NCBI RefSeq assembly: GCF_000430585.1
Contig: NZ_AUMH01000010.1
Coordinates: 62,001 to 126,000 of the forward strand
DNA: 64,000 bases
Origin: Alicyclobacillus herbarius DSM 13609
Lineage (GTDB): Bacteria; Bacillota; Bacilli; Alicyclobacillales; Alicyclobacillaceae
Direction of reading: 5' to 3'
Position 1 is the first letter of the stretch. Every line of letters starts with the position of its first letter. Position numbers and translations under genes: made by a program. Below the pieces are notes generated by a model. The model saw nothing but the letters and a program-made list of their open reading frames with translations. It searched no databases and was not told where the DNA came from. Of the stretch, positions 1 to 64,000 are shown in pieces.

Positions 1-1
1 A

Positions 2-439
2 ACGACTGATCTGACCGTGCATGAAGCCTTGGAGTTCATTCGTCATTGGCCCCAGTGGGTGGGGTATGTGCGTGACATGTTTTCCGTTTTGAAGCGTGTT
101 TTTTGGCGGATTCGGATTACCGAACTGCGGCTGTGCATCGATTACGGAACGAAAGACGCGGGATTCACCGGTATCCTTTACGGCTTCGTGTGGTCCGGAC
201 TTGGACTGGTGTTGGCGTGGTTTGAGCGCACGTTCTCGATGCGAACGCGGCCGGCCGTCCGAGTCAATCCCAACTTTCACGAGCCGATGCTGGCCGTGGA
301 AGGTTCCTGCATAATGCGGTTGCGCCTGGGTTACGCTATCCTCGCGATCATGGGGTTAGTCCGCGTCTGGCGAAGGAGGGCGAACGATGGAACACCCGAT
401 TCAAGGGCTCATGCAGACAGCCATGAGCAGCATCCGTGA
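2..439 (+). CDS. DUF2953 family protein (YtfI-like), 5' partial
   Basis: The frame is open to the left edge of the window, so the N-terminus is missing; about 145 residues are visible. A GTG at 17 is in frame but is probably internal. The visible part has a hydrophobic stretch around the Gly-Leu-Tyr-Gly segment and a C-terminal pattern (FHEPMLAVEG, then a basic and hydrophobic RLRLGYAI segment) that resembles the end of DUF2953 proteins. In B. subtilis ytfI sits directly upstream of ytfJ, and the same order is seen here. Its 3' end overlaps ytfJ by 53 bp. Function is unknown; a role in spore formation is inferred only from its partner. Confidence 0.6.
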   Translation, partial: TTDLTVHEALEFIRHWPQWVGYVRDMFSVLKRVFWRIRITELRLCIDYGTKDAGFTGILYGFVWSGLGLVLAWFERTFSMRTRPAVRVNPNFHEPMLAVEGSCIMRLRLGYAILAIMGLVRVWRRRANDGTPDSRAHADSHEQHP

Positions 440-824
440 AATGGTCGACGTGAACACCATCATTGGCGATCCGATTGAAGCCCCGGATGGTACGGTGATT
501 CTACCGGTTTCCCGCGTGGGTTTCGGGTTTGCCGCAGGTGGTAGTGAATTCAGTGGAAAGGATAAGGACGGAGGCGGAAACGGCGGGGAGCACCCGTTTG
601 GCGGCGGTTCTGGCGGCGGGGTTTCGATTACCCCCATCGGGTTTTTAATTGTTCATGGGGATCAGGTGCGGCTGTTGTCGGCGGATCATGAAAACCAGTT
701 ATACGACCGGCTGATGGACACGGCTCCCCAAGTCATCGATAAGATCCAAAGCCTGTTCCAAGGCGGGAAAGCCAAAGCCCCTGCACAAGGCGGGGAACAG
801 CAAAAAAGGAATGAAGTTCAATAG
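387..824 (+). CDS. ytfJ: sporulation protein YtfJ (GerW family)
   Basis: This 145-residue protein matches the GerW/YtfJ family. The N-terminal motif of about 40 residues with VDVNTIIGDPI is followed by TVILPVSRVGFGFAAGGSEF. A glycine-rich linker (residues about 60-83) then leads to a beta-rich part with ITPIGFLIV. A Shine-Dalgarno AAGGAGGG lies just upstream of the ATG. In B. subtilis the protein is needed for full germination of spores and is made during sporulation. The gene starts inside the preceding ytfI-like frame, so the two are likely translationally coupled. Confidence 0.88.
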   Translation: MEHPIQGLMQTAMSSIREMVDVNTIIGDPIEAPDGTVILPVSRVGFGFAAGGSEFSGKDKDGGGNGGEHPFGGGSGGGVSITPIGFLIVHGDQVRLLSADHENQLYDRLMDTAPQVIDKIQSLFQGGKAKAPAQGGEQQKRNEVQ

Positions 825-986
825 GCGACCCTTAGCAACCCGTTTTGAAAAACGTTCCCCAGATACGGCTGGGATAGCGAGATACGAACGTAGGCGAACG
901 TAAAGATCCCCGGGTCTCGAGGTTGTCCTAAACCATGGACAGCTGGCATACCCATAAACCAGTGACGGCCTGGGGGTGTGCCAGCT

Positions 987-1580
987 TTGATTGATCTCAT
1001 TTGGCTCAGCCTGTTTCTCATTGGCATTGGCACAGCAATGTTTACGGGACACATGCAGCGAGTGACAGGCGCGATATTAGGAGGCGCCGAGCACGGGGTC
1101 GAGTTGAGTCTCGCTTTGATTGGGGTCATAACCCTTTGGTATGGCCTGATGAACATTGCGGAAAAGGCCGGGCTCATTGACATCCTCGCGCGCGCGCTGC
1201 GCCCTCTGGCGCGCTGGCTGTATCCTTCTGTACCGGCCAATCATCCCGCGATGGGAGCCATCTTGGCGAACATGAGTGCCAACATCCTGGGAATTGGCAA
1301 CGCAGCCACGCCGCTCGGACTGCGGGCGATGCGGGAGCTGCAGACATTGAACGAGGACAAAGAGACGGCCAGTGATGCCATGTGCACTCTGTTGGCGGTG
1401 AATACGGCCAGCATTACGCTCATTCCCACCACCGTCATCGCAGTCCGGATGCAGTACGGATCGACCAATCCGACTTCCATTGTCGGGACCACCGTGATTG
1501 CCACCGCAATTGGAACGGTGGCCGCGATTCTCTTGGACAAATTTTTCCGAGCGATGGATAAGCGGCGGAGGGCCCGCTGA
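987..1580 (+). CDS. spmA: spore maturation protein SpmA
   Basis: Integral membrane protein of the nucleoside-recognition (Gate) domain family, about 197 residues. The segment NLMANxxGxGNAATPLG-type (here AMGAILANMSANILGIGNAA) and NTASITLIPTTVIAVRMQYG are typical of SpmA. I chose TTG 987 because the purine-rich GGGGGTG lies about 8 nt before it and the protein then begins LIDLIWLSL, matching the family start; GTG 978 would sit on top of the ribosome-binding site. SpmA works with SpmB in dehydration of the spore core. The stop codon overlaps the spmB start. Confidence 0.92.
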   Translation: MIDLIWLSLFLIGIGTAMFTGHMQRVTGAILGGAEHGVELSLALIGVITLWYGLMNIAEKAGLIDILARALRPLARWLYPSVPANHPAMGAILANMSANILGIGNAATPLGLRAMRELQTLNEDKETASDAMCTLLAVNTASITLIPTTVIAVRMQYGSTNPTSIVGTTVIATAIGTVAAILLDKFFRAMDKRRRAR

Positions 1581-2128
1581 TGCAGGCGGCGATTGCCACA
1601 CTATCGAACTGGCTGCTGCCGCTCTTAGTTGCGGTGATTCTCGTGACCGGGTACATCCGCCGGGTTTCCTTATATCATTCGTTTGTGGATGGGGCCAAAG
1701 GCGGTTTTGGCACGGCCATTCGCTTGCTGCCGCACTTGGTGGCGATGATGGTGGCCGTAGAGGTTTTCCGGGCTTCCGGGGCGATGGATTTACTTGTGCA
1801 AGCCTTGACGCCCGTAGTCCGATTTCTCCACATTCCGCCTGAGGTTGTCCCAATTGGGTTGCTTCGTCCTATCAGCAGTTCCGCTTCGCTCGCGTTTATG
1901 ACCAGCATCTTTCAGGACCCGAAGGCGGGACCGGATTCTTGGCTCGGGCAGTTGGCGTCGACCATGCAGGCGAGTTCCGATACGACACTCTATATTATTA
2001 CGGTTTACTTTGGCAGCGTAGGCATTCGCAATTTTCGCTATGCCCTCAAAGTTGGACTCTTGGCCGATCTCGTCAGCGTGTTCGCCAGTGTCCTGGCCGT
2101 GACCATGCTGTTGGGGCCCATGCATTAA
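1580..2128 (+). CDS. spmB: spore maturation protein SpmB
   Basis: Second subunit of the spore maturation pair, 182 residues with several membrane segments and the nucleoside-recognition domain. Recognisable stretches include VDGAKGGFGTAIRLLPHLV, RPISSSASLAFM and TLYIITVYFGSVGIRN. The ATG shares one base with the spmA stop (TGATG), so the two are translationally coupled. SpmA/SpmB act together in core dehydration and heat resistance of spores. Confidence 0.93.
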   Translation: MQAAIATLSNWLLPLLVAVILVTGYIRRVSLYHSFVDGAKGGFGTAIRLLPHLVAMMVAVEVFRASGAMDLLVQALTPVVRFLHIPPEVVPIGLLRPISSSASLAFMTSIFQDPKAGPDSWLGQLASTMQASSDTTLYIITVYFGSVGIRNFRYALKVGLLADLVSVFASVLAVTMLLGPMH

Positions 2129-2214
2129 CCCTCCGCTTTTTCCGGTTATCGATTCATGTCATAATAAATCAATCGTTGGCATCTGCATTTTATGCACGAA
2201 GAGGGGAACGGCTG

Positions 2215-3045
2215 ATGGAGGAACGATTGCAAAAGATCTTGGCGGAGGCGGGTTTTGGTTCTCGCCGGAAATGCGAGGCGCTGATTGAAGAAGGCCGGGT
2301 CTATGTCGATGGGCGTCAAGCAAAACTGGGTGAGCGAGCGGACTTGAATAGGCAGACGATTGAAGTCGATGGGAAGCCCATCGCAAAGCAGCCGAAGGTA
2401 TGCTGGATGCTCCATAAGCCCACCTCGTGTGTAACCACTTTGGCCGATCCGGAAGGTCGACGTACCGTGATGGAATTCCTCCCGGAGCTGCCCGTTCGCA
2501 TTTATCCGGTGGGTCGGCTGGATTATGATACCAGTGGACTGCTTGTCTTGACGAATGACGGGGAACTGGCCAACCGTCTGATGCACCCGAAATACGAAAT
2601 CGACAAAGTATACCGGGTTACAGTGATTGGGATGCCCGACGCGGCGGCCCTGCGCAAGCTGCGCGACGGAGTCGAACTGGAGGACGGTCGAACGGCCCCG
2701 GCACAAGTACTCGTGCTTCGCCACCATCCCAAAGAATCGGTGCTCGAACTGACGATTCATGAAGGCCGTAACCGCCAGGTGCGCCGTATGTTTGACGCAT
2801 TGGGATTTCCGGTTAAGCGATTGAAACGTGTGCAGTACGGGCCCCTGCGCTTAACCGCGCTCGGACCGGGGAAGGCGCGCCCCTTGACCGCCGACGAGGC
2901 GAAGGCGTTGTATGCGAGTGTCGGACTGGAATACGTAGGCCCTGCGCTAGAGAAGAGGATGGGAACAGCGGTCAATGAGCGAATGACGGCGAATCGCCGT
3001 AATTTTCCCCGTCGAACGAAGTCCCTGCGGGTTGAGAGAGGATAA
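2215..3045 (+). CDS. rluB: 23S rRNA pseudouridine synthase RluB
   Basis: RsuA/RluB-type pseudouridine synthase, 276 residues. An N-terminal S4 RNA-binding domain (residues about 1-60, RLQKILAEAGFGSRRKCEAL) is followed by the catalytic domain with GRLDYDTSGLLVLTNDG; Asp103 is the expected nucleophile. NRQVRRMFDALG is also a family signature. The ATG at 2215 is preceded by GAGGGGA at 8 nt, and homology starts there. A basic tail extends beyond residue 250. In B. subtilis rluB also follows spmB, but the resABC genes that come next there are absent here. Confidence 0.92.
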   Translation: MEERLQKILAEAGFGSRRKCEALIEEGRVYVDGRQAKLGERADLNRQTIEVDGKPIAKQPKVCWMLHKPTSCVTTLADPEGRRTVMEFLPELPVRIYPVGRLDYDTSGLLVLTNDGELANRLMHPKYEIDKVYRVTVIGMPDAAALRKLRDGVELEDGRTAPAQVLVLRHHPKESVLELTIHEGRNRQVRRMFDALGFPVKRLKRVQYGPLRLTALGPGKARPLTADEAKALYASVGLEYVGPALEKRMGTAVNERMTANRRNFPRRTKSLRVERG

Positions 3046-3119
3046 TCGGACGAGGTAGAAAGCATTTTGCATAATCCTTGCTCTGTATGCAGAAAGTAGG
3101 AGCAAGGAGTGTGATCCCG

Positions 3120-3626
3120 ATGAAAAAATTCCGTTTTGCGATGGCCACTGCGGCGTTTTGCCTATTATCCGCCACCGCATGTGGAACCCCGCCCGCAAAT
3201 CGTGCCGCCAACAACGCGGGCAACCCCGCTGTTACTCCACGCAATGACGTCGTGGCTCCCGCCCGGCGTCCGACTGCCCCAGCGGCGAACGCGAATCTCG
3301 CCGTGGAGCAGGACATCGCCAACCGAGTTGTCGCCGTCACGCATGTTCGAAATGCCAACGTCTTGGTGGCTGGTCATACGGCTTACGTGGCGGTGGAACT
3401 CCGTCCAGGCGTACATACAGGACTGGCGGAACGAACAAAGGATCAGATCATCTCCGTGGTCAAAGATCGCCACCCACAGATTCGCACCGTCTATGTCTCA
3501 GCCAATCCGGACGTGTATCAGCAATTCCAGAAATTCGCCCGGGACATTCAGCAGGGTCAACCCGTCAGTGCCGTGTGGAATCAGTTCTCTGCTATGGTGC
3601 AACGAGTCTGGCCGAACGCCCGGTGA
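3120..3626 (+). CDS. YhcN/YlaJ-type sporulation lipoprotein
   Basis: Predicted lipoprotein of 168 residues. The ATG at 3120 follows AAGGAG and opens MKKFRFAMATAAFCLLSATAC, a signal peptide ending in a lipobox-like ATAC, so Cys21 would be lipidated. A low-complexity Ala/Asn/Pro stretch follows. The folded part (VEQDIANRVVAVTHVRNANVLV and VSANPDVYQQFQKFARDI) fits the YhcN/YlaJ family of spore membrane lipoproteins. A strong terminator follows. It occupies the place that resABC fill between rluB and resD in B. subtilis. Confidence 0.82.
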   Translation: MKKFRFAMATAAFCLLSATACGTPPANRAANNAGNPAVTPRNDVVAPARRPTAPAANANLAVEQDIANRVVAVTHVRNANVLVAGHTAYVAVELRPGVHTGLAERTKDQIISVVKDRHPQIRTVYVSANPDVYQQFQKFARDIQQGQPVSAVWNQFSAMVQRVWPNAR

Positions 3627-3668
3627 ACACGCCCGAGGTGACGTTTACCGCTGGACATGGAACTCTGG

Positions 3669-3699
3669 GCGACGAGGCTTTACAGCCTTGTCGCTTTTT
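3669..3699 (+). terminator. intrinsic terminator
   Basis: An 11-bp stem (3669-3679 with 3684-3694, one G-U pair) with a 4-nt loop is followed by five T residues. It closes the transcript of the lipoprotein gene before the two-component promoter. Confidence 0.85.
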
Positions 3700-3734
3700 G
3701 CATCCAAGGGTCCGTACAACCTTTTGTGAGGATG

Positions 3735-3763
3735 TTGCCGAGGGGCGAACCAATTGTCATAAT
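3735..3763 (+). promoter_or_regulatory. sigma-A-type promoter of the two-component operon
   Basis: TTGCCG (3735-3740), a 17-nt spacer, then CATAAT (3758-3763) with an upstream TG (extended -10). The predicted start near 3770 leaves a short leader before the ribosome-binding site at 3781-3787. Confidence 0.6.
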
Positions 3764-3795
3764 GAAAGGCAGCGGTGAACGAGGAGGGGTTTCGG

Positions 3796-4509
3796 ATGGA
3801 TCAGGAGCCTGCTCGGATTTTGGTGGTGGATGATGAAGAACGCATCCGCCGCTTGGTCCGGATGTACCTGGAGCGCAGCGGTTTCGCGGTGGATGAAGCC
3901 GCGGACGGCAAAACCGCGCTGCAGGCGGCCTTGAGCCAGCCCTATGCGCTCATCATCCTCGATTTGATGCTGCCTGAAATGGACGGTCGCGATGTATGTG
4001 CACAGATTCGTCAGCACGCACAGACTCCAATCATTATGTTGACGGCGGCAGGCGATGAGGTGAGCCGCATCCATGGGTTTGAGCTGGGGGCGGACGACTA
4101 TGTCGTAAAGCCCTTCAGTCCGCGGGAATTGGTGATGCGCGTCAAAGCGCTGCTCAAACGGGTTGGTGAGAGCGATACAGCTCGGACCGAACTACAACCG
4201 GTTTTAACGTTTCCCAATTTAAATATTCACATTGAGGCTCGGCGGGTGGAGGTGGCGGGCAAAGAAGTTGCCTTGACGCCCAAAGAGTTTGATTTGCTGG
4301 TATACATGGCACAGCGGCCTGAAAAGGTGTTTAGCCGTGAGGAACTCCTGCGCGATGTGTGGAATTACCAGTTTTACGGCGACCAGCGTACAGTCGACAC
4401 GCATGTCAAGCGGCTGCGTGAAAAGTTAGGACATGCATCCCAAGAAGTGAGCGGGTATATTGTGACCGTGTGGGGTGTCGGATACAAGTTTGAGGTTGGG
4501 AGCCATTGA
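3796..4509 (+). CDS. OmpR-family response regulator (ResD-like)
   Basis: Response regulator of 237 residues with an N-terminal receiver domain and a C-terminal winged-helix DNA-binding domain. Acidic Asp12/Asp13, phospho-acceptor Asp56 in LDLMLPEMDG and Lys105 in VKPFSPREL are all present. The C-terminal half shows LTPKEFDLLVYMAQRPEKVF and DTHVKRLREKLG, typical of OmpR/PhoB members. ATG 3796 was chosen over GTG 3775 because GAGGAGG lies 8 nt before it. Downstream overlap with the kinase gene and position after rluB suggest a ResD/SrrA type, which in relatives controls respiration. The exact signal is not visible. Confidence 0.85.
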   Translation: MDQEPARILVVDDEERIRRLVRMYLERSGFAVDEAADGKTALQAALSQPYALIILDLMLPEMDGRDVCAQIRQHAQTPIIMLTAAGDEVSRIHGFELGADDYVVKPFSPRELVMRVKALLKRVGESDTARTELQPVLTFPNLNIHIEARRVEVAGKEVALTPKEFDLLVYMAQRPEKVFSREELLRDVWNYQFYGDQRTVDTHVKRLREKLGHASQEVSGYIVTVWGVGYKFEVGSH

Positions 4510-6245
4510 TACGCAACAGCATTGTCGCCAAACTGTGGCTGACCATCGTCGGGATGGTCGTGGTGGTTTTGGCGCTGTTGTCGATTTTGTTGCAGCAGTT
4601 TTTTGACAACTATGTCTATCGTCAACAGGCAAGACAGTTGTCGCGACTCGCACAAAGTGTGCAAGTCTCCATTAACAACACGAGAAATCCGACGGCGGCC
4701 CTGCAGGTCGCACAACAGATGGCGTATGTTCAGCAGGCGGATATCCACGTTACCTTGAGTTTCGATTTGACGTCGAATCCGAGTCTTGCGTCCGCCTATC
4801 AGCGTTTCACGCCGGAGCAGCGGAACACCTTCCTCAGCGGCAAGCCAGTGGTCATTTCCGGGGAATCAAACGGGATCGACATGGTGTCGGTGTACCTGCG
4901 TCTGAATTCCAAGGACCATCCCGGCATGCTGGAGGTTTGGCAAAACATCCGTGCCTTGGATGAGCCCATTTCCTTGATGCGCAATCTCATCATTTTCGCG
5001 ATGGTCTTAGGGATCTTGCTGACAACCGGCTTGGCGTTTGTCGTCTCCAAAAACCTGTCGCGTCCATTGCTGCAGATGAATGAAGCCGCAGAACAGATGG
5101 TTCAGGGTAACTTCCACGGAAAAATCGACGTGGTTACGAACGACGAGGTAGGGCGCCTAGGCCGGACATTCAATGTCATGGCGGACGAACTCAAACAAAC
5201 GATTGCGGCCTTATCTTTTGAGAAGGAACAGCTCAGCAACATTCTCGCATCCTTGCATGACGGCGTGGTCGCGGCAGACTTGGACGGCCACATCACCTTA
5301 GCCAATCCACCGGCGCGGCGGCGCCTTCAGTCCACCTCGTTGGCGACAACCGGTGTTCCCGACTCCACCCGTCTTCCGGTGGACCTGCAGCGACAGATGG
5401 AGGCGGTCATCGACGCTCGCAAACCTGTGACTCGAGAATGGTCCTGGCAAGCCCGCGACATTTTAGTCACCATGACCCCGTTGTATCAGTCGGATGGGCA
5501 AACCCTCAGGGGCGTAGTCGCGGTTCTTCGTGATATCAGTGAAGAGCGACGTCTTGACCGCCTGCGCAAGGACTTTCTCGCCAACGTCTCGCACGAACTT
5601 CGCACGCCGTTAAGTATGATGCAGGGGTACGCAGAGGCGCTTTTAGATGAATTCGGGGATGATCCGGAACAACGCCGGGAGCTAACGGGGATTATTCACG
5701 ATGAGGCGTTACGGATGAAGCGCCTCGTCAATGACCTGTTGGATCTCGCTCAACTGGAGTCCGGGCAGTTCCAAATGACGTTCAAGAAGGTCAACATCAC
5801 CGAAGTGGTTCGCCGAGTCGTACGCAAATTCCAAACCCTAGCTGGGGAGCGGGGCATCCACCTGGACGGACAATTTGCGCCTGAGGCCGTCTGCGTGCGC
5901 GGGGATGAGGACAGACTGGAGCAGGTATTTACGAATTTGGTGGATAACGCTTTGCGCCACACCGATAAGGGCGGGGAGGTCCGTCTGACTGTTCGTGAGA
6001 GCGCCGGGTATGCACAAATTGAAGTCCGGGACACGGGCAGCGGTATCCCAGAGGAAGACATCCCTTACATCTGGGAACGATTTTACAAGGCCGACAAAGC
6101 CCGCACCCGAGGTCGCTCGGGAACAGGGCTTGGCCTCGCCATCACCCGCCATATCGTGGAGGCACATGACGGCGACATCGTCGTGAACAGTCAGCTCGGT
6201 AAAGGAACCACTTTCACGGTCTCGATTCCGTTGGTGGAAAATTGA
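4506..6245 (+). CDS. sensor histidine kinase (ResE-like)
   Basis: Membrane histidine kinase of 579 residues. There are two transmembrane helices (about 10-30 and 160-180) flanking an extracytoplasmic sensor domain, a HAMP domain (about 180-232), a PAS-like domain (about 240-345), HisKA with phospho-acceptor His363 in FLANVSHELRTPLS, and an ATPase domain with NLVDNALRHT, DTGSGI and GTGLGLAI. The start is TTG 4506, overlapping the regulator stop by 4 nt. It phosphorylates the regulator upstream. The small gene at 6261 begins 15 nt after its stop and is probably cotranscribed. Confidence 0.88.
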   Translation: MIRNSIVAKLWLTIVGMVVVVLALLSILLQQFFDNYVYRQQARQLSRLAQSVQVSINNTRNPTAALQVAQQMAYVQQADIHVTLSFDLTSNPSLASAYQRFTPEQRNTFLSGKPVVISGESNGIDMVSVYLRLNSKDHPGMLEVWQNIRALDEPISLMRNLIIFAMVLGILLTTGLAFVVSKNLSRPLLQMNEAAEQMVQGNFHGKIDVVTNDEVGRLGRTFNVMADELKQTIAALSFEKEQLSNILASLHDGVVAADLDGHITLANPPARRRLQSTSLATTGVPDSTRLPVDLQRQMEAVIDARKPVTREWSWQARDILVTMTPLYQSDGQTLRGVVAVLRDISEERRLDRLRKDFLANVSHELRTPLSMMQGYAEALLDEFGDDPEQRRELTGIIHDEALRMKRLVNDLLDLAQLESGQFQMTFKKVNITEVVRRVVRKFQTLAGERGIHLDGQFAPEAVCVRGDEDRLEQVFTNLVDNALRHTDKGGEVRLTVRESAGYAQIEVRDTGSGIPEEDIPYIWERFYKADKARTRGRSGTGLGLAITRHIVEAHDGDIVVNSQLGKGTTFTVSIPLVEN

Positions 6246-6260
6246 CATGGAGGGAGCGCT

Positions 6261-6422
6261 TTGGCCTGGGTATATTACATGAAGATGTTCGATACCCGAT
6301 TCCAGGCAGATTGTCTGGTGGCTCGCATACGCAACGCCGAAGGAGTTCTGCAAAAGGTGCCTCAATATGTTGGTGTATTTCGGACTTCAGGCGGGAAATA
6401 TGGAATCAAAATTTTGTGGTGA
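6261..6422 (+). CDS. undescribed small protein, copy 1 (53 aa)
   Basis: Short reading frame starting at TTG 6261 behind GGAGGGA, 15 nt after the kinase gene. The protein starts MAWVYYMKMFDT and ends VFRTSGGKYGIKILW. It aligns without gaps to the small protein at 10635 (16 of the first 50 positions identical, most others conservative), sharing M-x-W-x-Y, a D at 11, and VFRT-x2-G-x-YGI. The conservation supports that both are real. No family is recognised. Its position suggests coexpression with the two-component system. A 26-bp palindrome starts immediately after the stop. Confidence 0.7.
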   Translation: MAWVYYMKMFDTRFQADCLVARIRNAEGVLQKVPQYVGVFRTSGGKYGIKILW

Positions 6423-6448
6423 CACAGGCGCCGGTACCGGCGCCTGTG
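6423..6448. repeat. 26-bp perfect palindrome after the small gene
   Basis: Bases 6423-6448 read the same on both strands, centred on GGTACC at 6433-6438. As RNA it could form a very stable GC-rich hairpin and may end the two-component transcript, but no T-run follows directly. It could also be a protein-binding site. It lies between the small gene and the convergent XRE gene. Confidence 0.75.
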
Positions 6449-6531
6449 AAATTCGGCAGAGTTTTTATGTGGCTGATGCCGCTTGTCCGGAAATCTTCTC
6501 CCTATGCGAGGCATCACCCATAGGTTTCCCA

Positions 6532-6933
6532 TCACACTTCTGAATGCATCTGCCGACGTTCGACAAGGAGTTCGACAACAAGCGACAAAAACTCTGTGTC
6601 CTCCTTCGGAAGCGTACTCAATCGATGCGCCATCTCTAAATACGGAGTCGAGGCTTCATTCAAGACAAAGTTCTGCAGGTACGAAGGCAGTTCATCCGGA
6701 GAGTTCTTCATCTTTGGAGGTCGTAGTTCCCGACGTGGATCGCACAGCGCGGGCAAGGATACACCTAAAGCATTGGCCAAACGCAGCGCGTAGTCCAGAG
6801 AAGGGAATCGTTTCCCGCGTTCGATGGAAGAAATATGTGGCGTTGAGATTCCGGAACGAAGTGACAACTCCTGCTGAGACCATCCACGCTCTTGACGAAG
6901 CCTACGAATCCGGGCGCCAAACGATGAATCCAA
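6532..6933 (-). CDS. XRE-family transcriptional regulator
   Basis: Helix-turn-helix regulator of 133 residues. The HTH covers residues about 6-60 (RIRRLRQERGWSQQELSLRS, ISTPHISSIERGKR, YALRLANALGVSL). The C-terminal half is not assignable but is long enough for dimerisation. The start is TTG at 6933, because an in-frame TGA lies just upstream and AAGGAGG sits 9 nt before the TTG. It is divergent from the sirtuin gene across about 220 bp of AT-rich DNA, where its operator probably lies. The target genes are unknown. Confidence 0.8.
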   Translation of the reverse strand: MDSSFGARIRRLRQERGWSQQELSLRSGISTPHISSIERGKRFPSLDYALRLANALGVSLPALCDPRRELRPPKMKNSPDELPSYLQNFVLNEASTPYLEMAHRLSTLPKEDTEFLSLVVELLVERRQMHSEV

Positions 6934-7156
6934 AGCTCATTTCCTCCTTGTGCAGAATTTTACTTACGTCTATTACACTAGCGCTGAACTTTTGAATTGT
7001 AAATAGTTAACGTCGAATATTGTTATCTTTTTGTAGACATCGAAGGTCGATTTTTCGAACTTAGTCCGGTATCGATGCGTGAGGCGGGCTTTATGAGGAT
7101 GTGCTTCATTCATAGGCCACCCAAATTCGGGCATCCTGCAACATGGGGGATATCCG

Positions 7157-7840
7157 ATGGACCCACGGACCTTAAGTATGCGTTTCAAGACGGATGATGC
7201 TTTGGTTATCCGGCACCTGTTGCAGCGGACTTCGTTTCCCGTGGCCATTACTGGGGCTGGAATCAGTCTCGCTAGCGGGGTTCCCTTGCTGGACGAGGTT
7301 GTGGCAGGGGTTCGGTTGAAAGACTTTTTTCGTCCAGATCTATTGGCTGAGCAGCCCGCGCGGTTTTATGAAGCCTATCGGCGGATTCTCAAGTGGTGGC
7401 GGACAGCTCGGCCCAACGCCGCCCACATTGCATTGGCAGCGGCCGGGCTTGACGTGATTACGCAAAACATTGATGGGTTACACCGTGATGCGGGGACCCT
7501 GAATTTGATTGAACTACACGGAAATCTGCGTGAGCTGTATTGTCCGGGTTGTCTTCACATTTTTCAGAGTCAGCTGGTCTGGAAAGCGTCGATTCCGCAC
7601 TGTCCGTTCTGTGGCGTGGTGCTGCGCCCTGGAATCAGTTTGGAAGGAGAACCTATCCGTCATTTCAGTCGCGCTGTCGATTGGCTGGGCAGGGCCGACT
7701 TTGTGATGATTGTGGGAACGAAACTGGAAATGGACCCTGTGCGGCAATTACCGCAGATTGCCGAGAAAAGGGGAGTCGAAGTGATTTCCATCAATCGAGA
7801 CGCAGAGTGGGTGCTTCCCTTGTTAACAAGGCGAACCTGA
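7157..7840 (+). CDS. Sir2-family protein with altered active-site segment
   Basis: Sirtuin of 227 residues. NAD-binding features are present: ITGAGIS (31-37), TQNIDGLH (102-109), catalytic-type His121 in IELHGN, and two zinc-binding cysteine pairs (Cys129/132 and Cys149/152). After GAGIS the usual P-D-F-R segment is replaced by LASGVPLLDEVVAG, and the usual GTSL reads GTKL. The DFR residues normally contribute to NAD handling and deacylation, so the reaction may differ from classical lysine deacylation. ATG 7157 follows GGGGGA. It stands alone and is divergent from the XRE regulator. Sirtuin fold is clear; substrate is not. Confidence 0.82.
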   Translation: MDPRTLSMRFKTDDALVIRHLLQRTSFPVAITGAGISLASGVPLLDEVVAGVRLKDFFRPDLLAEQPARFYEAYRRILKWWRTARPNAAHIALAAAGLDVITQNIDGLHRDAGTLNLIELHGNLRELYCPGCLHIFQSQLVWKASIPHCPFCGVVLRPGISLEGEPIRHFSRAVDWLGRADFVMIVGTKLEMDPVRQLPQIAEKRGVEVISINRDAEWVLPLLTRRT

Positions 7841-7856
7841 CGGCCAGATACGAAAT

Positions 7857-7891
7857 CACCACCCGGCACCCGGGCCTGTTGCCGAGTGGTG
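7857..7891. terminator. hairpin between convergent genes
   Basis: An 11-bp stem with one mismatch (7857-7868 with 7880-7891) lies between the ends of the sirtuin gene and the convergent small membrane gene. There is no clear T-run, so its role as a bidirectional terminator is only a suggestion. Confidence 0.35.
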
Positions 7892-7929
7892 ACCCATACA
7901 AGAACTCACAAACGGTTGTGTCCAGTCGA

Positions 7930-8094
7930 CTACCACCTATGCTCTGGCCCCGAAGTGACAAACGCTAGGGCCACAAAGGCACCCGACATTGCCAGGAAGA
8001 TGGTCGCTAAGGTGGCTGCGTGCTGAGAGAAAAAGAGTGCCGTAAGCGCGAAAAAGACGCACATAATGGCGATTCCAAGGTAATACTTAAACAC
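7930..8094 (-). CDS. small two-helix membrane protein
   Basis: Reading frame of 54 residues with two hydrophobic segments (GIAIMCVFFALTALFF and TLATIFLAMSGAFVALAFV) and a short hydrophilic end. I place the start at GTG 8094 because AAAGGA lies about 9 nt upstream and the promoter at 8127-8156 puts the transcript start near 8120, leaving no room for a site before ATG 8115. No family is recognised. It ends facing the sirtuin gene. Confidence 0.6.
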   Translation of the reverse strand: MFKYYLGIAIMCVFFALTALFFSQHAATLATIFLAMSGAFVALAFVTSGPEHRW

Positions 8095-8126
8095 GTCCGG
8101 CCATCCTTTCTCCATTGTTTGAATTT

Positions 8127-8156
8127 ATCATAGCATTCAGTTCTCAGCAGTGTAAA
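8127..8156 (-). promoter_or_regulatory. sigma-A-type promoter of the small membrane gene
   Basis: Read on the minus strand: TTTACA (8156-8151), an 18-nt spacer, then TATGAT (8132-8127), each one base from consensus. Confidence 0.6.
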
Positions 8157-8233
8157 CCAGAGCCGTCTCTTGGGAAGGCCCGGCCGGATGACCACATAAC
8201 GAACGGCTCAGGCAGATGGCAATGATACGGGGT

Positions 8234-8263
8234 TTGTCGGAGCCGTTTTCAGTGCGCTATGAT
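8234..8263 (+). promoter_or_regulatory. sigma-A-type promoter of the 8296 gene
   Basis: TTGTCG (8234-8239), an 18-nt spacer, then TATGAT (8258-8263). It lies 33 nt before the GTG start at 8296. Confidence 0.5.
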
Positions 8264-8295
8264 AACATACGAGTCGCGAGGAAGGGGGACTGGCT

Positions 8296-8661
8296 GTGTT
8301 AAAACATGGCTTTGTCAGCGACGCGAGCCGCAAGGCGAAAGCCAGCCGTCACGTCTATGAGTACTTGAAACGTAAGGTGGCGCGCCAAGACTGGATTGAA
8401 AGTGTGCAATGGGAGAACATCGAAGGGGTTGAGGGGATTCCTGTCCCGGAAAAAGAACGCTTCCGGGTCATCAATCTTCGATTGCATGACGAGCACCTGA
8501 GTCCATACTTCAAGACGGACATGAACCTGTTTCAGATGTTAATGTTGGATGATTCAGTGTCAATTCAACTTTTTCGTGCCCGTAAAGGGTGGTTGTACGT
8601 CTTCGAAGGGATTCCAGCGGGACCGAAGCCGTTTGGCAAGGATGGTTATGACACTCGTTGA
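8296..8661 (+). CDS. hypothetical protein (121 aa)
   Basis: GTG 8296 is preceded by AAGGGGGA at about 6 nt. The protein is soluble, basic at its N-terminus (KHGFVSDASRKAKASRHVYE) and has no signal peptide, membrane segment or known motif that I can see. A compact alpha/beta domain is likely from the alternating pattern. It has its own promoter and its 3' end overlaps the convergent PrsW-like gene by 16 bp. No function is assigned. Confidence 0.6.
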   Translation: MLKHGFVSDASRKAKASRHVYEYLKRKVARQDWIESVQWENIEGVEGIPVPEKERFRVINLRLHDEHLSPYFKTDMNLFQMLMLDDSVSIQLFRARKGWLYVFEGIPAGPKPFGKDGYDTR

Positions 8662-9308
8662 AGGGACCAACGGTTCATTTGCCGGATGCGGCGCAGGGAC
8701 CATTCCAAAAGGACGATTAAGTAGATAGCCAGGAGCAAGTCGGGAAGGACACCACCAGCCAAGGCAAAGGTATCGTAGATGCCGTGGGCGATAGCCGGAA
8801 TGATGTAGGCCCAACCGCGACTGCGCTGGCCCCAGATGGATTCTGCGAAGGATGCCCCCATCAGGATGCCGAACATCATATGAGCTGGCACCGCCGTGAC
8901 GGATCGGAGAATGACCGTTGCAAAGCCGGAACTTGTCACGTAGAGGATGGTTTCTACAGCGGCAAACCCGAGTGCCACGGCACCGCTGTAGACAATGGAA
9001 TCGATGGGGCTTTTCACGAGTCCCTTCTCAATCGCCCCGCGTTCGACAATGCTGGCCTTCAAAAACTCTTCTACCATTCCCGCGATGAAAAAGGCGGTCA
9101 TGAGGACGGCGGGTAAGCCGCCGATTTGGCTCTGCGTCCAGTTCGACATCAATAGCCGTTCGATTAACCCTGCTGGCAAGACAATGGCAGCCCCACGCAG
9201 GAATAGTCGGTATACAGCCCGTTTAGGCTCCGGATGCAGTTTGTCCCGCGTGTACAGCCAAACCATAAACAAGGTCACTGGAATCATGGCCAAAACGGCA
9301 TACAACAT
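8646..9308 (-). CDS. PrsW-family intramembrane metalloprotease
   Basis: Polytopic membrane protein of 220 residues. The PrsW (M82) pattern is present in order: EPKR in the first loop, paired glutamates in GMVEEFLKA, Glu in GFAAVETILY, His in AVPAHMMFGI and His in IIPAIAHGIYDTF; these are the presumed metal ligands. In B. subtilis PrsW makes the site-1 cut in the anti-sigma factor RsiW. I chose the internal ATG at 9308 because GGGGGGAT lies 6 nt ahead of it, whereas GTG 9338 has no ribosome-binding site. No anti-sigma gene is adjacent. Confidence 0.82.
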   Translation of the reverse strand: MLYAVLAMIPVTLFMVWLYTRDKLHPEPKRAVYRLFLRGAAIVLPAGLIERLLMSNWTQSQIGGLPAVLMTAFFIAGMVEEFLKASIVERGAIEKGLVKSPIDSIVYSGAVALGFAAVETILYVTSSGFATVILRSVTAVPAHMMFGILMGASFAESIWGQRSRGWAYIIPAIAHGIYDTFALAGGVLPDLLLAIYLIVLLEWSLRRIRQMNRWSLQRVS

Positions 9309-9451
9309 GAATATCCCCCCAAATCCCCCATTCGCCACCTAGGGTGCCCGGTTCGTCCGAGATCATGTCCAGAAAGGACGGCCGAGGTCGGATTGGTTTC
9401 TCGGCGGGAAGCATGGTACAGTGGAATAAGACTGATTCTGAGGTGAAACGG

Positions 9452-10252
9452 ATGTCGATGGTAGAAGGATTTCTGCGGGAGCTGACGCACCGGGTGGCCA
9501 ATCCGGTCGCATACCGTTTGCATACCGATACGGCGTCGTTGCCTTTGAACGCGGCTATCGGCAGCCGGATTCAAATCCATTTCTTGGAGCAGAAACGGTG
9601 TATCCACTGCGGACGGATCGTCAAAAAGCTCTATCAAAACGGGTACTGCTTTCCGTGTGTGCGTACACTGGCCGAATGCGACCTATGCATCGTGAAGCCG
9701 CATGAATGTCACTATCATCAGGGAACGTGCCGTAATCCAAACTGGGGCGAAGCCCATTGCATGATTCCCCACTATGTCTATCTGGCGGTCAGTAGCGGGG
9801 TGAAGGTTGGACTGACACGGAAAGGGCGCGAGTTCACCCGGTGGGTAGATCAAGGAGCGGTCAAGGCGATGCTGTTTGCCGAAGTGCCCACGCGAAAACA
9901 AGCGGGCGAGCTCGAAATGGAGCTTGCAAAACGGATACCCGATAAGACGAATTGGCGGAAAATGCTCGCCGATGACATTGAGGATGCGGATTTGGAAGCG
10001 CTGCGAAACGAGTTAATGCCCGCTGTGGAGGCGGATTGGCGTCCGTTTTTGGTGTCCGACGCGACGGTACACTATTTTTCCTATCCACGTATGGAAAAAG
10101 CGCAGGTAGACCTGACAACGCTCGCGTTAGATCGTCAACCGCACATTGAGGCCGAGTTAATCGGCGTAAAAGGCCAGTACTTGTTGCTCTCCAATGGCGT
10201 CTTTCCCGTCAAGCGACACGCCGGATACAAGGTTCAGATTTCCGTATTGTAA
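9452..10252 (+). CDS. DUF2797 family zinc-site protein
   Basis: Protein of about 266 residues matching DUF2797. It has a cysteine/histidine-rich block (CIHCGR, GYCFPC, CDLC, HECHYH, TC) likely to bind zinc. A segment YVYLAVSSGVKVGLTR, then TRWVDQGA, resembles the core of the GIY-YIG fold, as does the following helical part. ATG 9452 was chosen for GAGGTGA just upstream; ATG 9458 is also possible, and GTG 9344 is too far from the conserved start. The 3' end overlaps the convergent DUF1450 gene by 19 bp. Biological role is unknown. Confidence 0.72.
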   Translation: MSMVEGFLRELTHRVANPVAYRLHTDTASLPLNAAIGSRIQIHFLEQKRCIHCGRIVKKLYQNGYCFPCVRTLAECDLCIVKPHECHYHQGTCRNPNWGEAHCMIPHYVYLAVSSGVKVGLTRKGREFTRWVDQGAVKAMLFAEVPTRKQAGELEMELAKRIPDKTNWRKMLADDIEDADLEALRNELMPAVEADWRPFLVSDATVHYFSYPRMEKAQVDLTTLALDRQPHIEAELIGVKGQYLLLSNGVFPVKRHAGYKVQISVL

Positions 10253-10494
10253 AGCTCAAGGTGCTCCTGAATGCGTGTTTTCACCTCTTCCAGCAGGGTC
10301 GGCACGTCCTTTGCCGAGACAATTTCAGCGTTAAAGAACACGTACGGACGCTCTGCGCACAGGTCGCATTCGCTTAAACAACTGGTTTCCAAGACGGAAA
10401 CACCCGGGAATGCTTCTTCCAGTTGAAACAGTTCGGGTACGCAGGCCGGATTTGCATCGCAGACTTCAATCAGAATGAAGCCACCGATGGACAC
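10234..10494 (-). CDS. DUF1450 (YuzB-like) protein, copy 1
   Basis: Small protein of 86 residues with the DUF1450 pattern: an early cysteine (IEVCDANPAC), then ETSCLSECDLCAERPYVFFN, a C-x3-C-x2-C cluster followed by a hydrophobic strand. Family members look like thioredoxin-fold iron-sulfur ferredoxins, but their role is not established. The frame is open much further upstream, but GTG 10494 has GGAGGGGGG 7-9 nt ahead, so translation should start there. A second DUF1450 gene lies at 10984 on the opposite strand. Confidence 0.75.
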   Translation of the reverse strand: MSIGGFILIEVCDANPACVPELFQLEEAFPGVSVLETSCLSECDLCAERPYVFFNAEIVSAKDVPTLLEEVKTRIQEHLELYNTEI

Positions 10495-10634
10495 TTCTAG
10501 TCCCCCCTCCATATACCCGAAGCCGCCTCCTGGGTGGATTGTATCCGCCGGGCGGACGCATGCACCCCGACTCGGGTGTGGCATTGGTTTTCCCCCTTGC
10601 GGGCAATCTAGGTTCGGAAAAGGAGGCAGCCTAG

Positions 10635-10808
10635 ATGTCCTGGATTTACGAAGCCCGTCTTTATGATTCCAAAGCCGTCGCTTCGTACGTTGCGATGTGC
10701 GTCCGCGACGACCGTCTGTTGCAGGGTTTGAAACCAGCCAAAGTCCAAGTGTTTCGAACGCGCAAAGGAAATTACGGGATTCGCTATCGGCACAGCACAT
10801 GCCCATAG
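10635..10808 (+). CDS. undescribed small protein, copy 2 (57 aa)
   Basis: ATG 10635 follows a strong AAGGAGG at 9 nt. The protein starts MSWIYEARLYDS and ends VFRTRKGNYGIRYRHSTCP. It aligns without gaps to the small protein at 6261 over 50 residues, with M-x-W-x-Y, D11, R24, P34 and VFRT-x2-G-x-YGI in common. No known family is recognised; the pair seems to define one. No signal peptide or membrane helix is visible. It lies between the two DUF1450 genes, divergent from the first. Confidence 0.75.
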   Translation: MSWIYEARLYDSKAVASYVAMCVRDDRLLQGLKPAKVQVFRTRKGNYGIRYRHSTCP

Positions 10809-10983
10809 GATTCTACAACATCGTCGCGACCGAGTCCATCGAGCCCGTCAACCTATCACGTTGCTTACGGTTCCGCACCCTTTGCGTTACAATTGGGAAG
10901 GAAGACAGCGTTCCGAACCCCGGAGTCAATTGCGTCACGTCTTGAACCGTCCTGGAAAACGCGGTGTGGGAAGGGGAGCAACG

Positions 10984-11280
10984 ATGAAGGCCTCGGTCAG
11001 CATCAAATGGTGTAAAAAGAATCTCGAGCGCTTCAGTCAACCGGTGTACGACCTCCTGCAAGAGCAGCATCCGGATGTCGAAATGGCTTGCAGTGATTGT
11101 TTAGATATGTGCGGTCTGTGTACCGACGTCCCGTTTGCCATACGCAACACCGGCGTGGTGGCGGCGCGGGATGCCCGTGGACTGTACGAGAAATTAGAAC
11201 GGGGTACGAGTGTCTTGACTACCCCTCCGTTGCCAGGAACGTATCGGGCCGTGATGGCTGCCCAGGATGCCACCGAATAG
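10984..11280 (+). CDS. DUF1450 (YuzB-like) protein, copy 2
   Basis: Protein of 98 residues. ATG 10984 has AAGGGGAG at about 6 nt. The cysteine pattern (IKWCKKN, then CSDCLDMCGLC followed by VPFAIRN) matches DUF1450 and parallels the copy at 10234-10494, though this one has a longer Pro/Thr-rich tail. The cysteines suggest an iron-sulfur or metal site. Function is unknown. Confidence 0.75.
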   Translation: MKASVSIKWCKKNLERFSQPVYDLLQEQHPDVEMACSDCLDMCGLCTDVPFAIRNTGVVAARDARGLYEKLERGTSVLTTPPLPGTYRAVMAAQDATE

Positions 11281-11379
11281 GCGGGCGTGGATTCAAGGGG
11301 TATCACCTCACTGATTGATATCGGGCGGAATAAGATCCATCAACAGCGGATCTGAACCCTCGAATCAGAGGTGAATCCC

Positions 11380-12081
11380 TTGAAAGGTCGACATAAGCGC
11401 GCAGCCGCGAAGAAGAAACAGCAAAGCGGCATCGGATTACCCAACTTTGTCCCGATTGTTGAGCGCTACAAGCAGGCGGTGGTGGGCATTGAAGTCATTC
11501 ACGACCCGTCTCAGAACCGCTTATTTTCGATTGTCGCACCTTGGGATCACGGCGGCCCCAGCTACCGCAGTGTGAATATTGGCACAGGGTTTATTTTTGA
11601 TCCCAGGGGTTACATCTTGACCAACGAACACGTCATACACGGAGCAAGTCAGGTACTGCTACGGTTTTACGGCCGCAAACGCCCGGTGCGCGCCTCAATT
11701 GTGGGCACGGATTATGTTCATGACATCGCCATTCTCAAAACGAACTTGGATCCCCCCAAGCTGATTTTGCGGATCGCCAGGCCGGAGGACATCTGTGTCG
11801 GGGAGTGGGTGGTTGCCATCGGTTCTCCGCTCGGTCTCGATCATTCGGTGACTGCGGGCATCATCAGTTCCAAAGACAGGCCCCTGCAGATTGGCGACAG
11901 GGAATACCCAAAACTGATTCAAACGGATGCCGCCATCAATCGCGGCAACAGCGGCGGTCCGTTGATTAACATGCGCGGTCAGGTCATCGGCATGAACACC
12001 GCAGTCAGCCAAAGCTCGCAAGGCATCGGTTTTGCCATTTCGGCGGAGGTGCTGCGGGAATGTATTAAAAAAATTCTCTGA
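11380..12081 (+). CDS. trypsin-like serine protease (HtrA-related, no PDZ)
   Basis: Serine protease domain of 233 residues with the full triad: His84 in TNEHVI, Asp115 in HDIAILK and Ser191 in NRGNSGGPL. The sequence AIGSPLGLDHSVTAGIIS is typical of DegP/HtrA. Unlike the usual HtrA, it has no signal peptide or membrane anchor (the N-terminus is a basic KGRHKRAAAKKKQQ stretch) and it stops after the protease domain with no PDZ. I chose TTG 11380 because AGGTGA lies 5 nt before it. It would act in the cytoplasm unless exported in another way. A hairpin follows. Confidence 0.8.
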   Translation: MKGRHKRAAAKKKQQSGIGLPNFVPIVERYKQAVVGIEVIHDPSQNRLFSIVAPWDHGGPSYRSVNIGTGFIFDPRGYILTNEHVIHGASQVLLRFYGRKRPVRASIVGTDYVHDIAILKTNLDPPKLILRIARPEDICVGEWVVAIGSPLGLDHSVTAGIISSKDRPLQIGDREYPKLIQTDAAINRGNSGGPLINMRGQVIGMNTAVSQSSQGIGFAISAEVLRECIKKIL

Positions 12082-12084
12082 CGT

Positions 12085-12112
12085 ATCCGCCCACAACCAT
12101 GAGGGCGGATTT
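12085..12112 (+). terminator. probable terminator after the protease gene
   Basis: An 8-bp perfect stem (12085-12092 with 12103-12110) with a 10-nt loop lies just after the stop codon. The T-tract is weak. Confidence 0.45.
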
Positions 12113-12192
12113 GTACATAATCTGCCGAAACGGAGCGTAAGCATCATCAAGAACAAGTCTGCGCTATGGATATGGTCAGGGGGGAACTGTTC

Positions 12193-13035
12193 GTGTCGAT
12201 CCGCTCGGCTTTCATGGCCGGATCGTCCTTGGCGGCGGTCTCGCTCTTCGTGGCCGCGGAACAGAACGCGCACGCGCCGGTCAAAGTTCAATCCGCCCGA
12301 CACTCGGCTACCGATTTTCGGAGTGCTTCTCAGGTGGGGAAGATTCCCGTGGAGTACCTGCGCCAAAGGTTGCGGCTGCGCGAGGTCTCGTTCTCTGTGA
12401 CAAAGAATCGGTTCGCACCCTCGTGGAGAAGGCCGCGTACTCTAAACGTACAGGTTTTGGGTCGGGAAGACGCGGCATCGATGCTCGCCATTGCCCGACG
12501 TTCGCTGCATGAAAGGGAACAACGGAGAAAACCACGACAACCTGTGATAGGGTCACCGCATCTAGCCAGCCGCGGCGGGCGACCACCGACGGCAACGACC
12601 AAGACTCCGGTCCGATCCGGGTCGCAAGAACCAGCATCGACCGTGGTCGGTGGAGCACCGCAAACGGGAACGAGCATCGCTCGAATGGCTCTGAGTTTTG
12701 TCGGCTACCCATATGTGTATGGCGCACAAGGCCCGAACGCGTTTGATTGTTCCGGTTTTGCGGAATACGTATATGCGAAATGCGGGATTGCCATACCTCG
12801 TACCTCCTTCCAGCAATTCGATTGCGGCCGCAGCGTCTCGCGCGCAGAGCTCGAACCTGGGGACCTGGTGTTTTTTTCGACCACGGGAGCGGGACCCACG
12901 CATGTGGCCGTCTATGTCGGAAATGGACTGATGGTGCAAGCACTGAATGCCCAGGTGGGTGTGGTGGTCAGTCACCTCGATGCGCCCTACTATGCAGAAC
13001 GGTACCTGGGAGCAAGACGACCGTGGCACGCCTAA
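12193..13035 (+). CDS. secreted NlpC/P60 peptidoglycan hydrolase
   Basis: Protein of 280 residues. A signal peptide (about 1-28, ending NAHA) is followed by a basic, low-complexity linker with no clear LysM domain, then a C-terminal NlpC/P60 domain (about 160-280). Catalytic Cys186 lies in NAFDCSGFAEYVY, His237 in GPTHVAVYVG and the third polar residue is probably Asn252. Such enzymes cut stem peptides of peptidoglycan. GTG 12193 was preferred over ATG 12166 because GGGGGGAA lies 8 nt before it and the signal peptide then starts properly. Confidence 0.82.
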   Translation: MSIRSAFMAGSSLAAVSLFVAAEQNAHAPVKVQSARHSATDFRSASQVGKIPVEYLRQRLRLREVSFSVTKNRFAPSWRRPRTLNVQVLGREDAASMLAIARRSLHEREQRRKPRQPVIGSPHLASRGGRPPTATTKTPVRSGSQEPASTVVGGAPQTGTSIARMALSFVGYPYVYGAQGPNAFDCSGFAEYVYAKCGIAIPRTSFQQFDCGRSVSRAELEPGDLVFFSTTGAGPTHVAVYVGNGLMVQALNAQVGVVVSHLDAPYYAERYLGARRPWHA

Positions 13036-13131
13036 GGTCATTTGACTTCATGTCTACGACATGTCAACATATCCGGTAGGCGTAATATGGGCTGCAAGTA
13101 GCGGGTTACGCCAGGGCTGGAGGTGTAAGAA

Positions 13132-13464
13132 GTGGCAACTGAGCGGAACGGCGTAGCGCAATATTCTTCCGACGAACTCAAGCAGATCTTGAAAGAAGGT
13201 ACCGTTCAAGTCATTGATGTACGGACACCGGAAGAGTATGCGTCTGGGCACATTCCAGGCATTCCACTGCGTCCCATGGAAGCCGTCGCGAAATGGATAG
13301 AGGACCTTAACCCGAACGAATCGTACGTTTTTGTCTGCCGCAGCGGCAATCGGTCGCAGCGGGTGGCCGAATTTTTAAAGGCCAACGGATTCAAGCGGAT
13401 CGGAAATTTCGATGGCGGCATGCTCGCCTGGGACGGCGATATCAAGACGGGCTCGAATCCGTAA
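13132..13464 (+). CDS. rhodanese-like domain protein
   Basis: Single rhodanese domain of 110 residues. VIDVRTPEEYASGHIPG is the N-terminal signature, and the active-site loop VCRSGNRSQRVAEFL carries the persulfide-forming cysteine (Cys71). It probably moves sulfane sulfur in the cytoplasm. GTG 13132 follows GGAGGTG at 8 nt. The 3' end overlaps the convergent gene by 23 bp. Confidence 0.85.
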   Translation: MATERNGVAQYSSDELKQILKEGTVQVIDVRTPEEYASGHIPGIPLRPMEAVAKWIEDLNPNESYVFVCRSGNRSQRVAEFLKANGFKRIGNFDGGMLAWDGDIKTGSNP

Positions 13465-13807
13465 TCGACTGCAGGACGCGTTTGAGGAAGAACATTTGTC
13501 GCGGGTTGGTCTCGTATAAGCAATGCAGGATGTCTGGCGTGCTGCTGGCGTCCACCCAGCCGTGGCGCGCCATATCCGCAGTAACGTCCTCTAGGCGATA
13601 ATCGGCCCCCCGATGATGGATTCCATCTTCCAACTCCTTCCACGAATAACGTTGAAGTGTTGCTCGGTATCGATTGTGTTCAGAACTGGAAGAATATACC
13701 TTAAAGTGTTTGTTTTCCAGTAGGATGACCACGCCGGCGGGTGAAAATACGAAGTCTCCAGGCTCTTCCACGGACAAAATGTAGATTTTGTCAATCCGAG
13801 TTTCCAT
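13442..13807 (-). CDS. hypothetical protein (121 aa)
   Basis: ATG 13807 is preceded by GAGGAGGGG at 9 nt on the minus strand. The protein starts METRIDKIYILSVEEPGDF and contains GVVILLENKHFKVYSSSS, suggesting a beta-rich fold; there are no membrane segments. No family is recognised. It is divergent from the methyltransferase gene and its end overlaps the rhodanese gene. Confidence 0.6.
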   Translation of the reverse strand: METRIDKIYILSVEEPGDFVFSPAGVVILLENKHFKVYSSSSEHNRYRATLQRYSWKELEDGIHHRGADYRLEDVTADMARHGWVDASSTPDILHCLYETNPRQMFFLKRVLQSITDSSPS

Positions 13808-13955
13808 CTTGTACAGCCCCTCCTCTCCACACCTTAACAGGCGTTGGCCTTCGAGGCAACTCGAACACGCCGTGGACGGGAAAAGCCACAAATCGCCCAT
13901 TCGTGGTCAAGCCCGGCTCCATACGCAATAGAAGGCGGTAGATGGAGGTGGGTAT

Positions 13956-14723
13956 ATGGACTACCAAGACGTGTTGGCGGTTCTCGGGACAGGAAGTGCA
14001 CATCCGGGCGGGTTCCGGACGACTCTTGAATGGTTAAGAAGCATCCCTTTAGATTCGTCGTCGCGTGTCCTCGAAGTCGGATGCGGTACGGGCCGGACAC
14101 TGGTTTACGCGCAACAGCAGTACGGATGTTACGCGGTCGGAGTCGATGTTCGTCGCGAGATGGTGAACAAGGCCAAGAGGCGTGCGGCCTTGACCGGGGC
14201 CAAGGTGGAGTTTATCCAAGCGTCCGCAGAGGACTTGCCGTTCCCGGACGCAAGCTTTGACGTCCTATGGATGGAATCGGTCAACGTGTTTGTCGAGGAT
14301 GTCGCCAGAGCCTTCTCGGAGTATGCACGTGTGCTGCGAGACGGGGGGCAAATTCTCGACGTCGAAATGATGCTATTCGGTCCAGTGACCGAGGCTTGGC
14401 GCCGTTCCGCCGAACGAGTTTACGGTGCCCGCCGGGTTCCCGATCTGACTGCGTGGAAAAAACTGTTCGCCGATCACGGTTTTACAGAGGTCAAGACCCT
14501 GATGTCCCGACCGGTACGCCCCGAGGATGCGTTTGAGCCAGACCCTATCGAGGAAACCCTTAATCTAACGAGTGCAAACGCGTTCAAAAATCCTGACGTC
14601 ATACGCGTTTTAACGGAAAATGCGGAGTGGATGCAGGCCAATCACCGCTCACTGGCCTATGTGGTCCTGACGGGGTGGAAACAGCAGACCGGGGATAGCG
14701 GGCAGACGAGCAGGGTAGGGTAA
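13956..14723 (+). CDS. class I SAM-dependent methyltransferase
   Basis: Protein of 255 residues with the Rossmann methyltransferase fold. Motif I is VLEVGCGTGRTLVYA, followed by VGVDVRREMVNKAK, QASAEDLPFPDASFDVLW and LRDGGQILDVEMM. This is the UbiE/Methyltransf_11 type; the substrate cannot be told. ATG 13956 has GGAGGTG upstream. It stands in front of the small helical gene at 14752. Confidence 0.82.
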   Translation: MDYQDVLAVLGTGSAHPGGFRTTLEWLRSIPLDSSSRVLEVGCGTGRTLVYAQQQYGCYAVGVDVRREMVNKAKRRAALTGAKVEFIQASAEDLPFPDASFDVLWMESVNVFVEDVARAFSEYARVLRDGGQILDVEMMLFGPVTEAWRRSAERVYGARRVPDLTAWKKLFADHGFTEVKTLMSRPVRPEDAFEPDPIEETLNLTSANAFKNPDVIRVLTENAEWMQANHRSLAYVVLTGWKQQTGDSGQTSRVG

Positions 14724-14730
14724 GAAAAAA

Positions 14731-14742
14731 CCTCCGTGGAGG
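14731..14742 (+). promoter_or_regulatory. inverted repeat covering a ribosome-binding site
   Basis: CCTCCGTGGAGG is a perfect inverted repeat whose right half is the Shine-Dalgarno GGAGG of the gene at 14752. In RNA it could form a short hairpin of 4 bp with a 4-nt loop. It may be chance. Confidence 0.25.
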
Positions 14743-14751
14743 ATGGTCCAA

Positions 14752-15021
14752 ATGGGTTCTGAGCAACAAGAGCGGTTTGCGCAGATGCACCAGTTGTGGT
14801 CAGCCGCCCATGCGGCATTGACCGATATGCACGAGATTTTGGATGAAGACTTGCGTACGATTGATCACGATTCCTCTCGTCAAGCGGCGGCCCTGCAACG
14901 GGTGCAAGAACGCGCCGGCACCGCCGTCCAGGCCCTGCAGCAAGTGTTCGAGCTGGCTCGTCACGCACGGTCCTATCAGGCGCAGCGGCATCAAGAACAT
15001 ACTGGAAATGTTCCACATTAA
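14752..15021 (+). CDS. small alpha-helical hypothetical protein (89 aa)
   Basis: Almost entirely helical composition rich in Gln, Ala, Glu and His (for example MHQLWSAAHAALTDMHEIL and RAGTAVQALQQVFELA), likely a helical hairpin or coiled coil. ATG 14752 lies 9 nt after GGAGG; ATG 14743 directly touches the site and is less likely. It follows the methyltransferase gene closely. No family is recognised. Confidence 0.55.
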   Translation: MGSEQQERFAQMHQLWSAAHAALTDMHEILDEDLRTIDHDSSRQAAALQRVQERAGTAVQALQQVFELARHARSYQAQRHQEHTGNVPH

Positions 15022-15096
15022 AGGCGGCTTAACGAAGCGTGGCCGGGTCCTGAGATAGCGGCGGATTCGGCCGCTTCCTCGATACGTTGAAAGTGT

Positions 15097-15789
15097 TTAG
15101 AGCGGGAGTAAGCGCGGTTGGAATTGCAGGTAATCGGCGCTCACCAGGAGGTAGGAAACGCCATCCTTTTCACCTTCAAACCGGTACCGGTGGGCAGAAT
15201 GATGAAGATGCCCGTAGATGCAAAGCTGAACCCCGAATTCGCTGAGCAGCGACGTGAACCGTGTATCTTCCCCAAGATGACTCAGCGGCGGATAATGGAG
15301 CATGCATACAATTGGCAGCTCGAAGTCGGCGGCGGCGCGTAGAGAGAGACGCAGACGCTCTTGCTCACGCCGATAGAGCGCCTCGTCCCTATCTGGTTGA
15401 AACTGCGGGTGGGACGGCAGCAGCCAGCCGCGAGTTCCGCAAAACGCGTATCCGCCCAAAGCCACCGCATCGTTCTGAATGGCTTGAACATGATCTGGCA
15501 AACTGCGGCGGACTCGGCTGATACTGCTCCACCAGTAGTCGTGATTCCCGCGAACCAACAGTTTCGTCCCGGGTAGAGTGCCAATCCATTGTAGATCCGG
15601 AAGGGCCTCCTCCAGCGTCAATGCCCACGAGATGTCTCCCGGCACAAGGACCACATCGTCGTCAGACACAGACTGGGTCCAAGCGGTCTGAATGCGTTCC
15701 TGGTGGTTGTGCCACAGCTTGCCGAATTTGTCCATCGGCTTGTCAACCGCGTTGGCCAGATGCAGATCAGCCAGCGCAAAAAACTTCAT
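15097..15789 (-). CDS. calcineurin-like metallophosphoesterase
   Basis: Protein of 230 residues with the metallophosphoesterase motifs in order: DLHL near residue 8, VPGDISW, RGNHDYWW, the histidine of CMLHYPP and the terminal IYGHLHH. These residues bind two metals. The start MKFFALADLHLA and the phrase KPMDKFG are typical of a Firmicutes family of about 230 residues. ATG 15789 was chosen because AAAGGA lies upstream and homology starts there. The physiological substrate is unknown. Confidence 0.82.
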   Translation of the reverse strand: MKFFALADLHLANAVDKPMDKFGKLWHNHQERIQTAWTQSVSDDDVVLVPGDISWALTLEEALPDLQWIGTLPGTKLLVRGNHDYWWSSISRVRRSLPDHVQAIQNDAVALGGYAFCGTRGWLLPSHPQFQPDRDEALYRREQERLRLSLRAAADFELPIVCMLHYPPLSHLGEDTRFTSLLSEFGVQLCIYGHLHHSAHRYRFEGEKDGVSYLLVSADYLQFQPRLLPL

Positions 15790-15985
15790 CAGCGTCCAGT
15801 CCTTTCTGTGTTCCATCATAGCAAGCCGCCTTTTCCCCAGCAAACCAATGGCGGGTCGAAATTGCGGACAAGCAAAACAGCTTTGCGAAGGACATACAAT
15901 TCCTCCTTGACATCATGGCAGACAGCCCGGATTTCTGAGAGACTCGGTCCTAAAAGCGAAGGCACAGAGAAGGTGAAAGTGGAGG

Positions 15986-17332
15986 ATGACACGCTGGACG
16001 GATGAACAGGCGCGCGTGGTTTACGGGGCATGCGCCAACCGGGTCATCTTCGCGGCGCCCGGTAGTGGCAAGACGGCAGTTTTGACAGGACACATTCAGC
16101 ACCTGTTACGGACAGGTTCCCTGCGTGGACGAAACGTGACTGTCATGACATTCACGCGGCAAGCAGCGGCTGAGCTGTACCGACGGGTAGCTGCCGAGCG
16201 CCGAATCGTCAAAGAGGAGTTGGAAGCGGTTCGGATGGGGACCTTTCATTCACAGGTGTTTCACGCCCTTTTGGAGTGTCGATATGAGGTTCGGGTCCCC
16301 TTGCATGCCTCAGAACAAACTCGTTTGATGCGTACCGCCCTGGAGATGTGTGGGATGACGCCAACGCCGTGGCAGGTGCGGCAGGCACTCGCGTATGTGA
16401 CTCGGTACAAGTCAGAGTGGCCGCCCGCGGAACCGCCGCGGAGGTGGAAACGAGTCTTAGCGGCCTACGAATCGTTGAAACGACGGCATAATCGCTGCGA
16501 TTTGGACGACCTTTTACTTGCCATGTGCGACTTGTTGGACAAGCACACAGACGGGCCGCAGATGCCCTGGCTTCGTCACCAGAAGTACATCCTGGTCGAT
16601 GAATTTCAGGATACCAACGCGGTCCAATGGTTTATTCTTTTCCGGATGTCGAAGCTAAGCGGCGCGAAGGTCTGCGTGGTCGGAGACGATGATCAAGCGA
16701 TTTACGGATTTCGCGGCGCGAGTCCTCAGTGGCTGTTGAGGTTTTCCTCCCACATGCCAGGCACTGAGCAGGCGCTCCTTTCACGAAATTTCCGCTCAAC
16801 AACGTGTATCGTCACCCATGCTCGAAAGTTAATTGAACATAATCGCCAGCGCATGGACAAGCCGATGGTAGCGGTTCACAACGAGCCAGGGATATGTCAA
16901 GGCCTCCTTTGGCCGGACGAGGAGACGCAGGCGGAGGCCGTCTGCCGTCTGCTCAGGGCTGGCGGCGGATCGAGCACTGCGGTTTTGGCCCGTACACGGC
17001 AGCAACTGGTACGGGTGGTCCGTAGATTGTCCCCCTTGCCGCAGAGGGTCGAGTTTCATACCCTCCACGAGGCCAAGGGGCGAGAGTGGGACGTGGTCCA
17101 TATTATCGGCGCGGTAACCAACAACCCGTACTTCCCCGTCAACCTATCCGAGTCGGACCGAGAAATGCCCGATGCGCAAGGCTCCGAGGAAGAACGCCGG
17201 TTGTTTTACGTAGGGATGACGCGGGCCAGGCATGTGTTGTACATTCATGTGCCAGAACGCTGCCAGCATGAAACCGTGCGTCCCCTCCCGTACATTCAAG
17301 AGTCCGGCCTGTTGCTTTGCCGAGGGATGTGA
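15986..17332 (+). CDS. short UvrD/PcrA-type superfamily 1 helicase
   Basis: ATP-dependent helicase-like protein of 448 residues. Walker A (APGSGKTAVLTGHI), motif Ia (TFTRQAAAEL), Walker B (ILVDEFQDTNAVQ), motif III (VVGDDDQAIYGFRGA), motif IV (LSRNFRST), motif V (HTLHEAKGREWDVV) and motif VI (RRLFYVGMTRAR) are all present. It is far shorter than PcrA (about 730 residues): the 1B and 2B insertions are reduced and there is no C-terminal extension. The GTG/ATG region at 15986 has AAGTGGAGG in front. Function is probably DNA unwinding in repair or uptake. Its stop lies in the tRNA-Leu promoter. Confidence 0.8.
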   Translation: MTRWTDEQARVVYGACANRVIFAAPGSGKTAVLTGHIQHLLRTGSLRGRNVTVMTFTRQAAAELYRRVAAERRIVKEELEAVRMGTFHSQVFHALLECRYEVRVPLHASEQTRLMRTALEMCGMTPTPWQVRQALAYVTRYKSEWPPAEPPRRWKRVLAAYESLKRRHNRCDLDDLLLAMCDLLDKHTDGPQMPWLRHQKYILVDEFQDTNAVQWFILFRMSKLSGAKVCVVGDDDQAIYGFRGASPQWLLRFSSHMPGTEQALLSRNFRSTTCIVTHARKLIEHNRQRMDKPMVAVHNEPGICQGLLWPDEETQAEAVCRLLRAGGGSSTAVLARTRQQLVRVVRRLSPLPQRVEFHTLHEAKGREWDVVHIIGAVTNNPYFPVNLSESDREMPDAQGSEEERRLFYVGMTRARHVLYIHVPERCQHETVRPLPYIQESGLLLCRGM

Positions 17333-17338
17333 TATAAT
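17330..17338 (+). promoter_or_regulatory. extended -10 promoter of tRNA-Leu
   Basis: TGATATAAT (17330-17338) is a perfect -10 hexamer with the extended TG. A weak TTGCTT lies 15 nt upstream. It overlaps the helicase stop codon and leaves about 40 nt before the tRNA. Confidence 0.6.
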
Positions 17339-17379
17339 AAAACATGCTGACGGTATACATGAGCAAAGAAGCTATCCAT

Positions 17380-17462
17380 GCGGGTGTGGCGGAATTGGCA
17401 GACGCACCAGATTTAGGTTCTGGCGGGCAACCGTGGGGGTTCGAGTCCCTTCACCCGCACCA
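17380..17462 (+). tRNA. tRNA-Leu (anticodon TAG)
   Basis: An 83-nt tRNA with acceptor GCGGGTG pairing with CACCCGC, a GGTTCGAGTCC T-arm, a long variable arm as expected for class II, and an encoded CCA end. The anticodon loop TTTAGGT gives anticodon TAG, reading CUA. Confidence 0.95.
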
Positions 17463-17471
17463 ATTTGGGAC

Positions 17472-17499
17472 AGGACGGTTTCAGTTGCCGTCCTTTTGT
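17472..17499 (+). terminator. intrinsic terminator after tRNA-Leu
   Basis: Stem AGGACGG (17472-17478) with CCGTCCT (17488-17494), then TTT. It separates the tRNA from ccpA. Confidence 0.7.
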
Positions 17500-17588
17500 C
17501 ATATCTCGCCTAAATCCGGTGCGCGATTTGGTATATATTGAGTGCATCCGCATGGTATCATAGAAAAAAGTCGTTGGGGGTGACCAGC

Positions 17589-18569
17589 ATGCCCGTTACC
17601 ATATATGATGTTGCACGCGAAGCGAAAGTGTCCATGGCCACCGTTTCTCGAGTCCTCAACGGAACGGCGGTCGTCAAGGAAGAAACGAAAAAACGTGTGC
17701 TGGACGCCATCGCCGCGTTAGGATATCGGCCGAATGCTGTAGCTCGAGGACTGGCTAGTAAGAAGACACAAACCATTGGCGTTATCGTTCCTGATGTGTC
17801 GGCAGCTTTCGTCGCGGAAGTTGTCCGAGGGATTGAGGATATTGCAGCCATGTACGCATACCAAATCATCTTGACCAACTCGGATTCGCAACTGGAACGC
17901 GAAATCGACTTGGTTGGGACGATGTGGGAGAAACAGGTTGACGGGATCATCTATATGACAGACAAGCTGCGCAAAGAACACATCAGTGCCTTTGAACAGG
18001 CGCAAATCCCTGTCGTCTTGTGCGCGACAGAGGACCCAGAGCGCCGGATTCCTTCGGTCAATATTGACAATCGCCAGGCGGGTGCGGACGCCGGCCAGTA
18101 TCTGATGCAGCGCGGGTGCAAGCATATCGCGTTTGTGACCGTGGAAGAAGGTCGATCGGTCCTGGCGGATCGGCGCGGGAGAGGGCTGCAGGCCAGCTTG
18201 AACGGCCAACCGTTGATTCGCATTGAAACCCGTGACGGCCGTTATGAAAGTGCCTTGCCACGGATTCAAGAGTGCCTCAAGGAACACGAAATTGATGGGA
18301 TTGTGGCGGCGTCCGATGAACTTGGGCTGGCGTCGATTCATGCTGCGCAAGACCTGGGCCGTTCCATTCCGCAGGACCTCAAAGTCATTGCGTTTGATAA
18401 CACGCGGTTGGCGGAGATGGTGCGTCCGAAGATGTCAGTCATTGCTCAACCTATGTATGACTTTGGAGCGGTCTCGATGCGCTTGTTGACCAAATTTCTG
18501 CGTGACGAGCCTGTAGAAAATTATACGGTGATTTTACAGCATAACATCGTTGAACGTCTTTCTACCTAA
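17589..18569 (+). CDS. ccpA: catabolite control protein A-type LacI regulator
   Basis: LacI-family regulator of 326 residues. The N-terminal HTH (TIYDVAREAKVSMATVSRVL) and hinge (NAVARGLASKKTQTIGVIVPD) are followed by a periplasmic-binding-like domain. The hinge sequence and the wording of the effector domain, including RQAGADAGQYLMQRGCKHIA, fit CcpA, the carbon catabolite regulator that works with HPr-Ser-P. ATG 17589 follows GGGGGTGA; the longer frame lacks a site. It may control the sugar cluster at 45-53 kb, but I saw no clear cre site there. Confidence 0.85.
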   Translation: MPVTIYDVAREAKVSMATVSRVLNGTAVVKEETKKRVLDAIAALGYRPNAVARGLASKKTQTIGVIVPDVSAAFVAEVVRGIEDIAAMYAYQIILTNSDSQLEREIDLVGTMWEKQVDGIIYMTDKLRKEHISAFEQAQIPVVLCATEDPERRIPSVNIDNRQAGADAGQYLMQRGCKHIAFVTVEEGRSVLADRRGRGLQASLNGQPLIRIETRDGRYESALPRIQECLKEHEIDGIVAASDELGLASIHAAQDLGRSIPQDLKVIAFDNTRLAEMVRPKMSVIAQPMYDFGAVSMRLLTKFLRDEPVENYTVILQHNIVERLST

Positions 18570-18629
18570 TTGTGGAATGGGTTTTCTTGTCCGACACCGC
18601 GGCGACTGCGGAGGAGGCACACAGTTCAA

Positions 18630-20009
18630 ATGATCCGCGAGTTTGTTGAACAGCACAGACAAGAAATGATTGATTCCTTGCAGGGCTTGCTGCGGATTCC
18701 AAGCGTCGAGGGACCGTCAAAGCCAGGTCAGCCTTTCGGAGAGGAACCCGCGCAGGCTTTGGGTTACGTGCTTGATTACGCGGCAAAGCGCGGCTTTTCG
18801 GTCGCCAATCTAGATGGGTATGCCGGACATGTGGAGTACGGATTGGGCGAGGATTATGTGGCTGTGCTCTCCCATTTGGATGTAGTACCGGTGGGCCCGG
18901 GTTGGAGCCATCCACCTTTTGGGGCGGAGATTCATGATGGGCGCATCTATGCCCGTGGCGCTATCGACGATAAGGGTCCGGCTTGGAGCACCGTGTGGGC
19001 GCTCATCGCCTTAAAAGAACTCGGTTTGACAACAAGGCGCAAGGTCCGTCTGATTTTCGGACTTGATGAGGAGAGCGGCTGGAAATGCATGCGCCATTAT
19101 TTTTCGGTCGAGCCTCTACCCCTAGGTGGGTTTACGCCGGATGCCGATTTTCCGTTAATCCATGCGGAAAAAGGTGTGGCTACACTCTGCCTGGAAATGA
19201 CGGCTGACAAAGACTCCATGGCCCCGTGCGTGATTCATTTCCGAGCCGGAGACAGACCGAATATGGTGCCGGATAAGGCGGACATCGAGATTGACTGTCA
19301 CTCGGAGACGGCCGCACAAGAGTGGGAACAGCACTTGCATAAAGAGGCGCGTCAACATCACATTGATGTCGCGGTCAAACGTGACGCATCTAAGCTGCGA
19401 GTGACGGTTCGCGGCGTGTCCGCACACGGCAGTACGCCGGATGAAGGCGTAAACGCGATTGTTCAACTGGCGACGCTCTTGAGCAATCGCAATATCGCGA
19501 ACGCATCTATGTGGCACGTGATTGCGGCTCAGGACACGCGCGGAAAGAGTCTTGGCATCGATACAGCAGACGAAGTCACTGGGCCTTTGACCAGCAACTT
19601 GGGCTGCGCGGAGTTGACCGACGGTCGCTATCGCTTCTGGTTCAATATCCGTTATCCAGCTGGTCAAGATGGTGAAGGATTGCTGGAGAAGTGTCGAGAA
19701 TATGTATCGGATAGGTGGTCGGTACATCTGGAGGGCGATATGGCGCCCCATTATGTGCCATTGGACAGCCCGGTGGTGCAGGTGTTACAACGGGTATATG
19801 AGGAACATACGGGAATGAAAGCGACCCCGTTGGCCATTGGCGGAGCGACGTATGCACGGGTCATCCCAAACGCGGTTGCTTTTGGTCCCTTATTTCCAGG
19901 GCAGCCTGACCTGGCGCACCGTCGGGATGAATACTGGAGCATCAACGATTTTCTTCGGTGTGTCGAGATATACGCGCATGCCATTTATGAATTGGCGAAT
20001 ACGCTGTAA
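18630..20009 (+). CDS. M20-family dipeptidase (PepV-like)
   Basis: Zinc peptidase of 459 residues, PepV type. SHLDVVPVGPGWSHPPF holds the first metal ligand and catalytic Asp. ARGAIDDKGP has the bridging Asp, and FGLDEESGWKCM holds the catalytic Glu pair. HAEKGV and VSAHGSTPDEGVNAI lie in the lid/dimer region, and a His near the C-terminus (PDLAHRRDEYW) completes the site. It cleaves dipeptides in the cytoplasm. ATG 18630 is 12 nt from GGAGGAGG, slightly long, but no better start is seen. It follows ccpA. Confidence 0.88.
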   Translation: MIREFVEQHRQEMIDSLQGLLRIPSVEGPSKPGQPFGEEPAQALGYVLDYAAKRGFSVANLDGYAGHVEYGLGEDYVAVLSHLDVVPVGPGWSHPPFGAEIHDGRIYARGAIDDKGPAWSTVWALIALKELGLTTRRKVRLIFGLDEESGWKCMRHYFSVEPLPLGGFTPDADFPLIHAEKGVATLCLEMTADKDSMAPCVIHFRAGDRPNMVPDKADIEIDCHSETAAQEWEQHLHKEARQHHIDVAVKRDASKLRVTVRGVSAHGSTPDEGVNAIVQLATLLSNRNIANASMWHVIAAQDTRGKSLGIDTADEVTGPLTSNLGCAELTDGRYRFWFNIRYPAGQDGEGLLEKCREYVSDRWSVHLEGDMAPHYVPLDSPVVQVLQRVYEEHTGMKATPLAIGGATYARVIPNAVAFGPLFPGQPDLAHRRDEYWSINDFLRCVEIYAHAIYELANTL

Positions 20010-20091
20010 CAACTCCAGTCGCCAGATCAAGGCGCTTTGTTGCACGGATCGTGGCGCGGGCCGTCTGGGTAGACAAAGGAGGGAGAACTCA

Positions 20092-20682
20092 ATGCGAGTG
20101 GAGCGGATTGCCAAAGATAAGGTACGCATCTTTGTCAGCTACGACGACCTTGAAGAACGCGGCATCGATCGCGATGAAATTTGGAAGAACGGCCGCAAGG
20201 TTCAAGAACTTTTTTGGGATATTATGGAGACCGCCTACACAGAAGTCGGATTTGAGATTGCTGGCCCCATCGCGGTTGAAGCGTTCACGATGCCGACAGA
20301 GGGTGTGGTCGTGATTGTCACCCGCGTGCCCAGCCTGCCAGCGCCGGATGAGGACGAAGATGAGGAAATGGATGTGGAATTGACTCCTGACGTGTTTTCG
20401 TCCTTTGCATTTCGGTTTGAAGACTTTGAGGAAGTGGTTCGGGCCGCACATGCCATCTGGCCGAACTACGATGTAGGCGGCACCCTTTACGAATATAAAG
20501 GAAAATATCATTTATATTTTGATGAGGAACGACTGGCTGAAGAGGACTATGACCCATTGTGGGCACTCTTGAATGAGTTTGGTGAGTTTTCGGATACCAC
20601 ATACGCCGTTTTGGAAGAATACGGAAAATGCATCCTGCGCGATAACGCCGTGGCAGATTTGGTGCGTATGTTTCCGCTGTAA
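20092..20682 (+). CDS. mecA: adaptor protein MecA
   Basis: MecA of 196 residues, the adaptor that delivers ComK and other substrates to the ClpC protease. The N-terminal domain starts MRVERIAKDKVRIFVSYDDL and the C-terminal ClpC-binding domain includes SFAFRFEDFEEVVRAAH and YLYFDEERL-like YHLYFDEERLAEEDY. An acidic linker (DEDEDEEMD) joins them. AAGGAGGGA precedes ATG 20092. A strong terminator follows. Confidence 0.92.
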   Translation: MRVERIAKDKVRIFVSYDDLEERGIDRDEIWKNGRKVQELFWDIMETAYTEVGFEIAGPIAVEAFTMPTEGVVVIVTRVPSLPAPDEDEDEEMDVELTPDVFSSFAFRFEDFEEVVRAAHAIWPNYDVGGTLYEYKGKYHLYFDEERLAEEDYDPLWALLNEFGEFSDTTYAVLEEYGKCILRDNAVADLVRMFPL

Positions 20683-20720
20683 TCATGATTCTCGAGAACC
20701 TCTTGATCAAGGCATGAACT

Positions 20721-20747
20721 GCGGGCCAGCTGGCCCGCTTTTCTTTC
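20721..20747 (+). terminator. intrinsic terminator after mecA
   Basis: An 18-bp perfect palindrome at 20721-20738 (GCGGGCCA arms) is followed by a T-rich tract TTTTCTTTC. Confidence 0.88.
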
Positions 20748-20877
20748 TGACCTCCTTATACCGCGAAGCGTCGCTCCTGAGGTTCTCTTCTGTGCTCTTT
20801 ATCGTATACCAACTTCATTGTATACTGTTGACGGTTTGATGAATGACGAGTTCGCTGATGTTTAAAGGGGTATGATG

Positions 20878-22161
20878 ATGCAAGCGCAGACCGACGCAAG
20901 CTCGTCCAGGGCGGCGGACATGGATAACTTGGATGTCTATGCAAATACGCAAGAAGTGATTGAGGAAGCCCTCACTTATCTAGGGTACGACCGACAGATG
21001 CTTGATTTGCTGAAGGAGCCGATTCGGGTATTAACCGTCCGGTTCCCGGTTCGTATGGACGACGGCAGCGTACGGGTGTTCACGGGGTATCGGGCGCAAC
21101 ACAATGACGCTATCGGCCCGACCAAAGGCGGAATTCGACTGCATCCCGATGTCACGGAGGAAGACGTCAAGGCGCTTTCGATTTGGATGTCAGTCAAGTG
21201 CGGGATTGCCGGACTGCCGTACGGTGGCGGCAAAGGGGCCATTGTATGCGACCCGCGCGAAATGTCCTTTGCTGAGATTGAACGCCTGAGTCGCGCTTAC
21301 GTGCGGGCCATTAGTCAAATTGTAGGACCTGCCAAGGACATTCCGGCTCCCGATGTTTTCAGCAATTCGCAAAATATGGCTTGGATGTTGGATGAGTATT
21401 CGAGTATCCGCGAATTCGATTCACCAGGATTTATCACGGGGAAACCGTTGGTGCTAGGGGGAAGCCGCGGACGCGAACGCGCGACAGCACGGGGTGTCGC
21501 CATCTGTATTTCTGAAGCGGCCCGTGTCCGACGGATAAAGCTTGAGGATGCACGGATTATTATCCAAGGTTTTGGCAATGCCGGGAGTTATCTGGCCAAA
21601 TTGATGCATGACCTAGGCGCTAAAGTTGTCGGGATTTCAGACGCTTATGGCGCCCTGTATGATGAGGCCGGTTTGGATATCGACGACTTGCTCGACCGTC
21701 GGGATTCTTTTGGAACAGTAACCAAAGCGTTCAAGAACACGATTACTAACCGTGAGCTCCTGGAATCCGACTGCGATATCCTGGTTCCAGCGGCGATTGA
21801 AAACCAGATTACCGCCGAAAACGCGGAGCGGATTCGGGCTGCGATTGTGGTTGAAGCCGCGAATGGACCGACGACGTCTCGGGCGACCCAGATCCTCGCG
21901 GACAAAGGCGTATTGGTTGTACCGGATGTCTTGGCTAACGCCGGTGGGGTCGTCGTTTCTTATTTCGAGTGGGTGCAAAACAACCAAGGGCTGTATTGGG
22001 CTGAACAAGAGGTGGAAACGCGACTGGAGACCGTAATGCGGACAAGCTTTAAAACCGTCTATGAAACGGCTGAGCGCTACGGAATTCATATGCGCTTGGC
22101 GGCCTATATCGTCGGCGTGAAGCGCCTGGCTGAGGCGGTTCGCTGGCGGGGATGGGTCTAA
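20878..22161 (+). CDS. gudB: Glu/Leu/Phe/Val dehydrogenase (glutamate dehydrogenase)
   Basis: NAD(P)-dependent glutamate dehydrogenase of 427 residues. The catalytic region has GPTKGGIRLHPDV and SVKCGIAGLPYGGGKGAI, with the active-site lysine in GGGKG; PAPDVFSNSQNMAWM and the Rossmann motif IQGFGNAGSYLAKL follow. It interconverts glutamate and 2-oxoglutarate. Three ATGs run in a row at 20872, 20875 and 20878; the third has the best distance (7 nt) from AAAGGGG. RocG/GudB type is likely; the gudB symbol rests on family resemblance and on nearby sleB/ypeB. Confidence 0.85.
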   Translation: MQAQTDASSSRAADMDNLDVYANTQEVIEEALTYLGYDRQMLDLLKEPIRVLTVRFPVRMDDGSVRVFTGYRAQHNDAIGPTKGGIRLHPDVTEEDVKALSIWMSVKCGIAGLPYGGGKGAIVCDPREMSFAEIERLSRAYVRAISQIVGPAKDIPAPDVFSNSQNMAWMLDEYSSIREFDSPGFITGKPLVLGGSRGRERATARGVAICISEAARVRRIKLEDARIIIQGFGNAGSYLAKLMHDLGAKVVGISDAYGALYDEAGLDIDDLLDRRDSFGTVTKAFKNTITNRELLESDCDILVPAAIENQITAENAERIRAAIVVEAANGPTTSRATQILADKGVLVVPDVLANAGGVVVSYFEWVQNNQGLYWAEQEVETRLETVMRTSFKTVYETAERYGIHMRLAAYIVGVKRLAEAVRWRGWV

Positions 22162-22178
22162 TCGATACGGCGGTTTAA

Positions 22179-22221
22179 CCTGCGCGGCTGGCTTTCTCTT
22201 GTAGAGTAAAAGCTGCGCAGG
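22179..22221 (+). terminator. hairpin after the glutamate dehydrogenase gene
   Basis: An 11-bp stem with one G-U pair (22179-22189 with 22211-22221) and an inner CTTT/AAAG pairing. No T-run follows, so its role as terminator is uncertain. Confidence 0.4.
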
Positions 22222-22333
22222 AGGAAATTCAAGAGGAACGACGAATGAAATAGCGTGCGCTGGAAAGTTTATCACCAGACGGCGCCGACCATAATGGAAT
22301 GTATTCGCCCACGTACGATAGGGGGTACAAAAT

Positions 22334-22540
22334 ATGCGGTCGGAAACACTCGTCTCCGAAGGGGTGCAAGACGACGTGGCGCTGACGAATCAACGGGTCA
22401 AAGTGCACATTCGTTGTCGAAAGTGCGGTGAAACGTTTATTTTACGTGGGGTTCGAGACGCGAAAGGGCGCATCGAAACCGGGTTTAAACGTTGTTTATG
22501 TGACAACGAAGATGATTTTGATATTGAACCGTTGAATTAA
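22334..22540 (+). CDS. small zinc-ribbon-like protein (68 aa)
   Basis: ATG 22334 has GGGGG at about 8 nt. Residues 25-60 contain VHIRCRKCGETFILRG and later KRCLCDN, a CxxC...CxC arrangement that could bind one zinc ion. The acidic tail DNEDDFDIEPLN follows. No known family. A perfect terminator follows, so it is probably transcribed alone or from a site in the 170-nt gap upstream. Confidence 0.6.
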   Translation: MRSETLVSEGVQDDVALTNQRVKVHIRCRKCGETFILRGVRDAKGRIETGFKRCLCDNEDDFDIEPLN

Positions 22541-22588
22541 GTTCCGAAAGGAAATTCGTATACGTCCTGCCCGTTCTTTCGGGTTCAT

Positions 22589-22625
22589 AAATATGCCTGC
22601 CGTGACGGCAGGCATATTTATTTTG
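22589..22625 (+). terminator. intrinsic terminator
   Basis: A perfect 14-bp stem (22589-22602 with 22606-22619) with a 3-nt loop is followed by ATTTT. The AT-rich foot of the stem gives A-runs on the other strand too. Confidence 0.88.
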
Positions 22626-22680
22626 CCGTTTTGGGACAATATCCCCGAGCAGAACATCGAAGACAGGGGGATTACTGGCG

Positions 22681-23439
22681 GTGTTAAACAAGCTCAGATG
22701 GATAGGCCTCATTGGGGCGGCGCTACTCTCCTTTTGCCTTCAGCCGGCAGCGAGTATGTCTTTGCAGGTGGAGGCGTTTACCGCCCGTAACTTGCAATAC
22801 GGAAGTCAAGGTTATGATGTCGATGAACTGCAGAACCGGCTTAAATTTCTTGGCTTTTACCACGGCAAGGTCGATGGAATCTTTGGATGGGATACCTACT
22901 GGGCGGTCCGTGATTTTCAATACCGCTTTGGTATGAAACCTACCGGTTTCGTCGACATGCATACCAAAATCATGCTGGTCAAGGCGACAAAGAATTGGCA
23001 CTACCGCGGACCCCTTCCTCACCAACGCCGTCCGGCAGCGGCAGCCGGTACCGGCAATCAACTTCCTACGGCCGTTGGTGGACTGTCACAATCGGACATC
23101 AACTTACTCGCACACCTGGTGTATGGTGAAGCCCGCGGAGAGCCGTTCGAAGGGCAGGTGGCGGTAGCTGCGGTAGTCCTAAATCGCGTGCAAAGCGATA
23201 AGTTCCCGAACAGTGTGGCGGGTGTCATCTTCCATCCTGGAGCGTTTACGTGTGTCTCGGACGGCCAGTTTAATTTGCAGCCGGATAAGGAAGCTTACCA
23301 AGCCGCCCTGGATGCTGCACACGGGTGGGATCCGTCCCACGGCGCGTTGTACTACTACAATCCGAAGAAGACACAAAACCCATTTATGGTTCGGCGTCCA
23401 AAAATCGTCACGATTGGGGACCACATCTTTACGCGTTAG
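22681..23439 (+). CDS. sleB: spore cortex-lytic enzyme SleB
   Basis: Germination-specific lytic transglycosylase of 252 residues. It has a signal peptide (about 1-30), a PG_binding_1 domain (YGSQGYDVDELQNRLKFLGF and the repeat around WDTYWAVRDFQYRFG), a Pro/Ala linker, and a Hydrolase_2 catalytic domain (LLAHLVYGEARGEPFEGQVA, with the catalytic Glu in YGEARGE; GAFTCVSDGQF). It breaks down cortex peptidoglycan during germination. GTG 22681 follows CAGGGGGA. The next gene, ypeB, encodes its partner. Confidence 0.94.
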   Translation: MLNKLRWIGLIGAALLSFCLQPAASMSLQVEAFTARNLQYGSQGYDVDELQNRLKFLGFYHGKVDGIFGWDTYWAVRDFQYRFGMKPTGFVDMHTKIMLVKATKNWHYRGPLPHQRRPAAAAGTGNQLPTAVGGLSQSDINLLAHLVYGEARGEPFEGQVAVAAVVLNRVQSDKFPNSVAGVIFHPGAFTCVSDGQFNLQPDKEAYQAALDAAHGWDPSHGALYYYNPKKTQNPFMVRRPKIVTIGDHIFTR

Positions 23440-23476
23440 ACGATTTGTACCCGGTGGAAAGGAGTTGACGATCGTT

Positions 23477-24799
23477 ATGTTAGAGCGCACTACATGGGCC
23501 GCCATACCGGTGGCCGCGCTCGTGGTTGTGGGCGGAGGTCTCGGTTGGTGGGGGTATAGTCAGTATCACGAAAAACAGGCTCTTGCGGCGGAAGTACAGA
23601 GCCGTTACGAGGGCACCTTTCATAACTTGACAACGGACGCCAATCATTTAGAAGAGGAATTAGGAAAAGCATTGGTGAGTGGAGACACCGCTTCGTTTCA
23701 GGGGCATTTACGGAATGTCTGGCGACTGAGCAGCATTGCGCAAGACGACGTGGGCAACCTTCCGTTGCAGTTGATGCCGACGCACCATACACAACAGTTC
23801 CTGGCCAATGTCGGCAAACAGACAGATCAGTGGCTGACTCAGGGTGCTTCACCGACGGACAAAAACGTACACAGTAAGCTTCAAAAGATGTACCAACAGG
23901 CGCATAAAATGTCGACATCCCTCAACCAGATGCAGGGGACGGTGTTGAATCAGCGGCTCAGCTGGCTGAGTGTTACTCAGGCCCTACAACAGGAAAGACA
24001 GCAGAAGACAGACAACCAAATTGTCGATGGATTCCACAAGATGGATAAGGCAGCTGGCGCCTTTGCCGAGACGAAGGAAACCCCAGCTACCCCACATCGT
24101 CCGAGCACCAACGCCTTGCGGGGCGAGAAGAAGGTTACAGCCACCGACGCGAAACGCGCGGTTGCTCAAGTGCTTGGCGTGGGCGTGGGCCAAAACTGGC
24201 ATGCCACGATGACCGATAAAGGTTCAAAGGTGCCAGAGTTTATCGTCACCGGATCGACAAAGTGGGGGCACTTGCGGGCGCTGGTTAGCCAAAGCGGCGG
24301 TCACGTGTTGTCATTTCAAGTGGATTATCAAATGGGCAAGGGTACGTATGACTTTAGCGACGCGGAACGGAAAGCCGAGTCCTGGTTAAAGCGGCGCGGT
24401 TTCACGGCGGTGGAGCTGCTGAATTCGTATCAATACGACCGGACAGGGTATTACGTATTCGCACCCTTGTATAAGGGAGTGCCGGTGATGAGCCAGACCA
24501 TCTCGGTCAAGGTGGCCCTCGACCAAGGCGGCATCATCGGCTATGACGCGAGCAACTACTTTTATTATCCGGTGGATGCCGTTCCTTCACGGGTATATTC
24601 CGCAAACCAGCTGCAAAAACGTTTGCATCCGTCTTTCCAGGTTCGCATGCGCCGGGAATGCATCGTCAAGGACAAAAACGGCAACTATCAACCCGCAGTC
24701 GCCTTTTACGGCACCGAAAACGGGGAGACCTATCGGGTGTTCATGAACGCCCATACGGGACATGAGATAGACATCGAACAACTCACCCACCACAGCTAA
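23477..24799 (+). CDS. ypeB: germination protein YpeB
   Basis: Protein of 440 residues needed to place and stabilise SleB in the spore. An N-terminal membrane anchor (AIPVAALVVVGGGLGWWGY) is followed by the YpeB helical domain (FHNLTTDANHLEEELGKAL, LPLQLMPTHHTQQFLANVG) and PepSY-like repeats near the C-terminus (TATDAKRAVAQVLGV and TYDFSDAERKAESWLKRRGF). ATG 23477 is used; AAAGGAG lies about 13 nt upstream, a little far. The reading frame extends well upstream but overlaps sleB there and is not expected to be coding. Confidence 0.92.
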   Translation: MLERTTWAAIPVAALVVVGGGLGWWGYSQYHEKQALAAEVQSRYEGTFHNLTTDANHLEEELGKALVSGDTASFQGHLRNVWRLSSIAQDDVGNLPLQLMPTHHTQQFLANVGKQTDQWLTQGASPTDKNVHSKLQKMYQQAHKMSTSLNQMQGTVLNQRLSWLSVTQALQQERQQKTDNQIVDGFHKMDKAAGAFAETKETPATPHRPSTNALRGEKKVTATDAKRAVAQVLGVGVGQNWHATMTDKGSKVPEFIVTGSTKWGHLRALVSQSGGHVLSFQVDYQMGKGTYDFSDAERKAESWLKRRGFTAVELLNSYQYDRTGYYVFAPLYKGVPVMSQTISVKVALDQGGIIGYDASNYFYYPVDAVPSRVYSANQLQKRLHPSFQVRMRRECIVKDKNGNYQPAVAFYGTENGETYRVFMNAHTGHEIDIEQLTHHS

Positions 24800-24818
24800 G
24801 CCACCCAGTGACGACCAT

Positions 24819-24844
24819 GCGGTTCCGTGCGTGTGCGGAACCGC
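24819..24844 (+). terminator. hairpin after ypeB
   Basis: A perfect 9-bp stem (24819-24827 with 24836-24844) closes the sleB-ypeB unit. There is no T-run, so it is only terminator-like. Confidence 0.4.
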
Positions 24845-24934
24845 GTGCCTGTCTTGGCCCAGACCTGACCTTGTCAGAACTATCCCTTTCCCCAGCTACA
24901 TTGCCTTATAATGTTGGATATGGGGGTGGGGGAA

Positions 24935-25573
24935 ATGAAAGCGCCAGTCGTTGGCCAATGGCTGCGGCTTCGGGAGGAGCCGGGTAAAGAGCATTCCTTG
25001 TCGAAACTCCTCGACGTCACCGATACATACTGGCTACTGGATGAACCGGTGGCGAGTGCGTCACAGCAACCGCTGCAGCTCGCCGGAAGACCAAACATCT
25101 GGGTTGAGTATCAAGCACGTGATGGTGCCTTATGCAGTTTTTTCGCCGATGTTCTGGGACAGGTCCATCTGCCGCTGCCCGCATGGCAAATTCGTTCCCC
25201 GCGGCGAGAGGAAATCCGCCGCCAACAACGGCGGGAATACGTGCGTGTTCCCGCAGACATTCCGGTCCGATTGGAGTGGCAAGAGGGTGACCGAAAGCGC
25301 CTGGATGACGTGTTCACGCGCGACATCAGCGGAGGCGGCCTGGCACTCCTCGTCCCTCGCGATGTGCGACTTCATCCAGGGATGTCCGTACGAGTTTTCT
25401 TTTCTCTACCTACGAACCAATTTCCCGTTGAGGCAGAGTGTCATGTCCTTCGTGTCACCGATCGCAACGACGTTGGGTACGCCGTGGCATCGATGACCTT
25501 TGTCGGAATGAAGGAGGCCGTTCGCCAGCGCATTATTCAGTATACGTTTGCGCGCCAGCGAGCCTTGCTTTAA
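24935..25573 (+). CDS. PilZ-domain protein (YcgR/YpfA-like)
   Basis: Protein of about 212 residues with an N-terminal YcgR-N-like beta domain and a C-terminal PilZ domain. The c-di-GMP binding motifs are both present: RRQQRREYVRVP (RxxxR) and DISGGGLALL (DxSxxG). In B. subtilis the related YpfA (also called YcgR/DgrA) lies in the same place, after ypeB, and slows motility when bound to c-di-GMP. The start is set at ATG 24935; ATG 24920 and GTG 24926 are alternatives within the same GGGGGTGGGGG run. Confidence 0.85.
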   Translation: MKAPVVGQWLRLREEPGKEHSLSKLLDVTDTYWLLDEPVASASQQPLQLAGRPNIWVEYQARDGALCSFFADVLGQVHLPLPAWQIRSPRREEIRRQQRREYVRVPADIPVRLEWQEGDRKRLDDVFTRDISGGGLALLVPRDVRLHPGMSVRVFFSLPTNQFPVEAECHVLRVTDRNDVGYAVASMTFVGMKEAVRQRIIQYTFARQRALL

Positions 25574-25645
25574 ACCAAAACAAACGGTAGCCGGTTAGCA
25601 TGTCCAGGGGCGGTCAGGCATACCTTAAGTGGTGGAGGGATGCCT

Positions 25646-26140
25646 GTGTCGCAAGACCCAGCCTACCGTCGGTTTCAGGGCGTGATTGAGCGTATCGACC
25701 GGTTTTTGCTGCCGGTGGCCGCCGGCTGTCTAAGCTTCACACTGCTCGTTCAGGGCGTGGAGCGAATCCCGACCGTTCGCGCGCGAATAGATATGGCCGC
25801 TAACCGGTTTCAAGCGGTGCCGAAAGAGGTTATCCCCGCCAGCGCGCAGGTGGAGCAGGCGACCATCAAGGTCTACCTATCTCCCGTCACTGCGGTGGAT
25901 ACACCGATTGAGGTGTTGCGCAATGGGCACTCGGCCGGGTCTTTTCAACGAGCGTCGTTTTCGCTCACCGTGCGGGATGGTGACCAGATCATGTTGTACG
26001 CACCGCTGCTGGAGCATGACCTGACCGTCGAGGTCGATCACGATAATCCTCGGCTCCTCAGCCCCGCGCCGGGTTGGACGGCCGTTCTCGGGCCCCATCA
26101 AAACCGGGTGGATTTACCGAGCACAAAGTTCACGGTCTAG
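25646..26140 (+). CDS. hypothetical membrane-anchored protein (164 aa)
   Basis: One probable membrane helix (RFLLPVAAGCLSFTLLVQGV, about residues 21-40) is followed by a beta-rich outer part (ATIKVYLSPVTAVDTPIEVL, ASFSLTVRDGDQIMLYAPLL). The start is GTG 25646, since GGTGGAGGG touches ATG 25640. No family is recognised. It lies between the PilZ gene and the cmk leader. Confidence 0.6.
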   Translation: MSQDPAYRRFQGVIERIDRFLLPVAAGCLSFTLLVQGVERIPTVRARIDMAANRFQAVPKEVIPASAQVEQATIKVYLSPVTAVDTPIEVLRNGHSAGSFQRASFSLTVRDGDQIMLYAPLLEHDLTVEVDHDNPRLLSPAPGWTAVLGPHQNRVDLPSTKFTV

Positions 26141-26145
26141 CCGCA

Positions 26146-26174
26146 TTGCGACCGTCGATTACCTATGCTACTAT
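26146..26174 (+). promoter_or_regulatory. candidate promoter upstream of cmk
   Basis: TTGCGA (26146-26151), a 17-nt spacer, then TACTAT (26169-26174) with an extended TG at 26166-26167. A dyad (26177-26184 with 26196-26203, 7 of 8 matched) overlaps the predicted start and could be an operator. Confidence 0.5.
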
Positions 26175-26274
26175 ATGGTTACTGGTATAGCGCTACAGTT
26201 ACCCGCTCGCGCTGTCGTGCATCTGAACCATAGGTGTCAAATGGGGCATAGGAATTGGCTCAGTGAGAGCTTAT

Positions 26275-26307
26275 GAAAAGCGGGCGATGGCCTGCTTTTC
26301 TTATTTT
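26275..26307 (+). terminator. intrinsic terminator between promoter and cmk
   Basis: An 11-bp stem (26275-26285 with 26290-26300, one G-U) with loop GATG is followed by TTATTTT. It lies about 95 nt after the predicted start and 70 nt before cmk, so it could work as an attenuator or end a short RNA. Confidence 0.75.
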
Positions 26308-26377
26308 CTAGCCTGGCATCATCCTGTTTGTTGCGAGCGAAGCAAGCAAAGACGGAATCGTAGGGGTTTATTCGCGT

Positions 26378-27055
26378 ATGAGCCGTATTTCCATTGCGAT
26401 TGATGGACCGGCCGGTGCCGGCAAGAGTACGGTCGCGAAAGCGGTCGCCAAGCAACTGGGTATCCTTTATCTCGATACAGGCGCCATGTATCGCGCCGTG
26501 GCGTGGTTGGCTAATCAGCATCACGTCGATGTCGACGACGAACCCGGTTTGGTGCGGTTGTTACACGAGCATCCACTGCGTCTTGAGAAGACGTCATCCG
26601 GCACTTTTACCATCTTCGTGGATGGTCAGGATGTCACACCGTATTTGCGCTCCCCAGAAGTCTCAGAGAAGGTTTCACGGGTGGCCGCAAAGCCGGGCGT
26701 TCGGCGGTTGCTGACTCAATGGCAACAGGAGTTCAGCCGCCACCACGGGGTCGTCATGGACGGCCGCGATATTGGCACAGTCGTTCTTCCAGATGCTGAC
26801 GTCAAAATATTCTTAACGGCCAGTCTCGAGGAACGTGTTCGCAGACGAAGCCGGGAATTGGCCGAACAGGGATTTGCGGTCTCTGAAGCGGAATTGGCGA
26901 GATCCATCGAAGAACGGGACCGTCAGGACAGTTCGCGCGCAGTGGCTCCGTTGATGGCCGCCAAAGATGCGCGGTATGTCGATTCGACGGGGCGTTCGGT
27001 GGAAGAGGTTGTCTCGGAAATCCTCTCCATTGTGGAGCAGGTCGTGCATGAGTAG
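26378..27055 (+). CDS. cmk: cytidylate kinase
   Basis: CMP/dCMP kinase of 225 residues. The P-loop GPAGAGKST is at residues 10-18; LYLDTGAMYRAV, VVMDGRDIGTVV and ERDRQDSSRAVAPL are family hallmarks. It converts CMP to CDP in pyrimidine salvage and lipid precursor supply. ATG 26378 is 10 nt after a GGGG run. Its end overlaps plsC by 8 nt; cmk-plsC-rpsA is the standard Bacillus order. Confidence 0.95.
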   Translation: MSRISIAIDGPAGAGKSTVAKAVAKQLGILYLDTGAMYRAVAWLANQHHVDVDDEPGLVRLLHEHPLRLEKTSSGTFTIFVDGQDVTPYLRSPEVSEKVSRVAAKPGVRRLLTQWQQEFSRHHGVVMDGRDIGTVVLPDADVKIFLTASLEERVRRRSRELAEQGFAVSEAELARSIEERDRQDSSRAVAPLMAAKDARYVDSTGRSVEEVVSEILSIVEQVVHE

Positions 27056-27647
27056 GCGGACTGACCCAAGTCAGACTTTTCTCTTTCGCATCGCACGCTT
27101 CATCGTGACCCGTTTTTTTCAGGTTGTCTATCGGTTTCGCGTTGTGGGAGCGGAGAACATTCCGGCTGTGGGGCCAGTGATTCTCGCCTCCAACCATATC
27201 AGTAATCTCGATCCGCCCCTGATTGGGATTTGTACATTGCGATACGTTCAGTTTATGGCCAAGGCGGAGTTGTTCAAAGTTCGGCCAATTGGGGCTTTTT
27301 TACGATGGTTGGGGGGGTTCCCTGTCCGTCGGGGACTGCGCGATACGGCTGCCATTAAGTATGCCATATCGGTCCCCAAACAGGGCGGTTGCCTGGTGAT
27401 TTTTCCGGAAGGTCACCGCTCGCGGGACGGACGCTTAGGAAAGGGGCTGACCGGGGTCGCATTCATTGCCCGGCGCGCTGAGTGCCCCATTGTACCTGTG
27501 GCCATCATTGGTCCGTATCAGTTTCGCCGACCGTTGACCGTTCGTTTCGGCAAACCGATTCAGCCGCAATCCGATGAGAGCAATGAGTCCTTGTTGGCAA
27601 AGCTGATGGACAACATTCAAGCCCTGCTGAACGAGGGACATGCTTGA
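27048..27647 (+). CDS. plsC: 1-acyl-sn-glycerol-3-phosphate acyltransferase
   Basis: Membrane-associated acyltransferase of 199 residues making phosphatidic acid. The NHxxxxD box is ASNHISNLD (His50, Asp55), and the second motif is FPEGHRSRDGRLGKG. The ATG lies inside the end of cmk, so translation is coupled. Confidence 0.93.
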   Translation: MSRRTDPSQTFLFRIARFIVTRFFQVVYRFRVVGAENIPAVGPVILASNHISNLDPPLIGICTLRYVQFMAKAELFKVRPIGAFLRWLGGFPVRRGLRDTAAIKYAISVPKQGGCLVIFPEGHRSRDGRLGKGLTGVAFIARRAECPIVPVAIIGPYQFRRPLTVRFGKPIQPQSDESNESLLAKLMDNIQALLNEGHA

Positions 27648-27802
27648 GGTTTTATGTAGATATGTCGCTGATGGCATTGGCCGGCCGGGGAAGCCGCATA
27701 CTATGGAACAACTATCGGTCGCGTATGGCTCGGTTTCCAGCGCCCGTGTTGGAAATCGGGAGTACTATACAAAGTTTTGTGGTGACATGAGGAGGGCTTT
27801 GG

Positions 27803-28963
27803 ATGTCTGAGGAGCTACAAGAAATGTTGAACACCGCAGCACTGCAGCCGGGGGACGTCGTCAGCGGTACCGTCACGGCCATTGACGACAAAAAGGTATC
27901 CGTGGATATCGGATATAAATTTGAAGGTATCGTCCCCATTCGTGAACTCTCCGCATTGCGCATCGATCACCCTAGCGAGGTCGTCGCGGTGGGAGACACT
28001 GTGCGAACCAAGGTTCTCAAAATCGATGAGGACTCGGAAGTGGTCGTGCTGTCGAAGCGGGAAGCCGACGCTGTCGACGCTTGGGAAGATTTACTGCGCA
28101 AATACGAGAACAATGAGGCGTTCGACGTCGTCGTCAAGGACGTGGTCAAGGGTGGACTGGTGGCAGACGTAGGGGTACGTGCATTCATTCCGGCTTCATT
28201 GGTAGATCGTCATTTTGTCGAGGACCTGAACGAATTCAAGGATAAGACCATTCGCGTTCGCGTCATTGAGATTGACCCTGAAAACAATAAGTTGGTACTT
28301 TCCCGCAAGGCGGTTCTGGACGACGAGCATCAGGCACAGATGCAAAACATCATGCGGTCTCTTAAAGAGGGCGCCGTGGTGGAAGGCACCGTGCAACGCC
28401 TGACCAATTTCGGTGTCTTTGTCGATGTTGGCGGCGTCGATGGGCTGGTCCACATCTCGGAGCTGGCTTGGCACCATGTTGATGACCCGGCCGAGATCGT
28501 TAAGAAAGGGGACAAGGTCCAGGTCAAGATCCTGCGTGTCGATCCGGAAGCTGGACGTATCTCCCTGTCCATGAAAGAGGCCGAACCAAGTCCGTGGGAG
28601 CGCTATGTGGATGAATTTCACGAGGGCGACGTCGTCACCGGGACGGTAAAGCGTGTCGTCGACTTTGGGGCGTTCGTCGAGCTGCGTCCCGGCCTGGAAG
28701 GCCTCGTTCACGTCTCGCAAATTTCCCGCCAACACGTTGCTCATCCGGCGGATGTCTTGAGCCCGGGCCAGGAAGTCCGTGTCAAAATCCTCTCGTTCGA
28801 TCCGGATCGGCAACGGATTTCCCTCTCCATCAAGGAGGCCGGTGACGATCCGTTGGCAGGCATGACTCGCCAGCCGGACAGGTCGTATGACCGCCAGAAC
28901 GACACCCATTCCGGTACCGGCGCGACTTTGGGCGATTTGTTCGGTGACCTTTTCAAGCGCTGA
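27803..28963 (+). CDS. rpsA: S1 RNA-binding domain protein (RpsA/YpfD)
   Basis: Protein of 386 residues with four S1 domains (starting about residues 15, 100, 185 and 270). The third and fourth are the most typical (VEGTVQRLTNFGVFVDVGG, VTGTVKRVVDFGAFVELRPG). Gram-positive relatives are usually called 30S ribosomal protein S1 homologues, but their ribosomal role is weaker than in E. coli. GAGGAGGG precedes ATG 27803. A terminator follows. Confidence 0.92.
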   Translation: MSEELQEMLNTAALQPGDVVSGTVTAIDDKKVSVDIGYKFEGIVPIRELSALRIDHPSEVVAVGDTVRTKVLKIDEDSEVVVLSKREADAVDAWEDLLRKYENNEAFDVVVKDVVKGGLVADVGVRAFIPASLVDRHFVEDLNEFKDKTIRVRVIEIDPENNKLVLSRKAVLDDEHQAQMQNIMRSLKEGAVVEGTVQRLTNFGVFVDVGGVDGLVHISELAWHHVDDPAEIVKKGDKVQVKILRVDPEAGRISLSMKEAEPSPWERYVDEFHEGDVVTGTVKRVVDFGAFVELRPGLEGLVHVSQISRQHVAHPADVLSPGQEVRVKILSFDPDRQRISLSIKEAGDDPLAGMTRQPDRSYDRQNDTHSGTGATLGDLFGDLFKR

Positions 28964-29032
28964 TTCGTTGCATAAACCCAACGGGCGCCGGAGAGCATCC
29001 CCCCGGATGACCGGTCGTCCGGAATTCGTCTC

Positions 29033-29063
29033 GACGCACAATGGGAACGTTGTGCGTCTTTTT
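29033..29063 (+). terminator. intrinsic terminator after rpsA
   Basis: A 9-bp perfect stem (29033-29041 with 29050-29058) with an 8-nt loop is followed by TTTTT. Confidence 0.88.
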
Positions 29064-29128
29064 GCGTTTTGGGGAAATAATACCGAATGATGGTAAAGGG
29101 GCACCTCTTGACGGAGGGGGGAGGGCGG

Positions 29129-29752
29129 TTGAACGGTTTGTATCTCCTGCTTGTCGTCAACGCGTTGGCCTTTGCTTTTGCGAGCGTCCGTCAGGCGTTC
29201 GCCGTTCCTCGCCATCCTGATTCGAGCCGCGCGCTTGTCCGCGGCCACACCCTCAATTTGCTGGCTGTTTTTGTCCAGACGCTTACGCCCCCTGGACCAT
29301 GGCTCTTGGCAGTCCCATCTGTGTTGTGGGTGCGCTCGGTGATACGAATCTTTCGCAGCAGTGACAAACCCATGTGGTCTCTATTGTGGGCCTCCCTAGC
29401 TTTGGGGGGCGTCTGTCGTTTCATCTTGTACCAGGTGTACCCGTTCGCGTCCTGGCACGGCGTGCCGGTCGCAGTGCTGCTCGGTGCGGCGGCTGCACTC
29501 GTGTGGTTGAGGGTTGCGGGGAGTCTGGAGGAGAGAGTGGTGGGCGCCGGTCTAGCCGCGTTCTTAGAACAACCGGATAGGCCCACATGGGTGGATTTGG
29601 GACCGTGGTTTCCCGTTCTCGGGGAATTGTGGACGAGCTTGCTGGTCTTTCTGGTTTGCGAATCGGTCGAATACGTTTCGACGGGGAAGGTCAGCGTTGG
29701 GCGGGCTCGTGTGGCTCGGCGTATTGACCAAATTGGTCCAAATCGAGCATAA
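29129..29752 (+). CDS. YphA-like membrane protein
   Basis: Polytopic membrane protein of 207 residues with about five to six hydrophobic segments (GLYLLLVVNALAFAFA, HTLNLLAVFVQTL, and others). The start is TTG 29129 after GGAGGGGGGAGGG; ATG 29087 lies before this site and has no good one of its own. In B. subtilis yphA fills the same slot between ypfD and der, so the match is by position and membrane character, not by a sequence motif. Confidence 0.6.
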   Translation: MNGLYLLLVVNALAFAFASVRQAFAVPRHPDSSRALVRGHTLNLLAVFVQTLTPPGPWLLAVPSVLWVRSVIRIFRSSDKPMWSLLWASLALGGVCRFILYQVYPFASWHGVPVAVLLGAAAALVWLRVAGSLEERVVGAGLAAFLEQPDRPTWVDLGPWFPVLGELWTSLLVFLVCESVEYVSTGKVSVGRARVARRIDQIGPNRA

Positions 29753-29788
29753 TGGTGTAATGACATCTTATCCGTCAGGAGTGGTAAA

Positions 29789-31186
29789 ATGCCTCGGATT
29801 GCGAGGGTTCGGCCGAATTCTCTGGCCGAGGAGCTGGAATTGGCTCCTGGAGACGAAATTCTGACGATTAATGGACAACCCATTAAAGATATCATCGACC
29901 TCTCCTATGCGCTGGCGACGGAAGAAATGGAACTTGAGGTCAAACGGGCCAACGGCGAGACGTGGATCATTGAAGTCGAAAAGGACTACGATGAAGGATT
30001 GGGTGTCGATTGGGAACATCCGACGGTGGATCGCGTTCGACTCTGTCACAACAAGTGCGTTTTTTGTTTTGTGGACCAAATTCCGAAAAACATGCGCGAA
30101 ACCTTGAATGTTCGCGACGATGACTACCGTTTGTCCTTCCTCCATGGGAATTTTGTCACCTTGACGAACGTCAAGGATGAGGAGTTACAGCGGATTGTCG
30201 ACATGAAGATGTCGCCGTTGAACATCTCCGTGCACACGACGAACCCGGAATTGCGCGTGCGCATGTTGGCGAACAAACGTTCAGGTGAAATTCTCCGCCA
30301 GATTGCGTTCTTGGCGGAACACGGGATTGAGATGAACACGCAGGTTGTCCTATGCCCCGAGTGGAACGATGGGCCTGAGCTGGATCGCACGATTCGCGAC
30401 CTATACCCGTTTTTCCCGGCGGTGCGCACCCTGTCCGTGGTGCCCGTGGGGTTAACCAAACACCGGCGGGGTCTGCACAAGCTCCGCCCTTGTACCCCGG
30501 AGGAAGCCAGGCAGGTGATTGCTCAGGTTCGGGCTTGGCAGGATGAACTGCGGCCCAAGCTGCGTGCTTCGTTCGTCCACGCGGCCGATGAATTTTATGT
30601 CCTCGCGGATATGGACGTGCCTCCGTCGGAGTACTACGATGAATTCGGGCAAACGGAAAACGGCGTCGGCGTGATTCGGACCTTTCTGGATGAGCTGGAA
30701 GAGGCGTGGCCATACGTTCCCAAACGTGTCAATGGGGATTCCCGCAAGGTGGCCGTCGTCACCGCTGTATCGGCCGCCAAAACCATTCGCAATTCATTGG
30801 CGCGCCTAGACGGGATTGCGGGACTTACAACCGAGGTGTTTCCGGTGGTCAACGACTTCTACGGACATCACGTGACGGTCACGGGCCTGCTTACCGGGCA
30901 GGATATCGCGCAGCAGTTGTCCGGTCGAATTGAAGCGTTTGACACTGTGCTGTTGCCGGACATCATGCTGAAAGACGAAGAAGATGTATTTTTGGATGAC
31001 TGGACGGTGGAACGGTTATCGATGGAGCTCGGGAAACCGGTGACCGTGGTGCCGGCTACGGGGCGCGGCCTTTTGTTTGGCGTACTGGGCTACACGCAGG
31101 CGTTGCCGCCGCGCCGACGGTACGAAGCGACGCTACGCAACATGGATGAGGGATTGGGTGCGCAGGATTTGCGCGCGTCTTCGTGA
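29789..31186 (+). CDS. DUF512 radical-SAM/PDZ protein
   Basis: Protein of 465 residues. It opens with a PDZ-like domain (ARVRPNSLAEELELAPGDEI), then a radical-SAM-type cluster motif CHNKCVFCFVDQIPKNMR (C-x3-C-x2-C), NVRDDDYRLSFLHGNFVTLT, and a C-terminal DUF512 domain ending with GRGLLFGVLGYTQ. Proteins of this family occur next to der in many Firmicutes and Cyanobacteria. The reaction is unknown. ATG 29789 follows CAGGAGTGG. Confidence 0.9.
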   Translation: MPRIARVRPNSLAEELELAPGDEILTINGQPIKDIIDLSYALATEEMELEVKRANGETWIIEVEKDYDEGLGVDWEHPTVDRVRLCHNKCVFCFVDQIPKNMRETLNVRDDDYRLSFLHGNFVTLTNVKDEELQRIVDMKMSPLNISVHTTNPELRVRMLANKRSGEILRQIAFLAEHGIEMNTQVVLCPEWNDGPELDRTIRDLYPFFPAVRTLSVVPVGLTKHRRGLHKLRPCTPEEARQVIAQVRAWQDELRPKLRASFVHAADEFYVLADMDVPPSEYYDEFGQTENGVGVIRTFLDELEEAWPYVPKRVNGDSRKVAVVTAVSAAKTIRNSLARLDGIAGLTTEVFPVVNDFYGHHVTVTGLLTGQDIAQQLSGRIEAFDTVLLPDIMLKDEEDVFLDDWTVERLSMELGKPVTVVPATGRGLLFGVLGYTQALPPRRRYEATLRNMDEGLGAQDLRASS

Positions 31187-31227
31187 TATTCGTGATATAG
31201 GATGAAACGGAAAAGGAGTTTTTCGGC

Positions 31228-32541
31228 ATGGCTCTACCAGTCGTCGCCATCGTAGGACGAGCAAACGTCGGGAAATCGACGCTGTTCAACCGCCTTCTCG
31301 GGGAACGGATTGCCATCGTCGAGGACAAGCCGGGCGTCACGAGAGACCGCCTGTACGGGCGCATGGAATGGAACGGAATCCCCTTTGCCTTAATTGACAC
31401 GGGTGGCATTGAGCTGCACGAGGCAGATGAGTTTGTCAACTTGATTCGGGTGCAGGCCGAGCTGGCCATTGACGAGGCAGACGTGATTATCTTTGTCGTC
31501 GATGGCCGAAGCGGCGTGACGTATGCGGATATCGACGTGGCCAAACTGCTTCGTAAATCAGCCAAACCCGTGATTCTGGCTGTGAATAAATTGGACCATC
31601 CCACGCATCATGCGGGTGCTTATGACTTTTATGAACTCGGCTTTGGCGATCCGTTCCCGATATCGGCGGAACACGGCAGTGGTACGGGGGATCTCCTGGA
31701 CGCGGTCCTCAAACACCTGCCGCATACCGAGGACGAAGAGGACGACGAAGACGCCATTCGCATCGCCTTCATTGGTCGACCGAACGTAGGCAAATCGTCG
31801 CTGGTGAATGCGCTTTGCGGAGAGGAACGGACCATGGTCAGCGATGTGGCGGGGACGACCCGAGATGCGGTCGATACGCGCATCGAAGTGGACGGAACGC
31901 CCTATATCCTTGTCGATACGGCGGGCATTCGACGCCGCGGCAAGGTGTACGAAAACATCGAGAAGTACAGTGTCCTACGCGCGCTGCGGGCGATTGAGCG
32001 AACAGATGTAGCTTTTGTCGTCTTGGACGGAAAACAAGGCATTGCTGAACAGGATAAACGGATTGCCGGATACGCATTGGACGCAGGGTGTGCCATCGGA
32101 TTTATTGTCAACAAGTGGGATATCGTCGACAAAGATGACAAGACGGCTCAGCGGTTTACGGAGAAGATTCGCGAATCCTTCCCATTCATGAAGTGGGCGC
32201 CAGTGTTGTTTGTCTCGGCGCGTACCATGCAGCGGACGCAAAAAATCTTGCCGCTGGCCAGCGAGATTGCGGACATGCACGCGATGCGGATTGCTACGTC
32301 AACGCTCAACAGCGTCATTCAGGATGCGGTGGCGGCGGTCCCGCCACCCACGGACAAGGGGCGAAAGTTGAAGATCCTTTATGCCACCCAGGTTTCCGTC
32401 AAACCGCCCACGTTTGTCATCTTCGTAAACAACGCCGAAATTATGCACTTTTCGTACGAGCGTTATTTGGAGAATCGCCTGCGCGAAGCGTTCGGTTTTG
32501 AAGGAACGCCCATTCGCCTGCGTGTTCGCGAACGCGATTAA
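31228..32541 (+). CDS. der: ribosome biogenesis GTPase Der
   Basis: Double GTPase of 437 residues (EngA/YphC). First G1 box is [12 protein letters not shown] (Ala where Pro is usual), with DTGGIE and NKLD; the second is [12 protein letters not shown] with DTAGIRRRG and NKWD. A C-terminal KH-like domain follows ([20 protein letters not shown]). It is essential for 50S subunit assembly. AAAAGGAG precedes ATG 31228. Confidence 0.96.
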
Positions 32542-32679
32542 TGCGTGTCCAGATAGCCTTTTAAAGCATAAAGCAAGATGTGATATGCTAGTTGGGGTCA
32601 CGGCTTGTGATAAGGCCGCGCCGGGGAAGCGGTCTTGGTGCCCGACGGTATCGCCGGGGAACGGGGGAGGAATTGTTTC

Positions 32680-33273
32680 GTGCTGGTAGTGAGCATGTTT
32701 TTGGCGTACCTCATAGGCTCCATTTCGACGAGTACGCTGATAGCCCGCTGGTTAGCCCGAATCGATATACGCCAGCACGGAAGCGGAAATGCCGGTGCGA
32801 CCAACACATTGCGAGTGCTCGGCCTGAAGTGGGGAATCGTTGTCCTTGTTTTGGATGTTCTCAAAGGCGTTGTCGCCGTTTTGCTTGCGCATGCACTGGG
32901 AAACGGAAACCCTTGGGTCTTGTACCTATCGGCGCTCGCTGTCATTGTCGGCCATAACTGGCCCGTGTTTTTCGGGTTTCGGGGCGGAAAAGGAGTGGCC
33001 ACCACCATTGGAGCGTATCTACTCTTGCTACCGTTGCCCACTATCTGTGCTGGCATCTTGGCCGTCTTGCTAATCAGCGTAACCCGGTTCGTGTCTTTGG
33101 GGGCACTTGCTTTTGTCACCTTGGCCCCGGTGTTTATCCTGCTCATCCACCCACACGTCGGAACGTTTCTTTTTTCCTGCGCGGCCGCTGTTTTGTCATT
33201 TTATCGACACCGAGCGAACATCGGGCGACTAGTCCGGCGCGAGGAACACAAGATATTCGGCAAGTACGATTGA
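32680..33273 (+). CDS. plsY: acyl-phosphate:glycerol-3-phosphate acyltransferase
   Basis: Membrane enzyme of 197 residues with about five helices. The PlsY motifs GSGNAGATNTLRVLG, VIVGHNWPVFFGFRGGKGVA and the C-terminal HRANIGRLVRREEHK are present. It makes 1-acylglycerol 3-phosphate, the first phospholipid step. GTG 32680 follows GGGGGAGG at 9 nt; the upstream frame is not conserved. It feeds PlsC and shares context with gpsA. Confidence 0.93.
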   Translation: MLVVSMFLAYLIGSISTSTLIARWLARIDIRQHGSGNAGATNTLRVLGLKWGIVVLVLDVLKGVVAVLLAHALGNGNPWVLYLSALAVIVGHNWPVFFGFRGGKGVATTIGAYLLLLPLPTICAGILAVLLISVTRFVSLGALAFVTLAPVFILLIHPHVGTFLFSCAAAVLSFYRHRANIGRLVRREEHKIFGKYD

Positions 33274-33335
33274 GAATGGGGCAATAGTGACCAAGCCATA
33301 CATCGCCCGAAGGCCCAGGGAGGTAGGGATTACTC

Positions 33336-34373
33336 ATGCGGATTGCAGTTCTTGGGGCGGGCAGTTGGGGAACGGCACTCGCGGCGGTACTGGTTCGCAA
33401 CGGCCATGAAACGCAAATCTGGGCACGGCGTTCAGAAACCGTGCATGAGATCAATGAAGTGCATCGGAATAGGCGGTATCTGGGGGACCACCCGCTGCCC
33501 GAAGGGCTTGTGGCTACGGACAGCTTGGCACAAGCCCTGGAGGGAGCTGAGCTGGTTTTGTACACGGTCCCCTCGGCCGCGATGTCTCAGCTTGCGAAAA
33601 TGACCAGCCAACTGCTGCCACCAGGCAGCACCTTGGCACATGCCGTCAAAGGGTTCGATCCGTCCACCAAACAGCGCATGAGTACCTTACTGCACGCGAT
33701 GACCGGTCGGCCACTCCACCAGATTTGCGCGATTACCGGGCCCAGTCACGCGGAAGAGGTGATTGCGTCGATGCCGACCACCATCGTCGCGGCTTCCACG
33801 TGTCGGTCAACAGCCGAACGGGTTCAAGACGTGCTCATGAATCCGAGTCTGCGGGTCTATACCAATCCAGACATCATTGGCGCGGAAATCGGCGGATCGC
33901 TCAAGAACATCATTGCCCTTGCGGTTGGAGTGGCCGAGGGGCTTGGGTTTGGAGATAACGCCCGGGCTGCCCTGATGACACGCGGGATCGCAGAAATCAC
34001 ACGCTTGGGTGTGCGGCTTGGAGCCGCAGCGATGACGTTTGCTGGCTTGTCCGGAATTGGCGATCTAATTGTGACCTGTACCAGCCAGCATAGTCGAAAT
34101 TTCCGTACCGGACAGATGTTGGGGCGGGGCATGAGTCTCGCCGAGGCGCTTGCGAAGGTTGGCATGGCGGTTGAAGGGATTCAGACCACCCGCGTGGCGG
34201 TGGAATTATCCCGTGAGCATCAGGTAGAGATGCCCATTACCACGGCCCTTTACGAGGTCCTTTTCACCGGCAAGAGACCTGCCGATGCGGTGGAAGAATT
34301 GATGGGCCGGGCGAAGAGCCACGAGATTGAAGAGGTGGCGATTTCAGGAGCGATTCCGCAGTGGCTCGCGTAG
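33336..34373 (+). CDS. gpsA: glycerol-3-phosphate dehydrogenase [NAD(P)+]
   Basis: Cytoplasmic enzyme of 345 residues that makes sn-glycerol 3-phosphate for PlsY. The N-terminal Rossmann motif is [43 protein letters not shown] (with catalytic Lys) and [19 protein letters not shown] are diagnostic. An AGGGAGGTAGGG run precedes the ATG. Confidence 0.95.
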
Positions 34374-34489
34374 CAAGATGTGTAAAAAGGATGGTGTGTC
34401 CAAGGGAAGATTCTGATACACTGGACATGCATCCAAATTCCATTTGCATTCCGTTCGAGGTCGAAGACGAAGCGCCAGGAGGTCGTGGT

Positions 34490-34873
34490 ATGAGCCATAT
34501 CCCCGCAGATCTCAAGTATTCCAAGGAACACGAATGGGTTCGTGTCGAAGGTGGCCGTGCATACGTTGGCATTACGCACTTCGCTCAGGATGAGTTAGGG
34601 GACATTGTATTCGTCGAGCTCCCCGATGTGGGAACCGAAGTTCGGGCGAACGAAACCTTTGGGACGGTCGAGTCCGTGAAGACGGTTTCCGACTTGTTCG
34701 CACCCGTTTCTGGAACCGTCGTGGAAGTGAACGAAAAGTTAGCCGATAGTCCGGAACTGATGAACAGCAGCCCCTATGATGAAGGGTGGATGATTGTCAT
34801 CGAAATGAGCGATACCACCGAGTTGGACGCTCTCTTGGACGCGGACGGCTACGAGTCGTTCATCTCGCAATGA
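34490..34873 (+). CDS. gcvH: glycine cleavage system H protein
   Basis: Lipoyl carrier protein of 127 residues. Lys64 in [15 protein letters not shown] is the lipoylation site. It carries aminomethyl groups in the glycine cleavage system and, in Bacillus, also relays lipoyl groups. ATG 34490 follows CAGGAGGT at 7 nt; the frame extending upstream is unlikely to be used. No other gcv gene is adjacent, so it is a stand-alone copy in the gpsA-spoIVA interval. Confidence 0.93.
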
Positions 34874-34917
34874 CATGTGCCTCTTGATGTGACCTCCCAG
34901 TGCTAAATCCGGATGTG

Positions 34918-34940
34918 GGGGCGGACCGACGGTTCGCCCC
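34918..34940 (+). terminator. probable terminator after gcvH
   Basis: A 10-bp GC-rich stem with one G-U pair (34918-34927 with 34931-34940) and a 3-nt loop. The T-run follows only after about 15 nt. Confidence 0.5.
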
Positions 34941-35043
34941 GGAACACATTTTCCGTTTTTCCTCAAACTTTATGTCCACCTGCGTTCTACGATTCCGTTT
35001 CCCACGTATACATAACGAGTGTCAGGAACGGCGAGCCTCCTGG

Positions 35044-35073
35044 GCATAGCCTGCGCAGGACCGCATATACATG
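35044..35073 (+). promoter_or_regulatory. possible sigma-E-type promoter of spoIVA
   Basis: GCATAG (35044-35049) and TATACATG (35066-35073) loosely match the -35 and -10 of mother-cell sigma-E promoters, the class that drives spoIVA in B. subtilis. The fit is weak. Confidence 0.25.
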
Positions 35074-35135
35074 TAATGTCCTCATAGAGTGGACAGTCTT
35101 GGGGCTTTGGCCCGCTGCGCGAGGAGGAGGAAAGC

Positions 35136-36614
35136 GTGGAAAAGTTCGACGTATTCAAAGACATTGCCGAGCGGACAGGGGGCGATATCTACCTCGGCGT
35201 AGTCGGCCCCGTACGCACTGGCAAGTCTACGTTCATTAAAAAATTCATGGAACTCATCGTACTGCCGAACATCAAAGACGAAGCGGACCGGACGCGGGCG
35301 ACCGACGAACTGCCTCAGAGCGCTGCCGGTCGCACCATCATGACAACGGAACCTAAGTTTATTCCCAACCAGTCTGTCGAAGTCTCTGTTGCGGAAGGTC
35401 TGGACGTCAACGTACGGATAGTCGATTGCGTGGGCTACGCGGTCGAAGGTGCCCGCGGGTACGAAGACGACAACGGGCCGCGAATGGTCTCGACCCCGTG
35501 GTTTGATGACCCCATCCCGTTTCAGGAAGCGGCAGAGATTGGTACGCGCAAAGTCATCAGTGACCACTCGACCCTGGGCATCGTCGTAACCACGGACGGG
35601 ACCATTGCCGAAATTCCGCGTTACGCATATGTTGAGGCGGAAGAGCGGGTCGTGGAAGAATTAAAGGAGCTCGGCAAGCCTTTCGTCGTGATTGTCAACT
35701 CCGCCAATCCAGCTTCCCAACAGGCGCAGGACCTGCGCCAGGAGTTGGCCGAAAAATATGACGTTCCGGTGATTGTGCTCTCCTGCGGAACCTTGACCAC
35801 GCATGAAATCAACGTGGTCCTCCGCGAAGCCCTCTACGAATTTCCGGTCAAAGAGATTAATGTCAATCTACCGAATTGGGTCATGGTGCTGGATGAGGAT
35901 CATTGGCTGAGGCAGAGGTTTCAAACTTCCGTGCATGAAACTATCCGGCACATCCGTCGGATTCGTGACATCGACCGGGTTGTGAGTCAGTTTAGTACGT
36001 ACGACTTTGTCTCATACGCCGGTCTGTCTCATATGGACATGGGCAAAGGGGTCGCGGTCATCGAACTGTCGGCACCCGATGAACTCTATGACCAAGTCTT
36101 GACGGAAGTGGTGGGCGAGCGCATCACCGGTCGCGATCAGCTCTTACGCATGATGAAAGAGTTTGTGCATGCCAAGCGGGAATACGACAAAGTCGCGGAG
36201 GCCCTGAAGATGGTGAAGATGACCGGTTATGGTATTGCCCCCCCGGCGCTTGAAGAAATGACGCTGGATGAACCCGAACTGATTAAACAGGGATCGCGCT
36301 TTGGCGTGCGGCTGAAGGCCACGGCACCGTCCATTCACATGATTCGGGTCGATGTCGAATCCGAATTCGCCCCGATTGTTGGCACAGAGAAGCAGTCGGA
36401 GGAACTCGTAAGGTATTTGATGCAAGACTTCGAGCAGGATCCGCTCAAGATTTGGGAGAGTGACATTTTCGGCAAATCCCTGGCGGCCATCGTTCGCGAG
36501 GGCATCTCTGGAAAGCTGTCCTTGATGCCGGAGAACGCCCAATATAAATTGCGCGAAACCCTACAAAGGATTATCAACGAAGGCAGCGGCGGTCTCATTG
36601 CCATTATCCTCTGA
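35136..36614 (+). CDS. spoIVA: stage IV sporulation protein A
   Basis: Spore coat scaffold ATPase of 492 residues. The Walker A box is GVVGPVRTGKSTFIKKFM, and VDCVGYAVEGARGYEDD is the region near the Walker B box. It polymerises on the forespore surface using ATP and anchors the coat. The GTG start follows AGGAGGAGGAAA. Upstream there is about 260 bp without a gene, holding the gcvH terminator and a possible sigma-E promoter. Confidence 0.96.
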   Translation: MEKFDVFKDIAERTGGDIYLGVVGPVRTGKSTFIKKFMELIVLPNIKDEADRTRATDELPQSAAGRTIMTTEPKFIPNQSVEVSVAEGLDVNVRIVDCVGYAVEGARGYEDDNGPRMVSTPWFDDPIPFQEAAEIGTRKVISDHSTLGIVVTTDGTIAEIPRYAYVEAEERVVEELKELGKPFVVIVNSANPASQQAQDLRQELAEKYDVPVIVLSCGTLTTHEINVVLREALYEFPVKEINVNLPNWVMVLDEDHWLRQRFQTSVHETIRHIRRIRDIDRVVSQFSTYDFVSYAGLSHMDMGKGVAVIELSAPDELYDQVLTEVVGERITGRDQLLRMMKEFVHAKREYDKVAEALKMVKMTGYGIAPPALEEMTLDEPELIKQGSRFGVRLKATAPSIHMIRVDVESEFAPIVGTEKQSEELVRYLMQDFEQDPLKIWESDIFGKSLAAIVREGISGKLSLMPENAQYKLRETLQRIINEGSGGLIAIIL

Positions 36615-36721
36615 GTCGACGGTCGGATGGATTGAAGTGTCCTCATCCGGAACGTGAGGTATAAATTCCGCAAAACCCGGCAACACCTGTAAAATCACAC
36701 TGTTTGCGTGAGGTGTTGAGA

Positions 36722-36994
36722 GTGAATAAAGCGGAATTAGTACAAATCGTTGCGGAACGGACCCACTTCACGAAGAAAGACTGTGCCGTAGTGGTGGACA
36801 CGGTCTTTCAAGTCATTACGGACGCGTTGGCGCGAGGAGAAAAGGTCCAGCTGGTCGGATTCGGCCACTTTAACATCCGTGAACGGGCGGCGCGGAAGGG
36901 AAGGAATCCGCAGACCGGAGAAGTGATTGACATTGCGGCCAGCCGCGTTCCGGCTTTCAAGGCAGGAAAAGCGTTGCGCGCCGAGGTGCGGTAA
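36722..36994 (+). CDS. hbs: DNA-binding protein HU
   Basis: Histone-like protein of 90 residues: [40 protein letters not shown] and the DNA-arm and C-terminal segments ([14 protein letters not shown]) are all typical. The start is GTG 36722, 6 nt after GAGGTG; the in-frame TTG at 36704 is too far upstream. As in B. subtilis, it lies between spoIVA and mtrB. Confidence 0.95.
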
Positions 36995-37056
36995 CGCGGC
37001 AGATCGGGAACGCCGCCCGTGGATCATTTGCTTTCCGGGAATCTGACCGTGGATCA

Positions 37057-37085
37057 TTGCAATGTCAACGGACATCGGATATAAT
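37057..37085 (+). promoter_or_regulatory. promoter of tRNA-Pro
   Basis: TTGCAA (37057-37062), a 17-nt spacer, then a perfect TATAAT (37080-37085). Confidence 0.8.
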
Positions 37086-37109
37086 ATGTCTTGCGCGACA
37101 ATGAATCCA

Positions 37110-37186
37110 CGGGATGTGGCGCAGCCTGGTAGCGCGCTACCTTGGGGAGGTAGAGGTCCCGGGTTCAAATCCCGGCATTCCGACCA
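37110..37186 (+). tRNA. tRNA-Pro (anticodon GGG)
   Basis: A 77-nt tRNA. Acceptor CGGGATG pairs with CATTCCG (one G-U), the T-arm is CCGGGTTCAAATCCCGG and CCA is encoded. The anticodon stem CTACC/GGTAG encloses TTGGGGA, giving anticodon GGG. Confidence 0.95.
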
Positions 37187-37216
37187 AAAAACCAGCGTCG
37201 TCGAACGCTGGTTTTT
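37187..37216 (+). terminator. intrinsic terminator after tRNA-Pro
   Basis: A 12-bp stem (37187-37198 with 37205-37216) with a 6-nt loop ends in TTTTT; it begins right after the CCA end. Confidence 0.9.
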
Positions 37217-37298
37217 CATTGTCCGAAAGTCTTTTGGAACAACACGGCCGGCAGAGGCTCCTAAGGGCCTTTTGCCTTTATAGAGAGGGGGAAACGGG

Positions 37299-37538
37299 AT
37301 GTCCGATTCTCCGGTACTTGGCGATTACTTTGTCGTTCAAGCGTTGGAAAACGGGGTGCAGGTGATTGGTCTCACCCGAGGTGCGGAAACGAAGTTTCAT
37401 CATACGGAGAAGCTCGACCGTGGGGAGGCCATGGTGGTGCAGTTCACTGAACATACGTCCGCGATGAAGATCCGTGGAAAAGCCATTCTTTATACCAAAC
37501 ATGGGCAAATTACGACAGGCAGCGAAGGCACGCGATGA
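37299..37538 (+). CDS. mtrB: trp RNA-binding attenuation protein (TRAP)
   Basis: TRAP subunit of 79 residues. The protein forms an 11-mer ring that, with bound tryptophan, wraps RNA carrying (G/U)AG triplets. Conserved stretches are [22 protein letters not shown] and [17 protein letters not shown]. The RNA-contact residues known as Lys37, Lys56 and Arg58 in B. subtilis align with Lys38, Lys57 and Arg59. GAGAGGGGGAAA precedes ATG 37299. Candidate targets in the same window are at 60443-60473 (aroC) and 63448-63710 (trpD). Confidence 0.95.
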
Positions 37539-37612
37539 CGCAGATGGTTTTTCTGCAGAGAATGGGGTGTAACCTCGGCATGGTTGCCGTTTCGGGACAG
37601 CAGTAGGGACTA

Positions 37613-37621
37613 TGATATACT
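37613..37621 (+). promoter_or_regulatory. extended -10 promoter of the hepS operon
   Basis: TGATATACT (37613-37621) forms an extended -10 about 80 nt before hepS. No good -35 is seen. Confidence 0.45.
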
Positions 37622-37702
37622 AAGCGTGGGTTATGATGGCACACGAAGACCTGCTTTGTGTCGCGGAGGATTCTGGAATGACGGCAAGGGGATGAAACTG
37701 GC

Positions 37703-38464
37703 GTGGCAATCGCCGAGTTGAACAACATGCGGTTTCAAGATTTGGATGAACGTGTCCGCGGCTACATAGATCATCCACTGTTACGTCAGCATCGGATTCA
37801 GCCGACGGTGAGTCGATTCCACTTTGATGTGCTCTCTGCCATGCTGCATGAGGCTGACCTGCCTCCTGGACAAACACAATCCATTCTGGAAGCCGTTCTG
37901 TTGTTGCAACTTGGATTGTCCATTCATGACGATGTCGATGAACATGATGGGCAAATCCGCCAGCTCATCGTTCTTACGGGCGACTATAGCAGCGGTCGGT
38001 ATTATTGGCTTCTGGCACGGGTGGGGGATTTACGCCTATTGGAGGCGCTGTGCCACGCGGTTGTACGGATCAACGAAGCGAAGATGGCGTTGTGGGACGC
38101 AAAGCAAGCGGAGGGACACGAGGACGGGTTTGACCAACTCCGTCGACAGATGGATCTTTACTGCGTCGTTCACGGTGAACTTCTGTTTGCGGTGTGTGAC
38201 TGGCTATTTCCCGACGATTCATCGTGGCGTACGCAAGTGCGCTCTCTAGTTCAGGCGTACATAGTTAGCCGGGAGACGACCACGGATTTATCCGGATTTT
38301 TATCTACGCAACCCGTTCGTCGATGGGTTTCGGAATTGGTCGATAACATGCTCCGCGGCCCCATCAACGTCCGCTTGCAACAGACGACAAACTTACTGAT
38401 TGAGTGTTTGCTGCCGGTTCAACGGCGTCTAGAACAACAATCGTTGGCTGAGGGGAACCGATAA
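37703..38464 (+). CDS. hepS: heptaprenyl diphosphate synthase component 1
   Basis: Small subunit of 253 residues. It lacks the catalytic DDxxD motifs and fits HepPPSy_1, with LQLGLSIHDDVDEHDGQIRQ and VLTGDYSSGRYYWLLARVGD. It pairs with HepT to make the C35 side chain of menaquinone-7. GTG 37703 follows AAGGGGATG. Its stop shares a base with the start of menG. Confidence 0.9.
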   Translation: MAIAELNNMRFQDLDERVRGYIDHPLLRQHRIQPTVSRFHFDVLSAMLHEADLPPGQTQSILEAVLLLQLGLSIHDDVDEHDGQIRQLIVLTGDYSSGRYYWLLARVGDLRLLEALCHAVVRINEAKMALWDAKQAEGHEDGFDQLRRQMDLYCVVHGELLFAVCDWLFPDDSSWRTQVRSLVQAYIVSRETTTDLSGFLSTQPVRRWVSELVDNMLRGPINVRLQQTTNLLIECLLPVQRRLEQQSLAEGNR

Positions 38465-39186
38465 TGGCCGTTCGGACAGATAAGGCACGTTATGTGCACG
38501 ACGTCTTCTCGCAAATCGCCCGTCAATACGATGTGATGAATACGGTTCTCAGTTTTTTTCAGCACAAGCTTTGGCGTCGATTTGCTATGAAGAAATTAGG
38601 ACTGTCCCCAGGCAGTCGGGCGCTCGACGTGGCGTGCGGGACGGGGGATTGGACGTTCGCTTTAGCACGTACGGTCGGGGGTAAAGGAGAAGTTGTCGGT
38701 ATTGATTTTTGTAAAGAAATGTTAGATGTGGCGAAGGAGAAGCTTCGTCGTCATCCCGAATTTTCCGGGTTCGTCCGACTCCTCCAAGGCGATGCGATGG
38801 CCCTCCCGTTTGCCTCTGATAGCTTTGATTCGGTCACGATTGGGTTTGCACTTCGGAATGTACCGGATATCCGCCAGGTCCTGTCTGAAATGACGCGAGT
38901 CGCACGGCCAGGAGGCTGGGTGGTCTCCCTGGAACTCTCGAAACCGGAGTGGCCCATATGGCGGTCGCTGTATTACTTCTATTTTTATCGGATATTACCC
39001 TGGATTGGTGCATTGGCGGTGGGCAAAAGGGCGCCGTATGCATGGCTCCCCGAATCCCTCACTGATTTTCCGGATCGCAGGCAACTGGAACAGATCTTCC
39101 GGGAGGTCGGGCTCACGGAAGTCAGGAGTTATCCTTTGACGGGCGGCATTGCGGCTCTTCACATGGGCCGTAAGGCAGGAGGCTAA
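38464..39186 (+). CDS. menG: demethylmenaquinone methyltransferase
   Basis: UbiE/MenG-type methyltransferase of 240 residues (called menH in older B. subtilis work). It shows HDVFSQIARQYDVMNTVLSF, LDVACGTGDWTFALA, ALRNVPDIRQVLSEMTRVA and the ending GGIAALHMGRK. It carries out the last step of menaquinone synthesis. The ATG overlaps the hepS TAA by one base. Confidence 0.94.
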   Translation: MAVRTDKARYVHDVFSQIARQYDVMNTVLSFFQHKLWRRFAMKKLGLSPGSRALDVACGTGDWTFALARTVGGKGEVVGIDFCKEMLDVAKEKLRRHPEFSGFVRLLQGDAMALPFASDSFDSVTIGFALRNVPDIRQVLSEMTRVARPGGWVVSLELSKPEWPIWRSLYYFYFYRILPWIGALAVGKRAPYAWLPESLTDFPDRRQLEQIFREVGLTEVRSYPLTGGIAALHMGRKAGG

Positions 39187-39188
39187 GT

Positions 39189-40157
39189 ATGGAGTTTCGT
39201 TTCGTTTATCGGACGTACCGCAGTGAATTGGAACGGGTCGAACGCTGCCTGATGGACGCAGTGGCTTCCGCCAATTCCTCTATGACGCAATCCGCACGGC
39301 AGCTGCTGGAGGCCGGGGGGAAGCGAATTCGACCGCTGTTGGCGCTGATGTCCAGTCGACTCGGCCCCTGTGCTTCAGAAGATGCGGTGTATCGTGCGGC
39401 AGCCGCATTAGAACTCGTTCACATGGCTTCTTTGGTGCACGATGACGTCGTCGATGAATCGGATGTACGTCGTGGCCAGGCAACGGTCCGGGCACGATTT
39501 GGCAATCGCGCGGCCATGTATACGGGGGATTTTTTGTTTGCTCGTTCGATTCAATTATTGACATCGATTGGGGATTCGGAAGTCCACCGGGAAATGTCTA
39601 CGGCCATGGTGCGGATGTGCGAAGGGGAAATCGACCAAATTCGGGATTTTTATAACTGGCATCAATCCCTGCGCACTTACCTGCGCCGTGTGGAGCGCAA
39701 GACAGCTTTGTTGATTTCCGTCAGCTGTTCCATCGGGGCCCGGGTGGGTGGGTGTGATGAAACCACTATTCGCACGCTACGGCGTTTTGGCCACTATACT
39801 GGGATGGCGTTTCAAATCCGAGATGACCTCCTGGATTTCACAGGCGATATGAATATCGTAGGCAAGCCGGTGGGGGGCGATTTACGGCAAGGCAACTTGA
39901 CCCTGCCAACTTTACACGCGGTCGCATGTGGACCTTATGCGAAGGAATTACGGAGGTTAGTCCATGCAGACATGGCCACCGAAGAGGTAGTCGAAGCTGT
40001 ACAGTTGATTCGTTCCTCGAACTCGCTGGAATATGCGCAATCTCTGGCAGAACAATATTTAGCCAAAGCGATGGCCGAGCTGGACCGACTCCCAGACCAG
40101 CCAGTGGTCCGTGAATTGCGAACGATTGCGCAATTCGTGAATGACCGTGTATACTAG
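39189..40157 (+). CDS. hepT: heptaprenyl diphosphate synthase component 2
   Basis: Trans-prenyltransferase of 322 residues. The first aspartate-rich motif is [15 protein letters not shown], the second is [12 protein letters not shown], and [12 protein letters not shown] and [12 protein letters not shown] are further landmarks. It elongates farnesyl diphosphate to C35 with HepS. AAGGCAGGAGG precedes the ATG, 2 nt after the menG stop. Confidence 0.95.
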
Positions 40158-40200
40158 CGACCATCGGTACGAGGATTCGCGTTCTAGATAAGCATTTGAG

Positions 40201-40230
40201 TTGCATGGCCAGGATGCTTTTTCGTACAAT
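40201..40230 (+). promoter_or_regulatory. possible promoter of ndk
   Basis: TTGCAT (40201-40206), an 18-nt spacer, then TACAAT (40225-40230), 35 nt before the ndk start. Confidence 0.45.
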
Positions 40231-40264
40231 GAGGCGCGGAATATCACGAAGGAGTGTAGCAGAT

Positions 40265-40714
40265 ATGGCGAGTGAATTGACGTTTGTGATGGTGAAACCG
40301 GACGGTGTCCAGCGCGGGTTAATTGGTGACATTGTTGCGCGATTTGAGCGCAAAGGATTGAAGCTGCGGGCAGCGAAGTTGATGGCGGTCAGCCGTGAAC
40401 TGGCAGAACAGCACTATGCGGAACACAAAGAACGCCCGTTCTTTCAAGACCTGGTCAACTTCATCACGTCCTCACCCGTATTTGCCATGGTATGGGAAGG
40501 AGAGGGAGCCATCAGTATCGCACGCGCGATGATGGGGAAGACCAATCCTGCCGAAGCAGCACCTGGCACCATCCGTGGCGATTACGGATTAACCATAGGT
40601 ATGAATGTCATTCATGGTTCCGATTCTCCAGCAAGCGCAGAACGGGAGATTGGTTTGTGGTTCCCTGAAGGCACAGTGGAATACGAACGGGCCGTAGATG
40701 TTTGGCTTGCCTGA
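40265..40714 (+). CDS. ndk: nucleoside diphosphate kinase
   Basis: Enzyme of 149 residues that moves phosphate between nucleoside tri- and diphosphates. [16 protein letters not shown] is the N-terminal signature; the phospho-His lies in [21 protein letters not shown] 40265 follows AAGGAGTG at about 9 nt. The order hepT-ndk-cheR matches B. subtilis except for the patatin gene inserted on the other strand. Confidence 0.95.
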
Positions 40715-40889
40715 ACACCCGTGATCGTCCCGCGAACCCGATACATACACAGTTAGTGTGAGGGTTTTTCGAGAAGCTGTCCTATCCCAGCATAACATGA
40801 AGGGAGGGACGGCTTTACTCTTTTTATCAGACGGCCGTTTTGTAACACAGGACACAGAGAGAGGGAAGGTGGGACTATTCCATGGGGGT

Positions 40890-41852
40890 CTATTCCATGC
40901 GGATCGAATCGAAGGCGGTTGAACCGATCCGAATTCTGGGAGAATGGACGGGAGGGGTTTGAATCCAAGCGAGAAGTTGCAATCTCTGAGCCTTGACCTC
41001 GGCGTATCCCGCCTCAAAACAGTTCTCCAAGCGGTCAACGGACACCCAAGTGGTACCTTGCACATCCGGTTCGATGACAAAGACATTTTGACCGTCTATG
41101 TCATCGTCAATCGTCTCGCGCAGTAGAACGTCGAAGGAGCGGATGAGTACGTCGACCAGATGCCGGGGCTGCCAATTCGCCTCCAGGGTATGTAAGTTAA
41201 TCACGATGATCTTTTCACATCCCATTTCTCGTAAAATATATACAGGCACATAGTGGCGTATGGCCCCGTCCACAAGGACGCGGTCTTCAATCTTCACAGG
41301 ACGAAAGATACCTGGCACGGCACAGCTGGCCAGCAGGCAGCGTTCAATGTTCTCTACAGGAAGGGCACGTCGAGACCGGATGGCAGGAGCGTAATTGGAA
41401 AACGCAACTGGGCCACCGCCCACGAGGTCGGTAGCCAAGATAAAAAATGGGATTTGTGGGTTTCTTCCATCAAATATCTTGGAAAAGTATCGTTCAAGGC
41501 TTTTCCCTCGGATCAACCCACTGGGCAGTAGGGAGGGCCAGTCAGAAAGTTTCCGTCGTAAGCGTGCCCCATGAAACCAACGCGAAAGGCGTATCGACCA
41601 GGGAAGCAGTCCGAAGTCAAGCAGGGATGCGCCTGGAAAGTGTCGAATTAACTTGAGGTAGTCGGAACGTCTGAAACCATATGCGTACAGCGCAGCCACA
41701 ATCGCGCCTGCGCTTGTTCCAGCGACCATATCGGGTCGGATGCCAACTGCTCGCAGAGCGTCCAGTGCCCCGGCGTGCGCCGCGGCTTTGAGGGTGCCGC
41801 CGCTGAGCGCCACGCCTATCCGCGGGCGTGCTATCGCGATATGGGTCGCCAC
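40890..41852 (-). CDS. patatin-like phospholipase family protein
   Basis: Serine lipase-like protein of 320 residues. The nucleophile elbow is AGTSAGAIVAALYA and the dyad aspartate is in RVLVDGAIRHYVPV. The oxyanion region reads GVALSGGTLKAAAHAGAL instead of the usual GGGxRG, so it is partly changed. The C-terminal half has HLVDVLIRSFDVLLRETI. GTG 41852 follows GGAGGT; the longer frame overlaps cheR. It is divergent from cheR with only 30 nt between starts. Likely a cytoplasmic or membrane-bound acyl hydrolase. Confidence 0.82.
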   Translation of the reverse strand: MATHIAIARPRIGVALSGGTLKAAAHAGALDALRAVGIRPDMVAGTSAGAIVAALYAYGFRRSDYLKLIRHFPGASLLDFGLLPWSIRLSRWFHGARLRRKLSDWPSLLPSGLIRGKSLERYFSKIFDGRNPQIPFFILATDLVGGGPVAFSNYAPAIRSRRALPVENIERCLLASCAVPGIFRPVKIEDRVLVDGAIRHYVPVYILREMGCEKIIVINLHTLEANWQPRHLVDVLIRSFDVLLRETIDDDIDGQNVFVIEPDVQGTTWVSVDRLENCFEAGYAEVKAQRLQLLAWIQTPPVHSPRIRIGSTAFDSIRME

Positions 41853-41882
41853 CGAACCACCTCCAACCATAAGGGGACAAGA

Positions 41883-42662
41883 ATGGACGAGTTTACAGCA
41901 TTCATGGATACCTTTCGTAAGCAGTTTGGACTGGATCTTAGTTTCTACAAACGTCCCCAACTCGAACGGCGCGTACGTTCCTTTCAGATTCGTCATCAAT
42001 ACCCCAGCCTGGCGGCGCTTACTCGCGCGTTAACCGAGAATCGCGAGCTACAGCAACAGCTTATCGACAAAATCACGATTCATGTCTCGGATTTTTTTCG
42101 AAACCCAGAACGCTGGCAGGCGTTGTGGACGTGGGTAGAGTCACTATTTTCCGGTGAGCCGTTACGGATTTGGAGTACGGCTTGCGCGACGGGTGAAGAG
42201 GCATACACATTGGCAATGTTATGCGAAGAGCATGGGCGGCCTTATCAAATCATTGCGACCGATGTCGATGAGCGTGTGCTGTTCGCTGCAGAGCAGGGGG
42301 TGTATCGGGAACATCAGCTCCGGGCTCTGTCGGACGAACAAAAAAATCGTTTCTTTACGAGTCAGGACCGCGTCCGTGGGGTGTGGCGGATACGGCCCGA
42401 GCTGCAGCAAAGCGTTCGTTTTCAGCATCATGACCTACTTGGACCCGAAGTCCCGGATGAAGCCCCTTTTCACCTCATCGTATGTCGGAACGTCCTGATT
42501 TATTTTACTGAAGAAGGGAAACAGCAAGTGATTGCCAAGCTGGCGCGTGCGTTAGTGCCGGGAGGCATTCTGTTTGTCGGTTCCACGGAGCAATTTCTGA
42601 ACAGCCGCCGGTTTGGCCTCGTCAACATTGCCCCATTTTTGTATCAGCGAGGGTCGGACTAG
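41883..42662 (+). CDS. cheR: chemotaxis protein methyltransferase CheR
   Basis: Receptor glutamate methyltransferase of 259 residues. N-terminal helical domain (DLSFYKRPQLERRVRSF), then HVSDFFRNPERWQ, IWSTACATGEEAYTLAMLC (SAM motif I), IIATDVDERVL, and LIVCRNVLIYFTEEGKQQVI. ATG 41883 follows AAGGGGA at 6 nt. In B. subtilis cheR is followed directly by aroF (aroC); here about 17.8 kb lie between them. Confidence 0.94.
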   Translation: MDEFTAFMDTFRKQFGLDLSFYKRPQLERRVRSFQIRHQYPSLAALTRALTENRELQQQLIDKITIHVSDFFRNPERWQALWTWVESLFSGEPLRIWSTACATGEEAYTLAMLCEEHGRPYQIIATDVDERVLFAAEQGVYREHQLRALSDEQKNRFFTSQDRVRGVWRIRPELQQSVRFQHHDLLGPEVPDEAPFHLIVCRNVLIYFTEEGKQQVIAKLARALVPGGILFVGSTEQFLNSRRFGLVNIAPFLYQRGSD

Positions 42663-42735
42663 GTCAATCGTACTGTCCGTCAGGGGTCAAGTCGACATAC
42701 GGTGAAGCATGCCACTCGCGAGGGAGGTGTGCACG

Positions 42736-42861
42736 GTGTACGATGGTGGTGCTTTTGGCGGCTATACTCGTTGGGCCGTAGTGTTTCTGATTATCTTTGT
42801 CTTATTCTTCCTGCTGGTGCCTGGCTACGTGCGGACCTGCACGACCACACCGGTCTATTGA
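42736..42861 (+). CDS. small YjcZ-like membrane protein (41 aa)
   Basis: GTG 42736 follows GGAGGTG at 6 nt. The protein reads MYDGGAFGGYTRWAV, then a single hydrophobic helix VVFLIIFVLFFLLVPGY. The glycine/aromatic start followed by a hydrophobic run recalls YjcZ-type spore-associated peptides. It lies just before the tryptophan-rich gene. A function is not known. Confidence 0.55.
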   Translation: MYDGGAFGGYTRWAVVFLIIFVLFFLLVPGYVRTCTTTPVY

Positions 42862-42959
42862 TAGGAAATCACCAAGCACCAGTAAAGTTAGTGTGGGTAA
42901 AGCCTCTCCGTTCCGTTTACGGGTGGTAGGACCATGCCATGCCAGGAGGTGAATACCAG

Positions 42960-43310
42960 ATGTGCACCAGGTGTCAGGTTGAAAAGCACCTTGGCGGTTG
43001 GGTCGAGTTCCGCACGCCCTGGGGGTACCATCGGGGCATCGTAGAACAAGTCACTCCGAATGCCGTCCTGATGCGCGTCCCGAGACGGTATGCCCCGGCT
43101 GGCATAGCCACTGTTTCCAACCTGGACGTCTCCCACAGAGCCAGTCCGAGCGAAAAGCTGGATATTGCTCTGGCTCAATGGGCTTATGGCCGTCCGTACG
43201 CTTACGGCGCCCGCTGGGGCTACCCAGGTTGGGGCGCATGGTGGGCCGGCTGGTGGTGGTGGTGGCTGGCGTTCGCCTGGATATGGGCGTTGGCTTTTCT
43301 CTGGTGGTGA
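42960..43310 (+). CDS. tryptophan-rich protein (116 aa)
   Basis: ATG 42960 has AGGAGGTGA 7 nt upstream. Residues 1-60 form a small beta-rich domain (GGWVEFRTPWGYHRGIVEQV, VLMRVPRRYAPAGIATVS). The last 34 residues hold 13 tryptophans, including a run of five (AGWWWWWLAF), plus Gly/Tyr and a hydrophobic end ALAFLWW. Such an end could insert in a membrane or coat interface. The GYPGWGAWW pattern recalls spore-coat and surface peptides. No family is recognised. It shares a likely transcript with the YjcZ-like gene. Confidence 0.65.
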   Translation: MCTRCQVEKHLGGWVEFRTPWGYHRGIVEQVTPNAVLMRVPRRYAPAGIATVSNLDVSHRASPSEKLDIALAQWAYGRPYAYGARWGYPGWGAWWAGWWWWWLAFAWIWALAFLWW

Positions 43311-43601
43311 TAGGTTCCAACACGTCCATGGACAGCCCAGATTGTGTGAGAAAGACATCCCCGTACAACAAGTTTTAGACTCTGACAGCGCTCCCGATGC
43401 CGGGTGGCGCCGTTTTTATGAGCGGTGCGATGGACCTTGTATTGGCCTTGTATCCGACATACAGTACAATATATTCAGTCATCCGTCTTGTGTATCCAAT
43501 GTGATGTCGTCCGTCCGTGTGCGAAGTCATTTCCCGGTTGCGTGTTTCGTTAGGGCATGGAGCATGCGTCACACATGCCGACTACAGGGGGGATACATAC
43601 C
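43311..43601. other. gene-poor interval
   Basis: No convincing gene is seen in these 290 bases. A possible promoter (TTGGCC at 43442-43447, 17-nt spacer, TACAAT at 43465-43470) faces the small frame at 43602 and the transporter gene. Confidence 0.4.
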
Positions 43602-43691
43602 TTGGCACCGATTTATGTATGGCTTCCAACGCTCGTGCTGCTGGTGGCGTTTGTCACGTGGGGGTTCTGGATGAACGCGGGGCGTCGTTAA
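43602..43691 (+). CDS. possible single-helix membrane peptide (29 aa)
   Basis: TTG 43602 lies 7 nt after GGGGGGAT. The peptide MAPIYVWLPTLVLLVAFVTW, then GFWMNAGRR, is one hydrophobic helix with a positively charged end, a common layout for small membrane regulators. It is short, so chance cannot be excluded. Confidence 0.4.
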   Translation: MAPIYVWLPTLVLLVAFVTWGFWMNAGRR

Positions 43692-43826
43692 AGCGATTGT
43701 CCAGGTACACATTTGGAATGCGTATCCGGACAATCCCCTATCCACAGGCATAATTTTCGATCGTTCCCCATAGCGTTGTTCGTAGTTGTCCCAATTCCTT
43801 GGGAGACTGCGAGGGGGAACCGGATA

Positions 43827-44726
43827 GTGGTCGGCGAATGGACGGCCGTGATATCGACCATACTGTATTCTTTCTCTTATTTACTCCTATACGCTGCCCA
43901 ACGTCGAGGAGAGACTTGTGATAATGGTGTGATGCCAATCCTCTATTTGGGCAGCGTGTTCCTTCTCGTATCTGCTGCGCTCCATGCCGCATGGGTGAAA
44001 GCACCTCCCGTCTTGATGTGGCCACAGTTGGGTTTCATTCTGTTGTCGGGGTTCTGTGGAACCTTCCTGGGGCGTGTAACCTTCTTTGCCTCCATGTTCC
44101 GCCTTGGGGCGACACGCAGTACGGTTATCAAATCACTCTCGCCCGTCGTCACGATTGTCACCGCCGTGACGATTCTCCGCGAACCCTTGGATACCGGAGA
44201 AACCATCGGTACCGTGCTGATGCTGTGCGGTGTAGGACTGCTCCTTCTGGAGCGTCGAAAACGAGATACTCGAGCCGTCTTTCGTACCTCGGTGATGGAG
44301 GGTTTGGCGTTCGGCTTGGCCGCATCCGTTTTAGAGGGAGTGGGTCACGCCTGGCGCAAGGTTGGCATGTACGGGGGCCATCCCATATGGGCGGCTGCCT
44401 TCGATTTGACGGTGGCGGCACTGGCTTATAGTGGCTATCTACTTGTCCAAGGGACGCTGAGAGAGCACATTCGGTTTTATGGCTCTGTCCGAAGCCTTTA
44501 TGTTTGGACGGCGGCAGCCACGTCAGCCGCCGCGGTGCTCGCCTTTTATACGGCAGTCAGCACTGTTCCGGTATCTGTCGTCTCGGCGATTGTCGGCATT
44601 CAGCCGGTGTTAGTGGCGCTATTTTCATCTCTGCTGTTTCGCAATTTGGAAGATCGAACCTGGTTGACGTTTGTTTATACACCCTTAGTTGGACTGGGTG
44701 TTTGGATGGTCGTCCATGGCTGGTAG
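43827..44726 (+). CDS. EamA-family (DMT) transporter
   Basis: Membrane protein of 299 residues with ten predicted helices in two EamA repeats. The second half ends VSTVPVSVVSAIVGIQPVLVALFSSLLFRNLED, and the first with TRSTVIKSLSPVVTIVTAV, the usual repeat ends. GTG 43827 follows GAGGGGGA at 8 nt; the frame upstream has no site. Substrate cannot be told; family members export amino acids or metabolites. Confidence 0.8.
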   Translation: MVGEWTAVISTILYSFSYLLLYAAQRRGETCDNGVMPILYLGSVFLLVSAALHAAWVKAPPVLMWPQLGFILLSGFCGTFLGRVTFFASMFRLGATRSTVIKSLSPVVTIVTAVTILREPLDTGETIGTVLMLCGVGLLLLERRKRDTRAVFRTSVMEGLAFGLAASVLEGVGHAWRKVGMYGGHPIWAAAFDLTVAALAYSGYLLVQGTLREHIRFYGSVRSLYVWTAAATSAAAVLAFYTAVSTVPVSVVSAIVGIQPVLVALFSSLLFRNLEDRTWLTFVYTPLVGLGVWMVVHGW

Positions 44727-44727
44727 G

Positions 44728-45498
44728 TTACAATGTGAGTAAGTGACCATGCTCCTTCAGCCATCGGCGCCGCTCCAGGTAGTCGGGGATGGTCTTGGCT
44801 ACTGCAGCCCAAAAGTGTTTGGAGTGGTTCGGGTGTTTGAGGTGTGCAAGCTCGTGCACCAGCAGGTAGTCGAGAATCGCCATGGGTGCCATGAGAATAT
44901 GCCAGTTCAAACGGATCGTTCCGTCTGCCGCGCAACTGCCCCAGCGGGTCTTTTGTTCCTTGAATAACACGCGTCGTGGGTATCCGTAGACCGAGCCGTA
45001 TCTCTGCAGCCGCGTTTGTACGACTGCCTGACCGCGCGCCAGGTACCAGGCGCGAAACAGGCGGCGGTAGGTCTCCTCTACTTGGGCGTCCGGATGATCT
45101 TCGGGCTTTCTTCCTGTCGGCACCAAATTTTCTTCCCGAAAACACCTTGGGATCGACAGTTGGAATTTTTGCGTATCCCATGTCAGTCGAGGTTGATCGA
45201 GGCCCGTTTCTGTATGAACGACCAAAGGATAAGCTTGGCCTAGGTACCAAAAGGTCTCCCCATCGACAAACCGGTGTTTAGGCACGGCCGCCTGACGTGC
45301 TCGGACTTCATCCAGTTTGCGGATAATCCAATTGGCCTTGCGCAAAACAATTTCCTGCAGTTGCTCATCGGGGATGCCGAAGGGAGCCCGCACGTAGACT
45401 CCACGGTTGGCGTCCACATACAAGCTGACCGTTTTTCTCCCTGACCTCCGTTCAATGTCATATGGGATGATCCGTCCCGCATACTCAAGTTTCGGCAT
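44728..45498 (-). CDS. YgjP-like metallopeptidase domain protein
   Basis: Protein of 256 residues with the YgjP/SprT-like zinc motif LLVHELAHLKHPNHSKHFW near the C-terminus (HExxH-type HELAH plus a third His in HSKHF). FKEQKTRWGSCAADGTIRLN is also typical. The N-terminal part is beta-rich. ATG 45498 has GAGGGGA at about 6 nt; the upstream frame is not conserved. Such proteins are found near type I restriction systems in other genomes, but none is seen here. Its end is convergent with the transporter gene, 1 nt apart. Confidence 0.82.
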   Translation of the reverse strand: MPKLEYAGRIIPYDIERRSGRKTVSLYVDANRGVYVRAPFGIPDEQLQEIVLRKANWIIRKLDEVRARQAAVPKHRFVDGETFWYLGQAYPLVVHTETGLDQPRLTWDTQKFQLSIPRCFREENLVPTGRKPEDHPDAQVEETYRRLFRAWYLARGQAVVQTRLQRYGSVYGYPRRVLFKEQKTRWGSCAADGTIRLNWHILMAPMAILDYLLVHELAHLKHPNHSKHFWAAVAKTIPDYLERRRWLKEHGHLLTL

Positions 45499-45660
45499 GA
45501 TATTCCCCTCATCAATTCTGGCACTACGTTCCTGCAGATAGACTTTCAACTGCCACCGCCATTATACAAAACATACCGGTGTCCAGTCATGGCATACCTA
45601 TGCTATACGTAATACTAGAAAAACTCATGAAACTGTACATGCATACCGAAGGAAGGGAGT

Positions 45661-47139
45661 GTGTTGTTGGTGGTGCGTCTTCGGCAAGTCGCCACGTCTG
45701 CAGGCCTAGCGGCAGTATTGCTGTATTCTAGTATCCAAGTCGCTTGGGGGGCGGGTTCATCTATCCCCCAACCTCATTTCCCTCGCTTCGACAAACAGGT
45801 CACGATTACCTGGTGGACATGGACCGCCAACGCCGATAAGGTCATTGCTGCATTCAACAAAGTGTATCCGAACATCCACGTTATTCATCCACTCATCGGT
45901 TCTTCAAGCGCGGAGTATAACAAATTGACGACCACCTTAAAAGCTGGTGTCGGCGCTCCAGATGTGGTTCAGATTGAGTATCAATACCTGCCGAAGTTCA
46001 TCGACACGGGCGGCCTGCTGGACATTTCGAAGTATGTCGAATACGCCAAATCCTACTTTCTCGATTGGACCTGGCGTCAAGCAAGTCGCGGACAGCAAGT
46101 CTACGCCATTCCAGAGGACATCGGTCCACTGGCCTTGTTATATCGCCCAGATGTCTTTAAGCGAAACGGATTAACCCCCCCAAAGACCTGGAATCAATTT
46201 GGGGAAGAGGCCGTTCAGTTTCATCACAGACATCCTAACCAATATTTAACTTACTTCCCCGTCAACGACGGTGGCCTGATCACCGGGCTCTTATGGCAAG
46301 CGGGCGCACACCCGTTTCACTACACGGCAGATGGATGGGAAATCAATATCGACAGCCCGCAGGCCCGGAAAGTTATGAACTTTTGGGGCAAGCTCATTGC
46401 GCAAGGGGCCATTCAAGCTACGAATGACTGGACACCACAATGGGAAAGTGAAATCGGTCAAGGTGTATACGCGTCTGTCATTGGCGCTGCCTGGTCTCCT
46501 ACGTATATGATTGAACCTTATGTCAAGCCATCCACGAAGAATTGGAGGGCAAGTGATATTCCCCAGTGGAATGCGAGCGGACCATTTATGGACGGGAATT
46601 GGGGCGGATCGACAAACGCTGTCACCGTACAAACCAAATACCCGCAAGCTGCCGCACTGTTCGCTGCCTGGATCAATTCCAGCGCCGCCGCCGAAGTCCT
46701 GGACGTGACGGATATAGATAAGGAAGGACGTGGCCAGATGCCAGCCAATCGTTACGGAGAGCAATTACCGAAATTTTTTGCGCCGAACCCCGCGCTCGAA
46801 AATCAGGTATCGGCACCGGTCTTCGTGAAAGCGGCGAAATCTGTGGATACGTCCTTCGAATGGAGTCCGTGGACGGATTTCGTCTACAACGAAATGACGA
46901 TTGAGTTTACGAAAGCGGCTAAGGGAGACGAAACGTGGGATCAAGCACTGGCCAACATCCAGCAACACACGGTGGTTTTTGCGAAGAGCATGGGATACCG
47001 CGTGAAGGATATGGACGGGACGGAGAGTACAGGGTCCCACTCCGTGCCACCCGCCCTTGTTGTCCTGCTTGTCCTTTTGGCGGCGGCTGCGCTTGCTGTG
47101 ATTATGAGACGTATCCGTACGAAGGATGTAAGCGTTTGA
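45661..47139 (+). CDS. ABC sugar-binding protein with C-terminal membrane anchor
   Basis: Solute-binding protein family 1 of 492 residues. An N-terminal signal peptide (to about 30, no lipobox cysteine) is followed by TWWTWTANADKVIAAFNKVYP, APDVVQIEYQYLPKFI and YAIPEDIGPLALLYRPDVF, as in maltose/multiple-sugar binders. A C-terminal helix (PPALVVLLVLLAAAALAVIM) then RRIRTKD anchors the protein to the membrane instead of a lipid. GTG 45661 follows a GAAGGAAGGGAG run; near TTG/GTG codons are alternatives. It begins the sugar cluster; the ATPase subunit is not present. Confidence 0.85.
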   Translation: MLLVVRLRQVATSAGLAAVLLYSSIQVAWGAGSSIPQPHFPRFDKQVTITWWTWTANADKVIAAFNKVYPNIHVIHPLIGSSSAEYNKLTTTLKAGVGAPDVVQIEYQYLPKFIDTGGLLDISKYVEYAKSYFLDWTWRQASRGQQVYAIPEDIGPLALLYRPDVFKRNGLTPPKTWNQFGEEAVQFHHRHPNQYLTYFPVNDGGLITGLLWQAGAHPFHYTADGWEINIDSPQARKVMNFWGKLIAQGAIQATNDWTPQWESEIGQGVYASVIGAAWSPTYMIEPYVKPSTKNWRASDIPQWNASGPFMDGNWGGSTNAVTVQTKYPQAAALFAAWINSSAAAEVLDVTDIDKEGRGQMPANRYGEQLPKFFAPNPALENQVSAPVFVKAAKSVDTSFEWSPWTDFVYNEMTIEFTKAAKGDETWDQALANIQQHTVVFAKSMGYRVKDMDGTESTGSHSVPPALVVLLVLLAAAALAVIMRRIRTKDVSV

Positions 47140-47188
47140 TGGCCATCCCAGTAGGTGAATAAACACACAGGGGAAGTGAGGAGAGACC

Positions 47189-48076
47189 GTGACTCAATCA
47201 CTGCGCCGGGTACCCTATGTCTTTCTGGCCCCATTCGGGATTCTCTTTGCACTCTATTTCATCTTCCCGTTCTTGTACTCGTTTTATTTAAGCCTCTTCG
47301 TTGACCGCCAAGGGTTGCATGCGTTTGTCGGTTTGCACAATTACCTGACCGCCATTCAGGATAGTAGTTTCTGGATTGCCATTGGCCGCGTGGCGTATTA
47401 CGGGGTCGTCCAGGTCACGGTCATGCTGCTCATCGCGCTTGCCTTGGCTTTGCTGTTGGATAGCCCATTCGTACGCGGAAAAACCATGTTTCGAATCATC
47501 TATTTTCTTCCCTACGCCGTTCCAGGGGTCATCGCTGCGATTATGTGGGGATTTCTATACTCCCCGCAACTGAACCCGATTTTGGCGGTATTTCGCGCCG
47601 TGGCTGGGGGACACCCACTCGACTTACTGTCTGACAAGCACGTCCTATACGGAATCATGAACATGGCCACGTGGGAATGGACCGGCTATAACATGACCAT
47701 TTATTTCGCCAGCCTGACGTCCATTCCGTTGGAACTGTACGATGCGGCTAAGATTGATGGATGCAACGAGTTGCAGACGGCGCTGCGCATCAAAATCCCG
47801 ATGCTGCGGTCGACCATTTTGCTGACGGCCGTTCTGTCGATCATCGGTTCCCTGCAATTGTTCAACGAACCGTATGTCCTTTCGACGATGACCAGCATCC
47901 CCTGGACGTACACGCCGAACATCGAAATCTACAACATGGCGTTCGCCTATGGAAACGTCACCTACGCCGCGACGTTATCGATTTTGTTGGCCGTCATCAC
48001 TTTTGTTGCATCGCTGTTGTTTATCTACGCGACGGCTGAACCGAGGCCAAGAAAGGGAGCCTCGCCCAGTCGGTGA
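47189..48076 (+). CDS. ABC sugar transporter permease (MalF/UgpA type)
   Basis: Permease of 295 residues with six helices. The start (RVPYVFLAPFGILFALYFIF) and the EAA loop (LELYDAAKIDGCNELQTALR) are typical of the first permease of family CUT1. GTG 47189 follows GGGGAAGTGAGGAG. It sits between the binding protein and the second permease. The loop contacts an ATPase that must come from another locus (a shared MsmX-type protein is a guess). Confidence 0.9.
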   Translation: MTQSLRRVPYVFLAPFGILFALYFIFPFLYSFYLSLFVDRQGLHAFVGLHNYLTAIQDSSFWIAIGRVAYYGVVQVTVMLLIALALALLLDSPFVRGKTMFRIIYFLPYAVPGVIAAIMWGFLYSPQLNPILAVFRAVAGGHPLDLLSDKHVLYGIMNMATWEWTGYNMTIYFASLTSIPLELYDAAKIDGCNELQTALRIKIPMLRSTILLTAVLSIIGSLQLFNEPYVLSTMTSIPWTYTPNIEIYNMAFAYGNVTYAATLSILLAVITFVASLLFIYATAEPRPRKGASPSR

Positions 48077-48119
48077 CGGAAAGCCAAGGGACACATCGAC
48101 CAGAAAGGTGGATAAGATA

Positions 48120-49028
48120 ATGAGTCGAACCCAGACATCGCTTGCCCCGACCGACCTTCAGCGTCAATACCATACCATCACTCGCAAAAATGGAATCACA
48201 ACTAGCCTTTCTATGGCCTTCGTGATTCTTATGGCCATGTACTTTCTGCTGCCCTTGTACTGGCTGCTCGTTTCGACGACCAAGACAACCAGTGAACTAT
48301 TCAATACACCCATGTTGGTGCCGGCGAACCATCTGGGGGCGAACCTGCGCTGGTTGGCTACCTACCAAAACGGCGAGTTTTGGCGCTGGGTCGTCAATTC
48401 AGCGGTGTATTCTTTTGTCGCCGCTGCGGCGGGAACGCTCATCTCTGCCATGGCCGGTTACGCCTTGGCAAAATACCGCTTCCGCGGTCAACGTGTCGTA
48501 TCGACCGCGGTGCTCGGTTCCTTGATGGTCCCCGCAGCCGCATTAACCATTCCTATCTTTCTGTTGGAAAAATCGATGGGCCTTATCAATACCTACATCG
48601 GCGTCATCCTGCCGATGCTGGTCAACCCGTTTGGGGTGTACTTTATGAGTGTGTATATCCGGGAGGCCATGCCCACCGAACTGATGGATTCAGGGCGTGT
48701 GGATGGAGCCAGTGATTACGGTGTATTCTTTCGCATCGCGCTCGCCATCCTGCGACCGGGATTGGTCACACTGTTCCTTATCATCTTTATCGGTACGTGG
48801 AACAACTTCTTCCTGCCACTGGTCCTGTTGAGTAAGAGCAGTCTCTATCCATTACCCGTGGGGTTGGAGATTTGGACCGCCAACTTAAATTCGGCCGGCA
48901 CCGGACAGCCCCTGTACCCGTTGATTCTCATCGGATCGTTCCTGTCCATCCTGCCCATGCTCATCTTGTTTCCGCTCCTGCGCAAGTACATCATCTCGGG
49001 AATTGCGGCTGGGAGTATAAAAAGCTGA
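48120..49028 (+). CDS. ABC sugar transporter permease (MalG/UgpE type)
   Basis: Second permease of 302 residues with six helices; LSTTKTTSELFNTP-like VSTTKTTSELFNTPMLVP, AGYALAKYRFRG and the EAA loop MPTELMDSGRVDGASDYGVF identify it. ATG 48120 follows AAGGTGG at 9 nt. The C-terminal KYIISGIAAGSIKS is a family ending. It pairs with the 47189 permease. Confidence 0.9.
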   Translation: MSRTQTSLAPTDLQRQYHTITRKNGITTSLSMAFVILMAMYFLLPLYWLLVSTTKTTSELFNTPMLVPANHLGANLRWLATYQNGEFWRWVVNSAVYSFVAAAAGTLISAMAGYALAKYRFRGQRVVSTAVLGSLMVPAAALTIPIFLLEKSMGLINTYIGVILPMLVNPFGVYFMSVYIREAMPTELMDSGRVDGASDYGVFFRIALAILRPGLVTLFLIIFIGTWNNFFLPLVLLSKSSLYPLPVGLEIWTANLNSAGTGQPLYPLILIGSFLSILPMLILFPLLRKYIISGIAAGSIKS

Positions 49029-49108
49029 ATTCCCTTGCAGGAATTCCGGATTCAATTGCCAATATAGAAGAATGTTCATCGATTTTCTCGCGCGAAAGGA
49101 CGGAGTCT

Positions 49109-50278
49109 ATGTTGCAGGCCAGTAAGCGACAGATTCGCATTGGTATGATTGGGTACAAGTTTATGGGGAAGGCGCACAGTCACGCCTACCGTGACCTTCC
49201 GTTCTTTTTCGATATGGACGCGCTACCGGTAATGGAAGCGATTTCTGGCCGGGACGAGGCTGGTGTAAAGGCGGCTGCCGAACAGTTCGGTTGGAACAGC
49301 TTTGAGACCGACTGGCGGCGCTTGGTGGAACGAGATGATATTGATGTCATCGATATCGTGACCCCGAACAACACGCACGCGGAAATGGCGATTGCGGCCG
49401 CCAAGGCGGGAAAGCACGTGATTTGCGAAAAGCCGCTGGGCATGAGTGTTGAAGAAGCCAAGCGGATGTTGGCAGCCGTTCAGGAAGCGGGCATTGTGCA
49501 TGTGGTCTGCCACAACTATCGTTTTGCCCCAGCCGTACAATTGGCCAAGAAGCTCATCGAGCAAGGCCGTCTCGGACGCATTTATCACATCCGCGCCACA
49601 TACCTTCAGGATTGGATTATGGATCCGGCCTTCCCATTGGTGTGGCGGCTGCGCAAGGAAGTGACCGGATCGGGCGCGCACGGCGATATTGCGGCTCACA
49701 TCATTGACCTGGCCCGCTTCTTGGTCGGTGAGTTTCGTGAAGTCGTCGGGATGATGGAGACGTTTATCAAACAGCGTCCGCTCGGTGAAATGACCGGAGG
49801 CTTGCATGCAGAGACGGTGGCTGGTGCCATGGGTGACGTAGACGTGGATGATGCGTCCGCATTTCTGGCTCGGTTTGAGAACGGGGCGATGGGAGTATTC
49901 GAGGCGACGCGTTTTGCGGGCGGGAACCGGAACGGAAACCGTTTCGAGATTAATGGTGAAAAGGGTTCCATTCGCTGGGACCTGGAGAACATGAACAACT
50001 TGCAAGTCTATTTCCACGACGATGAACCCGGATTACAGGGCTTCCGAACCATCAATTGCACGGAGGACGTGCATCCATACGCCGGCGCCTACTGGCCGGC
50101 TGGACACATCATCGGCTATGAGCATACCTTTATGAACCTGTTCTACGAGACGTTCCAAGGTATCGCAGGCGGCCGTAACCCCAAACCCGACTTTGTCGAT
50201 GGTCTACGCAACCAAGAGGTCCTTGAAGCGGTGGAAAAGTCCGTCCAGACGGGCGGCTGGGTTCGTGTGGGTGAATGA
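49109..50278 (+). CDS. Gfo/Idh/MocA-family oxidoreductase, first copy
   Basis: NAD(P)-dependent dehydrogenase of 389 residues. The Rossmann start [20 protein letters not shown] is followed by [38 protein letters not shown] and [19 protein letters not shown]. The EKP lysine is catalytic. It probably oxidises a sugar or cyclitol. ATG 49109 follows AAAGGACGGAG. It lies in the sugar cluster, before a second enzyme of the same family. Confidence 0.88.
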
Positions 50279-50301
50279 AGCGACAGATAGGGGATGGCAT
50301 T

Positions 50302-51402
50302 ATGGAGCCCGTGAAGGTCGGCATCATCGGTTGTGGCAACATCAGCAGCATTTACTTGCGCAATCTGAGCGCATTTTCCGGCGTCGATGTGGTGGCCGTG
50401 GCGGATTTGGACATGGTACGCGCCAGAGCAAAAGCGGAAGAGTTTGGCGTCACGAAGGCCTGCACAGTTGAGGAATTATTGGCGGACAAAGACATTGAAC
50501 TGGTGGTCAACCTGACGATTCCCAAGGCCCACGCCGAGGTGGCACTGGCCGCGCTGGAGCAAGGGAAACACGTATATTCCGAAAAGCCTTTGGCCGTTCA
50601 CTTGGAGGACGGGCAAAAGGTGTTGGCCACCGCTCGCGCCCGCGGACTGCGTGTAGGGTGTGCACCGGACACGTTTCTCGGGGGTGGACTGCAGACGTGC
50701 CGGAAGCTATTGGACGATGGCTGGATTGGCACGCCGGTGGCGGCAACCGCCTTCATGATGTCGCATGGCCATGAAAGCTGGCACCCCGACCCAGTCTTCT
50801 TCTATCAAATGGGGGGCGGGCCGATGTTTGACATGGGCCCCTACTACCTAACCGCCTTGGTACACCTGTTGGGGCCCATCCGGCGTGTAACCGGTTCCGC
50901 CCGGATTACGTTTCCGGAGCGAATTGTCACTAGCAAACCGCGACGGGGTGAGCGAATCCGCGTTGAAACCCCCACGCACATTGCGGGCGTCCTCGATTTT
51001 CAAAATGGAGCGATTGCCACGCTGGTGACGAGTTTTGACGTATGGTACGCCGATGTGCCGCGCATTGAGATTTACGGAACGGAGGGCTCTATGAGCGTGC
51101 CCGATCCGAACCACTTCTCGGGTCCGGTGCGAATTCGCCGACCCGGGGTGGAGTCATGGAGCGAGATCCCCATTTTATCGCCTTTCGTGGAGAACAGCCG
51201 CGGCTTGGGTGTGGCCAACATGGCGTTGGCCATTCGTTCTGGGGATGTACACCTTGCCCACGGGGACCTGGCGTATCACGTTCTGGAGGCGATGCACGGG
51301 TTCCATCTTGCCTCGGAGCAGGGACGGCATTACGACATGCAAAGCACGTGTGAGCGTCCAGCACCGTTCTCGGCGGAGACTGTGCAAGACCTTCGCACAT
51401 AA
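50302..51402 (+). CDS. Gfo/Idh/MocA-family oxidoreductase, second copy
   Basis: Dehydrogenase of 366 residues. [19 protein letters not shown] is the NAD motif, and [19 protein letters not shown] carries the catalytic lysine. The C-terminal domain has the [20 protein letters not shown] pattern of this family. ATG 50302 follows TAGGGGAT at 7 nt. Having two such enzymes in one cluster suggests an oxidation plus a reduction at neighbouring positions of a sugar; this is inference. Confidence 0.88.
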
Positions 51403-51469
51403 CGATTCACCCATACGGGGGTGGCGGGCAATACGATGGCCGGAGATAGCCGAGAAAGGAGGATGAAGC

Positions 51470-52318
51470 ATGTCAAACTTTCGCGTCTCGTGTCACCTCA
51501 TCACGTGGGGGGAAGACCTTATCACTGGGTTGAAGGAAGCCAAGGAGCTGGGGTATCGCGCTTGTGAGACGTTTACCCACATTGCCTTGCGGTATGAAGA
51601 CCGTGTGGATGAGTTTCGTGAGCTTCTGAGCCAGCACGGATTTGTTCTCTCTGCCTTATATGGGGGTGGACGATTTACCGATAGTTCGCGAAGACAAGAA
51701 GTGATTGATTACAACACCCGAGTGGCGCAGTTTCTCGCGAAAAATGGGAGCGACCGCATCGTTTTTGGTCCGCAGGGCCCTCGGGAACCGAGTGGGACAC
51801 CGCTTGCCGACCTGAAGGTAGCGGCGGAGACCATTAACGAAGCGGCGAAACGTTGCGCCGAGTTTGGCGTGAAGGCGTGCGTGCACCCTCACTTGGGAAC
51901 GGAGATTCAGAACGAGCGCGAATTGGATGTCATCATGGAGTTGACCAATCCGGACTACGTGTTCTTCTGCCCGGACACTGCGCACTTGGCCAAAGCCGGG
52001 ATGAATCCGACCGACGTCATCCGCCGCTACCGCGAACGCATTGCCTATGTTCACCTGAAAGATGTCACGCCCGATGAGGTGGATGCGGAGAATTTCCCCA
52101 TCCTCTCGGGGAATGAGGCGTTGCCGATTTTCTGTGAACTGGGGTTGGGAACTCTCGATTTGGTCCCGGTGATAGAGTGTTTGAAGGAGATTGGCTATGA
52201 AGGGTGGGTGACGGTCGAAATCGACCAATCCACCAGCACCCCTCGGCAGAGCCTTGCGATTTGTCGGGATTACGTGGTTGGCCGGTTAGGTCTGTCGTTG
52301 GAGACGGCTGCGGTATAA
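51470..52318 (+). CDS. sugar phosphate isomerase/epimerase (TIM barrel)
   Basis: AP-endonuclease-2-like TIM-barrel enzyme of 282 residues, IolE/IolI type. Metal-site features include CVHPHLGTEIQNERELDVIM, FCPDTAHLAKAGMNPTDVI, YVHLKDVTPDE and the terminal TVEIDQSTSTPRQSL. It probably acts on a keto-sugar or inosose made by the dehydrogenases upstream. AAAGGAGGATGAAGC precedes the ATG. Its end overlaps the convergent hydrolase gene by 49 bp. Confidence 0.85.
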   Translation: MSNFRVSCHLITWGEDLITGLKEAKELGYRACETFTHIALRYEDRVDEFRELLSQHGFVLSALYGGGRFTDSSRRQEVIDYNTRVAQFLAKNGSDRIVFGPQGPREPSGTPLADLKVAAETINEAAKRCAEFGVKACVHPHLGTEIQNERELDVIMELTNPDYVFFCPDTAHLAKAGMNPTDVIRRYRERIAYVHLKDVTPDEVDAENFPILSGNEALPIFCELGLGTLDLVPVIECLKEIGYEGWVTVEIDQSTSTPRQSLAICRDYVVGRLGLSLETAAV

Positions 52319-53322
52319 CTGTAAGATGTCTCCATTTGGTCGAGCAGCTGGATGTACATGGACACCGCCCAGGCAAGTGGGGTATTCGGGTTTGCCTGGG
52401 CGGTTCCCCCGTAATACGATTCTGGAAGGACGCCAGGCTCTGGCATGATTTGTTCCGTCCAACGTAAGTAGGCTGCCGCTTTGTCTCGTTCGTTGAGGGT
52501 TAACCAGCAGAGCCCGAGCCAAGGGATGCCCAGGCACCATTCGGCTTCCCGGCCGTCCCTTTCATAGTAGCAATCACCCAGATAGCGGATGACCCCGCGC
52601 TCACGCAGGAGTTGCCGTTCCACCTGCTCAATTAGGAGGCGAGCCATGCTGGGCGGCAGCAGACGATAGGGGTAGACCAGACTGAGCTGCGCGAGATCGG
52701 ACTCTTTTGAAGCGCTTTCGCGCGGGAGGATGTTGAACAAGGCGGACATGCCCTTTTGAACCACCGACCAGTCGATGGCAAAAAACGGCATCAACGCAAG
52801 CAATCCGGCAGTGCAAGCGCCAATGCTGCTTGCGTGGACTTCGCGGTGCTCTTCCCAGATTCCGTTGTCCGCGTCTTGCCAGTAACGCAAGGTCGTCAGA
52901 TAACGGATGAATTGTTGAATCAGGTATTCATCTCGCTCATCGCGGAGCATTCGTTTGCCGTGCTGCAGACCTAGACCGATTCCAAAGAGAAAGGCGCCAA
53001 TCGCATCGTTTTGGGCGTTTCCCCAAGGCTCCGTCAGTTCCTCGAGGGTGTCCGCATGATAGCGAGGGTGTATGTACTCGTACACCTCATGCGGACGGTG
53101 TTCGGCGTGGTAATCCAGCTTCCAGCTGTAATGGTGGAAGATGTCCAACATTTTGTGATAGGCTTGTTCGAAGCGATTGTCGTCCGCAGCATCGAGGTAT
53201 GCGAGTACGATATAGCAGACGTCACGAATCCATACATAGCGATAGTCTGGGGATCGACTGGCTACGTACAGTCCATTGGGCAATCGCATGGTTTCGAGTA
53301 CCGCGTGGGCTGTGCTTCGCAT
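52270..53322 (-). CDS. GH15-like (alpha/alpha)6-barrel glycoside hydrolase
   Basis: Protein of 350 residues resembling glucoamylase/phosphorylase kinase alpha domains. Markers are LPNGLYVASRSPDYRYVWIR (substrate-binding YVWIRD), EELTEPWGNAQNDAIGAFLF and the acidic TEQIMPEPGVLPESYYGG. It has no signal peptide, so it would cleave oligosaccharides in the cytoplasm after import. ATG 53322 follows AGGAGGAGAGG. It is convergent with the sugar isomerase gene and probably belongs to the same pathway. Confidence 0.72.
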   Translation of the reverse strand: MRSTAHAVLETMRLPNGLYVASRSPDYRYVWIRDVCYIVLAYLDAADDNRFEQAYHKMLDIFHHYSWKLDYHAEHRPHEVYEYIHPRYHADTLEELTEPWGNAQNDAIGAFLFGIGLGLQHGKRMLRDERDEYLIQQFIRYLTTLRYWQDADNGIWEEHREVHASSIGACTAGLLALMPFFAIDWSVVQKGMSALFNILPRESASKESDLAQLSLVYPYRLLPPSMARLLIEQVERQLLRERGVIRYLGDCYYERDGREAEWCLGIPWLGLCWLTLNERDKAAAYLRWTEQIMPEPGVLPESYYGGTAQANPNTPLAWAVSMYIQLLDQMETSYSYTAAVSNDRPNRPTT

Positions 53323-53432
53323 CGATAACCTCTCCTCCTATTTTGCAGTGTATCCGAAAAACCAGAAAGACGTTCCGCTTGCTAGGCGATAGCCCAAACG
53401 ACGCATAAGAATAAGAAATGGAGGTTTAGCGT

Positions 53433-53762
53433 ATGGCAACCATTGAGGATTTCGAAAAGTTGGACTTGCGTGTGGGGACAGTGATCAAGGCAGAGCCGTT
53501 CCCAGAGGCTCGTGTCCCGGCCATTAAGTTGGAGATTGACTTCGGTCCGCTCGGCATCAAGCGTTCCAGCGCCCAAATTACGAAAAGGTACACGCCCGCT
53601 AGCCTCATCGGCCGGCAGGTGATTGCCGTTGTCAATTTTCCCCCCCGGCGCATCGCAGGGTTTGCCTCCGAAGTCTTGGTATTGGGCGCCATCCCGGAGA
53701 AAGGTGATGTCGTCCTGTTGACGCCTGACGCGAAGGTGGCGAACGGATCGCCCATCGCGTAA
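53433..53762 (+). CDS. csaA: chaperone-like tRNA-binding protein CsaA
   Basis: Single tRNA-binding (OB-fold) domain of 109 residues: [39 protein letters not shown] and [20 protein letters not shown] are characteristic. B. subtilis CsaA has export-related chaperone activity. ATG 53433 follows GGAGGT. It is followed at 24 nt by a decayed gene. Confidence 0.93.
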
Positions 53763-53786
53763 GCCAAAACGGGGAGGGAGAGAAAG

Positions 53787-54205
53787 GTGGAGAACTGGAT
53801 TTGCATAACGTGCGGTACGCAGTTTCCCAAGACGGTGACCGCGCCGAGTCACTGTCCGACATGTGAAGATGAGCGGCAGTACATCGGTCACCGGGGGCAA
53901 CGGTGGACCACCCTCGAACAGATGCGCCACGACGGATACCGGAACGCTTTCTATGAGTATGAGCCGAATTTGTGGGCCGTCGAGACAGTGCCCGAGTTTG
54001 CGATTGGGCAGCACGCGGGACGTCACGTTAATCCACGTCGGCGGACACTTTGCCGGATCGGCCGTGTTACATTGGAAAGCCGGGGCAGAGGGCAAAGGGG
54101 TTTTGCTGTCGGGCGACACCTTATCGGTGTCGGCCGATCTGCGCTGGGTTTCTTTCATGTACAGTTTTCCAAACCGGATTCCGCTATCCGCCTCCATCAT
54201 GCTGT
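53787..54205 (+). pseudogene. decayed MBL-fold metallohydrolase
   Basis: The first 75 codons (MENWICITCGTQFPK, HCPTCEDERQYIGHRGQRWT, AVETVPEFAIGQ) are the start of a known MBL-fold family with an N-terminal zinc-ribbon segment. At about 54010 the frame shifts, and codons of the other frame continue directly as TRDVTLIHVGGHFAGSAVLH, then GVLLSGDTLSVSADLRWVSF, from near the C-terminus of the same family. About 80 codons with the central metal-binding motifs are missing. The end is also cut where the next gene begins. GTG 53787 has a good site, but no active enzyme can be made. Confidence 0.78.
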
Positions 54206-54220
54206 CTGGAGGGGCCGTCC

Positions 54221-54730
54221 GTGAAGCGAATCGCGATCATCGGATCGCCAGGGGCGGGTAAGTCAACCTTTGCTTGCCGACTTGGGGACATCACCGGGAT
54301 TGAAGTCTTCCATCTGGATCGCTTGTTTTGGCAGCCGGGGTGGGTAAAGACACCAAGGCCAGAGTGGATGGAACTTCAGCGGAAGCTAGTGCAACGTCCA
54401 TCGTGGATCATCGACGGAAATTACGGATCTACGATGGATATCCGCATTCAGGCTGCGGATACGGTGATCTTCCTTGATGTGCCACGGCGTGTCTGTCTGT
54501 GGCGTGTCATGAAGCGAGTCATCCGTTATCACGGCCAAACCCGCCCGGACATGGGCGCACACTGCCCGGAAAAGATAGACCTGGAGTTTTTTCGCTACAT
54601 TTGGGGGGGTTGAAAGCGAGAGCAAGAAAAGATTCTGCGACGCCTGGATGAAGCCCAGCAAATCGGAAAGCAAGTTATACGATTGAAAACACGGAAGCAA
54701 GTGGAGGCGTATTTTGCTTCGTTGTCATGA
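54221..54730 (+). pseudogene. AAA/adenylate-kinase-like P-loop gene with internal stop
   Basis: GTG 54221 follows GGAGGGG at 8 nt. The first 130 codons encode a P-loop kinase-like protein (IAIIGSPGAGKSTFACRLGD, VFHLDRLFWQPGWVKTPRPE, IDGNYGSTMDIRIQAADTV, IDLEFFRYIWG) related to FlaR-type nucleotide kinases. A TGA at 54611-54613 interrupts it, but the same frame runs on as KREQEKILRRLDEAQQIGKQ and VIRLKTRKQVEAYFASLS to 54730, giving about 169 codons, the usual length. A run of seven G lies just before the stop. A truncated product is possible, but the gene looks broken. Confidence 0.75.
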
Positions 54731-54813
54731 AGGAATCATCCTCAAAATTATGAATTCGACCAACGGTCATCTGAATCTATCCCCGGCCTAGGTTTTACTC
54801 AAACTCTCCCAAT

Positions 54814-55618
54814 TTGCCGATAGAAGAGCCAGATTATATTGTGTTCGGCAGCGCCTTCAAAAGCTATTTGAAAAGCCGACATGACACGGTTTCCGTAGCC
54901 GTCTATGATGCCAACACGGGACAGACATACACGTATAATCCAAACGCTACCTATTGCGCTGCAAGCATCGTCAAGGTCTCCCTAATGGCGGTGCTGCTTT
55001 ACAAAGACCAGATGGCGCATCAATGGGTGACGACCACACAGAATAAGCTGTTAGCGCCCATGATTGAGGACAGCGACAACAATATGGCGTCAAAACTTTG
55101 GAATCAATTGGGGCGTGGAAAGAACATCACCTCTTATATTCGAAACTTCAGAATGAAACACACAACGATGCGAAACGACGCCTATTTGGGGTCTGACCCA
55201 GACAACTGTAATGGATCAGGTAACGCTGATGAAACTGCTGGCATTTCCTAGTTTGATGATCGATAACGCGAACCGGCAATACGCATTGAGAGATTGATGG
55301 AACATATCGTAGGCTGGCAGCGGTGGGGAGTGTCCGCAGGGGGTCCCTTCGGGAACAACCGTCGCGTTGAAGAACGGCTGGTCTCCGTATGTAACCGGGA
55401 ATTGGCGCATTAACAGCATCGGGTACATCCACGGACATGGACGAAACTACGTCATTGCCGTTCTGACATCCCATAATTCCAGCGAGGACTACGGAATCGA
55501 CACAGTGGATGAAATCTCGCGGCTCTTATGGACCAGCATGGCGAGGTTGATGAAAAGGTCGAGCACGAGAAAAAGTGAGCATCTAGGAGCCGGCTTGAAA
55601 CTGATTGCCAACCGGTGA
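54814..55618 (+). pseudogene. decayed class A beta-lactamase-like serine hydrolase
   Basis: The first part has the active-site serine motif SIVK and the SDN motif (IEDSDNN). Coding then jumps frame near 55201-55210 (TVMDQVTLMKLLAFP), near 55290 (LMEHIVGWQRWGVSAG) and near 55348 (SGTTVALKNGW, then GNWRINSIGYIHGHGRNYVI). All pieces are collinear with one serine hydrolase, so three frameshifts have destroyed it. The N-terminal signal peptide also seems lost. It is flanked by the broken kinase gene and tRNA-Gly. Confidence 0.82.
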
Positions 55619-55833
55619 TAAAAAGAGAAGGAAATTCAAATTGGAATTGGAAGGATTAAGAACCGCTTCTTCCCCAATTACGTGTACAACTCGTGATAGG
55701 AATTCGGATGAGCCAGATTCGACCTCATAAAGCAGACCGCAGAGACGACTTTTTCGAAAATGCGTGAACAAAGCATCAGGCTGAAATCTTTCCCATGGCT
55801 AAAGCTGAAGAACGCTTACCGATGTCCGTTTCA

Positions 55834-55867
55834 AAAACGAAAAAGACCCAGCACATCACTGTACTGG
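55834..55867 (-). terminator. intrinsic terminator of tRNA-Gly
   Basis: On the minus strand, a 7-bp stem with one G-U pair (55867-55861 with 55854-55848) is followed by a T-rich stretch, GTCTTTTTCGTTTTT. Confidence 0.65.
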
Positions 55868-55897
55868 ATCCTTATCGGGACAATGAACTTTCGTATC

Positions 55898-55973
55898 TGG
55901 AGCGGATGACGGGACTCGAACCCGCAACATTCAGCTTGGGAAGCTGACGCTCTGCCAATTGAACTACATCCGC
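55898..55973 (-). tRNA. tRNA-Gly (anticodon CCC)
   Basis: A 76-nt tRNA on the minus strand. Acceptor GCGGATG pairs with CATCCGC, the T-arm is GCGGGTTCGAGTCCCGT and CCA is encoded. The anticodon loop TTCCCAA gives anticodon CCC, reading GGG. Confidence 0.95.
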
Positions 55974-56068
55974 ATGACCGCTTACAATGAGTAGTATAAA
56001 CGTCTCGGCACAGAAATGCAAGTGCCGTATCCATGCAGTCGTTCATTTCTCAGCAGAAAGGACTTCAT

Positions 56069-57070
56069 ATGTACACGCTACACGTTGGACCCGAACACGC
56101 CGGGCACATGATTAAAACGATTCTGCAACGCGAGCTAAGAATGTCGCGGCGGCTGCAGCGTGCGCTCATCAAGTCAGGCGTGGTTAAGCGCAACGGCCGG
56201 CCTGCGCGTTTGATTGACAAGGCGGAGGCAGGGGACTGGCTGGAGGTGGCGCTGCCGCAGGAAGCATCGGACATTGCGCCGGAGCCGATGCCGCTTGACA
56301 TCCGTTACGAAGACGATGAAATCCTGGTTGTCAACAAACCTCCCGGCATCCTGGCCCATCCCAGTGCCCATGAGCGGAGCGGATCGCTCCTGGCGGGTGT
56401 ATTGGCTTATCTTCAGCCGCATGGCCAGGTTGCACACAGTGTGCACCGTCTCGATAGAGACACGTCGGGACTGCTCATGTTTGCGAAAACCTCACACAGT
56501 CATCACCTGTTCGATATCGCCCTGCGAGAAGGAGCCATGCACCGCGCGTATCTGGCCATCGTCTACAGAGCTCAGGACGACGTTCATACGGACGCAGCCG
56601 GAGAGTCGTCGACTTGTCTGCCAGGGCCTTGGCGGACCATTTCTCTGCCGATTGGGCCCAATCCCGCGCGTCCGTCGCGGCGCCTCATCTCAGCAGATGG
56701 GCAGCCCGCCATCACACACTACCGCGTCGTCGGTCACAGCGGTGGTTTGGCGGTGCTACAGATTCACCTGGAAACCGGCCGTACGCACCAGATTCGCCTC
56801 CACTGCGCCGCTATGGGCATGCCGCTGGTGGGCGACACAGACTATACCTGGGACTACAGCATCCGCCCCGTGGTGAGACCTGAGCCCGTTGCGTTTCCCA
56901 GACAGGCGCTGCACGCGTACCAACTCACCTGGACTCATCCGGTGCAGCACACGGAGTGCAAGGTCCAGGCAGAACCGCCCGAGGACATGCGTCACCTCTG
57001 GGCGGCTGCAGGCGGGGACGACGGACTCTGGTCTAGGGTGACATCATTGCCCCTGGAGAAACCGGTCTGA
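56069..57070 (+). CDS. RluD-family pseudouridine synthase
   Basis: RluA/RluD-type pseudouridine synthase of 333 residues. An S4-like N-terminus (SRRLQRALIKSGVVKRNG) precedes IRYEDDEILVVNKPPGILAH and the catalytic VHRLDRDTSGLLMFAKT (the Asp of HRLDRDTSG). ETGRTHQIRLHCAAMGMPL is a further motif. ATG 56069 follows AGAAAGGA; the in-frame ATG at 56033 has no site. It modifies ribosomal or transfer RNA; the exact position is unknown. Confidence 0.9.
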   Translation: MYTLHVGPEHAGHMIKTILQRELRMSRRLQRALIKSGVVKRNGRPARLIDKAEAGDWLEVALPQEASDIAPEPMPLDIRYEDDEILVVNKPPGILAHPSAHERSGSLLAGVLAYLQPHGQVAHSVHRLDRDTSGLLMFAKTSHSHHLFDIALREGAMHRAYLAIVYRAQDDVHTDAAGESSTCLPGPWRTISLPIGPNPARPSRRLISADGQPAITHYRVVGHSGGLAVLQIHLETGRTHQIRLHCAAMGMPLVGDTDYTWDYSIRPVVRPEPVAFPRQALHAYQLTWTHPVQHTECKVQAEPPEDMRHLWAAAGGDDGLWSRVTSLPLEKPV

Positions 57071-57102
57071 TAAGATGAGGTAAGATGAAGACTTTACTTC
57101 TA

Positions 57103-57127
57103 GTCCCGTGCCTTTCCAACACGGGAC
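57103..57127. terminator. hairpin after the pseudouridine synthase gene
   Basis: A perfect 8-bp stem (57103-57110 with 57120-57127) with a 9-nt loop. There is no T-run on either side. Confidence 0.35.
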
Positions 57128-57212
57128 GCACCTTGTCAAAAAACATCCCAAGATTGTAAGCCAAAGTAAGAGAAACCGTCCGTGATCGCACGAAAGAATG
57201 AGGGGTGACGGT

Positions 57213-58274
57213 GTGACCGAGAACCATCGGGAAGACCTACTGCGAATCCTGGAATGCCACGGCGGGCCGGGGTTTGAACAGGATGTGGCCCGTACAATTG
57301 AACAAGCGTTCATGCGCTACACCTCCCAGATTCATCGCGACGCCCTCGGCAATCTGGCAGCTGTTGTGACCGGCTCCGGGGAGGGGGAGCGGCCGCGTAT
57401 TTTGTTGGCTGCGCACATGGACGAAATTGCGCTGGTGGTGACGAAAATCGAGCCGGGCGGGTTTTTACGTGTATGGCAGGCGGGTGGATTTGACGCCCGC
57501 ACCTTGATGGGACAGGAGGTCTGGGTGCACGGCAAACGTCCCCTGCTCGGCATTATCGGCTCGAAGCCACCGCACTTGACGACCGTACAGGAACGGAAAC
57601 AAGCCCCGCCTCTGGAAGACCTCTACATCGATTTGGCGATGCCAGAATCCTCCGTCCGCCAGTTGGTCCGCGTCGGTGATAGAGTGACCCTGTCCCGTGA
57701 ATCGCTTTCGTTGTTACATAATCGCATCGCTGGCAAGGCATTGGACAACCGCGCCAGTGTCGCCGTATTGCTGGAAACGCTGCGCTTCCTGCGCTCGCTG
57801 CGGCATCATGTCGACGTCTACGCGGTGGCAACCGTGCAAGAAGAAGTCGGCGTGCGTGGAGCGACAACCGCCGCTTACGGCCTGCGGCCAGACATCGGTA
57901 TCGCGATTGACGTCACCTTCGCAGACTTTCCCGGGCAAGCCCCGGATGACAGCTTCAAGATGGGGAAGGGACCGGCCATTGCCTTTGGCCCCAACATCCA
58001 TCCGAAAGTGTTTGCGCGCATGCGCGACGTCGCCGAAACGCATCAGATTCCGTATCAGCTGGAACTCAGCCAGGGTCCCACGGGAACCGATGCACGGGCC
58101 ATTCAAATCACCCGTGAAGGCATCGCCACCGGCCTGGTCGGGGTGGCCATCCGCTATATGCATACCTCGGTGGAAACCGTCGATTATCAGGACATTGTGG
58201 AATGCGGCCGCTTGTTGGCGCATTTCATCGCCAGTATCGACACCACCTATGTGGAGGGGCTGTCATGTTACTGA
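57213..58274 (+). CDS. M42-family peptidase, first copy
   Basis: M42 aminopeptidase-type protein of 353 residues. Metal and catalytic residues are complete: LLAAHMDEIA (His68 and Asp), KALDNRASV (bridging Asp), VATVQEEVGVRGAT (Glu pair) and AIRYMHTSVETVD (last His). The family forms large TET-type dodecamers that trim peptides. GTG 57213 follows AGGGGTGA; ATG 57198 is less likely. It heads a three-gene unit whose members overlap or nearly touch. Confidence 0.9.
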   Translation: MTENHREDLLRILECHGGPGFEQDVARTIEQAFMRYTSQIHRDALGNLAAVVTGSGEGERPRILLAAHMDEIALVVTKIEPGGFLRVWQAGGFDARTLMGQEVWVHGKRPLLGIIGSKPPHLTTVQERKQAPPLEDLYIDLAMPESSVRQLVRVGDRVTLSRESLSLLHNRIAGKALDNRASVAVLLETLRFLRSLRHHVDVYAVATVQEEVGVRGATTAAYGLRPDIGIAIDVTFADFPGQAPDDSFKMGKGPAIAFGPNIHPKVFARMRDVAETHQIPYQLELSQGPTGTDARAIQITREGIATGLVGVAIRYMHTSVETVDYQDIVECGRLLAHFIASIDTTYVEGLSCY

Positions 58275-59311
58275 AGGAACTTACGGAGGCGATAGGCCCG
58301 TCCGGATTTGAGGATGAAGTCCGCAACCTGATTCGCAAGGCTGCAAGGCCCTACGCCGACCGGGTGTATACGGACGTGCTCGGCAATCTGATTGTGGAAC
58401 AGAACCAAACCGCAGCCGGTCCGCGGGTTCTCCTCGACGCGCACATGGATGAGGTCGGGCTGATGATTGTCCACGTCGAGGACAATGGATTGCTCCGGTT
58501 GCGCCCCTTGGGCGGGATCGATCCGCGCGTACTCGTGTCCAAACCCGTCTGTATCGGGACGGACCGGCGTTTTGGCGTGATTGGCGCGAAGCCGATTCAC
58601 CTGCAAAAGGCGGAAGAGCGCAAGCGGCCCCTGCGCATGGATGAACTATACATTGACATTGGCGCGAAAGACCGGGAGGACGCCCTTAGCGTCGTGAAGC
58701 CGGGGGATGTGGCCGTGTTCGCCACCCGCTTTGGAGAAATCGGCGAAGGCTGCGCCAAGGCCAAGTCGTTTGATGACCGCGTGGGCTGTGCCATCCTGCT
58801 TGACGCGCTGGCGGCGCAAGTGCCGGTTCCCTTGATTGGCGCCTTCACCGTGCAGGAGGAGATCGGCCTGCGCGGCGCCACGGTGGTCGGGGAACGAATT
58901 CGACCCGACATCGCGATCGCGATTGAGGGCACGGTGTGCTTCGACGTGGTCGACGCGCCCGGACATGGCCAGTCCACGGTGATGGGAGCTGGTCCGGCGC
59001 TGACGGTGCAAGACGGCCGTACCATCGCAGATACGCGCTTTCTCGAGTTTATGGTCGCAGTCGCCGAAAAATATAACATACCGTATCAGTTTCGGCGCGT
59101 GAAGGGCGGATCGAACGATTTCGGGGCGATTCATAAGTCTGGAACCGGGGTGACCGGCGGCGGCATCTCCGTCCCTGTGCGCTACATCCATGCCCCGGCA
59201 CAGGTCATCTCACTGGACGATTACCACAACACGGTGCGCTTGGTCCGCGCATTGCTGGAAGAGATAAGCCGCGGAGCGTGGCCATACACGAGCGGAGAAA
59301 ATGTCGGTTGA
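58265..59311 (+). CDS. M42-family peptidase, second copy
   Basis: M42 protein of 348 residues with the full site: His60/Asp62 in LLDAHMDEVG, Asp170 in SFDDRVGC, Glu198/Glu199 in FTVQEEIGLRG, Glu221 in IAIEGTV and His309 in PVRYIHAPAQVISL. The ATG overlaps the end of the first copy by 10 nt. It is closer to the third copy than to the first in overall layout. Confidence 0.9.
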   Translation: MLLKELTEAIGPSGFEDEVRNLIRKAARPYADRVYTDVLGNLIVEQNQTAAGPRVLLDAHMDEVGLMIVHVEDNGLLRLRPLGGIDPRVLVSKPVCIGTDRRFGVIGAKPIHLQKAEERKRPLRMDELYIDIGAKDREDALSVVKPGDVAVFATRFGEIGEGCAKAKSFDDRVGCAILLDALAAQVPVPLIGAFTVQEEIGLRGATVVGERIRPDIAIAIEGTVCFDVVDAPGHGQSTVMGAGPALTVQDGRTIADTRFLEFMVAVAEKYNIPYQFRRVKGGSNDFGAIHKSGTGVTGGGISVPVRYIHAPAQVISLDDYHNTVRLVRALLEEISRGAWPYTSGENVG

Positions 59312-59324
59312 GGGAGGATGCCGG

Positions 59325-60317
59325 ATGTCCGGACTAAAAGAACAGATTGAACGCCTTTGTACCTATGTGGCGCCGTCAGGGGCGGAACGGGAGTTGCAAG
59401 AGGCCCTCTTGGACCTTGTGCGGGACATAGCCGATGAAGTGTGGATGGATACCCTTGGCAACGGGATTGCGCGCAAACACGGGTCTGGCCCGCACGTGAT
59501 GCTAACGGCACACGCGGATGAACCGGGTGTGATGGTCATTCACATCGACGACGATGGATTTCTTCGGTTGATTTCCATCGGAGCGCTGGAAGCCCGGGAA
59601 TTGATTGGGCGACGGGTCGAGTTCGTCGGCGGGCTGACGGGCGTTGTGCAGGTGGAGACCAAGGTGGACATTGAGCATGTTGGCTTTGACCACCTGTACG
59701 TGGATATTGGCGCGGAAAACCGCGACGAGGCGCTGGAAAAAGTGAAGATTGGCCTGTCTGGAGTGGTGGTCGATCCGGTCGTCTCTTTGACTCGCTATCG
59801 TCTCGCGGGTAGGGCCCTGGACAATCGTGTAGGCTGTGCGGTGGCGGCGTCTGCGTTTCGTGCTCTGGCGGCAAACGGAAGGAACGTCTCTGTGGTATTC
59901 ACCGCACAGGGCGCCGTCGGTGCGCGTGGAGCGCGGCCGGCTGCCGTGCAATTGGAACCGGATCTGGCCTTTGTGGTGGACGCGGCACCCGCAGGGGACG
60001 CGCCGGGTTGCCGGCGGATGGAGTTAAAACTCGGTCAGGGCCCAGCCATCAAGGTGATGGACGGCACCTCCATCATCCCGCTCGATTTGAAACGACGGAT
60101 GGAAACCGTAGCGGAGAAAAACGGCATCCCGCTGCAATATGAGGTCTGGCCGCGGGGTGTATCCGAGGCGGGAAGTGTCCAGTTAGCGATGGCGGGGATC
60201 CCTACGGCCGGCATCAGCTATCCGGCGCGCTACGTGGGCGCGGTTTCAACCGTCGTTGACCTACGGGACGCGGAGGCAGCGGTGCGCTTGTTGACGGCGG
60301 TGGGAGCCGAGGAATAA
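59325..60317 (+). CDS. M42-family paralogue lacking catalytic residues
   Basis: Protein of 330 residues that aligns along its length with the second copy. Early metal ligands remain (His63/Asp65 in LTAHADEPGV, Asp166 in RALDNRVGC). The catalytic Glu pair of VQEEIGLRG is replaced by Gly196/Ala197 in TAQGAVGARG, and the last metal His (RYIHAP) is Gly305 in ARYVGAVST. It cannot work as a normal M42 peptidase. Being in frame, intact and in the same operon, it may be a structural or regulatory subunit of a mixed complex. ATG 59325 follows GAGGGAGGA. Confidence 0.85.
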   Translation: MSGLKEQIERLCTYVAPSGAERELQEALLDLVRDIADEVWMDTLGNGIARKHGSGPHVMLTAHADEPGVMVIHIDDDGFLRLISIGALEARELIGRRVEFVGGLTGVVQVETKVDIEHVGFDHLYVDIGAENRDEALEKVKIGLSGVVVDPVVSLTRYRLAGRALDNRVGCAVAASAFRALAANGRNVSVVFTAQGAVGARGARPAAVQLEPDLAFVVDAAPAGDAPGCRRMELKLGQGPAIKVMDGTSIIPLDLKRRMETVAEKNGIPLQYEVWPRGVSEAGSVQLAMAGIPTAGISYPARYVGAVSTVVDLRDAEAAVRLLTAVGAEE

Positions 60318-60414
60318 GGACAGTCTCGTCCTTCGCTCGGAATCACTAGCGGGGCTGTAAACGTGGCATGGCTCGGATACGGCGTGGAAAAAGCAAGCGG
60401 ACAGCAGAAAAAGG

Positions 60415-60423
60415 TGATATAAT
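60415..60423 (+). promoter_or_regulatory. extended -10 promoter of the aro operon
   Basis: TGATATAAT (60415-60423) gives a perfect -10 with extended TG; no clear -35 is present. The predicted start near 60430 leaves a leader of about 54 nt, most of it the TRAP-type triplets. Confidence 0.6.
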
Positions 60424-60442
60424 GTCCGCAATACTTTTCTGA

Positions 60443-60473
60443 TAGAAGAGATAGAGTGGAGTCGAGTGAGGAG
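60443..60473 (+). promoter_or_regulatory. candidate TRAP-binding site over the aroC ribosome-binding site
   Basis: Triplets at TAG 60443-60445 and GAG at 60448, 60454, 60459, 60464 and 60471 (a further GAG at 60468 overlaps the last spacing) are separated mostly by 2-3 nt, the spacing TRAP uses. The last triplets form GAGGAG at 60468-60473, which is the Shine-Dalgarno site of aroC. TRAP bound here would block translation when tryptophan is plentiful. Confidence 0.7.
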
Positions 60474-60483
60474 CGTGACACCT

Positions 60484-61641
60484 GTGATTCGTTACTTGAC
60501 GGCCGGTGAATCGCACGGACCGGAATTGACCGTCATTGTCGAAGGGTTTCCGAGTCAACTGCCTGTGAACAAAGACGCGATTGACGAGCAGCTGCGCCGC
60601 CGCCAACAAGGCTATGGCCGCGGCCGGCGCATGCAAATTGAATCGGATGCGGTAGAAATTACCAGCGGTGTCCGCTTCGGCCGCACGCTGGGTACCCCCA
60701 TCACCATGCATATTGTCAATCGCGATTTTAAGAATTGGCAGGAGCGAATGGCGGTGTTTGGCGATGCGCCGGACAACCTGAAGGTGGTGGAACGTCCTCG
60801 TCCCGGACATGCTGATCTGGCGGGCGCGATTAAGTACGACCACGAAGACATCCGTAACGTGTTGGAGCGGGCGAGCGCTCGCAACACGGCCACCATGGTC
60901 GCGGCCGGTGCGCTGGCTAGGCAATTGTTGGCGCAATTTGGAATTGACATCGTCAGCCACGTGGTCGAACTCGGTGGGGTGAGCGTCAAGCAACTACCCG
61001 AAGACCTGGCGGAGATTCGCGCCGCTGCGGAAGCCTCCCCCGTCCGTTGCGCGGATGCTGCGGCGGAAGCGGAGATGATTGCCCGCATTGACGAAGCGAA
61101 GGAGCGCGGGGATACGGTCGGCGGCGTTTTTGAAGTCCAGGTGGTCGGCTGCCCGGTGGGGCTCGGGAGTTACGTTCACCCGGACCGCAAGTTGGACGGG
61201 CGTTTGGCTGCGGCGGTGATGAGTATTCAGGCCATCAAGGGTGTGGAGATTGGCCTGGGGTTTGAAGCGGCACGCCGCTTTGGCTCCCGTGTGCACGATC
61301 CGATTGCACACGATGGCCGCAGGTACATTCGACCAAGCAATGGCGCCGGGGGTCTGGAAGGCGGCGTAACCAACGGAGAGCCGGTGGTCATCCGCGGGGC
61401 GATGAAGCCCATCTCCACGCTGTATAAACCGCTTAACAGTGTGAATATGCGGACGAAGGAAGTCGAACCGGCAGCGGTCGAGCGGTCTGATTATTGCGCC
61501 GTTCCAGCGGCGGCCGTTGTGGCCGAAAATGTGGTGGCCTGGGTGATGGCGGATGCTTTCCTGGAGAAATTCGGGAACGATTCGCTGCCGCAGATTCGCG
61601 ATCATGTCGAGATGTATCAGAAGCGGGTGGCAGGCCGATGA
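60484..61641 (+). CDS. aroC: chorismate synthase
   Basis: Enzyme of 385 residues (aroF in B. subtilis) that makes chorismate from 5-enolpyruvylshikimate 3-phosphate. It begins MIRYLTAGESHGPELTVIVE and has GRGRRMQIESDAVEITSGVR, RPRPGHADLAGAIKY and RASARNTATMVAAGALAR. GTG 60484 was chosen because homology starts there and GAGGAG lies 10 nt upstream; GTG 60466 and 60475 lie within or next to that site. Its stop overlaps the aroB start by 4 nt. Confidence 0.95.
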   Translation: MIRYLTAGESHGPELTVIVEGFPSQLPVNKDAIDEQLRRRQQGYGRGRRMQIESDAVEITSGVRFGRTLGTPITMHIVNRDFKNWQERMAVFGDAPDNLKVVERPRPGHADLAGAIKYDHEDIRNVLERASARNTATMVAAGALARQLLAQFGIDIVSHVVELGGVSVKQLPEDLAEIRAAAEASPVRCADAAAEAEMIARIDEAKERGDTVGGVFEVQVVGCPVGLGSYVHPDRKLDGRLAAAVMSIQAIKGVEIGLGFEAARRFGSRVHDPIAHDGRRYIRPSNGAGGLEGGVTNGEPVVIRGAMKPISTLYKPLNSVNMRTKEVEPAAVERSDYCAVPAAAVVAENVVAWVMADAFLEKFGNDSLPQIRDHVEMYQKRVAGR

Positions 61642-62732
61642 CCACGCGCATCGACGTGCATACGTCGTCTCGCACGTATCCGTTTGTCATTGGGCCTGGA
61701 CTGCGACATGACGTCGGCGAGGAGCTTCGCCGTCTGGGGCTATCGCCAAACCGCGCTTTGTTTCTCGTCGGGGATGAAACCATTCGCACGATGGGGATTT
61801 TGCGGGATGTCGAAGACGCCTGCCGAGGTGCCGGATACCCGGTGGCCACGGCGGTCGTGCCGCCGGGAGACGCCAGTAAATCATGGACCAACGCCTATCA
61901 ACTCTATCAACAGATGCTTTCGGCGCAGATCCGCCGTGACGGCGTGGTCGTGGCGGTCGGCGGCGGAATGGTTGGGGACTTGGCCGGGTTTGTCGCAGCC
62001 ACATACCTGCGTGGCGTTCTGTTTGTACAGGTGCCGACCACACTGTTGGCGCACGACAGCAGCATCGGCGGCAAGGTAGGCGTGAATCTGCCGGAAGGGA
62101 AAAACCTGGTTGGCGCTTTCCATCAACCGGCGGCTGTCCTGTTCGACACCGAGTGTCTGGCCACCTTGCCGGAGGGGCAGTGGCGGTCGGGCATGGCGGA
62201 AGTTATCAAACACGGTATCATTGGGAACCCGGAACTGTTTGCGCGGTTGGAAGCGTCTCCCGTCCCATCCTATCCTGGCGCGAAGGCGGCGGAGCAGCTG
62301 GTGGCCGAGGCGGCTCGTGTAAAAATCGGGATTGTCGAGGCCGACGAACAGGAGAGCGGCTTGCGCATGGTCTTGAACCTCGGCCACACGGTGGGACATG
62401 CCGTCGAACAGGTTTCCGAGTACGAATTGAGTCACGGCGAAGCGGTGGCCATCGGCATGGCGGTTGAGGCAGACTTGGCCGTGGCCAGAGGCCTGTTGTC
62501 GGAGACTGAGCGGGATCGGATGATTACGGTATTACGGCAGCACGGTTTGCCGACCGAGGTACCCGACTATCCACTGGACACCATCCTGGCTGTCTTAGCG
62601 CGGGATAAGAAAAATCGGTATGATGGCTGGACCTTCGCCTTGCCCGCAGGCATTGGCCGAGTGGAAATTGTGCGTGGCATCGGCCGAGAGGAACTAGCTA
62701 CAGCCTGGCGTGCTCGTTTGCGTACGACCTAG
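61638..62732 (+). CDS. aroB: 3-dehydroquinate synthase
   Basis: NAD-dependent enzyme of 364 residues that makes 3-dehydroquinate from DAHP. VVAVGGGMVGDLAGFVAA, QVPTTLLAHDSSIGGKVGVN, MAEVIKHGIIGNPEL and VLNLGHTVGHAVE carry the NAD and metal ligands. The ATGA overlap with aroC indicates coupling. Confidence 0.95.
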   Translation: MTTRIDVHTSSRTYPFVIGPGLRHDVGEELRRLGLSPNRALFLVGDETIRTMGILRDVEDACRGAGYPVATAVVPPGDASKSWTNAYQLYQQMLSAQIRRDGVVVAVGGGMVGDLAGFVAATYLRGVLFVQVPTTLLAHDSSIGGKVGVNLPEGKNLVGAFHQPAAVLFDTECLATLPEGQWRSGMAEVIKHGIIGNPELFARLEASPVPSYPGAKAAEQLVAEAARVKIGIVEADEQESGLRMVLNLGHTVGHAVEQVSEYELSHGEAVAIGMAVEADLAVARGLLSETERDRMITVLRQHGLPTEVPDYPLDTILAVLARDKKNRYDGWTFALPAGIGRVEIVRGIGREELATAWRARLRTT

Positions 62733-62850
62733 GGCCTGGCGACGGGCATCGTCATCCGAGAAGTAGTCCGGAAAGGGGTCAGAGATTCCGCTATCGCCCG
62801 GCCTAAACGGGACAACAGTCCACTGAACTGTTATCCTGGCGACCAGGCCC
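62732..62850 (+). other. possible structured RNA between aroB and aroH
   Basis: The 234-nt gap contains GGGCCTGG at 62732-62739 and its exact complement CCAGGCCC at 62843-62850, which could close a domain of about 118 nt. Smaller stems lie inside, including a perfect 6-bp stem around 62812-62832. CCTGGCGAC also occurs twice, at 62735 and 62835. No known riboswitch class is recognised. Confidence 0.3.
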
Positions 62851-62966
62851 GGCTCGCATTTTGGGCTAGCTTCCTTGCACTGCTTGGGTCCTACCTAACC
62901 CCTCTCCGGATATGCACTTATAGACCGTCTGGCATCCATGGATGAGCCACCAAGGAGGGAATTGCT

Positions 62967-63338
62967 TTGTCGACCTCGGTGCGAGGCATTCGCGGCGCCG
63001 TAACCGTGAAAGAAAACTCGACGGAAGCCATTCTGAACGCTACGAAGGACCTGATGAAGCAAATCGTGGAACGTAATCATTTGCAACCTGAAGACGTGGT
63101 AAGTGTATTGCTTACGATGACCCCGGATTTAACCGCCTGCTTTCCAGCCAAAGCAGTCCGCAGTTTTCCAGGATGGCAATGGGTTCCTCTCATGTGTGCG
63201 AGCGAGGTGGCAGTCGAAGGGGCGTTGGAACACTGCATTCGTGTCTTGGTCCATGTGAATACCGATAAGGCGCAATCGGAGATGATTCACGTCTATTTGG
63301 GTGAGGCGGTCAGATTGCGACCCGACCTGGCGGGTTGA
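62967..63338 (+). CDS. aroH: chorismate mutase AroH
   Basis: AroH-type mutase of 123 residues, which makes prephenate. It has VRGIRGAVTVKENSTEAIL, VVSVLLTMTPDLTACFPAKA, WQWVPLMCASEVAVEGALEH and the Arg of CIRVLVHVNT. The start is TTG 62967, 8 nt after AAGGAGGG. It is the last gene before the trp leader. Confidence 0.95.
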   Translation: MSTSVRGIRGAVTVKENSTEAILNATKDLMKQIVERNHLQPEDVVSVLLTMTPDLTACFPAKAVRSFPGWQWVPLMCASEVAVEGALEHCIRVLVHVNTDKAQSEMIHVYLGEAVRLRPDLAG

Positions 63339-63370
63339 GCGATAGTTCTGGACTCGGGCATTTGCTACGG

Positions 63371-63399
63371 TTGACGAAGGGCTGGATAGCACATATCAT
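63371..63399 (+). promoter_or_regulatory. sigma-A-type promoter of the trp leader
   Basis: TTGACG (63371-63376), a 17-nt spacer, then TATCAT (63394-63399), each one base from consensus. The start near 63406 gives a leader of about 310 nt before trpD. Confidence 0.7.
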
Positions 63400-63447
63400 A
63401 TACACATCATTGATTGAGAGTTTCGTTATCAAGCAAAGTGCTTGACA

Positions 63448-63470
63448 GAGTTGAGTGGAGTGGAGCTGAG
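63448..63470 (+). promoter_or_regulatory. candidate TRAP-binding site B in the trp leader
   Basis: Five GAG triplets begin at 63448, 63453, 63458, 63463 and 63468, an exact 5-nt period with spacers TT, TG, TG and CT. A TAG at 63481 is off this pattern. This is the arrangement to which the TRAP ring binds. Confidence 0.75.
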
Positions 63471-63555
63471 TCCGGGTAAATAGGGTTTGGTGGCGACGCA
63501 TCGCCGCCTGACCGGTTGCCAGTTGTGGTGAGCACGCTGTCTTCGGAAGGCGTAT

Positions 63556-63598
63556 CCGCAGGTTGCTGAGCGGCCGGCTCTCAGCCTGCGGTTTCGTT
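63556..63598 (+). terminator. candidate attenuator hairpin in the trp leader
   Basis: A stem of 7 plus 5 bp (63556-63562 with 63585-63591 and 63566-63570 with 63580-63584, 3-nt bulge) is followed by TTTCGTT. GCTGAG in site B (63465-63470) could instead pair with CTCAGC at 63580-63585, as in an antiterminator. Confidence 0.5.
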
Positions 63599-63682
63599 CA
63601 TTCTGGGGATAGGCACCTGCCAGCAGCGGCTTATCGACCTGTGTCTTGTCGGCCGCAGCGTGCGCCATCGGATTTTCTCCAC

Positions 63683-63710
63683 GAGGCGAGACGAGATGAG
63701 AGGAGACGAG
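63683..63710 (+). promoter_or_regulatory. candidate TRAP-binding site C over the trpD ribosome-binding site
   Basis: Six GAG triplets begin at 63683, 63688, 63693, 63698, 63703 and 63708, all with a 5-nt period. The last triplets include the Shine-Dalgarno AGGAG (63701-63705) of trpD. With site B this makes eleven triplets. Confidence 0.75.
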
Positions 63711-63715
63711 TTTGG

Positions 63716-64000
63716 ATGAGCGATTTTGTACTGGATGTCCTGAAGCAGGTCGCCGAGGGACGGACGTTGAGCGCGGACACGGCAGAACGACTGATGAACC
63801 AATTGATGGAGGGACAGCTGACGCCGGTCCATATTGCCGCGTTTGCGTCGGCCATGGCGGTGCGCGGTGAGACTGTGGCGGAAATTGTTGGCTTCGCCCG
63901 CGCCATGCGCAGCCATGGCACTCACGTTCAGGTACCGTTCGACGTGGTCGATACGTGCGGTACCGGTGGTGACGGCATCGGAACTTTGAATATATCCACG
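63716..64000 (+). CDS. trpD: anthranilate phosphoribosyltransferase, 3' partial
   Basis: The first 95 residues are present; the gene runs off the right edge. MSDFVLDVLKQVAEGRTLSA, LTPVHIAAFASAMAVRGETV and VVDTCGTGGDGIGTLNIST are the start of TrpD, which joins anthranilate to PRPP. ATG 63716 is 10 nt after AGGAG, itself inside the GAG repeats. Neither trpE nor trpG precedes it, unlike the B. subtilis order aroH-trpE-trpD. Confidence 0.95.
   Translation, partial: MSDFVLDVLKQVAEGRTLSADTAERLMNQLMEGQLTPVHIAAFASAMAVRGETVAEIVGFARAMRSHGTHVQVPFDVVDTCGTGGDGIGTLNIST

Follow-up and report, generated by a model that had tools for sequence, protein, structure and literature searches.

The 64,000-nucleotide stretch of the Alicyclobacillus herbarius DSM 13609 genome analysed here, referred to below as the window, ends within a tryptophan operon. 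The first gene of this operon, trpD (63716–64000, + strand; TIGR01245), runs off the window; downstream of it (L010) follow trpC, trpF, trpB, trpA, a DAHP synthase gene and tyrA, as named from their translations, while trpE is absent from the operon. The gene before the leader, aroH (62967–63338, + strand; TIGR01796, E = 5.5e-49), encodes chorismate mutase. All leader features described below lie on the + strand. A promoter-like sequence, TTGACG and TATCAT separated by 17 nt, is located at 63371–63399; the sigma-A-like scan of the leader region yielded one match where 1.2 would be expected by chance. A TTGAC box with a loosely matching −10 element was found by script in 41 of 41 leaders of the family, a count that carries no shuffle control. 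Near the presumed 5′ end of the transcript, GATTGAGAGTTTCG (63412–63425) holds an extra GAG and is identical in all three members of the genus although their leaders have diverged further downstream, in the insert described below. The GAGAG within it may be a further contact for TRAP, upstream of a small hairpin, CAAGC-AAAGT-GCTTG (63430–63444), which is placed like the stem-loop at the 5′ end of the trp leader in B. subtilis.

Directly downstream of this hairpin lies site B (63448–63470), with five GAG triplets starting at 63448, 63453, 63458, 63463 and 63468. Site C (63683–63710) has six, starting at 63683, 63688, 63693, 63698, 63703 and 63708, and every spacer within either block is exactly 2 nt. 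These positions bear out the earlier note on this DNA, which had described five and six triplets at an exact 5-nt period, about 210 nt apart; the insert between them (63471–63682) measures 212 nt. Counted strictly, the blocks hold 5 and 6 repeats separately and 11 together, and site C reaches seven if spacers of up to 8 nt are allowed. The Shine–Dalgarno sequence of trpD, GAGAGGAG (63698–63705), is situated inside site C, upstream of the ATG at 63716, and the repeats overlap it as they do at sites of the trpG/trpP type, where the gene overlapped is the one regulated.

Arrays of at least five GAG triplets at this period occur twice on the two strands of the window and in none of 100 dinucleotide shuffles, and among all 64 triplets only GAG forms such arrays on the + strand. 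By both window and leader shuffles, (G/U)AG triplets spaced 2–3 nt apart are thus present beyond chance in the leader of a tryptophan gene. Across the whole genome, five (G/T)AG triplets at a 5-nt period give four matches and a backward-read control pattern gives five, so that the pattern alone is not rare and its position is what counts: three of the four matches are sites B and C, and the fourth lies in the leader of a trpG/pabA gene. A looser pattern is found at 8 places, as compared with 53 for the backward control. One of the eight is an array of five (T/G)AG triplets with spacers of 2, 3, 2 and 2 nt (60443–60466, + strand), with a TATAAT-like box before it and the start of aroC just after it. 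Five triplets are present there in the three genomes of the genus, and three to four in 4 of 27 other aroC leaders (30 of the 40 matching genomes were compared). This array is a possible third short TRAP site, which would place chorismate synthase under TRAP control. A scan of the window against Rfam at the gathering score returned three tRNAs and no match to a leader RNA.

The predicted ligand is encoded in the same window. The product of mtrB (37299–37538, + strand; PF02081, E = 3e-36) matches TRAP structures in the PDB with E values of 7.5e-25 to 3.3e-54, and an alignment read by eye indicates that the RNA-contact residues F32, E36, K37, D39, K56 and R58 (B. subtilis numbering; list from Table 3 in the available part of PMC3184956) are all kept. 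By the same reading and source, residue 15 of the protein is Leu, which it shares with the 11-mer of B. stearothermophilus, and residue 72 is Thr, shared with the 12-mer of B. halodurans. For anti-TRAP, no PF15777 match was obtained in the genome by a search that detects the B. subtilis control.

The second tryptophan operon shows the same arrangement. Of the trpE-like matches in the genome, the strongest (398 bits, below the family cut-off of 518; two weaker ones lie elsewhere) is located on another contig, behind the trpG/pabA gene (TIGR00566). The leader of that gene contains five GAG triplets, followed by a CACAGC..GCTGTG hairpin with its T7 tract and, at the ribosome-binding site, three further GAG triplets. 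Around such a hairpin, the block sizes are 5+3 here and 6+3 and 5+3 in the two congeners. In all three the ends of the insert are predicted to be closed (P 0.96–1.00, against shuffle means of 0.30–0.37; single-genome shuffle fractions 0.07–0.16), and one closing pair differs on both sides, being C–G here and U–A in the congeners. Likewise, in g4, a genus of the family represented by 15 genomes, a hairpin stands between two GAG blocks in all eight readable trpG leaders, some of the blocks comprising only two triplets. In several other genera (L103 of G011, L090 of G003, L098 of G018), the trpG/pabA leaders carry a CAGCTC...GAGCTG hairpin beside the ribosome-binding site and no GAG triplets near the start; this hairpin could be a different means of hiding the ribosome-binding site.

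The earlier note had proposed looking for the same split in related genomes, and it is readily found. A trpD gene is present in 41 of 41 genomes of the family, and reading all 41 leaders revealed a 5′ block together with a block at the trpD start in 40, from 15 of the 16 genera. Both blocks have at least three triplets in 36 of these 40 leaders, the other four (G003, G018, G007 and G037) having only two at C. Two or more chains, each with a minimum of three triplets, occur in 37 of the 40, where shuffled leaders would give 0.4. With the layout in 40 of 41 genomes and its chains so far beyond shuffles, the split is, by these comparisons, real and old in the family. The exception, G012 (L039), has nine contiguous triplets at the trpD ribosome-binding site and no B block of three. 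Outside the family, two blocks surround a terminator-like stretch in G147 (4 and 5) and G091 (4 and 4), and G126 has 4+4 around a 23-nt insert that folds only weakly (−2.9). In five leaders of a sister family (G045, G047, G051, G043, G041), a B-type block is accompanied by a terminator, and the start of trpD has at most two triplets. Two side observations may be added. G112 (L075) resembles G012 in showing the unsplit form, with five contiguous triplets at the ribosome-binding site and no upstream block of at least three. In the sister family (f2; L057, L058, L061, L062, L073), a block of four to five triplets is followed by a shared GTTCAC...GTTCTTTTT terminator-like element, fewer than three triplets being found at the ribosome-binding site.

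TRAP is the textbook case in which the number of repeats in the RNA site equals the number of subunits in the ring, and the earlier note had attached meaning to the total of eleven. That part of its reading is not supported. Strict sums of B and C in the 40 leaders are 6 (four leaders), 7 (13), 8 (10), 9 (six), 10 (three), 11 (three) and 12 (one); with spacers of up to 8 nt, none of the 40 sums to 11. The two counts are uncorrelated (Spearman −0.01, p 0.93), with no sign of compensation, and the trpD leaders of the congeners have 4+3 and 4+5. The note had itself named loss of the counts in comparative alignments as fatal to its proposal, and for the number eleven they are indeed not kept. Eleven as a design rule is ruled out by sums ranging from 6 to 12, and the total here, judged against those of its relatives, is probably a coincidence. 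Leader count and ring size need not match in any case, since TRAP rings of 12 subunits exist and the B. halodurans leader has 19 triplets (PMC3184956, in excerpt). What stood, and proved to be family-wide, is the split TRAP-type site, one part of it serving an attenuator-like hairpin and the other the ribosome-binding site of trpD.

According to PMC4027176, B. subtilis TRAP binds stably to RNAs with seven or more repeats, and it stays on the nascent RNA with about four subunits free and about seven repeats exposed; this limit belongs to the B. subtilis protein, that is, to the TRAP of another species. Each block falls short of seven while the sum reaches at least seven in 33 of the 40 leaders (29 of 40 with the wider spacing). 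The strict count at C is two to six in all 40. With spacers of up to 8 nt, B alone reaches at least seven in 10 of 40 leaders, and the 10–12 loose triplets counted there in three of them (G011, G028 and G022) are enough to fill a ring without C.

The folding of the insert bears on whether the two blocks could be brought together. Alone, the 212-nt insert folds at −102.4 kcal/mol (z −4.5 against shuffles), with a predicted end stem between UCCG (63471–63474) and CGGA (63669–63672). The ends of the trpD inserts are predicted to close in this genus (P 0.78–0.94; shuffle means for trpD and trpG inserts taken together, 0.28–0.38), and no single insert of the genus closes beyond its shuffles at the 5% level (fractions 0.07–0.21). 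In two trpD inserts, those of G000 and G002, the end-to-end distance is not reduced relative to shuffles. Among 25 long inserts, P(close) exceeds 0.5 in seven, three of them from this genus and four from the 22 inserts elsewhere. General closure of long inserts is not supported, closure outside this genus being no better than in shuffles.

The genus g4 offers a simpler situation. Its trpD inserts are only 20–67 nt long, and no terminator was noticed in them on reading the leaders. Their folding energies are on average below those of shuffles (z +0.2 to −6.0, mean −2.2), and they are predicted to fold in such a way that blocks B and C meet side by side. For the nine inserts of 20–32 nt the closure measure is trivial (shuffles 0.76–1.00); of the six inserts of 63–67 nt, five close (0.81–1.00; shuffles 0.36–0.44), and the sixth, G039, scores 0.00, a value probably due to the placement of its block B on the 5′ side of two further GAGs. 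Where the closing stems have diverged, in five g4 leaders, 48 of the 50 pair cells are kept (0 of 500 shuffles), and the covariation score of 0.46, as compared with 0.26, was reached by 2 of 500 shuffles. The pairs changed on both sides (three of ten; 39 of 500 shuffles) are weaker evidence, and further pair types number seven (106 of 500). For the 22-nt g4 stems, covariation does not exceed that in shuffles, the six leaders concerned (inserts of 20–27 nt) being too alike.

Since each block is short for TRAP alone, the two may act as one composite site, and this reading is favoured by the g4 inserts and by the seven-repeat limit, which is reached by the sum and not by the block. With tryptophan in good supply, TRAP loaded with it would bind B, in front of the attenuator-like hairpin, on the nascent RNA and favour termination at the hairpin. 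On RNAs that escape termination, this ring would still have about half of its subunits free and would most likely capture C, which covers the trpD ribosome-binding site. Held on B and C, the ring would loop out the folded insert and block ribosome entry at trpD. The blocks and their positions, the conserved split and the TRAP gene are plain observations. That both blocks are genuine TRAP targets is, on the sequence evidence, highly probable, whereas we would put the chance that one ring holds both, which we infer from the counts and the folds, at even. The fuller proposal can be advanced only tentatively, with slightly less than even confidence. It holds that two blocks, each too short, are joined by one ring looping out a folded insert; that the insert accommodates a terminator in some genera and has shrunk in g4 to a hairpin or closed stem with the blocks side by side; and that termination would be coupled to ribosome blocking in both tryptophan operons.

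Alternatively, the blocks might be independent sites for two rings, B serving attenuation, like the site of the B. subtilis trp leader, and C ribosome blocking, like those of trpG and trpP, so that the leader is shared and the ring is not. The five sister-family leaders that combine a B-type block with a terminator, and have no more than two triplets at the start of trpD, would fit this well, as would the contiguous ribosome-binding-site blocks of G012 (nine triplets) and G112 (five) that lack a B block of three. The three leaders with loose triplets enough for a ring of their own at B point the same way, and so does the lack of general closure among long inserts. A separate ring at C would, however, have to be held by strict triplets that in 40 of 40 leaders stay below the limit known for B. 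subtilis TRAP (PMC4027176, in excerpt), and in g4 leaders the folded insert is predicted to place the blocks side by side. We regard two independent rings as unlikely, with perhaps one chance in a few.

The terminator-like hairpin in the insert, CCGCAGG...CCTGCGG (63556–63591), is followed by a poor T tract, TTTCGTTCATT (63592–63602), and was not called by a terminator consensus scan of the leader. It belongs to the type TCCGCAGG...TGTGGAT plus U tract of the relatives, which a motif search could assign, partly by construction, in 25 of 25 two-block leaders outside g4. A U tract mostly follows, that of G021, G027 and G016 being imperfect. B and the upper part of the hairpin are complementary through lineage-matched sequences (GAGTTGA in G021, GAGGAGA in G013, GAGAGCT in G011, GAGCTG in G009), and the longest Watson–Crick run between them is greater for matched than for mismatched combinations (genus-level permutation over 14 genera with three definitions of B, p 0.002–0.011; controls 0.18–0.32). 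A version of the test based on duplex energy gave p 0.0036 for a control segment as well; this metric is thus confounded and we do not rely on it. An antiterminator sought by equilibrium folding is unsupported, as in 22 of 25 leaders, the present one included, the hairpin is predicted to form whether B is blocked or free (0.85 or higher in either state). A change like that of a TRAP switch was obtained for G027 (0.47 to 0.93) and for G010 with a shortened hairpin (0.16 to 0.96); for G014 the wrong hairpin was scored. B would have to act before C is transcribed, so that five repeats would have to suffice for attenuation. On balance, control of the hairpin by B appears somewhat probable in the family at large, and less so in this genus owing to its poor U tract.

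It could be argued that in this genus only C matters, attenuation having decayed so that the leader works at the level of translation and B remains as an anchor or relic. The tract here, TTTCGTTCATT, and those of the two congeners, ATTTGACCATA and ATTTGAGCATA, contrast with the mostly T-rich ones elsewhere, the terminator scan passes over the hairpin, and the g4 leaders keep two blocks with no visible terminator. Set against this, the stem is kept in all three members of the genus. A poor tract need not abolish attenuation, for in B. subtilis, too, the U tract of the trp attenuator is interrupted; that weak terminator stops transcription once TRAP has bound, and does so even after its U stretch has been replaced (PMC3913778, in excerpt). 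That only C matters in this genus strikes us as quite improbable. Still less credible, indeed barely so, is a chance purine-rich stretch around the Shine–Dalgarno sequence plus an unrelated GAG run, free of TRAP control: any Shine–Dalgarno sequence gives one or two GAGs, four leaders have only two at C and the control pattern is as frequent genome-wide, but the arrays exceed window and leader shuffles, two blocks recur in 15 of 16 genera, and the genome has a TRAP gene and the same arrangement at its second tryptophan operon.

A TRAP-controlled tryptophan leader with a two-part binding site is therefore the explanation that we find best overall, and a reasonably probable one; binding, attenuation and the single ring are its deduced components. 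The family would show that a TRAP site can be split by a folded insert, with a few repeats left on either side, and can even so serve two decisions. Its natural series, from nine contiguous triplets through 4 + hairpin + 4 to 3–8 + long insert + 2–6, makes the number of subunits engaged and the bridging by a ring testable, and hints at how an attenuator and a ribosome block could, by a simple path, evolve into each other. It is tempting to speculate that, if the bipartite reading is true, a single protein–RNA event couples termination to ribosome blocking in both tryptophan operons.

Like the trpEDCFBA leader of B. subtilis, this leader has what is presumably the equivalent small 5′ hairpin just upstream of the triplets. 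In both, a tryptophan operon carries triplets ahead of a weak terminator (here a putative one) whose U tract is interrupted. The B. subtilis leader has 11 (G/U)AG repeats spaced 2–3 nt in one site (PMC3913778 and PMC4027176, both in excerpt), whereas here five are followed by six more 212 nt downstream, on the ribosome-binding site, and the continuous 11-repeat site of a B. subtilis-type attenuator is lacking. In B. subtilis trpE is controlled by refolding of the RNA; here C lies on the ribosome-binding site itself and the first gene is trpD. In the overlap of triplets and Shine–Dalgarno sequence the leader resembles the B. subtilis trpG and trpP sites, and by analogy TRAP would block ribosome entry as it does there (PMC4347634, in excerpt). 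That excerpt gives TRAP sites as 9–11 repeats; the cluster at C, with 6 (or 7 if spacers of up to 8 nt are allowed), remains below the nine or more of the trpG/trpP sites, holds 2–5 strict triplets in the remaining relatives with two blocks, and has an upstream block as its partner. A literature search, judged from titles and the beginnings of abstracts, turned up no paper describing a TRAP site that is split or bipartite. The arrangement described here, present in two operons, would vary the TRAP leader by combining a short block for attenuation with a second short block over the ribosome-binding site. A further known system is the B. halodurans trp leader, in which repeat number (19 triplets) and ring size (12 subunits) differ (PMC3184956, in excerpt), with the distinction that B. 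halodurans has a surplus of triplets, whereas the leaders described here have a deficit in each block.
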